Source: SAR92 clade bacterium H455 (GTDB taxonomy: Bacteria; Pseudomonadota; Gammaproteobacteria; Pseudomonadales; Porticoccaceae). Taken from it: a stretch of DNA of 64,000 nucleotides. Positions 1 through 64,000 of the stretch are shown piece by piece. Numbering within the stretch: position 1 is the stretch's first letter; each line of letters begins with the position of its first letter. The DNA is taken from contig CP103416.1 of assembly GCA_024802545.1 (NCBI GenBank), forward strand, positions 1,674,001 to 1,738,000. Direction: 5' to 3'. The notes beneath the pieces were generated by a model. The model saw nothing but the letters and a program-made list of their open reading frames with translations, was not told the origin of the DNA and did no database searches. A program made the position numbers and the translations under genes.

Positions 1-212
1 TCCGGTCGCTGATAATTTTTAACCGTCTTGCCAATGCGATTGAACTCTTGCTGAATACTCAGGTAGGCTAGGGTGGCCACCCGCAGTTCCGATAAGATAT
101 CGGTGCTGATTTTATAGTCACCGCCAGCGCGATTTATCAGCTCATGGTTGAGTGGCAGGGTGTTGATTCTTGGCTGGTTTACAGTATCTGGCGATGTAAT
201 AGGCTGATTCAT
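1..212 (-). CDS. Partial protein of unknown function, N-terminal part only
   Basis: An open frame runs on the minus strand from an ATG at 210-212 to the left edge of the window without a stop, giving about 70 residues of the N-terminus. An AGGA sequence lies about 10 bases upstream of the ATG, which supports the start. The visible part is hydrophilic, has no signal peptide or membrane segment, and contains a likely helical stretch (residues 40-65, with ELRVATLAYLS). I do not recognise the family. It is transcribed in the same direction as the c-di-GMP genes that follow on its upstream side, but a 259-base gap separates them, so shared function is not implied. Confidence 0.55.
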   Translation of the reverse strand, partial: MNQPITSPDTVNQPRINTLPLNHELINRAGGDYKISTDILSELRVATLAYLSIQQEFNRIGKTVKNYQRP

Positions 213-1311
213 GGTGCTGGTAACATCCTGTTTTGGGTTTAAGGATCCTTTTGTATCCCGGCATCTGTCGGCATATTGTGAGTTATATAACCAACTCCTT
301 TAATCAGCCCCTGTAATTAGAAAAAGGCTCAGAAAAAGAATAGCAGAAAATTAGCTAGGCGCAGACTGCAAATATCCTCGCTCAGTGGGTTTTGCTACGG
401 CTGTCACGGCCTAGCCTAAGGGACCAGGCTATTAAAAAGCATTTAAATCAAGTGGCTTACAAATCAGCTTACTACCAACCAGGCTTATTAGTAAGCCACT
501 GCCTAAACTGGTCGGCGGGCATGGCCTTACCTATATGATAGCCCTGGGCATAGGTGCAACCCAACTCTGTCAGCAGTGCCATGGTCTCTGCATCTTCAAC
601 ACCCTCAGCTACGGTTTCCATCTGGAAACGCTTGCCCCAGTCGAGAATCAGTTTGACTATATCCAAGTCGATTAGATTGTTGCGCATATTTGAAATAAAC
701 GATTTGTCGATTTTCAGTTCGTTTGCTGGAATAAATTTAAAATATTCCAGAGATGAATAGCCGGTGCCAAAGTCATCAATAGCGATCCTGACGCCAAGTT
801 CCTTAATTTTTTTTAGCGCTTGAAAGCCCTGCTCCAAATCTTGCTGAATGGTCGATTCGGTGACCTCGATGCATAGATCCGAGGGCTCGGCGCCCCATAG
901 ATTAAGGCTGGACTCGATGGTCTCAAATAGCTGGGGAGAGTGTAGACAGGACGCCGAGAGATTGATTGCAGTAGTAATATTTTGACCACGCCAATTGGCC
1001 GACTCCCTGATCGCAGTTTGCAGGGTCCAGGCAAATAAATCATCCATGCGCCCGGACTCTTCGATAATGACCACCAGCTGTTCCGGATTGACGCCGTGGT
1101 CCCTATCATTCCACCGAATAAGGCCTTCGGCACCATGGATATGGCCATCGGCAAGACGGATCTGGGGCTGATAAAAGAGCTCAAAGCTATTCTCGTTGAG
1201 GGCATCCAGAGCCTTCTTTTCAACTGCTATTTTATGCCGGGCTCTATGGCGTGCGGAAGCCTCGTCGACAACATAGGCACGGCGTAAATGCCGGGCCTGC
1301 TTGGCTGCTGC

Positions 1312-1314
1312 CTA
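1312..1314 (-). other. In-frame TAG between GGDEF and EAL domains
   Basis: The plus strand reads CTA here, giving TAG on the coding strand. Upstream residues end KLLQSA and downstream residues begin AAAKQAR, which together match the final helix typical of GGDEF domains, so the stop lies inside a domain and not in a linker. Other genes in the window (fabV, aceF) use TAG as a genuine stop, so the codon is not generally reassigned. Confidence 0.85.
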
Positions 1315-1674
1315 AGCACTCTGCAGCAGCTTTTCAGCATCTGAAGCTGGCTGCTTAGAGTCAGTGATAGTGGCAAAGCCTATATGGGCCTCTAAGTTTA
1401 AGGACTCAGTGCCAATAGTGAATGGACTGCTGACTGCATGGATAATTTTGTTCGCCACCAGAGGAATCAGCTGAGCATTGAGCAATGGAGAAATAATCAG
1501 GGCAAACTTATCGCCGTCGGTTCTACGGCAACCTAGTGGGTGCTTTGGGATTGATGCAAGGCGCTGTTGCAGTTCGCCGAGGACAAGATCACCGGCCAGA
1601 TAGCCAACCCGCTGATTGACCTGACTAAACTGTCGAAGATCAATCAATGCCAAAACTGTGAGTTGGTCACTTTC

Positions 1675-1799
1675 TTGAGAGCTGTCTTGAGAGTTGTCTT
1701 GAGAGTTGTCTTGAGAGTTGTCTTGAGAGTTGTCTTGAGAGTTGTCTTGAGAGTTGTCTTGAGAGTTGTCTTGAGAGTTGTCTTGAGAGTTGTCTTGAG
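1675..1799 (-). repeat. 12-bp tandem repeat, nine perfect copies, coding
   Basis: The unit GAGTTGTCTTGA (plus strand) occurs nine times in a row from 1691, with degenerate copies on both sides. Because 12 is a multiple of three, the array stays in frame and encodes a (DNSQ)n linker near the N-terminus of the GGDEF-EAL product. Copy number can change without a frameshift. The repeat also keeps other frames open on both strands, which creates spurious ORFs. Confidence 0.95.
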
Positions 1800-1889
1800 T
1801 GCTGCTGAGACAGCCTTCCAGAGCCCCGAGTAGCGCTGAACGGTCAATTGAGGAGTAAGGTGAATGGGTCCGTGGGTGCTTAGTCATTT

Positions 1890-3143
1890 TCAGATATACA
1901 GGGTTTCTGGATCCAGGCCAAAGGCACCAGGTTCTAGGGTTTTTGCGATTTCGATATTTTGGTTCCCAGTTTCCGTGGCGGCGGACAAGTCCATTTCGAT
2001 AAAGTCGGCGCGCTGCTGTTTATCCGAATCCAGTATCACAAGCACCTGTGGCCGCAGACGCTTACCTGGATTTTCCTTGACTACAATGCCCACTTCACCG
2101 GAAGTTAGTTCGACTAGGGTGCCAGTGGGATAGACTCCCACTGCCTGGATAAAGGCTTCGATTAATTCAGGTTGAAAGTCATAGCCGCGCCATTCATACA
2201 TCTGTTTGATTGCCTGGGCATGAGTAATAGGTTTGGCATAGACACGCTGGCTGGTAATGGCATCGTAGCAATCGGCTATGGCAGCGATACGCGAATAAAG
2301 AGGTATTTGGGTGCCTTTAATAGCCTCTGGATAGCCACTGCCATTAAAGCGTTCGTGGTGTGAGGCAATCATATCAATCACCGCCTGGGGCATTACCCGG
2401 GATGAGTCCTTGGCCATCTTTAAACTGAGATCCACATGCTTTTTTATCAGTGCAAACTCGCGCTCGGAGAGCTGCTGTTTTTTATTTAGGATCAACGGCG
2501 GAATTTTGAGCTTGCCTATATCCAACAACATGCCGCCCATGGCCAGCAATGACAGATCTTTTTTCGGCAGGCCTATTTGGCGTCCGATCACCGTGCACCA
2601 GATAGCCACGGCAATACAGTGACTATAGGTGTAGGAGTCCTGAGATTTGAGTCGTGCCAGCCAGATACTGGCACCAGGGTTGCGGGAAATACTGTCGACT
2701 AAAGGGTTTATCGCCTCGCTGAGCTGGGTAATGTTGATAGTCTTACCATTGCCAATACGGCTGACCATACTGTCGAATTCAGCGCGAATATTTTGATAGG
2801 CAACCTGAGCCACAGGGATCTCTTGGCTGACCGAGCTCTGCTCTCTGTAGCTGACTGGTTGATGTGTGGCAATCTCGGCTTTAAAGGGTCGCGCCACTAT
2901 ACTTTGAGGTCTTTTATTGGGGGATGCAGGGGTAGTATCAATACTGAGATTGGCGAGGCTTTTGCTGCTGTCGATATACACATAGTCGCAATAAAACCCG
3001 AGTTTTTTAACCTCGGTTTGATTACGAACCATAAAACCTTGAAGGCTAAAGGGTGTCTCGAGCCAGGGTCGATCCAAGCCAGAGACGTACATACCCGGCT
3101 GGAGATCTTGGATATAGACTTTTTTACTCTGTAGTTGTCCCAA
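1890..3143 (-). CDS. HD-GYP domain protein with N-terminal DUF3391
   Basis: This 417-residue soluble protein has a DUF3391-like N-terminus (about 1-130) and an HD-GYP domain (about 150-340) with HHERFNGSGYP and IADCYDAIT. HD-GYP proteins normally hydrolyse c-di-GMP at a bi- or trinuclear metal site. Here the HD dyad that should read LLHDIGK reads MLLDIGK, so the histidine ligand is lost and catalysis is doubtful, although binding or interaction roles remain possible. The other histidines (SHCIAV, KKHVD, HHE) are present. The C-terminal 80 residues form a small extra domain seen in this subfamily. It is the first gene of a two-gene unit with the GGDEF-EAL gene two bases downstream. The ATG at 3143 is the first start in frame. 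Confidence 0.88.
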   Translation of the reverse strand: MGQLQSKKVYIQDLQPGMYVSGLDRPWLETPFSLQGFMVRNQTEVKKLGFYCDYVYIDSSKSLANLSIDTTPASPNKRPQSIVARPFKAEIATHQPVSYREQSSVSQEIPVAQVAYQNIRAEFDSMVSRIGNGKTINITQLSEAINPLVDSISRNPGASIWLARLKSQDSYTYSHCIAVAIWCTVIGRQIGLPKKDLSLLAMGGMLLDIGKLKIPPLILNKKQQLSEREFALIKKHVDLSLKMAKDSSRVMPQAVIDMIASHHERFNGSGYPEAIKGTQIPLYSRIAAIADCYDAITSQRVYAKPITHAQAIKQMYEWRGYDFQPELIEAFIQAVGVYPTGTLVELTSGEVGIVVKENPGKRLRPQVLVILDSDKQQRADFIEMDLSAATETGNQNIEIAKTLEPGAFGLDPETLYI

Positions 3144-3214
3144 ACCTGTAGCTCCTTAACATCCTTGTTGTGCAGCGCTGACCTTTTTTACGAGCTCTTA
3201 AGTTAGCTATTAAA

Positions 3215-3240
3215 AGTGCTAATAAACAGTGCTAATAAAC
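3215..3240. repeat. 13-bp tandem duplication upstream of the HD-GYP gene
   Basis: AGTGCTAATAAAC occurs twice in perfect tandem, about 70-100 bases upstream of the HD-GYP start codon and therefore in its probable promoter or leader region. Confidence 0.85.
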
Positions 3241-3297
3241 AGCCATACATTACCCTGTCCTCGGGTAATTATGGACGCTGTTTATGATTTCTGCAGT

Positions 3298-4464
3298 TTA
3301 ATCCCTGCGCAGTTTATCTTGTAAAGCGATCGGATTGGTCAGATTGAAGACTACTATGTAGCTCGAAACCAGGAAAGTAATGATCGCGGCGGCTTGAATC
3401 AAATGTGACGCGCTATTGCTAATTAGGCTGGTGTTAAAGGCCACATAGGCAATTAGTAGCGAGAACTCGCTGTTCTGGCCCAGGCGCAGACCTATATCCC
3501 ATGCCAGGCCATGACTTTCGCTCTGGTTGCGCAGCAGCCAGTGATACACCACTGGTTTGAGGCACAGCATAATGATCGCCAGTATGGTCGCCGGCAGGGC
3601 AATTTGGGGAATCAGTGATAGATCGAATCCGCCGCCGAGGGCAAAGAAAAATAGGATCAAAAAGAAATCCCGCAGCGGTTTTAGGTTAAGGGCTATATAG
3701 GGTGCGATGGGGCTGGTGGCGATGGAGATGCCGGCAATAAAGGCTCCGATCTCCCGTGATAGTCCGCCGTATTCCGCCAGTTCTGCAACCCCCAGACACC
3801 AGCCGATAGCGAGCAGGAAAACATACTCCCCAATGCGATCAAAGCGAGCAAACAGGGGCTGCAATAGGTAGCGCACCATTAGCACCGCGCCGGCAATTAG
3901 CAGAGGCAGAGAAATCAGACTCACGGCAAAGCGCATGGAACTGTCGTCCCCTGAGGCTGCAGATATAAGCATCAGGAGGACAAAGATGGCGAGAAAATCC
4001 TGCATTAATAACATGCCGACCATCAGCTCACCGGAGTGGCGGTGGTGTAGCACTGTTGTGGGTAGCAGTTTGATACCAATAATGGTGCTAGAGAACATCA
4101 TTGAGGTGCCAATAATCAGATTTTCTGTAGCCGAGAAACCAAATAGATAGCCAATGCCATATCCGGCCAGGGCAAATATTAATGAGCTGATTAGGGTGAT
4201 ATGGGTGACCTGACGAAACACGCGCAGCAGGGCCTGAGGCTGCATATCCAGGCCGAGCAAAAACAGCAGAAAGATAATGCCAATACTGGCGATCTCAGCA
4301 ATCAGCTGCACATCGGTCACCCAGGCCAGGCCGTGGGGGCCCATGGCAGCACCGAGCAGGATATAGACGACCAACAGCGGTTGGCGGGCAAATAGCGCCA
4401 GCGAGGCAACCACAGCTGCACCGGTGAAGATAAGGAAAAAGATTTGTATTAGATGATGTTCCAT
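3298..4464 (-). CDS. CPA2-family cation:proton antiporter (KefB/C-like membrane domain)
   Basis: A 388-residue, highly hydrophobic inner-membrane protein with about 12 predicted membrane segments. It matches the Na+/H+ exchanger domain of the CPA2 (KefB/KefC/GerN) family: GAAMGPHGL in helix 2, LFLLGLDMQP, FSSTIIGIKLLP and the LLMQDFLAIF segment carrying the conserved acidic residue. It exchanges a monovalent cation (K+ or Na+) for protons. It is short because the C-terminal RCK/TrkA_N ligand-binding domain of KefB/C is absent, so glutathione-type gating is not expected. The ion cannot be assigned from sequence. It stands alone between the HD-GYP gene and the DUF934-cysI pair. Confidence 0.88.
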   Translation of the reverse strand: MEHHLIQIFFLIFTGAAVVASLALFARQPLLVVYILLGAAMGPHGLAWVTDVQLIAEIASIGIIFLLFLLGLDMQPQALLRVFRQVTHITLISSLIFALAGYGIGYLFGFSATENLIIGTSMMFSSTIIGIKLLPTTVLHHRHSGELMVGMLLMQDFLAIFVLLMLISAASGDDSSMRFAVSLISLPLLIAGAVLMVRYLLQPLFARFDRIGEYVFLLAIGWCLGVAELAEYGGLSREIGAFIAGISIATSPIAPYIALNLKPLRDFFLILFFFALGGGFDLSLIPQIALPATILAIIMLCLKPVVYHWLLRNQSESHGLAWDIGLRLGQNSEFSLLIAYVAFNTSLISNSASHLIQAAAIITFLVSSYIVVFNLTNPIALQDKLRRD

Positions 4465-4535
4465 GGCGCTATTCCAATACAGCCAGCACCAAGGTGCAAC
4501 GGCCCAGTGAGTTTATTGTAAACTATAGCGCCAGG

Positions 4536-4563
4536 ACTATTGCACTATCACTATTGCACTATC
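4536..4563. repeat. 14-bp tandem duplication between antiporter and DUF934 gene
   Basis: ACTATTGCACTATC is present twice in perfect tandem, followed by a partial third copy (ACTTGATA). The array lies 14 bases past the stop of the DUF934 gene and upstream of the antiporter start. Confidence 0.85.
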
Positions 4564-4576
4564 ACTTGATAGAGAA

Positions 4577-5068
4577 TTATCCGCGAAGGCGTTTAAACAG
4601 TGGCTGAGCTTGATCGGCACCCGTCTGATAACCCTCAGAAAAATCATTTAGGGACTTTGCCGCCGCCTCTAGGTCAACACCATCAGCCAGACAAAACTGG
4701 CTAAATCCGCAGCGCTGCAACATAAACAGCTGATCCTGGATAACATTGCCTATGGCTCTAATCTCGCCACGGTAATCAAAGCGATCACGCAATAGGCGTG
4801 CACTGGAAAAGCCGCGGCCATCGACAAACTTGGGGAAATTAAGTGCCACGACTGGAAGCTGAGGCAGGTCATCAGCCAGGGCTTCAACCTCTTCGTCACT
4901 CTCAAGCCAAACACCCACCAAACCAGCCTGCTGATCGAGCTCGGCGCCATTTTCCAGCCAATGTTTCAATGGCAGCAAAATATTACCCTGGGGAATGAAC
5001 TCCACCGGCATCTGCAGCACTGTCCAATTATCCTCGGCAACTGCTCCGTGACTAAGCATCTTTTGCAT
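4577..5068 (-). CDS. DUF934 protein associated with sulfite reductase
   Basis: A 163-residue cytoplasmic protein of the DUF934 family, which in pseudomonads and relatives regularly follows the siroheme sulfite reductase gene and is presumed to assist sulfite reduction; its biochemical role is not known. The start is the ATG at 5066-5068, preceded by AAGGAG at good spacing, and not the longer open frame that extends to 5311. The start lies 17 bases inside the end of cysI, so translation is probably coupled. Recognisable features are LPVVALNFPKFVDGRGFS and LLRDRFDYRGEIRAIG, typical of the family's conserved core. Confidence 0.9.
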   Translation of the reverse strand: MQKMLSHGAVAEDNWTVLQMPVEFIPQGNILLPLKHWLENGAELDQQAGLVGVWLESDEEVEALADDLPQLPVVALNFPKFVDGRGFSSARLLRDRFDYRGEIRAIGNVIQDQLFMLQRCGFSQFCLADGVDLEAAAKSLNDFSEGYQTGADQAQPLFKRLRG

Positions 5069-6728
5069 AAACTCGCTCCTTAAATTTATCCATACCAATA
5101 CGCTGATAGGTAGCGAGGAATGCTTCGCCCTCAAGGCGATTCTCAACATAGACGTGGAGGAGTTTTTCAATACCGTCGACCACATCATCCCGCGATAGAG
5201 AAGGGCCCAGTACCTTGGCCAGTGCCGCGTCTTTATTGGCGCTGCCACCAAGCTGAATCTGATACCACTCCTGGCCCTTTTTATCGACACCGAGAATACC
5301 GATATGGCCAATATGGTGATGACCGCAAGCGTTCATACAACCGGAAATATTGAGTTCCAGATCACCGAGATCATAGACATAGTCTAGGTCCTCAAATCTT
5401 CGTTGAATGGCTTCGGCGACTGGAATCGACTTGGCATTGGCCAGGGAGCAGTAGTCGCCGCCGGGACAGCAGATCATATCGGTAATGGTGCCTATGGTCG
5501 GTGTCGCCAAGCCATCCGCCTTGGCTAATTGCCAGAATTCAAACAACTGGCTCTTTGGCACGTCGGCAATAACAATATTTTGATTGTGGGTAGTGCGCAG
5601 TTCGCCGTTGGAAAACTGATCGGCGAGGTTGGCGATACTTTCTAATTGGCGGTCGGTCACATCTCCCGGTGCTACACCTGCAGGTTTTAGTGACAGAGTC
5701 ACTGCTGAGTAGCCAGGCTGTTTCTGATCGCGCACATTGCGCTCCAGCCAGCGGGAAAAGGCCAGGCTGCCAGCGGCTTGAGCCTGAAGTACGGCATTCA
5801 CAGCGGCCTCATTTACAGCCTGATATTCAGGTAATGGAAAGAAAGTTTTAACTCGCTCAATTTCATGGTCAGTGAGCTGAGCGACACCATCTACATCACG
5901 GGCTAAAATTTGCGCCCACTCAGTTTCCACCCGCTCTGCGAAGACCTCGGGAGTCCAGGCCTTGACCAAAATCTTAATTCTCGCCTTGTACTTATTATTG
6001 CGATTGCCGTAGCGATTGTAGACTCGCAGTACTGCATCTAAATAGGTCAGCAAGTGCTGCTTGGGCAAGAATGGTTTAATCGAAGAGGCTATCACTGGGG
6101 TGCGACCTAGACCGCCGCCAACAAAGATATGGAAGCCGGTTTCGCCAGCTTTATTTTTGACCAGCTGAATACCAATATCGTGGAGTAAAAATGCTGCGCG
6201 ATCTTCTTCTGAGCCACAGACAGCAATTTTAAATTTACGCGGCAGGAAGGCGAACTCTGGGTGAATAGTCGACCACTGACGGATAATCTCACACCAGGGG
6301 CGGGGATCTTCAATCTCGTCTGCGGCAACGCCGGCAAACTGATCTGTGGTGGTGTTACGGATGCAGTTGCCGCTGGTTTGAATAGCGTGCATCTGTACGC
6401 TAGCCAATTCAGCGAGAATGTCCGGAACTTCTTCCAGACGCGGCCAGTTCAATTGAATATTCTGGCGTGTGGTGAAATGCACATAACCTTTGTCAAACTT
6501 GCGCGAGATCGCAGCTATTTTGCGCACCTGATTGCTCGACATAAGGCCATAGGGCACGGCGACCCGTAACATAGGTGCGAGGCGCTGGACATAGAGGCCA
6601 TTTTGCAGGCGCAGGGGCAGAAACTCTTCTTCGCTGATCTTGCCATCCAAGTAGCGTTTAGTCTGGTCGCGATATTGCTCAACTCGTTCATCGACGAGTT
6701 TTTGATCGTATTGATCGTAGATATACAT
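5052..6728 (-). CDS. cysI: Sulfite reductase, siroheme/4Fe-4S hemoprotein
   Basis: The 558-residue protein reduces sulfite to sulfide (six electrons) in cysteine biosynthesis, in the cytoplasm. It closely resembles the Pseudomonas CysI type from the first residues (MYIYDQYD) onward, with the two ferredoxin-like and two siroheme-binding repeats of the family. The 4Fe-4S/siroheme ligands are visible in CCPGGDYC (about 418-425) and in GCMNACGHHHIG (about 462-475). TSGNCIRNTTTDQFAG near residue 125 is the siroheme-facing motif. The start at 6726-6728 was chosen by family comparison; upstream codons to 6845 lack homology and no good ribosome site supports either. It forms an operon with the DUF934 gene. 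Confidence 0.93.
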   Translation of the reverse strand: MYIYDQYDQKLVDERVEQYRDQTKRYLDGKISEEEFLPLRLQNGLYVQRLAPMLRVAVPYGLMSSNQVRKIAAISRKFDKGYVHFTTRQNIQLNWPRLEEVPDILAELASVQMHAIQTSGNCIRNTTTDQFAGVAADEIEDPRPWCEIIRQWSTIHPEFAFLPRKFKIAVCGSEEDRAAFLLHDIGIQLVKNKAGETGFHIFVGGGLGRTPVIASSIKPFLPKQHLLTYLDAVLRVYNRYGNRNNKYKARIKILVKAWTPEVFAERVETEWAQILARDVDGVAQLTDHEIERVKTFFPLPEYQAVNEAAVNAVLQAQAAGSLAFSRWLERNVRDQKQPGYSAVTLSLKPAGVAPGDVTDRQLESIANLADQFSNGELRTTHNQNIVIADVPKSQLFEFWQLAKADGLATPTIGTITDMICCPGGDYCSLANAKSIPVAEAIQRRFEDLDYVYDLGDLELNISGCMNACGHHHIGHIGILGVDKKGQEWYQIQLGGSANKDAALAKVLGPSLSRDDVVDGIEKLLHVYVENRLEGEAFLATYQRIGMDKFKERVYAKDA

Positions 6729-6822
6729 AGGTGTTTTTTTAAACCTTATTAGCAAGTCCAAACAGCATTGAACAGCGAGCTGGATAGCCTGGGTCTCAGC
6801 AAATATTGTGCAAAACAGACGT

Positions 6823-6839
6823 CCCCTAGCTTTCAGGGG
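6823..6839. other. Small hairpin upstream of cysI
   Basis: CCCCT and AGGGG face each other across seven bases, about 95 bases upstream of the cysI start. It could be a leader hairpin, but the stem is only five pairs and there is no covariation to support it. Confidence 0.25.
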
Positions 6840-6976
6840 CGACATAATAGCTTCACAGAGGCCGCTTTTAAATTACTATTTGGACATATCAGATTCAGTT
6901 TCCGGAATATCTGCTGGATAGGGCGTTATTGCTCGCGGATCACCTCTGGCACAATACACATACAAAGCGTGGCTAT

Positions 6977-7000
6977 GGGTTCTGTAAAGGGTTCTGTAAA
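6977..7000. repeat. 12-bp tandem duplication in the cysI/nadA intergenic region
   Basis: GGGTTCTGTAAA occurs twice in perfect tandem. It sits in the 367-base gap between the divergent cysI gene and the small membrane protein gene, directly upstream of the predicted promoter at 7004-7032. Apart from this repeat, the promoter and the small hairpin near cysI, I see nothing else in the gap. Confidence 0.88.
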
Positions 7001-7003
7001 CAG

Positions 7004-7032
7004 GCGACAGCTGAGAAAGCACTTGCTAGAAT
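7004..7032 (+). promoter_or_regulatory. Predicted sigma70 promoter for the small membrane gene and nadA
   Basis: GCGACA (7004-7009) and TAGAAT (7027-7032) are separated by 17 bases, followed by a GC-rich start region (GCGCGC). Transcription would begin near 7039, about 57 bases before the first gene. Four of six bases fit the -35 consensus and five of six the -10. Confidence 0.45.
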
Positions 7033-7095
7033 GCGCGCTTAAATTTCCTAGCCCTACGTATAAAGGCTAAATTGACCGATTAAAAGGCATCCAAT

Positions 7096-7233
7096 ATGAG
7101 TGACAACAACACCTCAGTCCAAGACGTTAACGATCAAGAGAGTCAAGAGAACAGCAAGGCGGACGCCATTGCAGCAGTTGCCGTTTTGACTATTATTATT
7201 GTTACCGTCGTCTACTGGTTATCTAGCCTGTAA
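7096..7233 (+). CDS. Small single-span membrane protein, unknown function
   Basis: A 45-residue ORF starts at ATG 7096 and ends at TAA 7231-7233. The first 24 residues are polar and acidic (MSDNNTS...SQENSKAD); the rest is one hydrophobic helix (AIAAVAVLTIIIVTVVYW) followed by LSSL, which predicts a single-span inner-membrane protein with a cytoplasmic N-terminus. It lies 36 bases upstream of nadA in the same direction and is probably cotranscribed. The composition looks like real coding sequence, and similar tiny membrane proteins are common in gammaproteobacteria, but I cannot name a function. Confidence 0.6.
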   Translation: MSDNNTSVQDVNDQESQENSKADAIAAVAVLTIIIVTVVYWLSSL

Positions 7234-7269
7234 TTAAGGCCGTTTTTTGAAAGCTATGGGTCAAACGCT

Positions 7270-8334
7270 ATGAGCGCAAAACTTCAGTTAGTGGAAAATC
7301 TCAGCCAACGCCAGGTGGTTGAAGACTATCTCAGCCGCGTGCAGCCTGAGTCTGAAATTAGCGCCGCGCGGGTCATCGAGTTGCAGCAGCGCATCAAGCA
7401 GCTTCTGATCGAAAAAGATGCTGTGCTCATTGCGCACTACTATACAGATCCACTGATTCAAGCCCTGGCCGAGGACACTGGCGGTGTGGTCTCCGATTCC
7501 CTGGAGATGGCACGCTTTGGCAAAACCCATAGCGCCCAGACCCTAGTGGTCGCTGGGGTAAAATTTATGGGCGAGACAGCGAAGATTTTGACTCCCGAAA
7601 AACGTGTTTTGATGCCGACTCTAGAGGCAACCTGTTCTCTAGATGTGGGCTGTCCAGCGGATGAATTTGCCGCCTTTTGCGACGCACATCCAGACCGCAC
7701 TGTGGTGGTTTACGCCAATACCTCAGCGGCGGTGAAGGCCAGAGCGGACTGGGTGGTGACATCCAGTATTGCCCTTGAGGTTGTGGATCACCTTGACAGT
7801 CTTGGTGAGAAAATACTCTGGGCACCGGATAAATATCTGGGAAGCTATGTGCAGAAGCAGACCGGCGCCGATATGTTGCTCTGGGATGGTGCCTGTATAG
7901 TCCATGAAGAATTTAAAGCTCAGGGTATTGCCGATTTAAAAAAGGTTCACCCTGATGCCGCAGTGCTAGTTCATCCTGAGTCTCCCCAGTCGGTGATTGA
8001 TATTGCCGATGCTGTGGGCTCAACCTCACAGTTAATTGCTGCAGCGGCTAGCTTGCCTCAGTCCAAAATGATTGTGGCTACAGATCAGGGTATCTTCTTT
8101 AAGATGCAGCAAGCGGTTCCCGACAAACAGCTGTTGGTAGCCCCGACCGGCGGCAGCGGTGCAACCTGTCGCAGCTGCGCGAGCTGTCCCTGGATGGGTA
8201 TGAATGATTTGGAAAACCTTCTGGCGGCCCTTGAACAGGGTAGTAATGAGGTCTTTGTCGACCCTGAAATCGCGACTGAAGCGATGAAGTCACTGGGTCG
8301 GATGATTGAATTCCGCGAGCAGCAGAGCGCTTAA
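7270..8334 (+). CDS. nadA: Quinolinate synthase
   Basis: NadA condenses iminoaspartate with dihydroxyacetone phosphate to quinolinate, the second step of de novo NAD synthesis, using an oxygen-sensitive 4Fe-4S cluster. The 354-residue length is usual. The three cluster cysteines correspond to C122 ([10 protein letters not shown]), C209 (GACIVHEEF) and C306 in [21 protein letters not shown] near the N-terminus and the substrate-binding HPESP and TGGSGATC motifs are present. The ATG at 7270 gives the expected N-terminus. Its stop codon lies inside the first unit of a 23-bp repeat array. Confidence 0.96.
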
Positions 8335-8566
8335 TGCCGATCGCTAAGGCCTTTTGCTGTCGACTGCTAAGGGCTCTTAATACCGATCGCTGATGGCTCT
8401 TAATGCCGATCGCTGATGGCTCTTGATGTCGACCGCTAAGGGCTCTTAATACGGACCGCTAAGGGCTCTTGATGTCGACCGCTAAGGGCTCTTAATACGG
8501 ACCGCTAAGGGCTCTTGATATCGACCGCTAAGGGCTCTTAATGCTGCCCGTTTAGGGCTCTGCGCC
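8326..8566. repeat. 23-bp tandem repeat array, ten units, starting at the nadA stop
   Basis: Ten consecutive 23-bp units run from 8326 to 8555, followed by a partial unit. A unit reads GGCTCTTAAT..CGACCGCTAAG with variation. The first unit (8326-8348) includes the last two codons and TAA of nadA. Units 5-6 and 7-8 are an exact duplication of a 46-bp pair. At two places in each unit the sequence is almost always TAA or TGA (CTTAAT/CTTGAT and GCTAAG/GCTGAT). There are no unique spacers, so it is not CRISPR. It fills most of the 270-base gap between the convergent nadA and M48 protease genes. Confidence 0.96.
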
Positions 8567-8604
8567 AGGGACCTTGTCACTACTGTCAGTCTGAGTAAAA
8601 ACGA

Positions 8605-10128
8605 TCATAGCCGCTCAGCCCGATCCTCCATGGCCGAAAGGTCTCGCAGTCGCTGGCGAATAATCGCCGACTGTTTAAAATCCTCTTTAACCATTTTCGC
8701 CGCCAGGCCTAACTGGTTTCGAGCCTTATCGAAGACGCCGATCAAAATAAAGTACTCGGCTCGAGCCTGATGTAGGCCGGAAATATTTCCTGCCAAACCG
8801 CGCACTTCAGCCAGGCGATACCAGATCATAGGATCCTGAGGGCGCATGCGCGATAGGGCTGTGAGCACTGTATCCGCGCCATCATAATTACGCGCTTGCC
8901 AGAGGGCTTCTGACTTAAGCACCATTAACGGATAGTTGTTTTGGTTAACCACTAGTCCGCGATTGAGTCTGTTGAGGGCGGTAGAATATTTTTTGGCGGC
9001 TATATCGATTTCAATATCGGTGTACAAAAATATCAAATTAGCCGGCTGGCGACTGAGCAGTTGCATCATGTGCTGTCGGGCTTCTTGCAGTTGGTTGGCT
9101 TTTAGGTAGGCGAGGGCAAGACCATAGTGGGCCGCGTCTGACTTGAGGCTGTTAGCCTCAATTTCACCCTTAAAGCGGTTGATGCTGACTGTAGTGGTTT
9201 GATCCATAGCGACCAGCGCGCGTGCTCGCATCAGATAAAACTCGGGATTTTGAGCGTACTGGCGCATGGAAGAGCCCATGGAGCGATTGCGAGCATCCCC
9301 GATACGCTTTTCAGTAATCGGGTGAGTGAGCAAAAATTCTGGCGGTCGACTGCCTGTGTAGCGAGTGCCCTTGAGTAAGGTGGCAAACATATCGGCGACT
9401 GCGCCTGGGTCGCGATTGGCGCGCTCCATGGTGGACAGGCCCACTCGGTCGGCCTCCTGCTCATTGGCGCGGCTGTAGCGCAGCTGGCTATCCATAGACA
9501 ACGCCTGAGAGGTAATCATCGCCGCTGACGCGGCATCGCCTCCGGCAGTGGCGGCGAGCACCACGGTGGCAAGCAGTCCCGCCATGGTAATCATTGAGTT
9601 CTTTTTCTGGGCTTCAGTACCACGGGAGAAATGCCGCTGGCTGAGGTGCGCCAGTTCGTGAGCCAGCACCGAGGCCATTTGATCCTCATTTTCGGCGAAG
9701 GCAAATACGCCAGTGTGAAACCCAACCACGCCACCGGGTACGGCGAAGGCATTCATCGTAGGGTTTTTTACTATCACCAGTTCTAGGCGGGGATCTTCCA
9801 GTTCGCTGTAGGTTGCGAGGTTGTAGAGCAGCTGTTCCAGATAGATCTGCATCAGTGGATCATCATAGGCGCGCACGCGGCTGCGAAAGATTTTTAACCA
9901 AATGCGGCCGAGCTCATATTCTTGGTTTTTTGAGATCATTCCCGAAGAAGCATCACCGAGCACCGGGAGCTCTATTTCATTGGCGGACAGCGCGTTGCTG
10001 AGAGGCCACAACAGGCAGCAGAGCATAAGGCTTCTAATAAGCTTTGGCAGTGACAAAATAATCGCGGTGATCCTTCTTGACTTAATCTTGAATAAAGCTT
10101 GTCTAAAAACCGTCCATAAACTTTCCAT
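8605..10128 (-). CDS. Periplasmic M48 metalloprotease with TPR tail, BepA-like
   Basis: The protein matches the BepA/YfgC family: a secreted zinc protease and chaperone that maintains outer-membrane proteins such as LptD and the BAM complex. It has a hydrophobic signal segment (SLMLCCLLWPLSNALSA), the zinc motif HELAH (about 157-161 from the chosen start) with the third ligand in NEQEAD (about 225), and roughly 200 C-terminal residues of TPR repeats. The TPR part includes LKANQLQEARQHM. The start is uncertain: ATG 10128 gives a long n-region, ATG 10026 leaves a minimal signal peptide, and the frame is open to 10167. None has a strong ribosome site, though AGAAGG occurs near 10075. It is divergent from the AI-2E-type exporter. 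Confidence 0.9.
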   Translation of the reverse strand: MESLWTVFRQALFKIKSRRITAIILSLPKLIRSLMLCCLLWPLSNALSANEIELPVLGDASSGMISKNQEYELGRIWLKIFRSRVRAYDDPLMQIYLEQLLYNLATYSELEDPRLELVIVKNPTMNAFAVPGGVVGFHTGVFAFAENEDQMASVLAHELAHLSQRHFSRGTEAQKKNSMITMAGLLATVVLAATAGGDAASAAMITSQALSMDSQLRYSRANEQEADRVGLSTMERANRDPGAVADMFATLLKGTRYTGSRPPEFLLTHPITEKRIGDARNRSMGSSMRQYAQNPEFYLMRARALVAMDQTTTVSINRFKGEIEANSLKSDAAHYGLALAYLKANQLQEARQHMMQLLSRQPANLIFLYTDIEIDIAAKKYSTALNRLNRGLVVNQNNYPLMVLKSEALWQARNYDGADTVLTALSRMRPQDPMIWYRLAEVRGLAGNISGLHQARAEYFILIGVFDKARNQLGLAAKMVKEDFKQSAIIRQRLRDLSAMEDRAERL

Positions 10129-10319
10129 ACAACGCAGCACAGCATATTGGGCCTGCGCCGCTGGCATTACTGTAGCGGAAAATTATGCACAGTTCGACAG
10201 TTGAAATGTTGACAAGTTTCAGGTCAGATAGCTCTCCTAAAGCGCGACACCTTAGTGCGCCTACTGGGTCATACCCCGGCCCAGTACAATTTTGCCAGAG
10301 CAGTTTCGAGAGGAAATGG

Positions 10320-11441
10320 ATGAAAAAGATACTTCACAAGTGGATTGAGCGCTATTTCGGCACCGAAGAGGCTCTGCTGCTGACGATTATTTTAATTGTC
10401 TCGCTGGTTGTCTTTGCTACTCTGGGTGCGGTCCTCGGACCAGTGTTCGCGGCCTTAATTCTATCTTTTCTACTCCAAGGCGTGGTCAACATGCTGGTGC
10501 GCTATGGTGTGCCGCGAGTTATGGCTCTGGTGAGTACCTATCTATTATTTGTCGCAGGCTTTGTCTCGGTGATTGTCGGCTTAATTCCAATTATCGGTCG
10601 CCAAACATCGCTGTTAATTGGTGAGTTGCCAAAAATGATCGCCGGACTTCGGGATTTAGCCGTGGCCCTACCTGAGCGCTATGCCGAATATGTTAGTCCG
10701 GAGCAGTTTCAATCGATTACTCAGCGCCTGTCAGATGAAGTGGGGCGACTATTAGAGCAGGCTCTGTCGTTTTCCATCAGCAGCTTTCCTGGCATTATTG
10801 GGGTGATGATCTATCTGGTATTGGTCCCCCTATTAGTTATGTTTATGCTTAAAGATAAGGATCAGTTGCTGCTGTTCTTGAGCAATCTACTGCCAGAAGA
10901 GCGTTCGGTGATGCGAACCATCTGGAATGAAATGGATATGCAATTCACCAACTATGTCCGCGGCAAGGCCATAGAAATTTTAATTATTGGTCTGGTCTCC
11001 TACGCCGTATTCCTCTGGCTCGGCGTCAACTACGCTGCACTGCTAGCGTTACTAGTAGGCCTCTCCGTGTTAGTGCCCTATATAGGTGCCACGGTGGTAA
11101 CTATACCAGTGCTCTTGGTGGGCTATATGCAGTGGGGTTTCAGCAATGATTTCTTCTGGCTATTCGGTGCCTATGGTGTGATTCAGTTTCTCGATGGCAA
11201 TTTATTGGTACCGCTACTATTTTCCGAAGTGGTTAACTTGCATCCGGTGTTTATTATTGTCTCGGTCCTATTATTTGGCGGCATTTGGGGGTTCTGGGGT
11301 GTGTTCTTTGCTATTCCACTGGCCACATTAGTGAAAGCTGTTTTTAATGCTTGGCCAAGGCGAGCGCAGCAGGAGCTCAGTTTGCAGCCGCCCCTAGACT
11401 TGGCGGCCGAGAACGATAATCAGGCGTCTCCCGGCGCTTAG
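10320..11441 (+). CDS. AI-2E transporter family (PerM/YdiK-like) permease
   Basis: A 373-residue inner-membrane protein with about eight membrane segments, characteristic of the AI-2E exporter superfamily: hydrophobic N-terminal helices (TIILIVSLVVFATLGAVLGP), a hydrophilic middle of about 120 residues, and the C-terminal block GVNYAALLALLVGLSVLVPYIG followed by FAIPLATLVKAVF. Family members include TqsA (AI-2 export) and PerM-like proteins of other function, so the substrate is unknown. The start at 10320 was chosen because GAGAGGAAA precedes it; the longer frame from 10185 adds 45 unhydrophobic residues without homology. Confidence 0.88.
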   Translation: MKKILHKWIERYFGTEEALLLTIILIVSLVVFATLGAVLGPVFAALILSFLLQGVVNMLVRYGVPRVMALVSTYLLFVAGFVSVIVGLIPIIGRQTSLLIGELPKMIAGLRDLAVALPERYAEYVSPEQFQSITQRLSDEVGRLLEQALSFSISSFPGIIGVMIYLVLVPLLVMFMLKDKDQLLLFLSNLLPEERSVMRTIWNEMDMQFTNYVRGKAIEILIIGLVSYAVFLWLGVNYAALLALLVGLSVLVPYIGATVVTIPVLLVGYMQWGFSNDFFWLFGAYGVIQFLDGNLLVPLLFSEVVNLHPVFIIVSVLLFGGIWGFWGVFFAIPLATLVKAVFNAWPRRAQQELSLQPPLDLAAENDNQASPGA

Positions 11442-11552
11442 GTGCTGGTTGGGGCTTGGGTAGGCAAAACAAACAGCCCAGTGATGTCCTTGGCAGGCAA
11501 TCTAGCAAAACACTCTAAAACGTAAAGCAGAAACACACAAAAGGAACTGTCC

Positions 11553-14387
11553 ATGGGCAACAGAACAAGTACTTTATGGCTTCTACTATTGTTAGCCATT
11601 GTCGCCGGCTTACAGCAGGGCTGTTCAGCACCAAATAAGGTGGCCCATCCCCAGGGTATTGTTGTCAGCCCCAATGACAGTCGTGAATACCGCCATCTGC
11701 GCTTGACCAATAATATGGATGTGCTGCTGATTTCAGATCCCAGCAGCGATAAAGCTGCTGCCTCTCTCGATGTCTATGTGGGCAGTTATCAGAATCCCCA
11801 GGACCGCGCTGGGCTGGTGCACTTTCTCGAACACATGCTGTTTTTGGGGACCGAAAAATATCCCGAGCCCGGCGAATATCAGAGCTTTATTAGCGAGCAT
11901 GGCGGTAGTCATAACGCCGGTACCGGGTTAGAGAATACCAACTATTTTTTCGATATAGATGCGGCCCATTTGGAGCCAGCTCTGGATCGCTTTGCGCAGT
12001 TTTTTTCGGCGCCGAACTTTGACGCCAAGTATGTGGATCGTGAGCGCAACGCCGTGGAGTCGGAGTATCGGCTGAAACTAAGAGACGACGGTCGCCGCGG
12101 CCAGGACGTACTTCAGGAGCAGGTTAATCCGCAACATCCACTGAGTAAATTTACTGTTGGCAATCTGGATACGCTGGCAGACTTCGATGGTCGCCCACTG
12201 CGTCCCGAGCTACTGGCAATTTATCAAAAATACTACTCCGCTAATATTATGAAGTTGGTTGTGCTTGGCAATCAGAGTCTCGATAGGCTGCAAGCCATGG
12301 TCGAGCCACGCTTCGGTCCGGTGGTCAATAACCAAGTAGTAGTGGATGCGCCAGCGGCGCCATTATTTGCTGCCGACCAACTGCCAATGCAGCTACATAT
12401 AGTGCCATTGCAGAACTCCCGCTCGTTAAGTTTAAACTTTCCACTGCCAAAGATGTCTCCTCACTGGCAGAAAAAGCCAGCTAACTATCTGGCGGCACTG
12501 TTGGGCCATGAAGGAGAGGGCAGCTTGCTCGAAGCTTTAAAGGTCCGCGGTTGGGCCGAGGGGCTGTCTGCTGGAACCGGTCTCGAAGATCGCGGCGGGG
12601 CGCTGTTTTATGTGGATATTTCCCTGACACCTGCTGGTCTCGCCCATCAGGCAGAGATTGTTGAGATGTTCTTTGCCACAGTGGCGCTGATTGCTCAGCA
12701 GGGTATAAATAAATGGCGCTATAGGGAAATCGCGCAACTCAGTGAGATCGCCTTTCAGTTTCAAGAAAAGCAAAATCCCATGGGCTATGTATCTATGTTG
12801 GCATCGAAAATGCAGCTCTATCCTGTTCAGGATGTGCTCCATGCCAACTATGTGATGAATGAATTTGATGCTGAGCTGCTGAGTAGCGTGGCGGCGCGCC
12901 TAACGCCGGATAATATGTTGCTGTCCCTCACCGCACCAGAGGTGAAGACGGATAAAACCAGTCTGATGTACCAGACCCCCTATGCTGTCGCAAAAATAGC
13001 TGATGCTGATCTCGCCAAGTGGCGTTCGCCTGGTAAGTTTGATGATCTAACGTTACCCAAGGCCAATCCTTATATTCCAAATGATCTCAGTTTGCTTGCC
13101 AGGAAGAAGAATTTACAGGCACCTCAGTTGATCCTCGACAGCAAGCAGGTCACTGCCTGGCACTTTCCGGATACGCGCTTCGGTGTGCCCAAGGCCCATA
13201 TTATTGCGTCTCTGCAGACTCCGGGGATTGATTCGCCAGAGGCATTTGCTGCCCTGGAATTGTATCTCGCCTATGTCAATGACCAACTCAGTGCAGCGGT
13301 TTATCCCGCCCGCGAAGCCGGGCTAAGTTTTTCTCTGCAACCCAGTGAGCGTGGTATCGCCATTGTAGTGGGTGGCTATTCGGATAAGCAGGCAGTTCTA
13401 CTGGGCGATATTCTCAATGCGCTATTAAACCCGGATTGGGATAGCGCACGCTTTGAGCGTATTCAGCAAACACTGGCACGGGATATGAGCAACTTTGCTC
13501 AGCAGTATCCGTTCCGCCAAGTGGTAGCGAGCTTTAACGCTGTTATCAAGGGGCAGTGGACACCACTGCAGAAAGTCGACGGGGTAGAGCAGTTATCCCT
13601 GTCTGAGTTAAAGCTGTTTGCTGGCAAACTACTCGAAAGTCTAGAGCTCGAGGTGTTAATTAGTGGCAATCATGATCAGGCTTCGGCCATGCAATTGCTG
13701 TCCAGATTAAGCTCCTGGACAGAGTTACAGCAGACTAGCGTGCCCCAGTCGGTGGCCAAGCTGGCCATAGGTGAGCAGCGAGTGCAGGTGCCGGTGGATC
13801 ACAGCGACGCGGCCTTGATGCTCTATCTCCAGGGTCGAGATGATAGCCTGACTGAGCGTGCCCATATGTTGCTAATTGGGGAGATGCTAGCGTCGCCGTT
13901 CTACACTAGTTTGCGCACGGAAAAGCAGCTCGGTTACGTGGTCTCAGCCTTTGCCAGCAACCATCTGCGGGTCCCGGGTCTGGCCATGATTGTGCAGTCC
14001 CCCAGCGTTGATCAAGCAACTATTAAGACGGAGATGACAGGGTTTTTGGCCGCTTTTAAAGACCAGGTGGCGACTCTCACAGATGCCGATTTAAAGCGTT
14101 ATAAAGTCTCGGTATTAAGTGGCCTTGAAGAGAGGCCGAAAAATCTCGGCGAGCTCAATGGCCGGTTTATGGAGTCTCTAGGGCTGGGTTACAGTGCGTT
14201 TGATTTCCGTCAACAGCTGTCGCAGGAGATCGCATCAGTAACGCTGGAAAGTCTCAGTAATGCCTATGATGCGGTGACCACTGATCAGCTTCGGGGGCTG
14301 GTGGTGGAGACGGTTGACGCAGATAAAGCGAGTGCTCTTGTGGATTTACGTAGGTTGGGAACAGTTTATGGGTATGAATTTCGATAA
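11553..14387 (+). CDS. M16 family zinc protease (pitrilysin-like), lipoprotein
   Basis: A 944-residue insulinase/pitrilysin (M16) protease. The N-terminus is a lipoprotein signal (LLLLLAIVAGLQQGC, cysteine at residue 24), so the protein should be attached to a periplasmic membrane face. The inverted zinc motif HFLEH lies near residue 92, with the downstream glutamate in VESEYRLK. Four M16 half-domains follow, including the RTEKQLGYVVSA motif near 790 used in substrate binding. Length matches E. coli Ptr (962). AAAGGAA precedes the ATG. It stands alone upstream of aceE and probably degrades short periplasmic peptides. Confidence 0.93.
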   Translation: MGNRTSTLWLLLLLAIVAGLQQGCSAPNKVAHPQGIVVSPNDSREYRHLRLTNNMDVLLISDPSSDKAAASLDVYVGSYQNPQDRAGLVHFLEHMLFLGTEKYPEPGEYQSFISEHGGSHNAGTGLENTNYFFDIDAAHLEPALDRFAQFFSAPNFDAKYVDRERNAVESEYRLKLRDDGRRGQDVLQEQVNPQHPLSKFTVGNLDTLADFDGRPLRPELLAIYQKYYSANIMKLVVLGNQSLDRLQAMVEPRFGPVVNNQVVVDAPAAPLFAADQLPMQLHIVPLQNSRSLSLNFPLPKMSPHWQKKPANYLAALLGHEGEGSLLEALKVRGWAEGLSAGTGLEDRGGALFYVDISLTPAGLAHQAEIVEMFFATVALIAQQGINKWRYREIAQLSEIAFQFQEKQNPMGYVSMLASKMQLYPVQDVLHANYVMNEFDAELLSSVAARLTPDNMLLSLTAPEVKTDKTSLMYQTPYAVAKIADADLAKWRSPGKFDDLTLPKANPYIPNDLSLLARKKNLQAPQLILDSKQVTAWHFPDTRFGVPKAHIIASLQTPGIDSPEAFAALELYLAYVNDQLSAAVYPAREAGLSFSLQPSERGIAIVVGGYSDKQAVLLGDILNALLNPDWDSARFERIQQTLARDMSNFAQQYPFRQVVASFNAVIKGQWTPLQKVDGVEQLSLSELKLFAGKLLESLELEVLISGNHDQASAMQLLSRLSSWTELQQTSVPQSVAKLAIGEQRVQVPVDHSDAALMLYLQGRDDSLTERAHMLLIGEMLASPFYTSLRTEKQLGYVVSAFASNHLRVPGLAMIVQSPSVDQATIKTEMTGFLAAFKDQVATLTDADLKRYKVSVLSGLEERPKNLGELNGRFMESLGLGYSAFDFRQQLSQEIASVTLESLSNAYDAVTTDQLRGLVVETVDADKASALVDLRRLGTVYGYEFR

Positions 14388-14633
14388 ATTGGTCATTTTG
14401 TAATTTTACTAACTCTGCTTTTTTGGGAAAAAATTTATATTTAACAGGTACTTATGGTTTATGCATGTGGCGCTTCTGAAATAGGCTGTCGATTGAAGCG
14501 CCAGCAAGGGCATTGATTTCGTAATTTAACTACATTAAAATTGCGCGCATATTTTTGCGTCTCTTGACTCAGTCTAAAATGGGGTCTGAATCTTTCGCAA
14601 ATAGCCGTTTAATTGATAACTGGTTGGTGATGA

Positions 14634-17282
14634 ATGACTAAGGATTTAGATCCGTTTGAAACTCAGGAATGGCTTGAAGCCTTCGACGCAGTGCACAAGA
14701 TTCATGGCGATGAGAGAGCTAACTTTCTTCTCAACCAGCTCCAGTCACACGCCAGTGACCAGGGTATAAAGTTACCCCCATCGGTCACCACACCCTTCCG
14801 TAACACCATCTCTTCTCACCGCGAAAAGCGCATGCCTGGCGATCTGTTTATGGAGCGCCGCATTCGATCGTTGATTCGCTGGAACGCATTGGCCATGGTG
14901 ATGCGCGCGAATAAGAAAAGTGAAGGCATCGGCGGCCACATTGCCAGCTTTGCATCCGCTGCGACGCTTTATGATGTTGGCTTTAACTACTTCTTCCGCG
15001 GTCCCGAAGGCGATGATCTCGGTGACCTGGTGTTCTTCCAGGGACACAGCGCTCCGGGCATGTATGCACGTTCCTTCTTAGAGGGCCGTTTGACTACAGA
15101 TCAGATGGATAACTTCCGTCGCGAGGTTGATGGCGGTGGTCTCTCGTCTTACCCACACCCCTGGTTGATGCCGGACTACTGGCAGTTCCCGACAGTCTCT
15201 ATGGGCCTCGGCCCGATTCAGGCAATCTATCAAGCACACGTTATGCGGTACCTCTCTGCTCGCGGCATGGTGCCACGTGGCGATCGCAAGGTATGGGCAT
15301 TCCTCGGTGACGGCGAGTGTGACGAGCCGGAAAGCTTGGGCGCCATCTCTCTGGCCGGTCGCGAGCAGCTTGAGAATCTGACCTTTGTGGTTAACTGTAA
15401 CCTGCAGCGCCTCGATGGCCCTGTGCGCGGTAACGGTAAAATCATGCAGGAACTAGAAGGTGTGTTCCGTGGTGCTGGCTGGAACGTGATCAAGGTTGTT
15501 TGGGGACGTCACTGGGATCGTTTGATCGAGAAAGACACCACTGGTCTGCTGATCAAGCGTATGGACGAAGTCTGTGACGGCGAGTTGCAAAACTACAAGT
15601 TTAATGGTGGCGCCTATACCCGCGAGCATTTCTTCGGCAAGTACCCGGAGCTGCTTGAACTGGTTGCGGATATGACTGATGAACAGATTATGTATCTGAA
15701 TCGCGGCGGTCACGATCCCTATAAAGTTTATGCTGCCTATGCTGAAGCCTCTGCTCACAAAGGTCAGCCGACGGTCATTCTGGCCCACACAGTTAAAGGC
15801 TACGGTCTTGGCGGTGCAGGTGAAGCTGCCAACGACACTCACTCGGTGAAGAAACTCGATATCGACAGTCTGCGCGGTTTCCGCGATCGTTTCGGTATTC
15901 CTGTCTCCGATGATCAGCTGGAGAATGTTCCTTACTACCGTCCACCGGAAGACAGCCCCGAGCTTGAGTACATGCGCAGGCGTCGTGCTTCTCTGGGTGG
16001 CTCACTGCCAGCCCGTAAAGCAGACTTCACCGCTATGAAGGTACCTGAGCTTTCGGCCTTTAAAAAGCAGTTGGAGAGCAGTGGCGAGAGAGAAATCTCC
16101 ACCACCATGGCGTTTGTTCGCGTGCTGTCGACGCTGATTAAAGATAAAACCATTGGCAGCTCGGTAGTACCCATTGTGCCGGACGAAGCTCGCACCTTTG
16201 GTATGGAAGGTATGTTCCGTCAGTTGGGTATCTACACCTCGGAAGGGCAGAAGTATGTGCCTCACGACCACCAGCAGATTATGTATTACAAAGAAGACAA
16301 GAAGGGTGTGATTCTCGAAGAGGGAATCAATGAAGCCGGCGCCATGTCGGCGTGGATCGCTCTGGCCACGGCCTACAGCACCAGCAGCTGCCCAATGATT
16401 CCGTTCTATATTTTCTACTCAATGTTCGGTTTCCAGCGTATTGGTGATCTGGCCTGGGCCGCTGGTGACAGTCAGGCGCGCGGTTTCTTGATTGGTGCCA
16501 CTGCTGGTCGCACTACACTGAACGGCGAAGGCTTGCAGCATCAGGATGGCCACAGTCATATTCTTGCCAATACTGTGCCGAACTGTCGCAGCTACGATGC
16601 CACCTACAGCTACGAGTTAGCGGTAATTGTGCAAGACGGCGTTAAGCGCATGTTTGAGGACAAAGAAAACTGTTTCTATTACCTCACCACGATGAACGAA
16701 AATTACAAGCAGCCAGCTATGCCCAAAGGGGCTGAAGCCGGTATTATCAAAGGAATCTACAAGTTCTCTCAGGGCGGCAAGGCTAAGTTGCGTCTGCAGC
16801 TGATGGGCGCTGGTACGATTCTCAATGAAGTCCGTGAAGCGGCGAAGATTCTTAAAGAGACTTACTCGGTTGAGTCGGATATCTGGAGTCTAACCAGTGT
16901 CAACGAAATAACCCGTGAAGGTCAGCAGGTTGATCGCTGGAACCTACTGCATCCAGAGAGCAAGCCGAAGAGAGCCTATCTCACCGAGCAGCTCGATGGC
17001 GCCGAAGGCCCAGTTGTGATCGCAACCGATTACATGAAAAACTATGCTGAGCAGATGCGTAAGTATATTGATCAGCCATTGACTGTTCTGGGTACCGATG
17101 GCTTTGGTCGCAGTGACAGCCGCGAGGCGTTGCGCAGCTTTTTTGAGGTGGACCGTTACTTTATTACGGTTGCCGCTCTGAAGGCTCTGGCAGATCAGGG
17201 TTCAATTAAGCACTCGGTAGTGAGCGATGCGATAAAATCATTTGGTATAGATCCGGAGAAGGCTAATCCACTGTTTGTTTAA
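14634..17282 (+). CDS. aceE: Pyruvate dehydrogenase E1, homodimeric type
   Basis: AceE decarboxylates pyruvate and transfers the hydroxyethyl group from thiamine diphosphate to the lipoyl domains of AceF. The 882-residue length matches the homodimeric E1 of gammaproteobacteria (887 in E. coli). The ThDP/Mg motif GDGECDEPE...NCNLQRLDG lies near 220-265. Other family marks are FQGHSAPGMYARSFLEGR near 140 and HDHQQIMYYKE near 545, with DGFGRSD near the C-terminus. The start ATG follows GGTGATGA. aceF follows after about 80 bases, and the two form an operon; no E3 (lpd) gene is in the window. No PdhR site could be identified with confidence in the 246-base gap upstream. Confidence 0.97.
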   Translation: MTKDLDPFETQEWLEAFDAVHKIHGDERANFLLNQLQSHASDQGIKLPPSVTTPFRNTISSHREKRMPGDLFMERRIRSLIRWNALAMVMRANKKSEGIGGHIASFASAATLYDVGFNYFFRGPEGDDLGDLVFFQGHSAPGMYARSFLEGRLTTDQMDNFRREVDGGGLSSYPHPWLMPDYWQFPTVSMGLGPIQAIYQAHVMRYLSARGMVPRGDRKVWAFLGDGECDEPESLGAISLAGREQLENLTFVVNCNLQRLDGPVRGNGKIMQELEGVFRGAGWNVIKVVWGRHWDRLIEKDTTGLLIKRMDEVCDGELQNYKFNGGAYTREHFFGKYPELLELVADMTDEQIMYLNRGGHDPYKVYAAYAEASAHKGQPTVILAHTVKGYGLGGAGEAANDTHSVKKLDIDSLRGFRDRFGIPVSDDQLENVPYYRPPEDSPELEYMRRRRASLGGSLPARKADFTAMKVPELSAFKKQLESSGEREISTTMAFVRVLSTLIKDKTIGSSVVPIVPDEARTFGMEGMFRQLGIYTSEGQKYVPHDHQQIMYYKEDKKGVILEEGINEAGAMSAWIALATAYSTSSCPMIPFYIFYSMFGFQRIGDLAWAAGDSQARGFLIGATAGRTTLNGEGLQHQDGHSHILANTVPNCRSYDATYSYELAVIVQDGVKRMFEDKENCFYYLTTMNENYKQPAMPKGAEAGIIKGIYKFSQGGKAKLRLQLMGAGTILNEVREAAKILKETYSVESDIWSLTSVNEITREGQQVDRWNLLHPESKPKRAYLTEQLDGAEGPVVIATDYMKNYAEQMRKYIDQPLTVLGTDGFGRSDSREALRSFFEVDRYFITVAALKALADQGSIKHSVVSDAIKSFGIDPEKANPLFV

Positions 17283-17360
17283 ATAGTGGATTTAGCTCGG
17301 CTAACAGAGCCCGGGCACAGGTACTAAGCGATTGTGGAAAATACGAATAAAGGAATCAAT

Positions 17361-19103
17361 GTGACAATACAGACAATAGTAGTTCCAGACCTTGGTGGTG
17401 CAGAGACCGTAGAGGTTATCGAGCTTGGCCTAAGCCCCGGTGATAGTATTGAGGTTGAAGATTCCCTGTTGGTTTTGGAATCTGACAAAGCCACTATGGA
17501 TATCCCGAGTCCCGCTGCCGGCGCGCTGGTAAAGTATCTGGTTGCCGAGGGTGCCACGGTTAAAGTCGGTGATCCCATCGCTGAAATCGAAGTGGCCGGT
17601 GAAGCTACTGCAGAGACTCCTGAGGTTGAAGACATCGAGCAGGTGGTCCATGAGCCAGCTGCCGAGGTTATTGCAGAGGTTGTTGAAGAGACTGAAGCAA
17701 AAGTCAGCCCAGTTGAGGCAGCTGCTAGTAGCTCCGTTGAACAGCTAATTCTGATTCCAGATATTGGCAGTGACGACAAAGTTGAATTAATTGAGATCTC
17801 TATTGCCGTGGGTGACGAGGTCGCTGAAGGCGACACATTAGTGGTGCTCGAATCTGACAAAGCCACCATGGATGTGCCTTCAACCCATTCCGGCAAGGTG
17901 TTAAAAATCCTTGTAGCGGAGGGCGCTAAGCTTGGCACTGGCGATGCTGTCGCACTGTTTGAAGTGGCTGGTGAAGCGGCCGCGCCGATTGATCAACAGT
18001 CCGCGCCAGTGGCTCAAGAGTCCGCGCCGGTTGTTGCAGAGCCTGAAAATGAAAAGCCTGTTGCTAAAGCCGCCCCAGCTGCGGCTGCAGCGGCTAAAGT
18101 TACTTCAGCAGCTGACTCTATTCAGTCAGCTCCCGGTCAACCAGCCCAGCCAGCATCTGTCGCCGTCCAGCCGGTTGCAGCGACTGATGGAGCTAGTCTC
18201 TATGCTGGCCCAGCGGTGCGTCTAATTGCCCGTGAATTGGGTGTGTCATTGAGCCAAGTGCAAGGCACTGGTCCACGAGGACGCATCCTTAAAGACGACG
18301 TGAGTAACTTTGTTAAGCAGGTGATGAAAAATAAAGACGCCCCTGCAGCTTCAGCAAACGGTGGCAGTGGCATTCCTGTGGTTCCCGCCATTGACTTCAG
18401 CCAGTTCGGTAAGATTGAAGAACTGTCCATGAGCAAGATACAACGACTCACCGCAGCCAATATGCAGCGCAACTGGTTAAATGTTCCCCATGTCACCCAG
18501 TTCGACGATGCCGATATCACCGAGTTGGAAGCATTTCGCAAAGGCCTCAAAGCTGAAGGAGAAAAGCGTGGTGTACGGGTTACTCCTGTAGCCTTTCTGA
18601 TCAAAGCGATCGCTGCGGCACTGGAGGCCAATCCAGAATTTAATCGTTCACTGGCGGCCGATGGTCAGAGTCTGATCCAGAAGCATTACTGCCATGTGGG
18701 TATGGCGGTGGATACCCCCCGTGGTTTGATGGTGCCGGTTATACGTGATGTGAACGAAAAGGGCATCTGGGATATTTCAGCTGAAATCAGCCTGCTGGCT
18801 GGCAAGGCGCGAGATGGCAAGCTAAAACCTGCCGAGATGCAGGGCGGCTGTTTCACGCTTTCAAGCTTGGGAGCGATTGGCGGCAATGGCTTTACGCCTA
18901 TAGTGAACGCCCCAGAAGTGGGTATTCTCGGTGTCTCTAAATCACAGATCAAGCCGGTTTGGGATGGTTCTGAATTCGTTCCGCGCTTGCTGTTGCCTAT
19001 GGCTTTGTCCTATGATCACCGCGCCATTAATGGTGGCGATGCCGGGCGCTTTATGACCCATCTGGTAAAGCTGCTCAGTGATATTCGTTACCTTGCGTTG
19101 TAG
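17361..19103 (+). CDS. aceF: Dihydrolipoyl acetyltransferase (PDH E2)
   Basis: AceF carries acetyl groups on lipoyl-lysine and transfers them to CoA in the pyruvate dehydrogenase complex. Domain order is two lipoyl domains, each with the ESDKATMD lipoylation site, Ala/Pro/Glu-rich linkers, a peripheral subunit-binding domain (AGPAVRLIARELGV...GTGPRGRILKDDV), and the catalytic domain with the DHRAINGGDAGRF active-site motif near the C-terminus. E. coli has three lipoyl domains; two is common in other gammaproteobacteria. I chose the GTG at 17361 because AAAGGA lies six bases upstream and the product begins at the lipoyl domain; a GTG at 17334 is also possible. Confidence 0.96.
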   Translation: MTIQTIVVPDLGGAETVEVIELGLSPGDSIEVEDSLLVLESDKATMDIPSPAAGALVKYLVAEGATVKVGDPIAEIEVAGEATAETPEVEDIEQVVHEPAAEVIAEVVEETEAKVSPVEAAASSSVEQLILIPDIGSDDKVELIEISIAVGDEVAEGDTLVVLESDKATMDVPSTHSGKVLKILVAEGAKLGTGDAVALFEVAGEAAAPIDQQSAPVAQESAPVVAEPENEKPVAKAAPAAAAAAKVTSAADSIQSAPGQPAQPASVAVQPVAATDGASLYAGPAVRLIARELGVSLSQVQGTGPRGRILKDDVSNFVKQVMKNKDAPAASANGGSGIPVVPAIDFSQFGKIEELSMSKIQRLTAANMQRNWLNVPHVTQFDDADITELEAFRKGLKAEGEKRGVRVTPVAFLIKAIAAALEANPEFNRSLAADGQSLIQKHYCHVGMAVDTPRGLMVPVIRDVNEKGIWDISAEISLLAGKARDGKLKPAEMQGGCFTLSSLGAIGGNGFTPIVNAPEVGILGVSKSQIKPVWDGSEFVPRLLLPMALSYDHRAINGGDAGRFMTHLVKLLSDIRYLAL

Positions 19104-19167
19104 AAGGGCGCTATAAGAGAGCCTTATAACAACGCTTAAACAGCTAAAAAAAGAGAGGGATTAAGTA

Positions 19168-19623
19168 ATGCGCTTTGTGCACAGCATGGTTCGAGTCACT
19201 GACTTAGACAAATCCCTCGATTTTTACTGCACCGCTCTTGGACTCTCAGAACTCTACAGATACGAAGTTCCCAAAGGCCGTTTCACCTTGGTTTTTCTCG
19301 TCGCGCCGAGCGATGTTGAAAATGCCCAGGAGAGCAAAGCCCCTCTAATTGAGTTGACCTATAACTGGCCCCCGGAAGAGGGCGAACCTGAGCAGTATGA
19401 GGCAGGCCGCAACTTTGGCCACCTGGCTTATAAGGTAGATGACATTTACGCTACCTGTCAGCAGCTTATGGGCGCCGGCGTGGTGATCAATCGCCCGCCG
19501 CGAGATGGCCATATGGCCTTCGTGCGCTCTCCGGACAATATCTCCATAGAGCTGCTGCAAGAGGGCGAGCCACTGCCTGCTCAGGAGCCCTGGGCCTCTA
19601 TGGAAAACGTGGGTAGTTGGTAG
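19168..19623 (+). CDS. gloA: Lactoylglutathione lyase (glyoxalase I)-like
   Basis: A 151-residue member of the vicinal-oxygen-chelate fold. The metal-ligand pattern of glyoxalase I is seen: H5 (MRFVHSMVRV), E in LIELTYNW, H in FGHLAYKVDD and E in ISIELLQ. The enzyme isomerises the methylglyoxal-glutathione adduct to S-lactoylglutathione in the cytoplasm. It is about 15 residues longer than E. coli GloA, through the LVAPSDVENAQESK segment and the tail. AGAGAGGG precedes the ATG. It lies 64 bases after aceF and may be cotranscribed with it. Confidence 0.9.
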   Translation: MRFVHSMVRVTDLDKSLDFYCTALGLSELYRYEVPKGRFTLVFLVAPSDVENAQESKAPLIELTYNWPPEEGEPEQYEAGRNFGHLAYKVDDIYATCQQLMGAGVVINRPPRDGHMAFVRSPDNISIELLQEGEPLPAQEPWASMENVGSW

Positions 19624-19667
19624 CTCGTAATTAGATGTTCTTAGCAGGTAGCGGATGGCACTGACGC

Positions 19668-20843
19668 TTACTGGTCAGCTTTTCTATAGGGCAACATTCT
19701 GTTTGCCTGCTCAATATGCCGCGCAATGCCACCTTTCTCTTCGACTAAAAACCGCGCAATAGCATCACGAAACCCCGGATGTTTAATCCAGTGCAGCGAA
19801 TGAGTTTCGATAGGCTCAAAACCCCGAACAATCTTATGCTCTCCCTGAGCGCCGGCGTCGTAACGCTTTATGCCGCGGCTGATAGCAAACTCAATACCGG
19901 TGTAATAGCAGAGCTCAAAGTGCAGGTAGGAAAATTCTCCTACACTACCCCAGTAGCGCCCATAGAGGGTTTCATGATCAAAAAAGTACAGTGCGCAGGC
20001 TATGGGTTGATCATTGAGCCAAGCCACTGCCATGGCAATTTGCTCTGGCATGGTCTGGGCGATCTGGGTGAAAAATTCCTCGGTTAAATAGCCGCGACTG
20101 CCGTTGCGCTTGGCATAGGTACGTTCATAGAGTTGGTAGAACAGACTCCAGAGGTCGGGGCTGATATCAGCACCCATTTCAATGCTGACTCGAATACCCT
20201 GAGCTGCAACATCAGCGCGCTCTTTGCGCACCATCTTGCGCTTGCGAGAGTTCATCGTCGCGAGAAAATCATCGAACTGCTGATAGTCGCGGTTGTGCCA
20301 GTGATATTGCACACCGCTGCGCTGTAATAGGCGCGGATCATTAAACAGTTGACGATGTTCAGCTGAGGGGAATAAAAAGTGCCAGCTTGAAGCGCCGGTA
20401 TCTTCTGCGACTGAGAGCACCTCATCGACGAATTGAGTGCACTCATCTTGGCTTAGGGGTTGCTCTGAACGGACTCGCGGTCCAGTAGATGGAGTAAAGG
20501 GGATCGAGGTGACCAGCTTGGGATAATATTCGAGCCCATTCTGGTGATAGGCATTGGCCCAGGCATGGTCGAAAACATATTCGCCCATAGAGTGGTCTTT
20601 TAAATACAGCGGCATCAGTGCAGCGCTTTTTTCAGCGGCAATCTCAATCTCTGTAGCCTCAGCATTTTTAGCATCGGGCTCTGTCATCTTGGACTCTGTC
20701 AGATTGGCGTCTGTATCACTGTCACGCTGCAGGGAGAGGTGCACCGGATACCAGCCGCTGGCGTCACAGGCGCTGCCACTATCTTCAAGTGCCTGCAGAA
20801 ATTCATGGCGCAGAAAGGGGTAGCTGAGGGCGGTGTGATTCAA
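19668..20843 (-). CDS. FemAB/GNAT-like peptidogalycan biosynthesis (DUF482) protein
   Basis: A 391-residue cytoplasmic protein of the DUF482 family, built on an acetyltransferase-like (FemAB/GNAT) fold. Family marks are MPLYLKDHSMGEYVFDHAWANAY near 75-97, NSRKRKMVRKERADV near 205 and YDAGAQGEHKIVRGFEP near 345. The substrate is not established. An acidic low-complexity insert (about residues 40-72, DTDANLTESKMTEPDAKNAE) breaks the first conserved block where relatives have only a few residues. The gene converges on gloA and is divergent from fabV. Confidence 0.82.
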   Translation of the reverse strand: MNHTALSYPFLRHEFLQALEDSGSACDASGWYPVHLSLQRDSDTDANLTESKMTEPDAKNAEATEIEIAAEKSAALMPLYLKDHSMGEYVFDHAWANAYHQNGLEYYPKLVTSIPFTPSTGPRVRSEQPLSQDECTQFVDEVLSVAEDTGASSWHFLFPSAEHRQLFNDPRLLQRSGVQYHWHNRDYQQFDDFLATMNSRKRKMVRKERADVAAQGIRVSIEMGADISPDLWSLFYQLYERTYAKRNGSRGYLTEEFFTQIAQTMPEQIAMAVAWLNDQPIACALYFFDHETLYGRYWGSVGEFSYLHFELCYYTGIEFAISRGIKRYDAGAQGEHKIVRGFEPIETHSLHWIKHPGFRDAIARFLVEEKGGIARHIEQANRMLPYRKADQ

Positions 20844-21038
20844 AGTCTTTGCTCAATTGGGCTAGGTTAAATGATTGTACGGGGTCGCCGCTAAACATGA
20901 TCAAAAATGTCAACTCTTGGTATATCAGATAGCAGAGCGCCGAAACCTGATTAAAGCGGATTTTTTTTGGGTAAAGATTGCCAGTAGGGTATCATTGCGC
21001 CCTTAAAATTCGATTCACCACAGTACGGAGACTCCAGA

Positions 21039-22226
21039 ATGATAATCAAGCCCCGCGTCCGCGGCTTTATGTGTATTACCAGCCATCCTGTCGGCTGCGA
21101 AGCCAATGTTAAAAACCAAATCGACTTCATCAAAGCTCAGCCTGCTATTGAAGCGCCTAAGCGTGTTTTGGTTATTGGCTCTTCAACTGGATATGGTCTG
21201 GCCGCACGGATTACCGCCGCCTTTGGTAGCGGTGCTTCGACACTGGGTATCTTCTTTGAAAAGCCGGGCACTGAAAGCAAGCCAGGCACTGCCGGCTGGT
21301 ATAACTCAGCGGCATTTCACAAATATGCCGAGCAGGACGGCCTCTACGCCAAAAGCATAAATGGCGATGCCTTTTCCGATGAGATAAAAGCCAAGACTAT
21401 TGAGACTATTAAGCAGGACCTAGGCCAGATTGATCTGGTGATTTACAGTCTTGCTGCGCCCCGTCGTCAGCACCCGAAAACCGGCGAAATATTTAACTCC
21501 ACACTCAAGCCAGTGGGCAAAGATATTACTATGCGCGGTATTAATACCGACAAAGAGACTATTCAAGAATTTAGTCTGACAGCCGCCAATGAGCAGGAAA
21601 TTTCTGACACTGTTGCAGTGATGGGTGGCGAAGATTGGCAGATGTGGATCGACGCTTTGGATCAAGCTGGTGTCTTGGCCGAAGGCGCTAAGACCACAGC
21701 CTTTACCTATATTGGCGAGAAGATGACCTGGGATCTCTACTGGGATGGCACCATAGGTCAGGCCAAAAAAGATCTGGATAAGCGCGTGCTGTCGATTCGC
21801 GACAAGCTTGCGGCTACAGGTGGCGATGCTCGAGTATCGGTACTCAAAGCTGTGGTGACTCAGGCCAGTTCCGCGATCCCGATTATGCCTCTGTATCTGG
21901 CCATGCTATTTAAAGAGATGAAGCGCGATGGCAGTCATGAGGGCTGTATTGAACAGCTCTACCGTTTGTATACCGAATGTCTCTACAGTGCCGATCCGCG
22001 CACTGATGAAGAGGGTCGTTTGCGCTGTGATGAACTCGAGCTGCGACCTGAGATTCAGGCAGTAGTAGCGGACGCCTGGGCCAAGATTAGTACGGAAAAC
22101 CTTGCTCAACTGACCGATTTCGCCGGCTATAAAGAAGAATTTTTAGCCCTCTTTGGCTTTGGTCTCGGTGGCGTCGACTATCAGGCTGATGTGGCCACTG
22201 ATGTGCCCATCAGCAATCTGGTGTAG
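21039..22226 (+). CDS. fabV: Enoyl-ACP reductase FabV (trans-2-enoyl-CoA reductase type)
   Basis: FabV reduces trans-2-enoyl-ACP with NADH in the last step of fatty-acid elongation and is typically insensitive to triclosan. The 395-residue length is standard. [12 protein letters not shown] near residue 48 binds NADH, and the active-site pair Y234 and K243 forms the Y-x8-K motif ([10 protein letters not shown]) that separates FabV from FabI. The N-terminal block [20 protein letters not shown] is diagnostic. The gene is followed 63 bases later by a lipid A-type acyltransferase, so the pair links fatty-acid and envelope synthesis. Confidence 0.96.
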
Positions 22227-22289
22227 CAAATTCACACACTGGTTAGTGAACCATAAACCGACCCAATTCCACTGGAATACAGGCAGCCT

Positions 22290-23249
22290 ATGAGCTCAAA
22301 AGCGACCCAATTTAGACCTGTTTTATTGCATCCGCGCTACTGGCTTATTTGGTTTGCGTTTGGTATTTGGCGACTGATTACGCTGCTGCCATTTTCTGTG
22401 CTACTGGTTATCGGCAAGGGCACAGGTCTGATTTTTTACGCTATTCCCAGCCGCCGTAAAACTATTGCTCGGCGCAACATTGAAATCTGTTTCCCTGAAC
22501 TCAGTGACGCCGAGCGGGCAGTCTTATTGAGAGCCAACTTTATTAGCACCGGTATAGCGGTGATGGAAGTGGGTATTTCTTGGTGGTGGTCGAAAAAGCG
22601 TTTTGGCAAACTGATGCAGTTTGAAGGTTTGGAGCATCTTGAGGCAGTTAAAGATCGTGGCGTCATGGTCTTGGGCATTCACTACACCAGTTTGGAAGTG
22701 GGTGCGGCAGCGCTGTCATCAAAGTGGAAAATGGATGGCATGTATCGGGCTCATGGCAATGCCGTATATGATTTTTTGCAGGCCCGAGGACGACTCAATC
22801 AATCGATTGGCGACAATTCTGTGTTTGAGCGTCGTGATGTTCGTGGCACCATGAAGGCGTTAAAAAACGGCCATTCTCTCTGGTATGGGCCGGATCAGGA
22901 CTACGGTTTACGTCAGGGCCTGTTCGCCCCGTTTTTTGGTGTGCAGGCGGCCACGGTTTACGCCACCGCACGCTTTGCCGAAAAGACCGGTGCAGCGGTT
23001 GTGCCCTTTAGCCATATTCGCCTACCTGGATCTCAGGGCTATAAGATAACCGTGTACCCAGCCCTTAAAGATTTTCCTTCAGGAGATGACCTTGTTGACG
23101 CCACCAGGATTAATCAGCTTATTGAAACGTTTATTCGCCTGCAGCCAGACCAATATCTATGGGTTCATCGGCGTTTTAAAAACCGACCAGAGGGTGAGGA
23201 CGATTTATATAATTTGCCAGCGCGTAAGCCCCGTCGCCGCAAGGTTTAA
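22290..23249 (+). CDS. LpxL/HtrB-like lysophospholipid (lipid A) acyltransferase
   Basis: A 319-residue inner-membrane protein of the LPLAT family that adds secondary acyl chains to lipid A. One N-terminal membrane segment (LITLLPFSVLLVIGKGTGLIF) precedes the catalytic H-x4-E motif in GIHYTSLEVG near residue 131. SLWYGPDQDYG and FFGVQAATVYATARFA match the LpxL/LpxM substrate-binding blocks. A basic tail (ARKPRRRKV) ends the protein. Whether it is LpxL or LpxM cannot be told from the sequence alone. The stop codon lies within the first unit of a 12-bp tandem repeat. Confidence 0.9.
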   Translation: MSSKATQFRPVLLHPRYWLIWFAFGIWRLITLLPFSVLLVIGKGTGLIFYAIPSRRKTIARRNIEICFPELSDAERAVLLRANFISTGIAVMEVGISWWWSKKRFGKLMQFEGLEHLEAVKDRGVMVLGIHYTSLEVGAAALSSKWKMDGMYRAHGNAVYDFLQARGRLNQSIGDNSVFERRDVRGTMKALKNGHSLWYGPDQDYGLRQGLFAPFFGVQAATVYATARFAEKTGAAVVPFSHIRLPGSQGYKITVYPALKDFPSGDDLVDATRINQLIETFIRLQPDQYLWVHRRFKNRPEGEDDLYNLPARKPRRRKV

Positions 23250-23298
23250 GTCATGCTCTAAGGCTGGCTTTAAGACTGGTTTTAAGGCCGTCTTCAAC
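23239..23298. repeat. 12-bp degenerate tandem repeat overlapping the acyltransferase stop
   Basis: Five successive 12-base units end in TTTAAG, TCTAAG, TTTAAG, TTTAAG and TTCAAC, at positions 23250, 23262, 23274, 23286 and 23298. Units 3 and 4 (GCTGGCTTTAAG, ACTGGTTTTAAG) are most alike. The first unit includes the TAA stop of the acyltransferase gene (23247-23249). It lies in the leader region upstream of dapA. Confidence 0.8.
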
Positions 23299-23391
23299 GC
23301 TCTGGCCATAAGCAAAGGTTTAGCTTGTGTCGCTCTGTGGCCATCAGTACCATGATGTGGTTTTACCCATTGAAGTAATAGGAAGTAGTAA

Positions 23392-24270
23392 ATGATTCGC
23401 GGAAGCATTGTTGCCATGGTCACGCCCATGCATCGAGAGACCCAAGAGGTTGATTGGTCAGCGTTGAAACACCTGGTTGATTGGCATATAGAGCAGGGCA
23501 CCAATAGCATAGTGGCGGTGGGCACCACCGGTGAATCGGCCACCTTGAGTGTCGCTGAGCACGCTCAGGTTATCCGCGTTATAGTCGAGCAGGCCGCTGG
23601 CCGCGTGCCGATTATTGCCGGCACCGGCGCCAACTCCACCAGTGAGGCAATTGTACTAACCCAAGCGGCAGCAGACTCAGGGGCCGATGCCTGCTTATTG
23701 GTCACGCCTTACTACAACAAGCCGACACAGGAAGGTCTTTATCTGCACCATAAAGCCATTGCCGAAGCAGTTGCTATAGACCAGATTTTGTACAACGTTC
23801 CCGGTCGCACTGCCTGTGATATGCAGCCTGAGACGGTTATGCGTTTAAGTGCGATTGACAATATTGTTGGGATTAAAGAAGCCACCGGCGATCTTGAACG
23901 CGCTGCAGCACTAATTGCCCAACGTCCACAGGGCTTTGCAATTTACTCTGGGGACGATGTCACCGCGAGAGAGCTAATACTATTGGGTGGTGACGGCGAT
24001 ATCTCAGTCACTGCCAATGTAGCACCAAAATTAATGTCACAGATGTGTGCGGCAGCACTGGCTGGAGATGCGGCTGCGGCAGCTGAAATAGATAGCAAGC
24101 TTGAAGCACTGCACCGAGACCTATTTGTTGAAGCCAACCCGATCCCGGTGAAGTGGGCAGTGGCTGAGTTGGGACTACAGGAAAACGTCTTGCGGCTGCC
24201 GATGACGCCCCTGAGCGCAGAGCACCATGAGCTGGTTCGAGCTGCTATGAGCAGCGCCGAGATTTTATAA
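23392..24270 (+). CDS. dapA: 4-hydroxy-tetrahydrodipicolinate synthase
   Basis: DapA condenses pyruvate with aspartate semialdehyde, the first committed step of lysine and diaminopimelate synthesis. The 292-residue length matches the E. coli enzyme. GTTGES near residue 43, [10 protein letters not shown] near 107, LYNVPGRT near 132 and the Schiff-base lysine K162 in GIKEATGD are all present. The gene begins the conserved dapA-bamC block, with an MBL hydrolase gene after it; purC, the usual third member in related bacteria, is not found here. Confidence 0.97.
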
Positions 24271-24341
24271 AGCTGTTTTTAGACTTAATGTTAAATTGAA
24301 TTGAAACTGATTTTTACCAAATTGATGGGTTGCCAATAACG

Positions 24342-25364
24342 ATGAAACGATTGATTAGCGCACTGAATGTAGTTGTTATTCTAAGTTTGACGGGCTGCGG
24401 TTGGTTGGGCCTGCGTGATCGCAGCGATGACTACCTGCTAGCTGAAGAAACGGCAGTGACTGTTGTGCCTCAGGGCATGGACAAAGCGGTTCTCGGACAG
24501 ATCTACCCAATCCCCCAGATTCCAGTGACCAGTGTTGAGTTGGTGGGGTTTGATGTGCCTCGTCCACAACCTGCTTCGGTGAACACCTTCGAACAGTCAG
24601 TTAAAATTCAGAGCCTCGAAGGTCGTCGCTGGGTGTTGATTAATGTACCCCCCAGTGAGGTATGGCCGCGGGTGCGCAATGTGCTCAATCGCAATGGCGT
24701 GCCGGCCGCACTGGCCGATGGGTCTGAGGGTATTATTGAAACTGTTTGGGTGAAATTTAACTCCGACGAGGAAAACTCACATCGCTTTCGCTTTCAGATC
24801 TCTCCCGGTGTGCAGTTAGACAGTGCTGAGATATCCGCAGTGCACAATCAGGCCGCACGCTCCCAGGAAGATCAAGCCCAGTGGCCACAATCATCGGATG
24901 ATGATCAGCGGGAAAAGGACATGCTCTCTCTGTTAGCCAATGATCTGGCCGCCAGTGCCGACTACGCATCTGTATCTTTACTCGCCCAAGATATTGGTGG
25001 CGACGCGAAAGTCGAGGTGGTCACTCCTGAGGTCTCGGATCCATTTATTCTGGCCAAGCTAAGTTTCGATAGAACCTGGGCGTCAACGCTCTATTCAGCC
25101 GATCGCGGCGGGTTTGTTATTATTGATCAGAATCGTTCTGCAGGAGTTGTCTTTGTCAATTACACCCCTGAAACAACAGAGGAACCAGGCTTCTTTTCCC
25201 GTCTGTTCAGAGGCAGTGAGGAGATTCTTGAGGTTAACTATCGCATTTTGGTTGAGACCGTCGGCGCCAATGTTGAGATTCGTATTGTAGGTACTGAAGG
25301 GCAGGGGCTAAATAAAGCCGAAACTCTTCGTTTACTTAAAATTCTGCGCAGCAATATGTCCTAA
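24342..25364 (+). CDS. bamC: Outer membrane assembly lipoprotein BamC
   Basis: BamC is an accessory lipoprotein of the BAM complex, which inserts beta-barrel proteins in the outer membrane. The 340-residue protein has a lipoprotein signal ending LSLTGC (cysteine near residue 19), an unstructured N-terminal segment, and the two helix-grip domains of the family, the second ending LRLLKILRSNM. Sequence conservation to E. coli BamC is low and the assignment leans on the dapA neighbour. A TTG four codons upstream is an alternative start; the ATG places the signal peptide correctly. Confidence 0.87.
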   Translation: MKRLISALNVVVILSLTGCGWLGLRDRSDDYLLAEETAVTVVPQGMDKAVLGQIYPIPQIPVTSVELVGFDVPRPQPASVNTFEQSVKIQSLEGRRWVLINVPPSEVWPRVRNVLNRNGVPAALADGSEGIIETVWVKFNSDEENSHRFRFQISPGVQLDSAEISAVHNQAARSQEDQAQWPQSSDDDQREKDMLSLLANDLAASADYASVSLLAQDIGGDAKVEVVTPEVSDPFILAKLSFDRTWASTLYSADRGGFVIIDQNRSAGVVFVNYTPETTEEPGFFSRLFRGSEEILEVNYRILVETVGANVEIRIVGTEGQGLNKAETLRLLKILRSNMS

Positions 25365-25457
25365 CAGCCTCTTATACAGCTCTTGGCAGCAGGTCGCTGT
25401 CTAGAGCTTGTCTTTAAAAGTTTTTTAAAAGCTTGCTCGTAAAAGGTTGTCAATAAT

Positions 25458-26219
25458 ATGCGCTTTGCATCTCTCGGCAGTGGCAGTAAGGGTAATTCGA
25501 CACTGGTCGAATGGCGCGATACCTGCCTGATGATCGATTGCGGCTTCTCAATTCGTGACACCACTCAGAGGCTCGCCAAACTCGGTAAGACTCCAGACAG
25601 TATTGATGCAATATTGGTCACCCACGAACACAGTGATCACTGGAAAGGAGTAGTGCCTCTGGCATCAAAGTTCGCCATCGATGTCTACGTCACTGCGGGC
25701 TGTGTGCGCAGTAAAAAAGCCAGCGGCAAAGACTACCCATTCAAAATTATTGACAGCCATCAAGCATTTCAGATCGGCGATCTTCAGGTCACTCCTGTGC
25801 CTGTTCCCCACGACGCCCGAGAGCCTGTTCAGTTCCTATTTCACAGCGAACAGCATCAACTTGGCATACTTACCGATGTCGGCTCGCTAACGCCGCATAT
25901 AGAGTCTGTGTACGCCAACTGCGATGGCTTGTTGATTGAAGCCAACCATGATCTCGATATGTTGTATGCCGGCAGTTACCCTGAATTTCTAAAAGACCGA
26001 GTCGCTGGTCCCTGGGGTCATCTCAACAATCAGCAGACGGCGCAGCTATTATCGGTTCTCGATCAACAGCGCATGCAACAGTTAGTGATTGGTCATATCA
26101 GTGAAAAGAACAACAGCTTGGAAAAAGTGAAGAGTGCAGTTGAAGGCGTGATCCGTAGCGGCGGCAATCTGCATTATGCCTGTCAGCAGCAAGGGTTTGA
26201 TTGGCTGGAACTGAACTAG
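25458..26219 (+). CDS. MBL-fold metal-dependent hydrolase, YycJ/WalJ-like
   Basis: A 253-residue cytoplasmic metallo-beta-lactamase-fold protein. The zinc motif HEHSDH lies near residue 55, followed by metal ligands in PVPHDAREPV and LLIEANHD, and H in VIGHISEKNNS. The start MRFASLGSGSKGNSTLVE is typical of the YycJ/WalJ group, linked in other bacteria to DNA or cell-wall coordination. The usual place of this gene between bamC and purC fits, and the 93-base gap suggests cotranscription. The substrate is unknown. Confidence 0.88.
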   Translation: MRFASLGSGSKGNSTLVEWRDTCLMIDCGFSIRDTTQRLAKLGKTPDSIDAILVTHEHSDHWKGVVPLASKFAIDVYVTAGCVRSKKASGKDYPFKIIDSHQAFQIGDLQVTPVPVPHDAREPVQFLFHSEQHQLGILTDVGSLTPHIESVYANCDGLLIEANHDLDMLYAGSYPEFLKDRVAGPWGHLNNQQTAQLLSVLDQQRMQQLVIGHISEKNNSLEKVKSAVEGVIRSGGNLHYACQQQGFDWLELN

Positions 26220-26231
26220 CCGACTGAAGCG

Positions 26232-26260
26232 CTCTTGCCTCAGTTGACAAAGGGCAAGAG
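26232..26260 (+). terminator. Inverted repeat after the MBL hydrolase gene
   Basis: CTCTTGCC and GGCAAGAG form a perfect eight-pair stem with a 13-base loop, 12 bases past the stop codon. It lacks a run of T, so it may be a weak terminator or an mRNA 3' stabilising hairpin. Confidence 0.45.
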
Positions 26261-26610
26261 TGGAGTGGAAAGTCGTGCCCTATAACTGGGTTTTGAATCA
26301 GCTTTTTTGTAGAAATTTTAAGTCAGCTGGTGTAATTGTCTGGAAAATCTCCCCTATCTATGTCCCTCCTTAAAACATTTTTTTCTACACTGCAATATTT
26401 TATTAGCTGATTATGAAAACTATTTTCGATTTTTTTCCACAGATAGCTTGAGTTTCTACTAATAATTTTAAAAAAACATCGTAAGCCATTGATTTTTGAT
26501 GTGCAAAAGCATAACTCATTGATTTATATGGCTATTATCAACTGATCAAAAAATGATCAATCTAACAGTCAGGCCCACTTTTGGGGCCTTTAGTAGGCCC
26601 ATAAGGCATT

Positions 26611-26644
26611 TCATCCACAAAGTTATCCACAGGTTTTGTGGGTA
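26611..26644 (+). promoter_or_regulatory. Cluster of DnaA-box-like sites
   Basis: TTATCCACA at 26623-26631 is a perfect R1-type DnaA box. TCATCCACA at 26611-26619 differs by one base, and the reverse complement of TGTGGGTAT is a weaker inverted site, so TATCCACAGGTTTTGTGGGTA forms an imperfect palindrome. A further near match, TTTTCCACA, is at 26433-26441. DnaA binding is inferred, not shown; one perfect 9-mer alone could be chance. Confidence 0.35.
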
Positions 26645-26683
26645 TCTTTTTTGCACCTTAATGGGGCGCTAACTCTCACTTCA

Positions 26684-27187
26684 CTAGTTTTTGTTACAGA
26701 CTGGTGCTGCAATGATTGCATCAGTGAGTAATTCAGCCAAAGCCTTCACGTCGACACAGCTGAGTGATGGGTTCTCAGAGAGATTGACTTGGCGCAACTC
26801 TCCGAGGAATAGCAATGCTTTGATATCAGTGAGCTGATTGTTGTTTAAATTGATCGTTTTCAGCTGTGAAAAACGCTCAATTCCAGAGAGGTCAGTGATG
26901 CCAGCAAAACTGCAGTTTAGTACCTCCAGCTGCTCAGGCTGGGTGATCTTTGAGTCGCTTAAGGTGAGTTTGACGCAGCTCGCCAGAGCCGGATCAGCAA
27001 TCTGATAACCGCTATAGATTGCTTTTGGCGTATAAATCGGCTGCTGGTTCAGCGTTACCGCATAGCGATCGCAGCCTGTTACTAGAAATAGGCTCAAAAT
27101 AAGCCCCGTGGTTCGAGCCTTTATCAAGCTCTTAACTGGACTGGTTATCAGGGCACGGCGAGCAACAGGATGATTACTGGAAGGCAT
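26684..27187 (-). CDS. Leucine-rich-repeat lipoprotein, unknown function
   Basis: A 167-residue protein with a lipoprotein signal (LILSLFLVTGC, cysteine near residue 39) after a basic n-region. The mature part has a small Cys-containing domain and three or four leucine-rich repeats (LEVLNCSFAGITDLSGIE, LKTINLNNNQLTDI, LRQVNLSENPSLS) ending in a cysteine-bearing cap (AAPVCNKN). Such short LRR lipoproteins are usually periplasmic or surface binding proteins. The partner is unknown. It stands alone, convergent to the MBL hydrolase gene and divergent from rsmJ. Confidence 0.75.
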   Translation of the reverse strand: MPSSNHPVARRALITSPVKSLIKARTTGLILSLFLVTGCDRYAVTLNQQPIYTPKAIYSGYQIADPALASCVKLTLSDSKITQPEQLEVLNCSFAGITDLSGIERFSQLKTINLNNNQLTDIKALLFLGELRQVNLSENPSLSCVDVKALAELLTDAIIAAPVCNKN

Positions 27188-27356
27188 AAAATACTCCGGG
27201 GAGGCAACTTTTGGTGGGCGACAAAGTTAAGTTATTGACCGCTGCATTATAGGTGCCCGATTGCATCGCTGTAACGTTATAATCACAAGCAATAAATAAT
27301 CCACTGGTTACAGCAACAACTGTAGACTTGGATACTATAAACCTTGGAACTTTTCG

Positions 27357-28229
27357 ATGCTTGCAGACAGCCTTCCGATCATTCGCGTCGCCTACGAGTC
27401 GAATAGCTTTAAGCCTCAGGCTGAGGCCCTCGCGGAAAAGCTTTCCCTAGCAGTTCAGGCTGATACTGGTGCCTATGATTATCTTCTCGAGTTCACCCGC
27501 CAGGGTCTAGTACTGCGGCCATCTGCCGACAAGGGCTATGGCTCAATTATCTGCGACTTTGCCAGTTCTGAGCACAGTCACCGGCGTCGTTATGGTGGCG
27601 GCAATGGACAGGCAATCGCCAAAGCCGTAGGGGTCTCCGGTAAGTTCGCCCCTCAGGTATTGGATCTTACCGCCGGTCTCGGTGGCGATGGCTTTGTGCT
27701 GGCCTCTCTGGGCTGCACTGTTCGCCTGCTGGAGCGCAATCCGATTGTCCACAGCCTGCTTGCCGATGGTCTTAGACGTGGCACAGAGGCGGGGCTGAAA
27801 TGGCTTGAGCAGGGGGATGATGAACTGAGCGTGGTTATTAACAGGCTTGGTCTACTCGAGGCTGACGCCGCCACTTATCTGAGTAACTTAGTGGCTAAAC
27901 TGGCCCAGATCGAAACAGAGGGCGAAGGACAAATACAGCAACTAGATACTAAAGGTTGGCGTCCAGATGTTGTCTATGTGGACCCGATGTTTCCACTGCG
28001 TAAAAAATCTGCCAAGGTGAAAAAGCAAATGCAGGCTTTTCATGCCATTGTTGGAACAGATCCGGATGCCGATGGGCTGCTGGCCAAGGCGCTGGCAATC
28101 GCTAGGTATCGAGTAGTGGTAAAGCGTCCTACTGGGGCCGGGTTTTTGGCTGAGACTAAGCCGAACTACTCTCTCGAGGGTAAGTCAACGCGCTATGATA
28201 TTTATGCGCTAAAGAAGCTTCCTGGTTAA
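27357..28229 (+). CDS. rsmJ: 16S rRNA m2G1516 methyltransferase RsmJ
   Basis: RsmJ methylates N2 of G1516 in 16S rRNA with SAM. The family signatures are clear: HRRRYGGGNGQAIAKAVG near residue 75, LDLTAGLGGDGFVLASLGC near 102 (SAM-binding), ERNP, and VVYVDPMFPLRKKSAKVKKQM near 205. At 290 residues it is longer than E. coli RsmJ (250), mainly through an insert of about 20 residues (KLAQIETEGEGQIQQ) before the catalytic DPMFP block. A TATAAT lies at 27278-27283 but no matching -35 is visible. Confidence 0.92.
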   Translation: MLADSLPIIRVAYESNSFKPQAEALAEKLSLAVQADTGAYDYLLEFTRQGLVLRPSADKGYGSIICDFASSEHSHRRRYGGGNGQAIAKAVGVSGKFAPQVLDLTAGLGGDGFVLASLGCTVRLLERNPIVHSLLADGLRRGTEAGLKWLEQGDDELSVVINRLGLLEADAATYLSNLVAKLAQIETEGEGQIQQLDTKGWRPDVVYVDPMFPLRKKSAKVKKQMQAFHAIVGTDPDADGLLAKALAIARYRVVVKRPTGAGFLAETKPNYSLEGKSTRYDIYALKKLPG

Positions 28230-28267
28230 ACCTCAACCCTTAGTCACCTTTGGTTCTTGGTGAGCCC

Positions 28268-29176
28268 TCAGCGACGTTTAAGCACCATATAGTTACCTAG
28301 AGCTACCAGCACAAAGCCTGCCGCTGCAAGCAGAGTCCACTGATAATCCTCAAACAGAGTCGACAGAATAATCGCCACAAAGGGGATAATCAGCGAGGTG
28401 TAGCCAGCGCGACTTGGGCCTATATTGATCAGTAGTTTCAAATAGGCACCAAAGGCCAGAATAGTGCCAAATACCGAAAGATATATCAGTGAGAGGCTAT
28501 ACTCTAGGGTCGATCCATAAGAAAACTCGGCGCCGGTGACTAGGGCAATTAAGGTTAAAATCGCCGTGCCATAGAATATAGACCAGGCATTGATTGCCCA
28601 CACCGAGATCCCTGTATTGCCATTTCGCGTCGCTACAATATTCCCCAGTGAGGCAAACACTACAGCAACAAATGCCAACCCAAAACCAAACAGAGGATCA
28701 TTGGGGTTTGAATCAGGATTGGAATCTGCGCCAGAGAGCAAAGCGAACTCTGGGTAGAACAGCATGCAGATGCCAGTCAGGCCGACCAGTCCGCCAACAA
28801 CGGTCGGCAATGTAACCGGATGTTTGAGAAAGATCCTGCCATTGATGATATTAAAAAAAACTAACAGTGAAAAAATCACCGCCACTAAGCCGCTGGGCAG
28901 ATAGACCTCGGACCAGTAGATAGTCCAGTAATTTAAGCCAAACAGAAAGCAGCCCTGGGCCGCCATAAAACGATGATCCCGCAGGCTCAGACCCAGTGGT
29001 ATCTGTCTCAGCCAGCACCAGACAAATAACAGTCCAGATGCCAGTGCCATACGGTAGATTACTGACACCAGGGGATCCACTTCGCCGAGCTGGTAGGTGA
29101 TTGCCAGCCAGGTCGAACCCCAGATTAGTATGGTCGCGAGATAGAGACCACTATTGAGAGGGCTCATTGCGCACAT
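28268..29176 (-). CDS. EamA/DMT-superfamily transporter
   Basis: A 302-residue membrane protein with about ten helices in two EamA halves, each near 140 residues (IWGSTWLAITYQLG at the start of the first, IVATRNGNTGISVWAIN in the second). Drug/metabolite transporters of this type export amino acids or other small metabolites; the substrate is not predictable here. It lies between rsmJ (convergent) and dapE (same direction, 13 bases downstream of the dapE stop), so it may be cotranscribed with dapE. Confidence 0.86.
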   Translation of the reverse strand: MCAMSPLNSGLYLATILIWGSTWLAITYQLGEVDPLVSVIYRMALASGLLFVWCWLRQIPLGLSLRDHRFMAAQGCFLFGLNYWTIYWSEVYLPSGLVAVIFSLLVFFNIINGRIFLKHPVTLPTVVGGLVGLTGICMLFYPEFALLSGADSNPDSNPNDPLFGFGLAFVAVVFASLGNIVATRNGNTGISVWAINAWSIFYGTAILTLIALVTGAEFSYGSTLEYSLSLIYLSVFGTILAFGAYLKLLINIGPSRAGYTSLIIPFVAIILSTLFEDYQWTLLAAAGFVLVALGNYMVLKRR

Positions 29177-29189
29177 ACTGCTGTTAGTT

Positions 29190-30371
29190 TCACGGCAGCA
29201 GCTTGCTTAGAATGGTCTGGTAGATGTCGGTGAGAGAGTTGAGATCATCTATATTGGTATTTTCATCAACCTTGTGAATACTTTCGTTCACTGGTCCCAG
29301 TTCAATTACCTGCACTCCAAGTGGCGCGATAAAGCGCCCATCCGAGGTGCCACCGGCCGTCGACAGTTCAGTCGTAAGTCCTGTGACTTCGTCAATGCTC
29401 TCAACTGTGGCACTGACCAATTCTCCACTGGAGGTTAAAAACGGATGGCCACTGAGATGCCAGTTAGCGGAATATTTGACGGCATGTTGATCGAGAATGC
29501 TCTCTGCCCGCTGAATAATTTGCTGCTCGGTCAACTCGGTTGAAAAGCGGAAATTAAACACCACCTGCATTTCCCCTGGAATCACATTGGTTGCACCAGT
29601 GCCGGCTTGAATATTGGAAATCTGAAAGCTGGTGGCAGGGAAGAATTCATTGCCGTTATCCCAAACTTCGCTAGCCAGAGCAGCTAGAGCCGGAGCAGCG
29701 CGGTGAACCGGGTTATCCGCAAGCTGAGGGTAGGCGACATGGCCCTGCTGACCATGCACAGTAAGAACACAACCCAGTGAGCCGCGGCGACCATTCTTGA
29801 CCACATCGCCACATTGTGCCGTGCTGGAGGGCTCACCAACCAGGCACCATTCCGGCAATTCGTCGCGCTCTTTGAGCAGGTTAATCACTTTAACGGTGCC
29901 GTCGATGGCAATGCCTTCTTCATCACTGGTGATCAGGAAGGCGATACGGCCGCTGTGATTAGGGTTGATGGCAACAAATCGTTCGCAGGCCACAACCATG
30001 GCCGCCAGGGACCCTTTCATATCCGCAGCGCCACGGCCGACTACATGACCATCAACTATGGTTGCGTCGAACGGCGCTTGCTGCCAATTTTGCTCTGGTC
30101 CTGTGGGAACTACATCAGTGTGTCCGGCAAAGCAAAGGGTTGGCCCCGACTCGCCGTGAACTGCCCAGAAATTATCCACATCGCCAAAGCGCAGACGCTC
30201 GATCTTAAAGCCGATGGCGCTTAGGCGCTCAATCATGACTTCCTGGCAGCCACAGTCATCCGGGGTTACGGAACGACGACGAATAAGCTCTTGGGTAAGC
30301 AGCACGGTTTCCGTTTGATGAGCAGCTGGTAGTTGAGATGCTGGCCGTGCAGAAGTGGTGGGTTGGGACAT
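29190..30371 (-). CDS. dapE: Succinyl-diaminopimelate desuccinylase
   Basis: DapE removes succinate from N-succinyl-LL-diaminopimelate in lysine and peptidoglycan synthesis, with two zinc ions. The 393-residue M20-family protein shows [12 protein letters not shown] near residue 80, [10 protein letters not shown] near 112, TSDEEG near 148, GEPSS near 178 and the C-terminal [12 protein letters not shown]. The N-terminal 17 residues are extra compared with E. coli DapE (375). AAAGGTCC precedes the ATG at moderate spacing. It is divergent from the cmoM-like gene. Confidence 0.95.
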
Positions 30372-30507
30372 AAGAGGGACCTTTTGATTAGGCGCTTATT
30401 GTAAAGGGCAAATGCATGCTCCGCTATATCTGCCGAGCCAGATTCCGGTTAACATCGCACTATTATTTATTCTGTACTACCCATTAGATGACTCTGCGAG
30501 CACTGGC

Positions 30508-31290
30508 TTGAGCAAAAATACTGTTGATAGAAATTTTGATGATCTGAGCGAGAAGTTTGCACGGAAAGTTTATGGGGGGCTGAAAGGGGATATACGCCTC
30601 GCAATTATCTGGCGCGATCTGCTGGCAGTGCTGCCCGATTTAGAAACACAGGCGCCATTGCGTATTCTCGATATTGGCGGTGGTTTGGGCCAGCTGACAG
30701 TGGCTCTAGCCAAGCTGGGGCATCAGGTAGTCTACAACGATCTCTCTCAACAGATGCTCGAGGCGGCGCAGAATCTCGCTCAGGAAGCGGAGGTATTGGA
30801 TCAAATTAGCTGGTATCAGCAGCCTTATCAAACTCTTAAAAGTGAAAATCTAGGTCAATTTGATCTGGTAATGAGTCACGCATTGATTGAATGGTTGGCT
30901 GAGCCAGGGTTATTGATTGCAGATGTGCAAAACTATCTGGCACCTAAAGGCTTATTGTCACTGACGTTCTACAATCAGAATGCTCTGGTTTACCGCAATT
31001 TAATTCGCGGTAACTTCAATGTTTTGCAAGGAGAGTTTTCCGCGCATCCGAAAAGCCTTACCCCTGGCGAACCACTGCAACCGGACGCTGTGCAGCAGTG
31101 GGTAGAGCAGGCTGGGCTGACAACAGATTACAGTGCCGGGATTAGAGTTTTTCATGACTATGTCACCACTCAGCGGGGTGGTCATGAGGATGCCAGCGCA
31201 GTGATAGATATGGAGTTGCGGTACTCAGTGCAGGAACCGTTTAAATGGTTGGGGCGCTATATCCACTTTGTTTGTTCAGTGGCGCGGTAA
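30508..31290 (+). CDS. cmoM: tRNA 5-carboxymethoxyuridine methyltransferase CmoM-like
   Basis: A class I SAM methyltransferase of about 260 residues that closely follows E. coli CmoM (SmtA): RNFDDLSEKFARKVYG at the N-terminus, RILDIGGGLGQLTVALAK as the SAM loop, SHALIEWLAEP, LSLTFYNQNALVYRN, VFHDYV and QEPFKWLGRYIH at the end. CmoM makes the methyl ester of cmo5U34 in tRNA. I chose TTG 30508 because homology begins a few residues later. An upstream ATG at 30412 would add 32 residues including a hydrophobic stretch with no counterpart in the family, though AAAGGG precedes it closely. Confidence 0.87.
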   Translation: MSKNTVDRNFDDLSEKFARKVYGGLKGDIRLAIIWRDLLAVLPDLETQAPLRILDIGGGLGQLTVALAKLGHQVVYNDLSQQMLEAAQNLAQEAEVLDQISWYQQPYQTLKSENLGQFDLVMSHALIEWLAEPGLLIADVQNYLAPKGLLSLTFYNQNALVYRNLIRGNFNVLQGEFSAHPKSLTPGEPLQPDAVQQWVEQAGLTTDYSAGIRVFHDYVTTQRGGHEDASAVIDMELRYSVQEPFKWLGRYIHFVCSVAR

Positions 31291-31328
31291 TTGGCAGGTG
31301 TTGTATGCCAAAGGTAAACAGCATAAAT

Positions 31329-31361
31329 TAAAAAAGCTCCCACCTATCTGTTAGAGGGAGC
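31329..31361 (-). terminator. Rho-independent terminator of the PEP-CTERM-like gene
   Basis: On the minus strand GCTCCC and GGGAGC form a six-pair stem with a 14-base loop, followed directly by TTTTTTAATTT. It lies about 50 bases past the stop of the surface protein gene. Confidence 0.8.
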
Positions 31362-31407
31362 CTTCGGAGCGGAGCAGATTGGCGAGGGCGCTGAGTGGGC
31401 AGCTATC

Positions 31408-32085
31408 CTAAGTGCTGGCTGCCTGCTTGCGTGTCACTATGCCAAATAATCCAAGGGCCATTGAGCCAAACAAAAACAGTGCACTGGGGATCGGTGTTGC
31501 AATGGGTGGCAGTACTGCAAAAAACTCTCTGGTGGTGCCGCGATCATTGGAGGTATAGACTTCCATTGTGGTTGACCAGTCAAATCGTTTGTTTCTGTCG
31601 GCTCTTTTCTTTAGAGCCTTGACCAATTTCTTTTCGCGCCTGTCTTTGAGTTCGGGAACGCTACCCATGATGTCCCAGATAACATAGTTAACTAGTGCGT
31701 TGAATTTTGCGGCGGTGTCGCTGAGGCTCTCGGAATTATCCAGTAGGCTAAACAGATATCCGGCTTTGGCGTATTTTTCGGAACCGTTGCGCCCGCGATT
31801 ATATTTTCCAGCGCCATTTCGAACATCTGTGTAGCTATTAGCTGTTGCTGACCAGGTGCCTGCCATAGTGCTATTGGATGTATTCACCGCTAGGCTATTA
31901 GTGCCGTCGACGGTGATTGCGGAAAGCCCGGCATTCACTGAGCCATTTGCCATCGTTTTAAGGGAGGTTGATGTGCCAGCACCTTGGTAGCTGATCTCCA
32001 CTGGTGCGGCGATGGCTGCAGTGCCAAGAAGGATGAGTGCAGCGCTAGTGAGTGATAGCCTGATGTTTTTTAAGTTGATGCCCAT
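31408..32085 (-). CDS. Secreted protein with a PEP-CTERM-like sorting tail
   Basis: A 225-residue protein with a signal peptide (SLTSAALILLGTAAIAAPV, cleavage near residue 26), a Ser/Thr/Asn-rich mature part of unknown fold, and a C-terminal tripartite tail: TPIPSALFLFGSMALGLFGIVTRKQ, i.e. a Pro motif, a hydrophobic helix and basic residues. This layout is that of PEP-CTERM/VPLPA proteins processed by exosortase in exopolysaccharide-producing Gram-negative bacteria. The Pro motif is P-I-P here. No exosortase gene is in the window. The start at 32085 has GGGAG ten bases upstream; a start at 32112 lacks one. The charged RREKKLVKALKKRADRNKRF segment is unusual. Confidence 0.72.
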   Translation of the reverse strand: MGINLKNIRLSLTSAALILLGTAAIAAPVEISYQGAGTSTSLKTMANGSVNAGLSAITVDGTNSLAVNTSNSTMAGTWSATANSYTDVRNGAGKYNRGRNGSEKYAKAGYLFSLLDNSESLSDTAAKFNALVNYVIWDIMGSVPELKDRREKKLVKALKKRADRNKRFDWSTTMEVYTSNDRGTTREFFAVLPPIATPIPSALFLFGSMALGLFGIVTRKQAAST

Positions 32086-32235
32086 GCCGTTTAAGCTCCC
32101 TGTCAGCCTCATGCCAACGCTTATTGATTACGATTGTGGCGATTTTATGCTCTGTCCTAAGTACCGCAACCGTCTGGCGTGAATTGTGCGAACTGGTTAA
32201 CACTAATAGTTGAACCAGGAGCGGTTTAGACCGCG

Positions 32236-34068
32236 CTATGGCTCAAGATTAAGTTGTGGCGAGCTTAGCGGCGTCGATCTAAGCTGTGTCGACCAGAGTT
32301 CAGCGTAGCGGCCATCCAATGCAAGCAATTGCTCATGATTTCCCTGTTCGACGATGGAGCCCTGATGGAGCACCACAATCTTGTCCGCATCAACAATGGT
32401 CGACAAGCGGTGGGCAATAACCAAGCTGGTATGGCCCTCAGCGATCTCTCCCAGTGCGACCAATATAGAGCGCTCTGACTTGCTGTCTAGAGAAGAGGTA
32501 GCCTCATCAAACAGTAGAATCGGTGGTCGCTTAAGAATGGTTCTGGCGATGGCAACCCGTTGCTTTTCGCCTCCGGATAGCTTTAAACCGCGCTCGCCCA
32601 CCATGGTGTCAACGCCATCCGGTAACTGCTTAACAAAGGCTTCGAGATGGGCCATACGGATCGCGTTGTGAACTTCTTCGTCGCTGGCTTCCGGCTTACC
32701 ATAGCGAATATTATCAAAGATGCTGCTGTTAAAAAGTACCGTATCCTGCGGCACTATGCCTATGGCCCCGCGCAGGGAGTGCTGGGAAACACAGCGAATA
32801 TCCTGGCCATCAATGGAAATACTGCCCTGAGTTGGATCGTAAAAACGGAATAATAGCTTTACCAGGGTCGATTTCCCGGCACCACTGGCGCCGACTATGG
32901 CGACTTTTTCGCCTGGCTGGATTTCAAAGCTGATGTTTTTCAGAATCTGCCGGTCCGGCTGATAGTCAAAGCAGACCTGATCAAAGCGTGTATGCCCCGC
33001 GGTGACATTTAGCTGAGGCGCGGCTGGGGTATCTTGGACTTTGCTGCTCAGCTCCATCAGGGCAAACATATTCTCGATATTGGCCATGGATCCTTTAATT
33101 TCCCGGTAGACAAAACCGAGAAAGTTAAGCGGCATAAACAACTGCATCATAAAAGCATTGATCAAGACAAAGTCACCAATAGTCATGGCACCCTCGGCGA
33201 CTCGCAGGGCGGCCAGCCACATCATGGCAGTCATGGCGGCGGTAATAATCAGTGCCTGACCCGCATTGAGTGAGAGTAACGACAGGCGATTCTTGCGTCT
33301 TGCGGTTTCCCAGTCGGCTAAAGCATGGTCATAGAGACGCGCCTCATGCTTTTCATTGGTAAAGTATTTAACCGTTTCATAATTTAACAGGCTGTCGATA
33401 GATCGAGTGCTGGCCGCGGAATCAGCTTTATTAGCCTGGCGGACAAACTGAGTGCGCCAGTCAGTGGTGATCATGGAAAAGAAAATATACAGAACCACAG
33501 AGGCCATGGTGATAGCCGCGAATTCGATGCCATAGTTATAAAACAACAGGCCGATCACCAGGCTGATTTCAATTAGGGTAGGGGCGATATTAAACACAAA
33601 GAAGCGCATCAAAAAGCTGATGCCGTTGGTGCCGCGCTCTATATCTCTGGCCAAGCCACCGGTGCGGCGGTTGAGGTGAAAGTCTAGGTCTAAGCTGTGG
33701 ACATGATTGAACACCTGCAAACCAACACGACGCATGGCCCGCTCGGTGACTCGACCGAAAACCGTATCGCGGATTTCCCCGAGAATGATCATCGAAAAGC
33801 GCGCGAAGCCATAGGCGAGCACCAGTCCGATGGGCACTGCCATCAGGTTGGGGATACTTGGCGCACCACCACCGCTAGCGGCAGGGCTAAGAGTATCTAC
33901 TATATCTTTGAGTAAAAAAGGACCGTAGACACTGGCTGCTTTGGATAGCACCAAACAGACAATGGCGATACCAATACGAACTTTGTATTCAAGTAGGTAG
34001 GGCCAGATAACCTGAAATATCTTCCAATTAATCTTATTTGCGGGGTCAAAATCTTGCCTGTGATGCAT
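32236..34068 (-). CDS. Atm1-type ABC exporter (permease fused to ATPase)
   Basis: A 610-residue half transporter with six membrane helices (about 1-330) and a nucleotide-binding domain (about 355-600). The NBD has Walker A GASGAGKST, Q-loop VPQDTVLF, signature LSGGEKQR, Walker B ILLFDEATSSLD and H-loop IAHRLST. HLNRRTGGLARDIERGTNGI in the membrane domain is the hallmark of the Atm1/ABCB7/HMT1 group, which exports glutathione-conjugated compounds or persulfides linked to Fe-S or metal homeostasis. It acts as a homodimer in the inner membrane. The J-domain gene is 27 bases upstream in the same direction. Confidence 0.9.
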   Translation of the reverse strand: MHHRQDFDPANKINWKIFQVIWPYLLEYKVRIGIAIVCLVLSKAASVYGPFLLKDIVDTLSPAASGGGAPSIPNLMAVPIGLVLAYGFARFSMIILGEIRDTVFGRVTERAMRRVGLQVFNHVHSLDLDFHLNRRTGGLARDIERGTNGISFLMRFFVFNIAPTLIEISLVIGLLFYNYGIEFAAITMASVVLYIFFSMITTDWRTQFVRQANKADSAASTRSIDSLLNYETVKYFTNEKHEARLYDHALADWETARRKNRLSLLSLNAGQALIITAAMTAMMWLAALRVAEGAMTIGDFVLINAFMMQLFMPLNFLGFVYREIKGSMANIENMFALMELSSKVQDTPAAPQLNVTAGHTRFDQVCFDYQPDRQILKNISFEIQPGEKVAIVGASGAGKSTLVKLLFRFYDPTQGSISIDGQDIRCVSQHSLRGAIGIVPQDTVLFNSSIFDNIRYGKPEASDEEVHNAIRMAHLEAFVKQLPDGVDTMVGERGLKLSGGEKQRVAIARTILKRPPILLFDEATSSLDSKSERSILVALGEIAEGHTSLVIAHRLSTIVDADKIVVLHQGSIVEQGNHEQLLALDGRYAELWSTQLRSTPLSSPQLNLEP

Positions 34069-34095
34069 AGGTTGCTCAGTATATTGGGGCTTTGG

Positions 34096-34800
34096 CTACA
34101 CGCGAGATAACAGCTGATCTTTGGCCGCATTAATTTTAGCCGCCAGATAGTCGCTGCCACCGCGGTCCGGGTGCAGGCGCTGCATCAGTCGTTTGTGAGC
34201 TTTGCCAATATCCTCTTTGGAGGCACCGCTTTCTAGGCCTAAAATTTTAAGCGCTTCGTCATCGGATAAGTCAGAAAAATTATTTGCTGAAGAGCCCTGT
34301 TGCGACTGCTCATCACCACCTCGGCCACTGCGCATCATATAAGCCTGCATCAACACATAGGACTCCCTATCGGTTTGACGCAGGCTATCACTGAGCGTTT
34401 GCGCTTCACCGGCACTTAGATCTGAGAGGCGGCGCCCGGCAAACTCGCCGGCGAGCACTTCGCCGTCCATTTGCCGAGTCGAGAAATTCACTTCGACGGC
34501 TAGGGATTTGGTGCGAAATTGCGAGGGGCTGGTTTTGAAGCGACTTAAGATCTGTAGGAACGGCAGGGCACGGAGACCTACTGCAAAAGTTCCTTTAAGC
34601 ACTGGTACTAGAACTGCAAGACCGGCGCCAAGCCAGTGCATGCGTCCAGTTGCCACCAGCATAACCGATGCGCCAAGCACCAGCCAAAATGCACTGCGCC
34701 ACAGAAAGGCACGGCGTTTTTCTTGGGGCAAACGGGTTACCGTTGTCCACCAGTACCAGATTGAAAAGATAATCGCGACGAGTAACAGTAATCTAATCAT
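34096..34800 (-). CDS. Membrane-anchored J-domain protein
   Basis: A 234-residue protein with two N-terminal hydrophobic segments (residues 1-18 and about 33-70) and a C-terminal J domain of about 60 residues ([26 protein letters not shown] in [11 protein letters not shown]). It should tether DnaK activity to the inner membrane, with the J domain in the cytoplasm. The arrangement is known in alpha- and gammaproteobacterial DnaJ-like membrane proteins; the client is unknown. It lies 27 bases upstream of the Atm1-type exporter and is probably cotranscribed with it. Confidence 0.85.
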
Positions 34801-34931
34801 AGTGCTCTTAAACGTTATTAGTTGAGAGTTAAAAATCTATTTAACAATACTCTGTTATGGAAACCAGGGCGAATTGTTTTGATGCTATTAGCTGGGGCTA
34901 AAAATGGTGCGATTTAGAATAGTACGGCTAC

Positions 34932-34969
34932 AAAAAAACCCCAGATCTTTACAGAGCAGGGGCTTTTTT
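34932..34969 (-). terminator. Terminator after the DAHP synthase gene, possibly bidirectional
   Basis: CCCC (34939-34942) and GGGG (34959-34962) form the base of an imperfect stem, with a seven-base A run on the left and a six-base T run on the right. On the minus strand, the direction of the DAHP synthase gene that ends at 34987, the stem is followed by TTTTTTTG. Confidence 0.75.
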
Positions 34970-34986
34970 ACACCAGGCCAGCAGGC

Positions 34987-36054
34987 TTAGCGAGATTTTA
35001 ATACGTCGCGTAGCTTGTCTGCCATGGAGGTCAATGTGTTTTCAGTGGTCTCCCAATCGATACAGGCATCAGTAACCGAGACACCGTAGGCCATATCATC
35101 CGGATTACTTGAGAGCTTCTGATTGCCTGCATTGATATTGCTTTCGATCATTACACCGATAATGGATTTATTGCCCTCAACAATTTGGTTGGCAACGTTG
35201 TCCATAACCAGAGGCTGCAGGTTGTGGTCTTTGTTGGAGTTAGCGTGGCTGCAATCGACCATAATATTGGCGTCGACACCGGCGGCAATCAGTTCCTGCT
35301 CGCAGATTGAGACGCTGACTGAATCATAGTTAGGCTTGCCATTACCGCCGCGCAACACTACGTGTGCATAGGGGTTACCCTTAGTAGTAATAATCGACAC
35401 ATTGCCATCTGAATTAATCCCCAAAAAACGGTGCGGGCTGGAGACTGACTGCAGCGCATTAATGGCTACGGTCAAGCTGCCATCAGTACCGTTTTTGAAG
35501 CCAATAGATGACGATAGGCCCGAGGCCATCTCGCGGTGAGTCTGTGACTCAGTGGTGCGAGCACCAATCGCCGACCAAGCAATCAGGTCTTGCAGATACT
35601 GAGGTGAAATGGGGTCCAGTGCTTCAGTTGCAGTGGGCAGACCAATTTCAGAAATATCATGAAGCAGCTGGCGACCAATATGCAGACCATCGGTAATCTT
35701 AAAAGAGTCATTCATAAACGGGTCGTTGATCAAGCCTTTCCAGCCGGTGGTGGTGCGAGGCTTTTCAAAATAGACGCGCATAACAATTAGTAGCGTATCG
35801 CCGACTTTCTCTTCCAGGGCTTTAAGTCTGTTGGCATAGTCATGTGCAGCTTTAAGATCGTGAATCGAGCAGGGACCCACCACAACTATCAGGCGGTGAT
35901 CTTTGCGCTCGAGAATATTCTCGATATCCTTGCGACCTTTAGAGATTACGCCGCGAGCTTTATCAGTCAGCGGGATTTTACGCTTCAATTCTGCGGGAGT
36001 AATCAGCACCACTGGTGGTTCAATATTAATGTTTTCTACAGGCTGTAAATCCAT
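34987..36054 (-). CDS. aroG: DAHP synthase, AroG type (class I)
   Basis: This enzyme condenses phosphoenolpyruvate and erythrose-4-phosphate, the entry to the shikimate pathway. The 355-residue length and motifs match the E. coli AroFGH family: VVGPCSIHD near residue 60, MRVYFEKPRTTTGWKGLINDP near 92, GARTTESQTHREMASGLS near 163, GFKNGTDG, DCSHANSNK, and YGVSVTDACI near the C-terminus. Which aromatic amino acid inhibits it cannot be read safely. The gene has a clear terminator downstream and lies after the AddA-like gene. Confidence 0.94.
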   Translation of the reverse strand: MDLQPVENINIEPPVVLITPAELKRKIPLTDKARGVISKGRKDIENILERKDHRLIVVVGPCSIHDLKAAHDYANRLKALEEKVGDTLLIVMRVYFEKPRTTTGWKGLINDPFMNDSFKITDGLHIGRQLLHDISEIGLPTATEALDPISPQYLQDLIAWSAIGARTTESQTHREMASGLSSSIGFKNGTDGSLTVAINALQSVSSPHRFLGINSDGNVSIITTKGNPYAHVVLRGGNGKPNYDSVSVSICEQELIAAGVDANIMVDCSHANSNKDHNLQPLVMDNVANQIVEGNKSIIGVMIESNINAGNQKLSSNPDDMAYGVSVTDACIDWETTENTLTSMADKLRDVLKSR

Positions 36055-36125
36055 GCTCGTGTTCCTAGCTAATGTGGTTTTTCAAAAGATCAACCATTGT
36101 ACTTAAATCTACTGGTTTTTGAAGG

Positions 36126-39100
36126 CTATTCGGCTTCCAGCTCAATAAACATGGGGATTTGAGGAAAATAGAGAGCGCAGCGAACAGGATTTGGCTGCAT
36201 GCTGCCATAGAGCTTTGCGTAATGACTCAGTTGGGCGCTGTAAGCACTGCTCTGACGGCGAATAAATTGCGCTTCAGACTCGCCCTCGGCAGGTTGTGAA
36301 AGCTTGTAATCAATAATCCAACGGATGCCATCGTCGACGAAAGTTCGATCAATTACCGAGGTGCCCACATGGCCGCGGTCGCTATATCTGTAACCCAGAG
36401 CCTGTTCGCATTGGGCCTGCTCATGACGCTGCAGAATCCAGCGACCACGCTGATCGGCGAGCATGCTATTAACCGCTTGCAGTAGGCCTTGGAGCTCATC
36501 GGGTCTGGCTAGCATACCAAGCTCTTTAAGTTGAGCTGCCCAGGTTACCGGCAACTGGTTAATTCGTGCCTCCGGCCACTGATCCAGTCCTTCGTTAGCC
36601 AGTTGTTTTAGGCTTCTGTGCAGCACAGTACCCATTGAACGAGCCCGACTAGAAAGGCTACTGTCAACGCCAGACTCAGCAGCGGTTTCAGGCGTACCTA
36701 GATTGGCGCTGCTATTGGGGCTTGGTGGGGCCTGAAACTGTGCATCCAATCGCCGAATATGGCGCAGGCTGGGTATTTCTTTTAGCTGTTCCCCGGAGGC
36801 TTCGGTAGCACTCTGTTGCACCTTATAAAGCCCCGCATTCAAACCCTCTTCAATACTGCTCCAGATCGGCGCCAACAATGTGCTCTTGCCTGTAGGTTGC
36901 CAGCGGCCACTCTTGAGCTGTTTAACTGTGCCGCACAAATACAGCCGGCGTACCGCTCGAGTCGCTGCAACATAGAGCACACGCGTGCTCTCGAGGTGGG
37001 TTTTGAGGCTGTCTTCACGCTTCAAATAGCTGTAGACGCTGTCATCTTCCTCATCGTGAGCGCCCAATGGCGCCATGATCAAAGAGCAGCCGCTGTGCTC
37101 ATCTATATGCTGCTGCCAACGCAGCAGCTGCTTTTTGTCGGATCCTGAGCCACGGCTGAGACCTGGCAAAATCACATGATCAAACTCCAGCCCCTTGGCT
37201 TTGTGAATGGTCATAATCTGAATAACTGACCTTGGACTGCCATCGCTATTACCTGCGCCGCCATTATCGGGGGAAGGTGCCGCATAGAGTTTATCCACCG
37301 CCAACTTAAAGTTATTCCAATCGCTGAGAGTAGCGCCGCTCTGCCAGGTCTCCAATAGATCTAAATAGCTGCGTGCATCACTGAGGTCGGCGTTATTCAG
37401 CAGGGTAGCCGGACCACCTAAATCGATCCACAACTGTTCCACCGCAGTGCGCAAATTGGCGCGGCCACGATTTTTCCAGGCCGTTTCCAGCAGTGGGATG
37501 ATGCGCTTTAGGGTTTGCTTGCCATGCATGCTAACGGGCTGTCTAAAGTTTCCGCTGCAGGGCTCACGAATCAAACTGTCAAATAACTGGATCAACGAGG
37601 CCAAAATTGCATTGTTTTGTTGACTGCGGTTTCCAACATCGTTTTCCATGCTGTTGGTGACGGCTAACAAATCTCCCAAGCTAAGCCCGCAAAACGGTGC
37701 CCGTAAAACAGCTAACCAGGCAATTTTATCTGCCGGCGACAGCAGAGCACGGGTTAGTGACAGCAGGTCAATTACCGGCATTCTGCTGGCCAGTGGCGTA
37801 ATGTCGATCGCCTGCCAGAAGAGGTTGGCCTCGCGTAAGGCAGGTATAATACTGCGCAAATGACCGCGCCCACGGACCAGTATGGCAATGGATTGGTCAG
37901 GGCTATGGTCGCGCAAATCGCTGCAGAGTTTGGCTATATAATCTGCTTCATCAACCTTGTGATCGTCGCCAATAAAACCTTGGAAACTCACTGACTGACC
38001 ATTATCCGCGGCTTTAACGGCCACCGAAGGCGAATACGGAATAGCACCACGGCTGATATCGGCACGGGCAGGGAAAGCGTCAGTGAAGGCGCTATTGACC
38101 CATTGGATAATGCCTTCTTGGGAGCGAAAATTAGAGCTCAATGTCAACGGCGTGCATTGCACTGGGCCAACCGGATTGCGCTGGGCGTTGAGAAATAGAC
38201 CCACATTGGCATTGCGAAAACCGTACAGGGATTGCATCGCATCGCCGACTAAAAACAATGTCCGGCCATCGCCCGGCTGCCAGCCACCAATCAACTGCTC
38301 TAGCAATTTGATCTGTGCCGCCGAGGTATCCTGAAACTCGTCTACCAAGATATGTCGCAGCTGGTAATCGAGACGCAGGGTAATATCGGAAACCACGCCA
38401 CCCTCTGCTTCAGGCTCCAGAGCATTTAATGCTGCTAAAGTAATGGCAGGATAGTCGCACTGACCTTGCTGTTGAAAAATGACGTCCAGTTGCGCGGCCA
38501 ACAGAGGCAGTAAAAACCCCAGAGCATCGAGCATCTTTTGCTGCGATTGATCGATCTCAGCATCCGGAAGGTGCATGACGTTAGCAATGATTTCATTTAG
38601 CTCAGGATGCTCACGAGACCAGTCGAGCAGCGCCATAATTCGTCCTTTGACCTCTTTTTGATCGCTGGGAAATCCTTGCTTAACATTGATGGTTTTGCGC
38701 GGTTCATTGCTTTTTGTCACTAGCAGCCCGAGGATTAACTTCCATTGGGCAACGCCATCGAGGCCGATTTCTGGCAGTTCACTAAAGCTCCCCAGTTCAC
38801 TGAGGGCAAGATTATCCTCGGGCGCAACATGCTGGGCGGCGAAATCGATTAGCTCAATGAACTCACCGGCGATGGGCATCAATGCCTCATCCAGTTGCAA
38901 AAGGTTGTCAGCCACCACCTGCTCAATGACCTGCTGGAAATACTGGCTGTTTTTGCCGGCATCATAAATTAGCGGCAGCCACTGCTCACGCTTGCCGAGT
39001 AACTCTGAGAGCAGGGTTTCACAGCGCGCCATATCGTTGCCTGTGTGGGCTAGCAGCACGGCTAACTGTTCGGCAACGGGTCCAGCTTCTTCGATTTTAT

Positions 39101-39575
39101 CCAGCAGCATCCGGGCGGCACTCTGATAGTGAATCTGCGGTTGCTCGCTGGGTTCCGGAATAGGACCAAACTTGGTTTCAAGGGCAAACTGGCTGGCAAT
39201 ATAGCGACAGAAACCATCGATGGTTTGAATCCTCAGACGACCCGGCATATCCAGCAGGTTCCAACCCAGCTGTCTATTGCGCTCAACAGCAGCGGCGGCC
39301 AAATCCCAGGTTTGTGCTTCATATTCATCAATAGGCCGCGGCGTATAGGCAGCTTGACGCAGGGCGCTATGAATACGGCTGGCCATTTCCCGGGAGGCCT
39401 TGCGGGTAAAGGTAATGCTGAGAATTTCCTCAGGATTATCCACGCTGCAGAGTAAACGCAGAACCCGCTGGGTGATGAGTCCGGTTTTTCCTGAGCCAGC
39501 AGGAGCTGAAACAATAAAACTCTGGGAGGGATCCAGGGCTTGGCGGCGCTGTTGTAGATCGGCAATCTCGATCAT
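36126..39575 (-). CDS. UvrD/RecB-like helicase-nuclease (AddA-like)
   Basis: A 1149-residue SF1A helicase with an N-terminal Walker A (SAPAGSGKTG near residue 25), TFTRKASREM, the Walker B region ILVDEFQDTSAAQ near 400, SSNFRSQEGI and the late helicase motif IMTIHKAKGLEFDHV near 780. The C-terminal 150 residues carry a RecB-type nuclease core (VLHRSLKQLA, RWIIDYKLSQ with D and K). It is expected to process double-strand breaks together with the partner encoded just upstream. The stop of the upstream gene and this start share one base (TAATG), which indicates translational coupling. It is AddA-like, since no separate RecC or RecD is present. Confidence 0.88.
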   Translation of the reverse strand: MIEIADLQQRRQALDPSQSFIVSAPAGSGKTGLITQRVLRLLCSVDNPEEILSITFTRKASREMASRIHSALRQAAYTPRPIDEYEAQTWDLAAAAVERNRQLGWNLLDMPGRLRIQTIDGFCRYIASQFALETKFGPIPEPSEQPQIHYQSAARMLLDKIEEAGPVAEQLAVLLAHTGNDMARCETLLSELLGKREQWLPLIYDAGKNSQYFQQVIEQVVADNLLQLDEALMPIAGEFIELIDFAAQHVAPEDNLALSELGSFSELPEIGLDGVAQWKLILGLLVTKSNEPRKTINVKQGFPSDQKEVKGRIMALLDWSREHPELNEIIANVMHLPDAEIDQSQQKMLDALGFLLPLLAAQLDVIFQQQGQCDYPAITLAALNALEPEAEGGVVSDITLRLDYQLRHILVDEFQDTSAAQIKLLEQLIGGWQPGDGRTLFLVGDAMQSLYGFRNANVGLFLNAQRNPVGPVQCTPLTLSSNFRSQEGIIQWVNSAFTDAFPARADISRGAIPYSPSVAVKAADNGQSVSFQGFIGDDHKVDEADYIAKLCSDLRDHSPDQSIAILVRGRGHLRSIIPALREANLFWQAIDITPLASRMPVIDLLSLTRALLSPADKIAWLAVLRAPFCGLSLGDLLAVTNSMENDVGNRSQQNNAILASLIQLFDSLIREPCSGNFRQPVSMHGKQTLKRIIPLLETAWKNRGRANLRTAVEQLWIDLGGPATLLNNADLSDARSYLDLLETWQSGATLSDWNNFKLAVDKLYAAPSPDNGGAGNSDGSPRSVIQIMTIHKAKGLEFDHVILPGLSRGSGSDKKQLLRWQQHIDEHSGCSLIMAPLGAHDEEDDSVYSYLKREDSLKTHLESTRVLYVAATRAVRRLYLCGTVKQLKSGRWQPTGKSTLLAPIWSSIEEGLNAGLYKVQQSATEASGEQLKEIPSLRHIRRLDAQFQAPPSPNSSANLGTPETAAESGVDSSLSSRARSMGTVLHRSLKQLANEGLDQWPEARINQLPVTWAAQLKELGMLARPDELQGLLQAVNSMLADQRGRWILQRHEQAQCEQALGYRYSDRGHVGTSVIDRTFVDDGIRWIIDYKLSQPAEGESEAQFIRRQSSAYSAQLSHYAKLYGSMQPNPVRCALYFPQIPMFIELEAE

Positions 39576-42352
39576 TAACTGATCTCTCCTGAGGACGTCG
39601 GCAAAGGCATAGAACTCGCCACTTCTGCATTGATATCGGCTTCTTCCGACCAGCGATTTAACGGTAGCAGATAATCCTGATAGCCAAACTGGGTTTGGTC
39701 GTAGACTTCGACACTGGCGTGACCACGGACAAACTCATCTGCCAAGTTATTCAGAGCCGTCTGCCAGGCATCAATCTGTTCTGCCCACTGCTGGGAGAGA
39801 TCGGCATTGGCGATGACTTTTTCACTGGCCAAAAATTTACTGTCGGTGCTGCCGACAAATTTAATCTTGCCTCCTTTTATCTGGGCAAAGGCGCAGCCAT
39901 TGGCCTGGGGTTTACTGGCCAGAACATAGAGTGGTAACTGAGGATCCACCGGTCGCGAGCCGCTCCAGCTGGACTCTTTTACAGCGCCAGATTTGTAGTC
40001 GATAATTAGTAGCTTGTCGGCAATTTTATCGACCCGGTCTAGGCGCAGATTGATCTCCAAATCGCCAAACCGCACTCGATTTTTGCTTTCTAATTCCACC
40101 ACTTCAAAGGGCGGCCGCAACTTTTCTTCTTCCAACCATTGAGCTAGGAGCTTCTCTAAACGTTGCTGCTCGAGACCTCGAAAGCGATCGCCGCGGAGGA
40201 TTGGATGATGGGGAGCCGATTCGGTGAGCGCCTCTTTAATAGTGGCAGCCAGCTGTGTTTGAAGCTCTGCGTCGGTGAGCCCCTGCAATGTGCTGGAGCT
40301 TTTCCAGATGCCCCAGAGACGGAAAAGAATCTCATGCAACAGGGAACCACGGTCCATAGCTGATAGTCCCTGAGTGGGTTCCTCTAGGGGCTCGGCTTTG
40401 AGTCTGTGGCTGGCAAAGGCATTAAAGGGACAGATCGATTGGTTTTTTAACAGGTTGCTGCCGCCGCGAATGGTTTCCAATTTCGGGCTGTAGGGCGGTG
40501 CTTGATCAGCCAATAGTTGGCACTGATAGTCTTGATAGAGCCAGGGTGGGTGTGGCTCTGGGCTTGCAACGAGCTGCTCTTTGCCGAGGGCAATATCGCT
40601 AATCAGTGGGCTCGGGTCGAGTTGCTCTTCACCGCGCATTTTTGGATAGCTGACAATTAACCTGCGGCTATTATTTTTGTACTCCTGCAATAATTTATTG
40701 GCTATATCCAGCTCCCGCTCGGGAAGGCTGTGGGGCATCTGATGGAGGCGCTGGAATTCAGCGGGCAGCAGCTGGTTGATGGCCACCGAGGCGGGGAAGT
40801 TTTGGCTGTGCATATCGACAATCCACAGCTGATCAAAGCGCAGTCCGGAGCCTTCTAGCAGGCCCAGGATTTGCAATGGCGCATCGGCGGTTTGGGGATG
40901 AAATACTGAATCCTGAGCCAGCTGTTGCAGATGTTTAAAGGCGCTGGAGAAGCCCACTTTAATACCTAGATTATCTAGGCCAGTAAACTGTTCCAGCAGC
41001 CGATTCCAATGTTGACGTTGTTGATATTCAAGGCTGTTGACTGTGCGTTTCCCGGGCCAGCCAAGATCCGCAAGGTAGGTGGCAAAGAAGTCTCCCCAGG
41101 CGGCAAAGCTCTGCTGGCTGTTAATCTGCCGACGTTCGTAGTCGCGAAGTACGCGCAGGGGTTTAAGGGCTGCCGATTGGCTCAAGTTTGTTAATTCGCT
41201 CAAGGCTGAATTAGCATCGCTGTCAGCTTCCATCGCGGCGTCAACTTCACCCCTCTGGTTGTGGTCAGGCGTAACTGCAGTAATAAACTGGCTGAGGCTA
41301 AAGTCAAAGCGATTGCGTTTGCGCAATACTATTTCGCTGTCAGCGCGAAATCTGAGTGGCAACTGATCGAATGTGGAGTAGGGGGAGTAGAGCAGCTGCA
41401 GCCATTCGCTGAGTGGACGCTTATCTTTTAATAGGCCGATCATCAGCAGAGCACTGTTGATCATTGGCGTATCGCGCAGGGCCGTACCAGCTGAGATATT
41501 GGCAATAATTTCTGAGCCTTCTGTGTTGGCACCTACCTCTACACTATTGAGCGCTTCATTTACCACCCGCGCTACCCGCTGCAGTGAGTTGTTTAGCTCT
41601 GGCACCACAATACCAATACGCTGTTTGGGATTGTTGTGCAATTCCTGAGCCGCCCAGCTGGCAGCCAAGCGCAACTCTTGCTGTGAGTCCTCGGCTTCAA
41701 CACGCAGCGCCTCATTGTCACCAGAGATTGAATCGAGACTGATCACCTGATTGCTGGCGCTGCTGATCAGTGCGGCCTGTAAAGGCGGCGTCGACTGAAA
41801 GCCATAAACCATAATCTCAGCTTCTGGAGGTAAAGCGGCCCGTTCGAAACCTTGCTTAACCAGCTGCCAGCTACGCTGTGTGGTGAGCAGTTTATTGCGT
41901 CGCAGCAGTTCATCGAAGCGACTGCACCAACGTTTGAAATACTCCACAGAGGGATTCTCACCCGGCACTTGCTCTGGGCTGAGATTCCAATTCTCCAAAG
42001 TCTTTAAAGTGTCACCCGCCAGCTTGACGAAATTAACCGGCTGCTCGAGCCCATCATCGGCGATGGCCCGTTCCCAGTAATAGTGGCTCTGTTGGGCGCC
42101 GACTATAGCCAGCCCGCGAACCAATTCATGGTTTTGATCTTGCAGCTCATCCCAGCAGGCTTTTAGCCAGTGATCGACGGAATAGACTCTGGGCTGCTTC
42201 CATGCGCTACAGCTCTGAGTTGGGTCTTCGCAAATCTGCTCGCCCCAGGCTTGGATGATTTTTGCAGCCAATCGTTGGTTCGGGGTCAGGATTAGACAAT
42301 CACGTTCAATGGCGTCACGGAAGAGGCTGATATTTATAAGTGCTGGCAGCAT
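39575..42352 (-). CDS. AddB-like PD-(D/E)XK nuclease, probable DNA repair protein
   Basis: A 925-residue protein related to AddB and to the family described as a probable DNA repair protein (TIGR03623). The N-terminal part is a degenerate helicase module without a good Walker A motif. The C-terminal nuclease core shows GSLLHEILFRLW near residue 670, RLDRVD, and LLIIDYKSGAVK near 780. It lacks the four-cysteine Fe-S arrangement of Bacillus AddB as far as I can see, apart from isolated cysteines (ICPFNAFA). With the coupled downstream helicase it probably forms the end-resection complex of this organism. The gene is divergent from rmuC, another DNA recombination gene. Confidence 0.82.
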   Translation of the reverse strand: MLPALINISLFRDAIERDCLILTPNQRLAAKIIQAWGEQICEDPTQSCSAWKQPRVYSVDHWLKACWDELQDQNHELVRGLAIVGAQQSHYYWERAIADDGLEQPVNFVKLAGDTLKTLENWNLSPEQVPGENPSVEYFKRWCSRFDELLRRNKLLTTQRSWQLVKQGFERAALPPEAEIMVYGFQSTPPLQAALISSASNQVISLDSISGDNEALRVEAEDSQQELRLAASWAAQELHNNPKQRIGIVVPELNNSLQRVARVVNEALNSVEVGANTEGSEIIANISAGTALRDTPMINSALLMIGLLKDKRPLSEWLQLLYSPYSTFDQLPLRFRADSEIVLRKRNRFDFSLSQFITAVTPDHNQRGEVDAAMEADSDANSALSELTNLSQSAALKPLRVLRDYERRQINSQQSFAAWGDFFATYLADLGWPGKRTVNSLEYQQRQHWNRLLEQFTGLDNLGIKVGFSSAFKHLQQLAQDSVFHPQTADAPLQILGLLEGSGLRFDQLWIVDMHSQNFPASVAINQLLPAEFQRLHQMPHSLPERELDIANKLLQEYKNNSRRLIVSYPKMRGEEQLDPSPLISDIALGKEQLVASPEPHPPWLYQDYQCQLLADQAPPYSPKLETIRGGSNLLKNQSICPFNAFASHRLKAEPLEEPTQGLSAMDRGSLLHEILFRLWGIWKSSSTLQGLTDAELQTQLAATIKEALTESAPHHPILRGDRFRGLEQQRLEKLLAQWLEEEKLRPPFEVVELESKNRVRFGDLEINLRLDRVDKIADKLLIIDYKSGAVKESSWSGSRPVDPQLPLYVLASKPQANGCAFAQIKGGKIKFVGSTDSKFLASEKVIANADLSQQWAEQIDAWQTALNNLADEFVRGHASVEVYDQTQFGYQDYLLPLNRWSEEADINAEVASSMPLPTSSGEIS

Positions 42353-42462
42353 GGCGGCGATTGTTTTCCGTGAATAGGTGATTGTTTAAATAATGCGGTT
42401 GTTAGGTCTTCTATAATCGCAAAACAGCGGTGCAATTGACAGGGGACTGATACAATAAGCCC

Positions 42463-43815
42463 ATGCAATTATCTATTAATATTATTTCAGTTTTTTGGGG
42501 CTTCGGAGGATTCATTCTCGGCGGCGTTTTGGCGCTGTTGATTATCCGTGGCAAGACTGCGCGACTCGAGAGCGAGCAGTTTCAGACTCAGCAGCAGCTC
42601 GACAAGTTATCTGTCGAGCTGCAGCAGTTAGAGGTGGTGCGCCGAGAGTTATTGACTCTCAACAGCGCCCTGGAACAGAAGTTGCTCAGCCAGCAAAACC
42701 ACTATCAAGAGCAGATCGCACTATTAGCAGATGCCAAGAAGACGCTAAGTAGTGAGTTTGAAAATCTCGCCAATCGGATATTCGATGAAAAGCAGACCAA
42801 GTTTTCACTGCAGAGCAAAGAAGCCTTGGAGGTCTCTCTGAGCCCACTGCGTCGCGATATAGGCGACTTTCGCAAGCAGGTTGAGACCTCTTACGATAAA
42901 GAGAATGCCGAGCGCAATAAGCTTGTGGGCCAGATCAGCGAGCTGCAAAAGCAGACCATGCAGGTCTCTGCAGATGCCTTGCAACTAGCCACGGCACTGC
43001 GTGGCGACAACAAAGCTCAGGGCAACTGGGGCGAATTTATTCTCGAGAAGTTGTTGGAAGATTCGGGCCTGGCCAATGGCCGCGAATACAGCACTCAGGT
43101 GGCATTAAAGGACGAGACCGGCAAGCGCCGCAATCCGGACGTGATTGTCCATCTTCCCGAAGGCAGGGACATTGTGATTGACGCCAAGGTCAGCTTGGTG
43201 GACTACGAGCGCTATTTTCACGCCGAAGATGAGGAGTCTAAAAAACTCTGTCTGCGTCAGCATCTGAGTTCCGTGCGCGCTCATATCAAAGGACTGAGCA
43301 GCAAGGACTATGAAAAGCTTGCGGGGGTTAACAGTCTCGATTTTGTCTTGATTTTTGTGCCCATCGAATCGGCCTTTATGTTGGCTCTGGATCACGACCC
43401 AGAGATGATGCGCGACGCCTATGACCGTGGCATCATTTTGGTTAGCCCTAGTACCCTTATGGTGACTCTGCGCACGATTAAAAACCTTTGGCGCTACGCA
43501 GACCAAAATCGCAACGCTCAGTTGATCGCAGACAAGGCCGGTGGTCTCTATGATCAGTTTGTGCTCTATGTTGAATCTCTCGATGAGGTTGGCAAGCATC
43601 TGGAAAAAAGTCAGGAAGCCTGGGACACAGCCCATAAACGTCTCTCGAGTGGTCGGGGCAACCTTGTTCGCCGTACAGAAGAACTGAAGAAGCTCGGTGC
43701 CAAGGCGAAAAAGAGTCTGCCTGAAAATATGCTAGATGCGGATCCGCTTTTACCTTTGGTCGATAGTAGCGTCGATACCAAAGTAGAGCGCGGTAACTCC
43801 CAAGAGAAGGAATGA
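42463..43815 (+). CDS. rmuC: DNA recombination protein RmuC
   Basis: A 450-residue protein anchored by one N-terminal membrane helix (FGGFILGGVLALLII), followed by a coiled coil (about 30-130) and the RmuC nuclease-like domain with GNWGEFILEKLLEDSGL near 190, RNPDVIVHLPEGRDIVIDAKVSL near 225 and the later FVPIESAFMLAL. RmuC limits inversion at short inverted repeats. A TATAAT at 42412-42417 may be its -10, but I see no good -35. DUF2489 gene follows after five bases. Confidence 0.92.
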   Translation: MQLSINIISVFWGFGGFILGGVLALLIIRGKTARLESEQFQTQQQLDKLSVELQQLEVVRRELLTLNSALEQKLLSQQNHYQEQIALLADAKKTLSSEFENLANRIFDEKQTKFSLQSKEALEVSLSPLRRDIGDFRKQVETSYDKENAERNKLVGQISELQKQTMQVSADALQLATALRGDNKAQGNWGEFILEKLLEDSGLANGREYSTQVALKDETGKRRNPDVIVHLPEGRDIVIDAKVSLVDYERYFHAEDEESKKLCLRQHLSSVRAHIKGLSSKDYEKLAGVNSLDFVLIFVPIESAFMLALDHDPEMMRDAYDRGIILVSPSTLMVTLRTIKNLWRYADQNRNAQLIADKAGGLYDQFVLYVESLDEVGKHLEKSQEAWDTAHKRLSSGRGNLVRRTEELKKLGAKAKKSLPENMLDADPLLPLVDSSVDTKVERGNSQEKE

Positions 43816-43820
43816 TTTAG

Positions 43821-44285
43821 ATGTTGTCTTACCCATTAATATTACTGCTGGCTACAGTCATTCTGATTGTTGTGAGCGGTTATGCAGCTTATTTAGCGCT
43901 GCAACTATACCGGCGTCGACAGCGGCTCGAAAAAGGTAAGCAAGAGCTTGAGAATCAACTAAAGGCGAAGGAAGCGGAAGCCCGTCTATCGGTGCAGATA
44001 ATTGCTCGCGCGCTGTTGCAGAAAGATCTCAGTGAAACTGAAGCGGCCATGCGCATCTCTTGGCTTTCCCAGCAGATTGTTCTCAGTGACGATGAAGCCC
44101 AGCACTTCAGCGTATTCCAGCAGCTTTCTGTAGCCACAGCCCATATCCCGATACTGGATGACTGGGCGGCTTTGGGTAAGGCTGAAAAGCGTCGCCTCAC
44201 GACTGAGCGCGAAGGCATAGAAGTGAACTATCGTGAATTTATTCAGGCCAGTGCGGCTGAGCTGGTCAGTATTCGTTTAACCTAA
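43821..44285 (+). CDS. DUF2489 protein with one membrane helix
   Basis: A 154-residue protein with an N-terminal membrane helix (ILLLATVILIVVSGYAAYLAL), a coiled coil with many Lys and Glu (about 33-58), and a helical DUF2489 domain of unknown function. It starts five bases after rmuC, so the two are cotranscribed; both proteins share the membrane-anchor-plus-coiled-coil layout. It converges on trmA with an 11-base gap. Confidence 0.8.
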   Translation: MLSYPLILLLATVILIVVSGYAAYLALQLYRRRQRLEKGKQELENQLKAKEAEARLSVQIIARALLQKDLSETEAAMRISWLSQQIVLSDDEAQHFSVFQQLSVATAHIPILDDWAALGKAEKRRLTTEREGIEVNYREFIQASAAELVSIRLT

Positions 44286-44296
44286 GCAAACCCAGA

Positions 44297-45400
44297 TCAG
44301 ATAGCACGTCGCTTCAATAACACGCCGCTTTCAAGGTGGTGTGTCCAGGGAAACTGATCAAATATTGCCGTTCGCACAATCTTATGGGTTTTGGTCAAGC
44401 CGTCGAGGTTAGCCCGCAAGGTTTCCGGATTACAGGAAATATAGAGGATATTGTCAAAGCGCTGTGCCAGCTTTAGCGTATCCTCATCCAGACCGGCTCG
44501 CGGTGGATCGACAAAGATAGTGGAGAAGTCATAGCGTTCTAGATCAATTTCCACGAGCCGTCGAAAGGGCCGCTCATTATTCAATGCCTGAGTAAATTCC
44601 TCGCTGGACATGCGCACTACAGTCACATTGTCCACATCATTGAGGCCAAAGTTGGTCTGCGCCGAGCGCACCGATATCTTGGATATTTCCGTCGCAAGTA
44701 CAGATCTAAAGTGCTGCGCTAATACGGCTGTAAAGTTACCGTTACCGCAGTAGAGCTCCACTAAGTCGCCGCTCTTAACATCATCTATAGATGCACAGCA
44801 GCCGCTGGCCCAGCTAAGCATTTTCTCATTGACTCTGGCATTAGGCTGGGTGAAACCGGATTCAATTTGCTGATACTGGTACTGCACCTGATCTACGTTT
44901 AAGGTCTCGATTACATAGTCACGGGTAAGCACGGTCTTCTGTTTGCGGCTGCGGCCAATCACCATAATGCTGTGTTCAGCCTCCAGCGCCTTCGCCGCCA
45001 GCTCCCACTCTTCGTCCACTGGTCGATGATAGATCAGGGTAATCAGCGCTTCGCCGCTGAGAGTGGTGAGAAACTCTAGGCTAAACAGTTTGCGACTAAG
45101 TATCGCCGAGGCATTAATTGAGGACAATAAGGGCGCCATAAGCTGACCGATCAGCTCACCGGCAATGGGGAATTCGCTGATCACATAGGGACGCTTTTCA
45201 CCGGCACGGTTCATGGCGTAATGGGCGACTCCATCCTCATGCCAAATGCGAAATTCAGCGCGCATACGGAAACCACTGGGGGCTGAGTCAAACACCTCGA
45301 CCTGAGGAAAAATGAGACCATTGAGAGTGTTTTTAAAGTTCTCAAGTTTAGCCTCTAGGGCAGCGGGGTAGAGGGTAGGGTCAATACTGTGCTCGGACAT
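44297..45400 (-). CDS. trmA: tRNA (uracil-54 C5)-methyltransferase
   Basis: TrmA makes ribothymidine at position 54 in the T-loop of tRNAs, using SAM. The 367-residue length matches E. coli (366). LVELYCGNGNFTAVLA near residue 213 binds SAM, VDPPRAGLDED near 295 and the nucleophile cysteine in ILYISCNPETL near 320 are clear, and HHLESGVLLKR ends the protein. The ATG at 45400 was preferred over a TTG at 45451 by family comparison. A 15-bp repeat array separates it from tusE. Confidence 0.96.
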   Translation of the reverse strand: MSEHSIDPTLYPAALEAKLENFKNTLNGLIFPQVEVFDSAPSGFRMRAEFRIWHEDGVAHYAMNRAGEKRPYVISEFPIAGELIGQLMAPLLSSINASAILSRKLFSLEFLTTLSGEALITLIYHRPVDEEWELAAKALEAEHSIMVIGRSRKQKTVLTRDYVIETLNVDQVQYQYQQIESGFTQPNARVNEKMLSWASGCCASIDDVKSGDLVELYCGNGNFTAVLAQHFRSVLATEISKISVRSAQTNFGLNDVDNVTVVRMSSEEFTQALNNERPFRRLVEIDLERYDFSTIFVDPPRAGLDEDTLKLAQRFDNILYISCNPETLRANLDGLTKTHKIVRTAIFDQFPWTHHLESGVLLKRRAI

Positions 45401-45460
45401 TGGGCTTTGGCTTCTTGTGGGTTTATTGAAGGTAGTGGGCAGATTGTTCAAATTTGACTG

Positions 45461-45520
45461 CAGAGCTCTTAAATACAGAGCTCTTAAATACAGGGCTCTT
45501 AAATATACGGTTCTTAAAGA
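45461..45520 (-). repeat. 15-bp tandem repeat overlapping the tusE stop
   Basis: CAGAGCTCTTAAATA occurs twice perfectly (45461-45475, 45476-45490), followed by CAGGGCTCTTAAATATA and CGGTTCTTAAAGA. The last, most diverged copy contains the TAA stop of tusE (45514-45516). On the coding strand each copy carries TTTAAGA. The array lies upstream of the trmA start. Confidence 0.9.
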
Positions 45521-45813
45521 CAGTTCTTTGGCTTGGGTAACCCAGCATAGCGAGCCACTAATTTAGCCGGACTGCCAGGAAACAGTTGCAATAAATAAAT
45601 ACTGCGACCCTTCTCGAGTCCGCAGTGCTCGGCGACAGTTTTACACAGGGGCCGCATAGACGGCGAAAAGCCGTATTGATCATAAAACACACGGGCGGCA
45701 TCCAGCACTTGAATATGCTCGGCATTGAGCTCGATCCCATCTGCGGCTGCAATACTGACAGCTTGATCCTGAGACCAGTCCGCTAGTTTGCTCAAATAGT
45801 TTTTAGTACTCAT
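45514..45813 (-). CDS. tusE: Sulfur relay protein TusE (DsrC family)
   Basis: A 99-residue cytoplasmic protein of the TusE/DsrC family that takes persulfide sulfur from TusBCD and delivers it to MnmA for tRNA 2-thiouridine synthesis. The active cysteine is penultimate (GLPKPKNCL, C98), as in the family, and DAARVFYDQYGFSPSMRPLCK is the conserved core. The CysB position of dissimilatory DsrC is absent, which favours TusE. The adjacent yccA-like gene reproduces the E. coli tusE-yccA neighbourhood. tusBCD are not in the window. Confidence 0.93.
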   Translation of the reverse strand: MSTKNYLSKLADWSQDQAVSIAAADGIELNAEHIQVLDAARVFYDQYGFSPSMRPLCKTVAEHCGLEKGRSIYLLQLFPGSPAKLVARYAGLPKPKNCL

Positions 45814-45835
45814 GGTCTACTGTCGTCAGAAGAAT

Positions 45836-45864
45836 AAAAAAAGGCCCCGTTTACCAACGGAGCC
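45836..45864 (-). terminator. Terminator of the yccA-like gene
   Basis: On the minus strand GGCTCCGTT and AACGGGGCC pair (eight pairs and one mismatch) across a four-base loop, followed by seven T. It lies about 55 bases after the stop of the BAX-inhibitor gene and just upstream of tusE. Confidence 0.85.
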
Positions 45865-45917
45865 TTTCATCTTATCTTAAGAACATCCCAGATAGCGATC
45901 AGCTAACCTGGATGTTT

Positions 45918-46607
45918 TTAGTCATCGCTGCCCAAGCCAAACAGGTGCAGCAGGCTCAGGAACAGGTTATAGATCATCACAAACAGGGTCACTGTGGCAG
46001 AGATATAATTGCGCTCGCCGCCGTGAATAATGGCGCTGGTCTGCCACATGATCATACCGGTTGAAATCAGGGCGAAGGCGGCACTAACAGTAAGGGCCAG
46101 AGCCGGGATCTGCAGGAAGATATTGGCGATGGCAGCAACAAAGGCGACCAACATACCCGTCATCAAAAAGCCGGTCATAAAGTTAAGGTTCTTGCGGGTG
46201 GTCATCACATAGGCGGAAGAGGCGAAGAACACCAGAGCGGTGGAGCCTAGGGCCAACATAATCGGCTCAGCGCCACGCACTGCCAGATACATATTTACTA
46301 TGGGCCCGAGAGTGAAACCCATCCAACCGGTCAGGGCGAAAACCCAGACAATACCCATTGAATTGTTTTTGTTTTTCTCAGTCATCCAGAGGCAGATAAA
46401 GTAGGGCAGTAATGTCCAGAGACCAAAGTAGGGAGCATTTATGGCCATAGCCACGCCAGCCATAATGGCACTAAAGGCAAGGGTCACGCCCAGCAGCATA
46501 TAAGTGCTACGCAATACTTTGACTACGGCGGGGTCAAGGGCAGTGCTTTGAATGCCGCTCTCACGATTGCCCGAAATTGATTTTGCGCTGTACTTGTCCG
46601 TTTCCAT
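45918..46607 (-). CDS. BAX inhibitor-1/YccA family membrane protein
   Basis: A 229-residue inner-membrane protein with seven predicted helices. It belongs to the BI-1/YccA family; E. coli YccA is a substrate and modulator of the FtsH protease, and other members conduct calcium. MGFTLGPIVNMYL and MTTRKNLNFMTGFLM are family marks. The start at 46605-46607 was chosen because AGAGGAAG precedes it. A strong terminator lies downstream, so it is transcribed separately from tusE. Confidence 0.92.
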   Translation of the reverse strand: METDKYSAKSISGNRESGIQSTALDPAVVKVLRSTYMLLGVTLAFSAIMAGVAMAINAPYFGLWTLLPYFICLWMTEKNKNNSMGIVWVFALTGWMGFTLGPIVNMYLAVRGAEPIMLALGSTALVFFASSAYVMTTRKNLNFMTGFLMTGMLVAFVAAIANIFLQIPALALTVSAAFALISTGMIMWQTSAIIHGGERNYISATVTLFVMIYNLFLSLLHLFGLGSDD

Positions 46608-46718
46608 TTTTACTTCCTCTAACGAAATTAACAATGCTGTAATAATACTCTGTAATAAGAGTATTGCCACTCCATCGCGGAGAATTCTCGACCATATTAT
46701 CAGTTCTAGGCCGCTTAT

Positions 46719-47465
46719 CTAGATTTGTTTACGTGTCAATATTTGATTGGGATCGTCAATTGCAAAGCTGTGTAAGGCAAAACCGCCTTCACTCATGCTG
46801 ATTACCCATCCCAGATCATGCCAATCACCCAGCACAATGCGCTGGCCCTGGCTGACCTGATGCAGATCCGGACGGTGAGTGTGGCCGTGAATCAGCACTT
46901 CTACCCGGTGTTTGGCCATCACTGCGTCCACTGCGGCTGAATTCACATCCATAATCGCCGTGGATTTATTGCTGTTGGCCGACATGCTCTTGGCGCGCCA
47001 GTCTGTGGCGAGCTTTTGACGGCGTTTCAGGGGCAGGTGTGAGAGACACCATTTATAGATCGGATTGCGTGCCTTGCGACGAAAGCGCTGGTAGTCCACG
47101 TCATCTGTGCATAGAGAGTCCCCGTGCATCACTAAAGCAGTCTGTCCCTGATGCTGAACCAGATGCTCATCGGCCAATAACTCTGCACCACAGCGCTGAA
47201 TAAAACGCTGACCAATTAAGAAGTCGCGGTTACCATGTTGAATATAGAGTTTTACCCCTGACTGACTGAGTTGTCCAAGACTGGCCTGGGCCTGCGCCGC
47301 CAACTCTGTAGGATCATCGTCCCCAACCCAGGCTTCAAATAGATCGCCGAGAATATATAGGGCGTCAACCTCAGATGCCTGATCACGGAGAAAAGACAAA
47401 AACGCCCGGGTAACTGCCGGGCGCTCAGGTGCAAGATGAAGATCTGAAATAAACAGTACAGACAT
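46719..47465 (-). CDS. lpxH: UDP-2,3-diacylglucosamine diphosphatase
   Basis: LpxH cleaves UDP-2,3-diacylglucosamine to lipid X and UMP in lipid A synthesis, at the inner membrane surface, with two manganese ions. The metallophosphatase motifs are FISDLHLAPERP (D8, H10), ILGDLFEAWVGDD, GNRDFLIG, VMHGDSLCTDD, and LIHGHTHRP. The 248-residue length is usual. It follows ppiB by 32 bases, reproducing the conserved ppiB-lpxH operon. Confidence 0.95.
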   Translation of the reverse strand: MSVLFISDLHLAPERPAVTRAFLSFLRDQASEVDALYILGDLFEAWVGDDDPTELAAQAQASLGQLSQSGVKLYIQHGNRDFLIGQRFIQRCGAELLADEHLVQHQGQTALVMHGDSLCTDDVDYQRFRRKARNPIYKWCLSHLPLKRRQKLATDWRAKSMSANSNKSTAIMDVNSAAVDAVMAKHRVEVLIHGHTHRPDLHQVSQGQRIVLGDWHDLGWVISMSEGGFALHSFAIDDPNQILTRKQI

Positions 47466-47497
47466 AGACTTCCTCGCTTTTTATTTGCTACTGCTGA

Positions 47498-48007
47498 TTA
47501 CTTGTCAGAGTATGCATCGCTAATCAGCGTTTCAGTCACTGCAATGGTTTCAACTGGCACATCTTGGTGGTGACCAGCGCTGCCAGTCTCCATCTCAGTG
47601 ATGGCGTTAACCACATCCATGCCTTCAACAACTTTACCAAATACCGCATAGCCCCAACCCTGGCTGTTCTTTCCGCTGTGGTTTAGGAAACTATTGTTAG
47701 CTACATTGATAAAAAACTGTGAAGAGGCGGAGTGTGGATCGCTGGTGCGAGCCATAGCCAGAGTGCCGATTTCATTGGCCAGGCCATTATCAGCTTCGTT
47801 TTCGATAGACTCGCGAGACTCTTTCTCATTCATCTCTGCATCCATACCGCCGCCCTGAACCATAAAGCCGGGGATGACACGGTGAAAGATAGTGCCATTA
47901 TAAAAACCGTCACGGGCATACTGCAGATAGTTGGCAGCAGTATTTGGCGCCTTGTCAAAATCGAGTTCAATGGAAATATCACCCTGTGTGGTGCGCAATG
48001 TAATCAT
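47498..48007 (-). CDS. ppiB: Cytoplasmic peptidyl-prolyl isomerase B (cyclophilin)
   Basis: A 169-residue cyclophilin without signal peptide. Catalytic and binding residues are in [14 protein letters not shown] (R near 44), [19 protein letters not shown] and [15 protein letters not shown]. The start at 48005-48007 has AGGAACTCTT upstream; the longer frame to 48061 has no family match. It is divergent from glnS. Confidence 0.95.
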
Positions 48008-48188
48008 AAGAGTTCCTGTAAAATGTCTGTGAGAATGAGCGGTTGTTTCGCAAAGGCGCATTTTAGGCGCTAACGGGTTGGATTAAAACCGATCTTTGAG
48101 TTTTGCCCTCTGGCGATGATCTTTTTGTACTTATTTTTGGCTAATCCATGATAAGTGGGCTTAATCATCGATCTAGTAGGGGTTTTAG

Positions 48189-48217
48189 TTTAATGCACCG
48201 TTGGCTGCGGCTATAAT
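48189..48217 (+). promoter_or_regulatory. Predicted glnS promoter
   Basis: A perfect TATAAT lies at 48212-48217, with TTTAAT at 48189-48194 as a weak -35 at 17-base spacing. Transcription would begin near 48224, about 26 bases before the ATG. Confidence 0.45.
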
Positions 48218-48249
48218 CTCGCCCATCTTTTCTCTCCAGACTTATATAA

Positions 48250-49905
48250 ATGACTGATATCGAAAAACCGAGCAATTTTATCCAGCAAATAATTACTGCT
48301 GACCTTGAAGCCGGCCGTGTCAACGAGGTGGTGACACGGTTTCCCCCTGAGCCCAATGGCTATCTGCATATAGGGCACGCCAAGTCGATCTGTCTCAACT
48401 TTGGTCTTGCGGAGCAGTTTGGCGGCCGCTGCAATCTGCGCTTTGACGACACCAATCCTGAAAAAGAAGATGACGAATATGTTCAGGCGATTATTCAAGA
48501 TGTCCGCTGGCTGGGTTTTGACTGGAGTGGCGAGCCCCGCTTTGCCTCAGATTATTTCGGCCAGCTTTACACCTGGGCCAAGCAGCTACTTACTGATGGA
48601 AAAGCCTATATCTGTGAGTTGGATGCTGAGCAGATGCGCGAGTATCGCGGCACGCTAACCGAGGCGGGCAAAAACAGCCCTTTCCGCGAGCGGCCTGCAG
48701 CGGAGAGTCTTGAGTTGCTTGAACAGATGAAAATTGGCGCCATTGATGAAGGCAGCATGACACTGCGTGCAAAAATCGATATGAGCTCGCCAAATATCAA
48801 TATGCGTGATCCGGTGATCTATCGTATCAAGAAAGTCCCGCACCATCGCACAGGTGATGAGTGGAATATCTATCCCGCCTATGATTTTGCCCATGGCCAG
48901 GAAGATGCCATCGAAGGGGTGACCCATTCGGTCTGTACTCTGGAGTTTGCCGCTAACCGTCCTCTCTATGAGTGGTTTACCAGCAACCTGCCACTGCCAT
49001 CTATTCCTCGCCAGTATGAGTTTGGTCGCCTGAATTTGAATTACACCATGACCAGCAAGCGCAAGCTTAAGCAGTTGGTCGATGAAGGGCACGTGGACGG
49101 CTGGAATGACCCCCGTATGCCGACCATTTCTGGTCTCCGCCGTCGTGGTGTGACTGCCGCATCGGTGCGTGAATTTTGCGATAGTCTGGCCGTGGCCAAA
49201 ACCGATGGCATTGTTGATATGGCTCAGTTTGAGCACTTTATTCGTGAAGATCTGAACAATAATGCAAGCCGTGCCATGTGTGTGTTGAATCCGTTGAAGA
49301 TTACCCTGAGCAATTATCCACAAGACCAGCAGGAAATGTTGGTCGCGCCTGGACATCCCAATCGCGATGATCTGCCCGCTCGTGAGCTGCCGTTTACTCG
49401 TGAGCTATATATTGATCGCAATGACTTTAATGAAGACAGGACACTCTCGCGGAAGAAGTTTAAGCGTCTGGTAATCGGTGAATATGTTCGATTGCGCAGT
49501 GGCTATGTGATTCGCGCAGACGAGGTTGTCAAAGATGCCGCGGGTGAGATTGTTGAACTGATCTGTTCTTATATTCCCGCTACTGTTGGTCAGGATCCCC
49601 CAGAGGGCGTGCGTCCACGTGGCGTGATTCACTGGGTGTCGGCGACTAACTCGGTTGACTGCGATCTCTATTTATACGAGAAACTATTTACGGTTGCAGC
49701 GCCGGATGCAGGGGAGGGGTCGTTTATTGATCACTTGAATCCTGATTCGCTGCAGATTGTTAAGCAGTGTAAGGCGGAGTTAAGTTTGGCTGCGGCTAAG
49801 GTTGGTCAGCATTTCCAGTTTGAGCGCGAAGGCTATTATTGCGTCGATGTCGTGCACAGCAGTCCTGAAAAATTAGTCTTTAACCGTACCATCGCTCTGC
49901 GCTAA
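48250..49905 (+). CDS. glnS: Glutaminyl-tRNA synthetase
   Basis: GlnRS charges tRNA-Gln. The 551-residue class I synthetase has the HIGH-type motif PNGYLHIGHAKS near residue 35, RFDDTNPEKE near 66, the Glx-site region KKVPHHRTGDEWNIYPAYDFAHG near 195 and the KMSKS equivalent MTSKRKL near 266, followed by two beta-barrel anticodon-binding domains. Direct charging with Gln is typical of gammaproteobacteria. The gene is divergent from ppiB and precedes cysS by 63 bases. Its stop codon is within a 20-bp duplication. Confidence 0.97.
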   Translation: MTDIEKPSNFIQQIITADLEAGRVNEVVTRFPPEPNGYLHIGHAKSICLNFGLAEQFGGRCNLRFDDTNPEKEDDEYVQAIIQDVRWLGFDWSGEPRFASDYFGQLYTWAKQLLTDGKAYICELDAEQMREYRGTLTEAGKNSPFRERPAAESLELLEQMKIGAIDEGSMTLRAKIDMSSPNINMRDPVIYRIKKVPHHRTGDEWNIYPAYDFAHGQEDAIEGVTHSVCTLEFAANRPLYEWFTSNLPLPSIPRQYEFGRLNLNYTMTSKRKLKQLVDEGHVDGWNDPRMPTISGLRRRGVTAASVREFCDSLAVAKTDGIVDMAQFEHFIREDLNNNASRAMCVLNPLKITLSNYPQDQQEMLVAPGHPNRDDLPARELPFTRELYIDRNDFNEDRTLSRKKFKRLVIGEYVRLRSGYVIRADEVVKDAAGEIVELICSYIPATVGQDPPEGVRPRGVIHWVSATNSVDCDLYLYEKLFTVAAPDAGEGSFIDHLNPDSLQIVKQCKAELSLAAAKVGQHFQFEREGYYCVDVVHSSPEKLVFNRTIALR

Positions 49906-49938
49906 AGGCTTTTAATTTGCGCTAAAGGCTTTTAACAA
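49899..49938. repeat. 20-bp tandem duplication overlapping the glnS stop
   Basis: GCGCTAAAGGCTTTTAA is repeated with a 20-base period at 49899 and 49919; the units differ only in the last three bases. The first copy includes the final codon and TAA of glnS (49903-49905). Confidence 0.9.
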
Positions 49939-49968
49939 GTTACTAAGCAAGAACATTAAGAGAGAAGC

Positions 49969-51345
49969 ATGAGTTTATCCCTGTACAACAGCATGACCCG
50001 CAGCAAGCAGCCATTCCAGCCTATTGATAGCCAGCGGGTGACCATGTATGTCTGTGGGCCAACGGTCTACAACCGCGTGCATATAGGTAATGCTCGTCCG
50101 GCTGTGGTCTTTGATACGCTCTATCGGCTGCTGATGAGTCTCTATCCCAATGTTCAATACGCGCGTAATATCACCGATATTGATGACAAGATTATGCAGA
50201 CCGCTGCGGAGCTGGGTGAAGATATTAGTGTTCTCTCCACCCGTTACGCGGAGGCCTATTTTGATGATATGCAGGCGTTGAATAATCTGCCGCCGACTAT
50301 AGTTCCCTACGCCACTCAGCATATTCCCGAGATGATCGATATGATCTCGCGGTTGGTTACAAAGGGGCACGCCTATGAGGCTGAGGGTCATGTGCTGTTT
50401 GCTGTGCAGTCGATGGCGGATTACGGAAAGCTCTCTGGTCGTTCGTTGGACGATATGCTCGCCGGTGCTCGCGTTGAGGTGGCCTCCTATAAAAAATACG
50501 CCGGTGATTTTGTGCTCTGGAAACCTTCTGCCGATGGCGAACCCGGTTGGGACAGTCCCTGGGGTCGTGGTCGTCCTGGCTGGCATCTGGAATGTTCGGC
50601 GATGATTGAAAAGCATCTGGGTGATTCCATTGATATTCACGGTGGCGGTCAGGATTTGATTTTCCCGCACCATGAGAATGAGATTGCCCAGAGTTGCTGT
50701 GCCCATGATGGCAAGCCCTTTGCCAATGTCTGGATGCACAATGGTTTTATTAATATTGAAGGCGAGAAAATGTCCAAATCACTGGGCAATTTCCGTATGG
50801 TCAATGATCTGTTGGAGCAGTATCCGGGGGAGGTATTGCGCTACGTGATTCTCTCGGCCCACTATAGATCTGAACAGCACTTCGGTAAGGACTTACTCGA
50901 CAGTGCTTGGCGTTCACTGGATGCGCTCTATGGGTTTTTGCGCACTCAGGTTGGCGTTGAGTCGGCTGATGTGGAGATTGCTGACACTCATGCTTACGCT
51001 GCTCTGCTAGATGATTTAAATACCCCTGTGGCGATTAGTGAGTTACACAAATTGGCTCGTGAGATGAATGCGGCTGAAGGGGATTCCTTGGCCGTGGCTA
51101 AGGGGCGGTTGTTGGCGGTTGCAGGTTTGATGGGGCTGTTGCAGCAGGATCCGGAGCAGTGGTTTACTCATTCTCGTGGAGGCAGTGATATTTCTGCTGA
51201 GGAGATTGAACTGCTTATCGCGAAGCGTAATCAGGCTAAGACGGATAAGGATTATGCTGGGGCTGATGGGGTGCGTGAGGAGCTGAAGGCTATGGGCGTG
51301 GTATTGGAAGATAGTCGTGAAGGGACTAAGTGGCGGCGGGGGTAG
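49969..51345 (+). CDS. cysS: Cysteinyl-tRNA synthetase
   Basis: CysRS is a monomeric, zinc-dependent class I synthetase. The 458-residue length matches E. coli (461). [18 protein letters not shown] near residue 26 holds the first zinc cysteine and the HIGH motif; GWHLECSAM and [14 protein letters not shown] hold the other zinc ligands; KMSKSLGNF is near 266. The C-terminal DALR-like domain is complete. AAGAGAGAAGC precedes the ATG. Confidence 0.97.
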
Positions 51346-51390
51346 TGGCTGTTGGTTTTTTTGGTTGAGCGTCGGGAGTTTTGTGCTTCG

Positions 51391-51546
51391 GAAAGCATGG
51401 CCCTAGCCTTGAGATCGACCCCATACCTTTTATGATTTGCTGTGGCTGCGGAACTCGCTGTCGCTCAAACAGGTCCTCGCTTTTTCACCAAATCATAAAA
51501 GGTATAAGCGGGGTCTGATTGATCTCAAGGCTAGGGCCATGCTTTC
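51391..51546. repeat. Large imperfect inverted repeat, possible MITE or RAYT-associated element
   Basis: Within the 390-base gap after cysS, 51391-51416 and 51521-51546 are perfect reverse complements over 26 bases (GCATGGCCCTAGCCTTGAG core). Inside them 51423-51439 and 51489-51505 match perfectly over 17 bases (ATACCTTTTATGATTTG). Between these blocks GACCCC faces GGGGTC, with two small bulges (AAGC and TGATT) on the right arm. The loop is 49 bases and contains GCGGAACTCGCTGTCGCTC. No transposase is present. The GGGGTC/GACCCC ends recall the flanks of REP-associated tyrosine transposase elements; that link is from memory and unproven. The rest of the gap (51547-51735) is AT-rich with no recognised feature. 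Confidence 0.75.
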
Positions 51547-51735
51547 TTGGCGAGGTCGGTGCTGAGTTCTTGGTAAAAGTCTGTGCGCTTTTCTGATTGA
51601 TGCATACGTGATCGGTATGATCAGTCGGTTATTATTTTTGTGTTCTTTGTTATTTCTCATTTTGATCTGTAATTTTTCTCTGATGCTTTTGTTTAGTTCT
51701 ATGATTAATTTATTAATCATTTGGAGTGTTGAGTC

Positions 51736-52071
51736 GTGGGTTACGTTTATGTGCTTTTGGCTTGGTTGATTGTGAGTCTTGTTTGGGGCGGGATTGGTGT
51801 GGCTGTTGGACCTGGAATAATGATGTTGATTATTGGATGGATAGTTGGCGTCTTTGGCTGTTTATACAGCTTCGGTGAGAGGCTATATTGTGGTCAAGCT
51901 CAGTTACGCTTGGCTGGGTTAATTGTTTTTGTAGTGAGTTTTGTTGTAACTTTGCTGGTTTTTCCAAGCCTATCGCTGACATTGTCCGGTTATCTTTTTC
52001 TTACGGTTTTTATACTGATTCCGAGCTATTTGCCTCTCTTCCTAATTAGGAAATATTCGTTTAAATTTTAA
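51736..52071 (+). CDS. Small membrane protein, unknown function
   Basis: A 111-residue, very hydrophobic protein with four predicted membrane helices (about 5-28, 30-48, 58-80, 83-103) and a basic end (RKYSFKF). It starts with GTG; GGAG lies about 10 bases upstream. Codon use is rich in TTT, ATT and TTG and differs from neighbouring genes, and no family is recognised, so it may be recently acquired or fast evolving. Its end overlaps by 11 bases the end of the convergent G3P dehydrogenase-like gene. Confidence 0.55.
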   Translation: MGYVYVLLAWLIVSLVWGGIGVAVGPGIMMLIIGWIVGVFGCLYSFGERLYCGQAQLRLAGLIVFVVSFVVTLLVFPSLSLTLSGYLFLTVFILIPSYLPLFLIRKYSFKF

Positions 52072-53299
52072 CCTTTGATGTATCACCCATTCTGTAGAAG
52101 TCTTTCTTTTTACTGGCGTCTATTTGCTCGGCTGCTTCTGCTTGGTTGGCCTCCAGTAGCATAGATTTCAAAATCTTTTTCAGTGCGTTTTTAGCGGTGG
52201 CGCGATAGCCTGTGAGTTTGCCGCCATAGATTGCTAGGTAGTTATTGGTTTCCGCGAACTGGACTTCACGGCTGCGCTTGAAGGGGTTATTTCCACTTGC
52301 AGGCAAGACTCTCAGGCCGGCCCATGATTCACTCGGCTGGTGATTGAAGTGAGGGAAATGACTGTGAATCACCTCTAGCAGGTAGCTGGTTTCTTCTTCG
52401 CTGGGTGCTACGCCGTCGGGGTTGCCTTCAAATAATTGCTCTGTGGTGCCGAGTAATGTGCCGCCTTTAAAGGGCAGCACAAAAATGGCTCGGTGATCCT
52501 CTTTGGCTTCTATATAAAAGCACTTTTCGCTGAGCTGCTGGGTAAATTCTAGGTGAGTCCCCTTGACCAGATCTATGGCTATTGTGGGCGGTTTGGGCTC
52601 TATGGATTCAGCTATTTGATTGACCCATGGACCACCGGCGTTGACCAGTGTGCGGCATTGTAGGCTGCTGATTTCATCGCCTATGGTGAGGCTGACCAAA
52701 TAGCCATTGTCGTTTTCTTCTGCGGTTAAAAACTTTGCCGGGCAGAGTAGGGTGGCGCCATATTTTTTTGCGGAGGCGACTACTCGTTGGGTTAATATTT
52801 TGTCGTCGGTCTGGGCATCTTGATAGATGAACACAGAGTCTAGGTCGCAGGTGTTTAGACCCTCAAGTTTATGCCATTGTTCGCGCGGCAACTGCTTAAA
52901 GCCGGCCAAGTTATTTCGTCCTGCCAGCAGCCGATAAAGTATTAGTCCGATGCGCACCTGCCAGGCTTTAAAACGATTACCTTTGTAAACCGGTAGGTAG
53001 AACCAGTTGGGTTTGACTATGTCTTCGGCAATATCCAGCAGGATGCGGCGTTCGCGAAGACTCTCGTAAACAAGGCCAATTTGTAATGTCTGTAAGTAGC
53101 GCAAACCACCATGTATAAGCTTGCTGGATTTGGAGGAGGTGCCGGCGGCCCAGTCGGTCTTTTCTACAAGTGCCACGGAGAGTCCGCTAAGTGCCGCCGC
53201 CTGGGCTACGCCTGCGCCTTGAATGCCACCGCCGATTACGCAGAGGTCGTAGATTTGTGATCTAGGGATTTCCATATCGTTCTTCATTACAAAACGCAT
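52061..53299 (-). CDS. FAD-dependent glycerol-3-phosphate dehydrogenase-like oxidase
   Basis: A DAO-family flavoprotein of about 412 residues with the N-terminal FAD-binding motif DLCVIGGGIQGAGVAQAAAL, the GlpD signature KTDWAAGTSSKSSKLIHGGLRYL, and LVKGTHLEF, GTTEQLFEG and YGGKLTGYRATA typical of GlpD. It should oxidise glycerol-3-phosphate to dihydroxyacetone phosphate at the membrane and feed quinones. E. coli GlpD has 501 residues; this one lacks most of the C-terminal domain. The start is uncertain (ATG 53299, 53287 or 53275). The upstream phosphodiesterase gene stops only about five bases earlier, so the pair forms an operon. Confidence 0.86.
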   Translation of the reverse strand: MRFVMKNDMEIPRSQIYDLCVIGGGIQGAGVAQAAALSGLSVALVEKTDWAAGTSSKSSKLIHGGLRYLQTLQIGLVYESLRERRILLDIAEDIVKPNWFYLPVYKGNRFKAWQVRIGLILYRLLAGRNNLAGFKQLPREQWHKLEGLNTCDLDSVFIYQDAQTDDKILTQRVVASAKKYGATLLCPAKFLTAEENDNGYLVSLTIGDEISSLQCRTLVNAGGPWVNQIAESIEPKPPTIAIDLVKGTHLEFTQQLSEKCFYIEAKEDHRAIFVLPFKGGTLLGTTEQLFEGNPDGVAPSEEETSYLLEVIHSHFPHFNHQPSESWAGLRVLPASGNNPFKRSREVQFAETNNYLAIYGGKLTGYRATAKNALKKILKSMLLEANQAEAAEQIDASKKKDFYRMGDTSKVKI

Positions 53300-53303
53300 T
53301 CCG

Positions 53304-54050
53304 TTATTTGAGTAGGCTGGCAATATCAAAGGTTTCAAACATGGCGACACCGCGTTCTGCCAGTTGATTGGCTAGTTTCGCGTTGCCCACTTCATAGGCA
53401 ACGAGCTTGCTGGTTAGTCTGTCTAGATTTTCTGCCTCGGGAATAATTTTGTAATCGACAAAAGTGTAGTCTCCGGCGATGGCTGTTATCTGGTCGCTGT
53501 GGATGTGGCTCCATTCCAATAGCACTGGGCCGGCTTGAGGCCAGCCGTTGGCTTTGGCAGTGGAAATGATGCTGTAGTCAAAGCTAATTAATACGGCGCG
53601 ATTGCGGATTGGTTCGAGCACTTGACAGACATTAGCGAGCATTATTTCGGCGCCAAATTCGGCGATGGATTCTTCTTTCAGCTCTACAAACAATGTTACC
53701 TTTGGATGGCTGAGAATAAGCTCAACCACCTGGGCCAGAGATGAAATGGTCTGGTCAATAAACTCTTCGCCGAGGCGTTCAGGTTCATAGGCGGGTAGAG
53801 CGATTAATTCGTTGCTATACAAAGCCGAGATCAAGCAGTCCTGGCCACTAACGCGCTGTAGATTGATATCGTGATACAGCATCGGCTGCTGGTCGAGACT
53901 CAGCTGAACGTCGATTTCTACAAATAAGGCGCCGGCTTCAATCGCCTTGCGCACTGACAATGCTGTGTTTTCTGGGTAGCCTGCTTGCAGTCCACGGTGG
54001 GCAACAAGGCGGTTGGCGGAGAGTTTTGGGCTTGTATTTTGCAGAGTCAA
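53304..54050 (-). CDS. Glycerophosphodiester phosphodiesterase
   Basis: A 248-residue cytoplasmic (no signal peptide) GDPD-family enzyme that releases glycerol-3-phosphate from glycerophosphodiesters. LVAHRGLQAGYPENT holds the catalytic His, Arg and Glu, followed by FVEIDVQLSLDQQPMLYHD with the metal-binding E and D and the second His. FVELKEES is the further acidic motif. Its product is the substrate of the oxidase encoded just downstream. The GTG/ATG start at 54050 is the first in frame; UgpQ is the closest type. Confidence 0.9.
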   Translation of the reverse strand: MTLQNTSPKLSANRLVAHRGLQAGYPENTALSVRKAIEAGALFVEIDVQLSLDQQPMLYHDINLQRVSGQDCLISALYSNELIALPAYEPERLGEEFIDQTISSLAQVVELILSHPKVTLFVELKEESIAEFGAEIMLANVCQVLEPIRNRAVLISFDYSIISTAKANGWPQAGPVLLEWSHIHSDQITAIAGDYTFVDYKIIPEAENLDRLTSKLVAYEVGNAKLANQLAERGVAMFETFDIASLLK

Positions 54051-54176
54051 AATAGTATTCCAGTTCGCTAATGGGTCTTGGATATCGAGTATTACTGAGA
54101 CTATACGGTATGCTATAGCACCTTGTAAGCATTGTAGTGCTATCCTTGCCTTTTGGCTTTTATAGAGACTTATCTT

Positions 54177-54929
54177 ATGTCACATGTGCTGTTTGAAATT
54201 CGCGATAACGCGGCATTGCTTACGCTCAATAATCCCGATAAACGCAATATGTTGACCCTTGAGGTCTGCTCGGAGATTGTTCGCTATGTAAAACAAGCTG
54301 AAGAGCATCCAGAGGTTAAGGCCTTAATCGTCACCGGCAGCGGTCGCGCTTTTTGTGCTGGTGGTCAGTTGAGTGATCTTATTCCCGATCAAGAGATCCT
54401 TGAGTCTATTTATAGCGGCTTCTTAAGTATCGCCAACTGTAAATTACCTACCATAGCCGCAGTGAACGGCGCAGCTGTGGGCGCTGGCTTCAATATGGCT
54501 GTGGGCTGCGATGTGCGTATTGTCACTGAGAAGGCGCGCTTTGAGCCGCGTTTCTTTGGCTTAGGTCTGCATCCGGGCGGCGGCAATACTTGGATGTTAC
54601 GACAGTTGGTTAACTGGAATACGGCGGCGGGTATGTTGCTATTTTCTCAATCACTAAGTGGTCGTGAAGCGGTTGAGAAGGGCTTGGCCTGGAAATGTGT
54701 CGACGATGAGGATCTGGTTGCAGATGCGTTTGAATTTACCGCTAATATTCGCGACTTGCCGAAAGAGTTGTTGTTGCGTACAAAACAGACCTTGCGCACA
54801 GCGGGGGGCACCAATAGTCATAAAGAGATGTTAGAGATTGAAACCGCGGCGCAGGTTTGGTCGATTAACCAACCCTACGCTCGGGATTCTATTGCCGCGA
54901 TGATCAAGAAGATCAGCGGCAGGTCTTAG
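54177..54929 (+). CDS. Enoyl-CoA hydratase/isomerase (crotonase) family protein
   Basis: A 250-residue crotonase-fold protein. The oxyanion-hole motifs are GSGRAFCAGGQLSDL near residue 60 and AAVNGAAVGAGFNMAVGCD near 105. The block that usually reads PEIxLGxxPGxGGT reads PRFFGLGLHPGGGNT, so the first catalytic Glu is missing and simple hydratase activity is doubtful; isomerase or another CoA reaction is possible. The ATG at 54177 gives the normal N-terminus. It is divergent from the phosphodiesterase gene. Confidence 0.88.
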   Translation: MSHVLFEIRDNAALLTLNNPDKRNMLTLEVCSEIVRYVKQAEEHPEVKALIVTGSGRAFCAGGQLSDLIPDQEILESIYSGFLSIANCKLPTIAAVNGAAVGAGFNMAVGCDVRIVTEKARFEPRFFGLGLHPGGGNTWMLRQLVNWNTAAGMLLFSQSLSGREAVEKGLAWKCVDDEDLVADAFEFTANIRDLPKELLLRTKQTLRTAGGTNSHKEMLEIETAAQVWSINQPYARDSIAAMIKKISGRS

Positions 54930-54945
54930 ACCGCCTTAGCCTCTG

Positions 54946-55800
54946 TTAGCTATTTTTGGCCAAGGCTTTTTCAGCGGCTACAACTGATTGTAGAATCAGG
55001 GTGTTAATGGTCATTGGGCCAACACCGCCGGGAACCGGCGTATAAGCGGCAACGCGATCAACCAGCGGTGTCAGTTCAATATCGCCAACGCCTCCAGGAT
55101 GGTAGCCAGCATCAACAACCACTGCGCCATCTTTGATCCACTCGGCTTTAATAAACTCAGGTCGGCCTACTGCGCCGACTAAGATATCTGCCTGTTTAAT
55201 CAATTCTGCAAGGTTCTGGGTTTTCGAGTGACAGATAGTCACTGTGGCATTGGCATTCAACAGCATCAGTGCCATTGGCTTGCCAAGAATAGGGCTGCGA
55301 CCAACAACAACCGCGTGCTTGCCTGCCATATCAATGTCGTAGCCCTCAAGGATGCGCATAATGCCCTGAGGCGTCGCTGAGCCATAGGCTTCTTCGTTCA
55401 TTGCCATGCGACCAAAGCCGAGACAGGTCACGCCGTCGACATCTTTGGCAAGGGCAATAGCGTCAAAACAAGCGCGCTCATCAATCTGCTTGGGGGTTGG
55501 ATGCTGCAATAGAATACCGTGACAGTCAGGGTTGTTATTCAGTTCTTCAATCTTTGCCAACAACTGTTCGGTGCTGGTGTCATCGGCCATCTCGACTGCG
55601 ATTGAGTCCATGCCAACACGTTTACAGGCGTTCTGCTTCATCTTCACATAGGTCGCTGATGCAGGATCGCCGCCAACCAGAATGGTGGCCAGAATAGGGG
55701 CCTGACCATTATTCGCTGCTTTAAGTGCAGCAACACGTTGGGATAGTTCGGCTTCGGTTTTAGCGGCAAGGGCTTTGCCATCAAGAATCAGTGCAGACAT
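54946..55800 (-). CDS. folD: Bifunctional methylenetetrahydrofolate dehydrogenase/cyclohydrolase
   Basis: FolD interconverts methylene-, methenyl- and formyl-tetrahydrofolate with NADP. The 284-residue protein has [14 protein letters not shown] with the active lysine (near 56), [26 protein letters not shown] near 168 and the end motif [11 protein letters not shown]. It converges on the crotonase gene and is followed on its upstream side by the tRNA cluster. Confidence 0.97.
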
Positions 55801-55910
55801 GTTTAGACCTGTTTAAAAAGTGTAAATAGTTTAGTAGAACAAGGGTGCCAAAATAGGCATAGGATCTATTTAAAGCAACCTTTTTTGTAGTGCATAAGAA
55901 ATATTTATAG

Positions 55911-55936
55911 AAATGATGCAAAGAAATGATGCAAAG
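55911..55936. repeat. 13-bp tandem duplication downstream of tRNA-His
   Basis: AAATGATGCAAAG occurs twice in perfect tandem, in the short gap between the tRNA-His gene and folD. Confidence 0.88.
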
Positions 55937-55963
55937 AGGCTGAGTAACAGAAGAGCTATCAAA

Positions 55964-56040
55964 TGGGGTGGACGACGGGGATTGAACCCGCGACCACCGG
56001 AATCACAATCCGGGGCTCTACCAACTGAGCTACGTCCACC
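55964..56040 (-). tRNA. tRNA-His (anticodon GTG)
   Basis: The cloverleaf folds on the minus strand, with acceptor GTGGACG/CGTCCAC, the histidine-specific extra G at -1 facing C73, anticodon loop TTGTGAT, T-arm GGGTTCAATCC and an encoded CCA. It is the last gene of a Pro-Arg-His tRNA operon. Confidence 0.95.
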
Positions 56041-56092
56041 ATTGAGTATTACAGATTGACCAGTCCTACATGTGGGCCCATCTGATAGAAGA

Positions 56093-56169
<77 letters not shown>

Positions 56170-56188
56170 ATTTTACAAAGCCGGAAAG

Positions 56189-56265
56189 TGGTCGGGAATG
56201 AGGGATTCGAACCCCCGACATCCTGCTCCCAAAGCAGGCGCGCTACCAGGCTGCGCTAATTCCCG
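56189..56265 (-). tRNA. tRNA-Pro (anticodon TGG)
   Basis: A 77-base cloverleaf with acceptor CGGGAAT/ATTCCCG, D-arm TAGCGCAGCCTGGTAGCGC, anticodon loop TTTGGGA, T-arm GGGTTCGAATCCC and encoded CCA. It is the first gene of the tRNA operon, about 30 bases from the predicted start of transcription. Confidence 0.95.
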
Positions 56266-56293
56266 AATGTCTTACCATGCGGTCTCTTACGAG

Positions 56294-56329
56294 AGGGCGC
56301 ATAATACTGATCGGACCGGTTACCGTCAA
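56294..56329 (-). promoter_or_regulatory. tRNA operon promoter with GC-rich discriminator
   Basis: On the minus strand TTGACG (56329-56324), a 17-base spacer and TATTAT (56306-56301) form a strong sigma70 promoter, followed by GCGCCCT. The GC-rich discriminator is the hallmark of stable-RNA promoters under ppGpp/DksA control. It lies about 35 bases upstream of tRNA-Pro. Confidence 0.82.
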
Positions 56330-56458
56330 TGCGAAATCCAATTATCCGGCAAATAATTCATAACTTTTTAGCAATCCCCGAAGCTCGGTTTTATTAGGCC
56401 CTGAGGAAGCTAAATTGGCCCGGTTTTCTATCTCTAACAAAGCCTTTTGTCGATGACG

Positions 56459-58825
56459 CTATGGCTTCTTCAAGGCCTTTTCAAAGAGTGCCGCCATACT
56501 ACCTTTGGCCTGAGGCTTTGGTGCTTGGGACCGATTTTGAGCCCCGGCGTTTTTATGGGCCGGTTTAGCGCTGCCATTTGTTCTGTGATTAGCCTTCTGC
56601 CCCGCCTTGCCGCCTGGCTTTTTATCAGAGCCCGCCGCAGTCACTTCGTCATCGGTGCGCATACTCAATGCTATGCGCTTTCTCGCAACATCTACTTCCA
56701 TCACTTTAACCTTGACTATGTCACCGGTCTTGACCACTTCGTGGGGGTCTTTCACAAAACGGTTGGCGATAGCGGAGATATGTACCAATCCATCCTGATG
56801 CACGCCAATATCCACAAAAGCACCAAAGTTGGTGACATTGGTCACCACACCTTCGAGGAGCATGGCGGGTTTGAGATCCTTAATGGTCTCTATGCCTTCC
56901 TTAAAGGTGGCGGTTTTAAACTCCGGACGAGGATCCCGGCCTGGCTTATCCAATTCACTGAGGATGTCAGTGATAGTGGGCAGACCAAACTGGCTGTCCA
57001 CATAGTTTGCCGGATCCAGTGTACGCAGCAGCTGGCTATTGCCAAGCAATGCTTTCTGGGAGGTTTTGTTGGCTTCAGCAATGCGTTCAACTAAAGAGTA
57101 GGTCTCTGGGTGTACTGCTGAGGCATCCAGCGGATTGTCGCCATTGGCAATACGCAAGAAACCAGCTGCTTGCTCAAAGGTGCGCTCGCCAAAGCGGCTC
57201 ACCAGTTTGAGCTGCTCACGGCTTTTAAAGGCTCCCTGCTGATCGCGGTAGTCGACAATATTATCGGCAATGGTTTGGCTGAGGCCGGAAACCCGGCGCA
57301 ACAGGGCGGAGGAGGCGGTATTCACCTCAACGCCCACGGCATTTACACAGTCTTCGATTACCGAGTCGAGACTTCTGGCCAGCTTAACCTGACTGACATC
57401 GTGCTGATATTGGCCCACACCAATGGATTTTGGGTCGATCTTAACCAACTCCGCCAGGGGATCTTGAAGGCGACGAGCTATAGACACCGCGCCACGAATG
57501 GTGACATCTAGATCGGGAAATTCTTTGGCGGCAAATTCTGATGCCGAGTAAATCGACGCGCCGGCTTCATTAACCATTACAGCCTGAGCTTTTAATGCGG
57601 TGTTATTTTTCAGCATATCCAAGACGAAACTTTCGGTCTCGCGGCTACCAGTGCCATTGCCTATAGCAATTAGCTCAACCCCATACTTGTCGCAGAAATG
57701 GGTGAGGATAGCTTCAGCTTCATGAGTCTTTCGCTGCGGCGCTGTGGGGAAGATAGTGGTGTGATCCAGCAGCTTACCAGTGCTGTCTACCACAGCGACT
57801 TTAACCCCAGTCCGAAGACCGGGATCCAAGCCAATAGTGGCTTTTTGGCCAGCAGGTGCAGCGAGGATCAAATCTTTAAGGTTAATCGAGAAAACATTGA
57901 TCGCATCAAGATCCGCTCGTTCACGAAGGCTTCCCAACAGGTCAGTTTCCAGGTGGGTGTGCAGCTTGATGCGCCAGGTCCAACGGACCACTTCGCCGAG
58001 CCAATCATCAGCAGGGCGGCCGAGGTTTTCAATATTCACCTGACGAGCAATCATGCTCTCACAGGGATGGCTCAGATCGTCCTCGAGTATCAGATCCACT
58101 TTGATGCTGATAAACCCTTCTCGGCGAGCGCGAAACATCGCCAAGGCTCTGTGTGACGGAGCAGTATTTAGCGGTTCGCTGTGCTCAAAGTAATCTTTGA
58201 ATTTGGCTGCCGCCTGCTCCTTGCCCGGCTCTTTATCTTTGCCGCTCACCAGAGTGGCGGTGATATTGGCCTCATCGAACAGAAACTGGCGCAGTCGGCC
58301 CAGCAGCTCCGCGTCTTCGCTAAAGCGTTCCATCAGAATAAATTTAGCGCCATCTAGGGCGGCTTTGGTATCGGCAATGCCGAGCTCTGTGTTGACGAAT
58401 GCTGCAGCGGTTTTCTCTGGATCCTGGGTTGGATCACCGTAGAGGCTGTCGGCCAGAGGTTCCAGGCCTGCCTCAATGGCGATCTGGCCTTTGGTGCGGC
58501 GTTTTACTTTGTAGGGTAGGTATAAATCCTCGAGACGGGTTTTAGTTTCAGCCAGATTGATTGCCTGTTTCAGTTCGGCTGTCAGTTTGCCCTGTTCCTC
58601 GATACTGGAGAGAATCGATTTGCGCCGATCTTCAAGCTCTCGTATATAGTTGAGACGCTCCTCAAGGTTGCGCATCTGGGTATCATCCAGGCCACCGGTG
58701 ACTTCCTTGCGATAGCGCGATATAAAGGGTACGGTCGCGCCCTCATCGAGCAGTTGTATGGCGGCAGTGACCTGGTTTTCACCGATCTTGAGTTCATTAG
58801 CGATACGACTGGCAATAGAGTGCAT
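56459..58825 (-). CDS. tex: Tex family transcription accessory protein
   Basis: A 788-residue nucleic-acid-binding protein (E. coli YhgF/Tex). Order: helical Tex N-terminus ([20 protein letters not shown] near 30), YqgF/RuvX-like RNase H fold ([19 protein letters not shown] near 330), helix-hairpin-helix domains ([16 protein letters not shown] near 505) and an S1 RNA-binding domain near 650-720 ([20 protein letters not shown]). The last 60 residues are a basic, low-complexity tail. It acts in transcription and stress tolerance. It is divergent from the zinc-ribbon methyltransferase gene. Confidence 0.96.
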
Positions 58826-58993
58826 GAGGGCCTTTTACAATAATTAGTAGATTCAATCTGTGTCAGACAATACCCGCTTGGCAATGGTCTGTATTAGGCG
58901 CGAGATTATGCCTTGAGCAATCCGCTCTGGGTAGACTTGTTTTTTTCAACTGACTGTGACTTGACCAATATGCACCACGACAGGACCCAGGAC

Positions 58994-59638
58994 ATGATTC
59001 CAGCGTCTGACAACTGCCCACTTTGCAGCGGCCAAGCGGTGGCCGATTATCACCGGGACCAACGTCGCGCTTATCTGCAGTGTTCTGCTTGTCAGCTAGT
59101 GTTTGTGCCGCAGCGCTTTCATCTCGCAGATGATCTGGAGAAGGCGGAGTACGATCTCCATGAAAATGACCCGCAGGATCTAGGTTACCGCAGCTTTCTC
59201 AATCGACTTGCCCAGCCCCTCTTGGAGAAACTGCAGCCCGACAGTGCGGGATTGGATTTTGGCTCTGGCCCAGGACCCTGTTTGTCGCTGATATTAGAAG
59301 AGCAGGGACATAGCGTTGCACTCTATGACCTCTATTACGCCAATCACCCTGAGCTGCTTGAGTCACAATATGATTTTATTACCGCCACCGAGGTAGTCGA
59401 GCATCTGGCTAGGCCTCTGTTTGAATTAAACCGACTCTGGGGGATGTTAAGGCCCGGTGGACATTTAGCGATTATGACCAAGCTGGTTGCCAGCCCAGAT
59501 AAATTCACCCACTGGCACTACAAATCTGACCCTACTCATATCAGTTTTTTTTCAGTGGCAACCTTTGCATACTTAGGGCGGCGATTGGGCAGTGCGCCGC
59601 AGTTTATTGGTGCGGATGTGATTATCTTTCAGAAATAG
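58994..59638 (+). CDS. Class I SAM methyltransferase with N-terminal zinc ribbon
   Basis: A protein of about 214 residues with an N-terminal CPLCSG...LQCSAC ribbon (four cysteines, probable zinc site) and a SAM-binding domain with GLDFGSGPGPCLSLILEEQ and EVVEHLARP, then GMLRPGGHLAIMT. Such zinc-ribbon methyltransferases are often in small-molecule or cell-surface modification; the substrate is unknown. I chose ATG 58994 because AGGA precedes it at good spacing; the frame is open upstream to 58913. Its end overlaps the end of the convergent decarboxylase gene by 17 bases. Confidence 0.8.
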   Translation: MIPASDNCPLCSGQAVADYHRDQRRAYLQCSACQLVFVPQRFHLADDLEKAEYDLHENDPQDLGYRSFLNRLAQPLLEKLQPDSAGLDFGSGPGPCLSLILEEQGHSVALYDLYYANHPELLESQYDFITATEVVEHLARPLFELNRLWGMLRPGGHLAIMTKLVASPDKFTHWHYKSDPTHISFFSVATFAYLGRRLGSAPQFIGADVIIFQK

Positions 59639-61016
59639 TATCTCGAGCAGCAATAAACGCCTGCACCGAACGGCTGACATCCTCAGCACTAGTCACCCAA
59701 GAACAGACGCTGACACGAATAACTTTTTTACCCTGCCACATTGAACCGCCGACCCAGCACTCCCCGGAATCTTGAATCGCAGCCAGTATCTTATCGGTCT
59801 CAGTATCCTTATCTGCTGGCGAGACAACCACCTGATTGAACACCACATCGTTGAGTACCTCAAAGTCAGCAGCCCCGAGCTCCTTGGCAAACTGTAGCGC
59901 TCGTTCATGCATGCCATAAACCAGTTCATCGACCCCGTCAGCACCTAGGTATTTAAGCGCGGCCCAGAGTTCAACCGCTCTTGCACGGCGAGACATCTCT
60001 GGTGTGTAAAGCATGCCATCGCGGTTTTCACTGAAGTTGAGATAGGCACCGGACGCCTGCAGAGCCATAATCAGGGCATCTCGATCGCGGCACAGTAAAA
60101 TGCCACTGTCATAGGGTGTATTGAGCGTCTTGTGACCATCCACAGACCATGAGTGCGCTTTCTCCATGCCTTGAGTCAGGTGCTTAAGTCGCTTCGTAGC
60201 GCCCGCCCAAAGTCCGAAGGCACCATCTATATGGACCCAGGCACCGACTTCATTAGCCCTGTCACAGATCGCGTCAAAGGGATCAAAGGAACCTGAATTG
60301 ACATTGCCCGCCTGCAGTAAAACTATGCAGCTGTCATCCAATTGCGGCAGCTGTTCAGGAAGGATGCGCCCCTGATCATCGCCCTCGACCCATTCAATGT
60401 TGTCGAGACCAAAACCCAGCAGGGCGACGGCCTTTGTCACAGCGCCATGGATATGACGGCCGGCAATAATACGCAGTGCTGGCGCGCCATTGTGCCCTTG
60501 CTGGTTAAAGTCCCAACCCTGGTTGTGTAATAGTCGATAGCGCGCTGCTGCCAGCCCACATAAGATTGCCGAAGAGGTGCCGCTGACAAACCCAGCAACA
60601 GTGCTGTCAGGCAGACCGAATAATTGTTTTAACCAGCGCTCACAAATCTCTTCGAGCTTTGAGGCAACAGGAGACATTGCATAGAGTGCAGTATTTTGAT
60701 CCCAACAATCACTCAGCCATTTGGTCGCCAGCGTCACCGGCAAAATGCCGCCATTGACAAAACCAAAGTAGCGCCCGCCAGTCTGTGCGGTGGTGGCGGG
60801 AGAGCCGTATTCATGGAGTTGCTTCAGAATAGCAGTGGCATCTCCGAATGAAGCAGGCAGATCTTCGACAAACTGCTCGAGGTCCGCAAGGGCCTGTTTT
60901 GAGGGGAAGACATTGCGTTGTGCTGCGCCGTCGGCGTATTCATAGGCATAGCCTTTAGCCTGCTCAAGCAGAGATTTACTCTGCTGCTCTCGGTGCATAC
61001 TGTCACGCAATGTCAT
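59622..61016 (-). CDS. PLP-dependent group II decarboxylase-like protein
   Basis: A 464-residue fold-type I PLP enzyme of the group II decarboxylase family (aromatic amino acid, glutamate or diaminobutyrate decarboxylases). The cofactor residues are visible: GTSSAILCGLAAAR near 145, LLQAGNVNSGSFD near 235, HIDGAFG near 263 and the Schiff-base lysine in SWSVDGHKTLNTPYD near 292. AGRHIH supplies the ring-stacking histidine. The preferred amino acid is not clear; the HKTLNTPYDSG block resembles a subgroup that also includes non-decarboxylating relatives. It stands alone, divergent from fadB. Confidence 0.82.
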   Translation of the reverse strand: MTLRDSMHREQQSKSLLEQAKGYAYEYADGAAQRNVFPSKQALADLEQFVEDLPASFGDATAILKQLHEYGSPATTAQTGGRYFGFVNGGILPVTLATKWLSDCWDQNTALYAMSPVASKLEEICERWLKQLFGLPDSTVAGFVSGTSSAILCGLAAARYRLLHNQGWDFNQQGHNGAPALRIIAGRHIHGAVTKAVALLGFGLDNIEWVEGDDQGRILPEQLPQLDDSCIVLLQAGNVNSGSFDPFDAICDRANEVGAWVHIDGAFGLWAGATKRLKHLTQGMEKAHSWSVDGHKTLNTPYDSGILLCRDRDALIMALQASGAYLNFSENRDGMLYTPEMSRRARAVELWAALKYLGADGVDELVYGMHERALQFAKELGAADFEVLNDVVFNQVVVSPADKDTETDKILAAIQDSGECWVGGSMWQGKKVIRVSVCSWVTSAEDVSRSVQAFIAARDTISER

Positions 61017-61134
61017 CTGCTATCTCACTGGATATTGTTGTGGATACGTATGGTCGCAGTAAATCATAGACTGGCGCGCTAACAAAGCTAGAATACAGAC
61101 AGAATCTAATTACCAATTAAGGAAAGTGATCGCT

Positions 61135-63291
61135 ATGTATAAAGGCCAGACAGTCAGTCTCACTCTAATCGACAATGGTTTTGCAGAAATTCAGTTCGAC
61201 AATCAAGGCGAGTCGGTGAATAAATTTAATCAGCAGACATTAGCTGATTTACGCGAAGCCGTAGATACCTTGAAAGGGCAGTCCGGTATTCGCGGTCTCT
61301 TGGTCAGCAGCGCCAAGCCCGTATTTGTGGTCGGTGCGGACATTACTGAGTTTAAGGATATGTTCAACGCTACCAAAGAAGCCTTTATTGCCGGTGCACA
61401 GACCGTCAATGGCCTGTTCTCTGAGATTGAAGATCTGCCATATCCCTCCGTTGCGGCGATCAATGGGTTTGCCCTCGGCGGCGGTTTTGAAATTTGCCTC
61501 GCCTGTGACTCGCGAGTGATTTCCTCCAAGGCCGCTGTAGGCCTGCCCGAAACCGGCCTAGGCATTATTCCCGGCTGGGGCGGCACTGTCCGTCTGCCAC
61601 GTTTGGTCGGCTATTCCACAGCGGTGCACTGGGTTGCTTCTGGTGAACAGCAGCGTCCCAAAGCGGCTCTGGCAGCCGGTGCAGTCGATGCCATCGCCGA
61701 GCCAGAGCAGTTGCGTGAAGTATCCCTGGGTCTGCTGGCAGAGCTGGCTTCAGGTCAGCGAGACTATCAAGCCCGTCGCACTCAGATGACCTCAGCACTG
61801 TCAATGTCCGATGCCGAACTACAGGCTACAGCTACAGGTTTCCGCAGCGCTATTTTGGGCAAAGTCGGCAATCATTATCCAGCTCCTCTAAAAGCGGTTG
61901 AGTTGATTTCCGCTGCTGCCCACTTGGGGCGCGATGACGCCATTAAAATGGAAAATGAAGCCTTCTATGAAATATCCCAAACTCCTCAGGCAAGAGCCAT
62001 GGTGGGGCTGTTTTTAAGTGATCAATATATAGTTAAGCAGGCAAAAAATCGTAGCCGTGCCCTGGCTGACAAACTGCCGGAGATCAAAACTGCTGGCGTG
62101 ATTGGTGCCGGTATTATGGGTGGCGGTATTGCCTACCAAAACGCGATTCGCGGTTACTCGGTAGTGATGAAAGATATTAACCAGCCAGCATTGGATCTGG
62201 GTATTCAGGAAGCCAATAAGCTACTGGCCAAAGGCGTTAAGCGCGGCAAGTTAACCGAAGAGAAAGCCGGCCAGATACTTAGCCTGATCAAGCCAAGCCT
62301 TGAAGACGCTGATGTAGCCCCTTGCAACATACTGGTTGAAGCCGTAGTTGAACTGGAATCGGTTAAGAAAATGGTGCTGCCCGCCGTTGAGGCCTTGCTC
62401 GATGACAGCGCAGTGATTACCTCAAACACCTCGACCATCTCGATCAACCGCCTTGCTGAGTCTTTAAAGCGCCCAGAAAATTTCTGCGGCATGCACTTCT
62501 TTAATCCGGTTCACGCCATGCCACTGGTTGAAATTATTCGCGGCGAAAACACTTCTGATGCAACCATCGCAGCGGTCTGTGCCTATGCTTTGGGCCTTGG
62601 TAAGAAGCCAATTGTGGTTAACGACTGCCCGGGATTCTTAGTCAACCGCGTACTCTTCGCCATGCTCTTTGGCCTCGAGATTATGATCTCAGAAGGCGTT
62701 GACTTTCAGCAAGTGGATAAGGTCATGGAAGGTTGGGGGCTGCCAATGGGACCGGCTTATTTGATGGACGTAATCGGCATAGACACAATCAATCACTGCT
62801 ATCCAGTGATGATCAATGGCTTGCCTGAGCGCTTCAAGAAAACTGCTGACCTGTGGCCCACTGAAGCTATCTTTCAGGCTGAACGCCTGGGTCAGAAAAA
62901 TGGTCTTGGCTACTACAGCTATGAATTGAATGAAAAAGGTAAGCCAAGCAAGGCGGTTGACGAGAATGTGATTAAGATGTTTGCCGATCTTTATGGTGAA
63001 TCCAAGATGGTGGATGCGGATGAGATTGTCGATCGCCTGATGATCGCCATGGCCATGGAAATGGTTCACTGCTTAGAAGAGGGCATTGTTGCCTCACCAG
63101 CAGAAGCGGATATGGCGCTGATTTACGGTGTCGGTTTCCCAGCATTCCGCGGCGGTGTCTGTCGTTGGATGGATGAGATTGGTCTGCAGGAAGTCTGTGA
63201 TCGTGGCGATAGATATGCGCACATTAGTGAGCTGTATAGACCCACTGAGAAATTGCGTGCGATGGCTGCTAAGGGTGAAACCTTGTATTAA
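61135..63291 (+). CDS. fadB: Fatty acid oxidation complex alpha subunit
   Basis: FadB carries enoyl-CoA hydratase and 3-hydroxyacyl-CoA dehydrogenase activities of beta-oxidation. The 718-residue order is as in E. coli FadB (729): a crotonase domain with VVGADITEF, GFALGGGFE and GLPETGLGIIPGWGG, then a NAD-binding GVIGAGIMGGGIAYQ near 320, SNTSTISINRLAE, CGMHFFNPVHAMPLVEIIRG, and the C-terminal VNDCPGFLVNRV and GVGFPAFRGG. The ATG at 61135 matches the E. coli start; a GTG lies three codons before it. fadA, normally adjacent, is not found downstream. Confidence 0.95.
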   Translation: MYKGQTVSLTLIDNGFAEIQFDNQGESVNKFNQQTLADLREAVDTLKGQSGIRGLLVSSAKPVFVVGADITEFKDMFNATKEAFIAGAQTVNGLFSEIEDLPYPSVAAINGFALGGGFEICLACDSRVISSKAAVGLPETGLGIIPGWGGTVRLPRLVGYSTAVHWVASGEQQRPKAALAAGAVDAIAEPEQLREVSLGLLAELASGQRDYQARRTQMTSALSMSDAELQATATGFRSAILGKVGNHYPAPLKAVELISAAAHLGRDDAIKMENEAFYEISQTPQARAMVGLFLSDQYIVKQAKNRSRALADKLPEIKTAGVIGAGIMGGGIAYQNAIRGYSVVMKDINQPALDLGIQEANKLLAKGVKRGKLTEEKAGQILSLIKPSLEDADVAPCNILVEAVVELESVKKMVLPAVEALLDDSAVITSNTSTISINRLAESLKRPENFCGMHFFNPVHAMPLVEIIRGENTSDATIAAVCAYALGLGKKPIVVNDCPGFLVNRVLFAMLFGLEIMISEGVDFQQVDKVMEGWGLPMGPAYLMDVIGIDTINHCYPVMINGLPERFKKTADLWPTEAIFQAERLGQKNGLGYYSYELNEKGKPSKAVDENVIKMFADLYGESKMVDADEIVDRLMIAMAMEMVHCLEEGIVASPAEADMALIYGVGFPAFRGGVCRWMDEIGLQEVCDRGDRYAHISELYRPTEKLRAMAAKGETLY

Positions 63292-63305
63292 GCTGATTAT
63301 TGCAA

Positions 63306-63344
63306 CCTGTCATCCCGACTGCTTTATTGCTTAGGGATGACAGG
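63306..63344 (+). terminator. Long hairpin after fadB
   Basis: CCTGTCATCCC and GGGATGACAGG form a perfect 11-pair stem with a 17-base loop, 15 bases after the fadB stop. There is no T run after it, so it may act as a stabiliser or a Rho-dependent end; it lies between convergent genes. Confidence 0.55.
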
Positions 63345-63383
63345 CTTGAGGGCCACTCCGAGCAACTACAACCTGCTAATTCT

Positions 63384-64000
63384 TTACAGATCTAAAGGTC
63401 TCTCAGGAGTGCCCTGCATAAACGGCCCATCAACACAGATGCGTCGACCGTCTGGTGAAGCACAGGCTCCACAGATACCCACGCCACATTTAGTCAGATA
63501 ATCAATCGCACTAAAGATCTGCTCATCGCGACAGAACTCACGCTGTACTTTCGCTGCGGCGTGCACCATAGGTGAAGGTCCGCAGTTATAGAACACTAAC
63601 TTATCCAATTCCTGCTGATCCATCTCTTCAAGACGACTGCGTAACAGCTCAGTGACAACACCTTTAAAGCCTTCGCTGCCATCATCTGTGGCCACGTGAA
63701 CCTTGGCAATTTTCTTACACTCATCAAGGTAATAAAGCCGTTCGGCGGTGCGTGCGCCGGTAAAGACTTCCGCATTACCAAAGTCTCGGGCTAGCTGATA
63801 AACCGCGGCTAAACCTGTTCCGCCGGCCACTGCCATAATCTTGGCATCTTCAGCTGGGGACACGGCAATGCCGTGAGGGCCGCGCACGTAGACTTCAGTG
63901 CCCACCTCTAGATCCATCAGCGCATGGGTAAAGATACCCACATCGATTACAGCGAGCTGGAAGGGATCATCGGCCAGGGCTGAAAAGGGCTTTTCGCCAA
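63384..64000 (-). CDS. Partial FAD/NAD-binding oxidoreductase, PyrK-like, 2Fe-2S
   Basis: The C-terminal ~205 residues of a ferredoxin reductase-like flavoprotein; the frame stays open to the right edge, so the N-terminus (FAD-binding barrel) is missing. The NAD-binding domain has MAVAGGTGLAAVYQLARD and YNCGPSPMVHAAAKV. The C-terminal cluster site reads CGVGICGACASPDGRRIC, as in PyrK, the electron-transfer subunit of class 1B dihydroorotate dehydrogenase, which feeds electrons between NADH and the partner. PyrD would be expected beyond the window. An internal GTG at 63941 is not the true start. Confidence 0.85.
   Translation of the reverse strand, partial: GEKPFSALADDPFQLAVIDVGIFTHALMDLEVGTEVYVRGPHGIAVSPAEDAKIMAVAGGTGLAAVYQLARDFGNAEVFTGARTAERLYYLDECKKIAKVHVATDDGSEGFKGVVTELLRSRLEEMDQQELDKLVFYNCGPSPMVHAAAKVQREFCRDEQIFSAIDYLTKCGVGICGACASPDGRRICVDGPFMQGTPERPLDL

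What the first reader, a model, noticed from the sequence alone, without database searches (positions are those of the whole stretch)
1312..1314. In-frame amber codon within the GGDEF-EAL protein
The frame and homology continue on both sides of one TAG, in the last helix of the GGDEF domain. It could be a recent inactivating mutation (CAG to TAG), an error or regulated read-through. No in-frame start lies between the stop and the EAL motif, so a full EAL protein depends on read-through.
Basis: partly seen in the sequence, partly recalled or inferred. Interest (0 to 1): 0.5.

Follow-up and report, generated by a model that had tools for sequence, protein, structure and literature searches.

The report
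Nonsense mutation truncating a c-di-GMP enzyme
In this marine bacterium a signalling-enzyme gene has one letter changed so that it ends early; close relatives have the full gene, so this is most likely a recent, ordinary gene-breaking mutation.

Summary
The in-frame TAG at 1312-1314 (minus strand, codon 192 of a 472-codon GGDEF-EAL frame) is real in the assembled sequence, and homology continues on both sides. The nearest relative, strain MOLA455 (SAR92 clade, about 94% DNA identity), has the intact gene.

Read-through is not supported: all 35 tRNAs found have sense anticodons, release factor 1 is present, TAG is an ordinary terminal codon, no special RNA fold surrounds the stop, and no ortholog shares it. 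In a 262-kb sample compared with MOLA455 it is the only mid-gene stop among 183 matched ORFs.

Selection after the stop looks normal on the branch since MOLA455, so the mutation is probably young. It removes the EAL domain. Both flanking HD-GYP-like proteins lack the HD histidine, so EAL was the cluster's only apparently competent hydrolase. One other ortholog (a metagenome assembly) has an independent TAG at another codon. Sequencing error cannot be excluded without reads. Ordinary, low interest.

The parts
1312..1314 (-). In-frame amber codon TAG, codon 192; Glu in the 13 other orthologs read
472..1887 (-). Interrupted GGDEF-EAL gene (472 codons counting both stops); its own last codon is TAG followed by TAA, where MOLA455 has CAG TAA
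1312..1887 (-). ORF left after the stop: 191 aa, GGDEF-like domain with signature DGDKF, cut near its end
472..1311 (-). Untranslated remainder with the EAL domain; first ATG/GTG/TTG in frame is GTG at 1074, after the EAL motif
1673..1799 (-). 12-bp tandem array, 10.6 copies, in frame (SQDN repeats), not seen at this length in the 13 other orthologs
1890..3143 (-). Upstream neighbour: DUF3391 plus HD-GYP-like protein, with LD in place of HD in 14 of 14 rows
1..212 (-). Start of the downstream neighbour, a second HD-GYP-like protein that continues off the window (genome 1673178 to about 1674212)

Best explanation
A recent nonsense mutation (Glu GAG to amber TAG) in the middle gene of a conserved three-gene cluster (HD-GYP-like, GGDEF-EAL, HD-GYP-like) of a SAR92-clade gammaproteobacterium. 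Translation should stop after 191 residues, leaving a GGDEF-like domain with a non-canonical signature, cut near its end. The EAL domain, the only domain of the cluster with the expected c-di-GMP hydrolase residues, should not be made. Shown: the TAG, the Glu codon in 13 other orthologs, the intact relatives, no suppressor among the tRNAs found, the degenerate HD motifs. Inferred: loss of phosphodiesterase activity, youth of the mutation, tolerance through the other EAL proteins of the genome.
For: Glu in 13 of 13 other orthologs, GAG in the 94%-identical MOLA455, gene intact there. Window and MOLA455 are sisters in the tree, support 100/99. Only mid-gene stop among 183 matched ORFs of a 262-kb sample. 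35 of 35 tRNA places have sense anticodons, prfA present, 48 of 56 compared terminal TAGs are TAG in MOLA455 too. dN/dS to MOLA455 is 0.100 before and 0.117 after the stop, and the window's own branch has 10 synonymous to 5 non-synonymous changes after the stop (P 0.0008 to 0.0037 against neutrality), so constraint held until recently. Seven EAL matches in the genome, this one included.
Against: Low dN/dS after the stop is equally expected if the protein is still made by read-through. No reads and no second strain of the species were available. The gene is not lost on its own elsewhere: the 14 of 50 genus genomes that hold it are the same 14 that hold the upstream HD-GYP gene, which speaks for usefulness.
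Confidence: 0.82

Rival explanations
1. Sequencing or assembly error: the strain really has a sense codon here.
For: The change is a single base, and the part after the stop shows no decay. If the genome is strain H455, whose published size of 2.96 Mb fits (identity not proven), it was sequenced on Illumina HiSeq and assembled with ABySS. A 12-bp tandem array, awkward for short reads, lies in the same gene.
Against: The array is about 360 bases from the stop. No other mid-gene stop in 183 matched ORFs of the sample, so the assembly is not error-rich.
Confidence: 0.1
2. Functional read-through: ribosomes pass the amber often enough to make useful full-length protein.
For: Purifying selection after the stop. 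A second species, G033/L112, has a TAG at another codon of the same gene with its downstream part conserved. The gene's terminal codon is also TAG where MOLA455 has CAG. Frequent read-through of in-frame stops in bacteria has been proposed (PMC7918605, abstract and first part of Results).
Against: No suppressor tRNA found, prfA present, ordinary fold (z -0.57), stop not conserved, TAG ends 57 of 186 matched ORFs.
Confidence: 0.05
3. The truncation is itself useful: the 191-aa GGDEF-like piece, or an internally started EAL piece, has its own role.
For: The neighbouring proteins of the cluster also have degenerate catalytic motifs and are conserved, so a non-enzymatic role for a piece is thinkable.
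Against: The stop lies within the GGDEF match; no ATG, GTG or TTG precedes the EAL motif and the CTG, ATT, ATC and ATA codons there have no convincing ribosome-binding site; none of the 13 other orthologs has this architecture.
Confidence: 0.03

Closest known systems
[quoted passage not shown] 2021, PMC7918605; abstract and first part of Results seen)
   Same: A single in-frame stop in a gene whose dN/dS stays well below 1 on both sides; that paper also finds that such stops tend to persist only briefly, on the scale of population polymorphism.
   Different: That study concentrated on stops shared by two or more species; this one is seen in one genome only, and the stop in G033 is at another codon.
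GGDEF-EAL proteins with a degenerate GGDEF and a competent EAL domain (c-di-GMP phosphodiesterases; solved homologs such as 5m3c and 4rnh)
   Same: Same domain order and fold family by sequence; the expected EAL residues are kept in the frame after the stop (residue roles recalled).
   Different: In this genome the frame is interrupted before the EAL domain.
MOLA455 ortholog (AZIN01000001.1, L104)
   Same: Same locus, about 94% DNA identity, same flanking HD-GYP-like genes.
   Different: Uninterrupted; no long SQDN array; ends one codon later.

Membership tests
Recent nonsense-mutated gene | Intact orthologs with a sense codon at the place of the stop | tested here: met
   13 of 13 other orthologs have Glu there; 12 of 13 have no internal stop, L112 has a TAG at another codon
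Recent nonsense-mutated gene | Change present in the DNA of the strain | not testable with these tools
   no reads available
Recent nonsense-mutated gene | Little decay after the stop | tested here: met
   dN/dS 0.117 after the stop against MOLA455; 10 synonymous, 5 non-synonymous changes on its own branch
Suppressed or recoded amber | tRNA with CTA anticodon, or lack of release factor 1 | tested here: not met
   35 tRNA places, none with CTA; prfA present above its cut-off
Suppressed or recoded amber | Stop conserved at the same codon in relatives | tested here: not met
   0 of 13 other orthologs
Suppressed or recoded amber | Full-length protein detected | not testable with these tools
   no proteome
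Diguanylate cyclase (GGDEF) | GG(D/E)EF active-site signature | tested here: not met
   DGDKF in the window; aligned solved homologs have GGDEF
EAL phosphodiesterase | Motif and metal-binding residues (roles recalled) | tested here: met
   E254, N309, E341, D371, D372, K392, E428, Q448 present and invariant in the 8-row alignment, but all after the stop; motif reads EGL, not EAL
HD-GYP phosphodiesterase (both neighbours) | HD dyad | tested here: not met
   LD in 14 of 14 rows for the upstream protein (solved homologs have HD); no H in the 13 rows covering the motif for the downstream one

The most novel reading that the evidence does not exclude
In this genus the only apparently catalytic gene of a conserved c-di-GMP cluster repeatedly acquires amber codons (2 of 14 orthologs, at different codons) while its sequence stays constrained; leaky or reversible ambers would then work as a lineage-level on/off switch for the phosphodiesterase, leaving the degenerate HD-GYP-like partners alone.
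Probability: 0.04. Interest if true: 0.45.

Novelty: new member of a known kind. Interest (0 to 1): 0.12.

Why it matters
It matters little beyond annotation: the gene should be marked as interrupted in this genome, and strain traits tied to c-di-GMP (attachment, motility) should not be taken as typical of the species. If the amber recurs in wild populations, it would show a phosphodiesterase being switched off repeatedly in an abundant coastal clade.

Tried and rejected
CAG-to-TAG origin: rejected, the 13 other orthologs have Glu. Suppressor tRNA: RF00005 search in this genome (35 places) and in G033 (30 places), then ARAGORN on all of them: no CTA anticodon. A CTA-loop plus T-arm pattern gave 8 places here and 3 in G033; ARAGORN finds a tRNA at two of these, Arg-TCT and Leu-TAG.

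Leaky TAG in general: terminal stops of this genome lie opposite a sense codon in MOLA455 for TAG in 4 of 56, TGA in 1 of 27, TAA in 0 of 99 (ends that did not align left out: 4). The reverse direction gives TAG 2 of 52, TAA 1 of 95, TGA 0 of 32 (4 left out). Two of the four TAG rows are the two pieces of this very gene and the other two have another stop within 6 codons, so I do not read it as leakiness; this result is nominally against my reading (Fisher P 0.026, computed from the stricter counts, 3 of 51 against 0 of 119).

Gene loss as a sign of disuse: not seen. The 14 of 50 genus genomes with this gene are the same 14 with the upstream HD-GYP gene.

Rows set aside for this genome: five MOLA455 ORFs with stops at codons 9 to 26 (M13, M30, M56, M61, M123; taken as over-long start calls, since the homologous frame goes on after the stop) and M100, beside tRNA genes. 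The reverse direction (186 ORFs of this genome matched in MOLA455) gave five rows at codons 5 to 25 and others in G53, G89, G120 and G157; G120 is a gene missing about 160 codons in MOLA455. So the sister has a broken gene of its own.

A TAA flagged in paralog L005 is its terminal stop. Stops flagged in other paralogs were not looked at. Of the 59 loci I used 13 as orthologs; the 46 others (L117-L162, at most 36% identity in the listing) were left out. In one search sites whose outgroup base matched neither sequence were not polarised.

No claim that anything is absent from print is made. Papers: PMC3907726 whole text; PMC10746254 passages; PMC7918605 abstract, outline and first part of Results; all others search listings only. 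One search term was masked in the answer.

Full report
Observation. The minus strand carries a frame (472-1887) with one internal TAG at 1312-1314, codon 192. Read through the stop, Pfam finds GGDEF at residues 68-201 and EAL at 226-454. The ORF really left is 191 residues. After the stop the first ATG, GTG or TTG in frame is GTG at 1074, residue 272, behind the EAL-motif Glu 254.

Origin. Thirteen orthologous loci were read besides the window. All 13 have Glu (GAA or GAG) at the TAG codon; the nearest, SAR92-clade strain MOLA455 (L104), has GAG and an intact gene, with matching blocks of about 94% DNA identity. So the change was most likely GAG to TAG, a G-to-T transversion, not CAG to TAG. 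The protein tree joins window and MOLA455 (support 100/99) and puts the only other interrupted ortholog, L112 (G033), in another group. L112 has TAG at a different codon, where 10 of the 13 others have CAG, one CAA and two GAG: two separate ambers in 14 orthologs. L112 is a metagenome assembly, and its stop could be strain mixture or error.

Identity of the genome. It is one contig of 2,957,583 bases. The SAR92 strain H455 has a published size of 2.96 Mb (PMC10746254, passages). This is a size match only.

How unusual. In a 262-kb sample (window plus about 100 kb on either side) compared with MOLA455, 183 MOLA455 ORFs had a match above 70% identity; this gene alone had a mid-gene stop, after setting aside five rows with stops in the first 26 codons and one ORF beside tRNA genes. 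In the reverse direction MOLA455 has at least one broken gene of its own, lacking about 160 codons (window 52061-53350). TAG ends 57 of 186 matched ORFs of this genome, and 48 of 56 compared terminal TAGs are TAG in MOLA455 too.

Read-through. The 35 tRNA places found all have sense anticodons and prfA is present. The stretch around the stop folds no better than shuffles (z -0.57; 51 of 200 shuffles fold at least as well). A nominal excess of terminal TAG opposite sense codons rests half on this gene's own two pieces. Background read-through cannot be excluded.

Age. Window versus MOLA455 dN/dS is 0.100 before the stop and 0.117 after it. On the window's own branch the part after the stop took 10 synonymous and 5 non-synonymous changes, on MOLA455's 16 and 5. 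Five or fewer of 15 is unlikely under neutrality (P 0.0008 if 75% of changes are expected to be non-synonymous, 0.0037 if 70%). Purifying selection thus acted for most of the time since the split, so either the stop is young or the product is still made. The numbers are small and the count is by simple parsimony.

Function. The part after the stop keeps the residues expected of an EAL phosphodiesterase (roles recalled), with the motif reading EGL. The GGDEF signature is DGDKF, where solved homologs have GGDEF. The upstream neighbour (1890-3143) is a DUF3391 plus HD-GYP-like protein with LD for HD in 14 of 14 rows, where the two aligned solved homologs have HD. The downstream neighbour, a second HD-GYP-like protein, has no such histidine in the 13 rows that cover the motif (window and 12 of 13 loci). 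The amber therefore removes the only apparently competent hydrolase of the cluster. Gene order is kept in the loci read, and 14 of 50 genus genomes hold both this gene and the upstream one. The genome has seven EAL matches in all, so general c-di-GMP turnover should go on.

Verdict. An ordinary, probably recent nonsense mutation, with a small chance of a base error and a smaller one of functional read-through. The amber in a second species and the 12-bp repeat expansion in the same gene are mild hints of changed constraint, and the bold reading of a switchable phosphodiesterase is kept at low odds.

Noticed in passing
window 1673-1799: In-frame 12-bp tandem array (10.6 copies, 99% alike) coding SQDN repeats before the first GGDEF strand; not seen at this length in the 13 other orthologs, MOLA455 having only a short SSLD repeat.
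   Followed up: partly
window 1890-3143 and window 1-212 (continuing off the window): Two HD-GYP-like proteins on either side of the GGDEF-EAL gene, both without the HD histidine in the rows read, and conserved in that state across the genus loci.
   Followed up: partly
L112, internal codon 224 of the 435-codon frame (G033:C78): Independent in-frame TAG in the ortholog of another species, at a codon that is CAG in 10 of 13 others.
   Followed up: partly
window 472-477: The gene's own end is TAG TAA where MOLA455 has CAG TAA, so the two proteins differ by one terminal residue.
   Followed up: partly
window 52061-53350: FAD-dependent oxidoreductase (DAO) ORF, intact here; in MOLA455 about 160 of its codons are missing and the two ends lie in different frames.
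   Followed up: partly
window 8330-8561: Tandem array of a 23-bp unit, about 10 copies, starting at the end of ORF 7270-8334.
   Followed up: no
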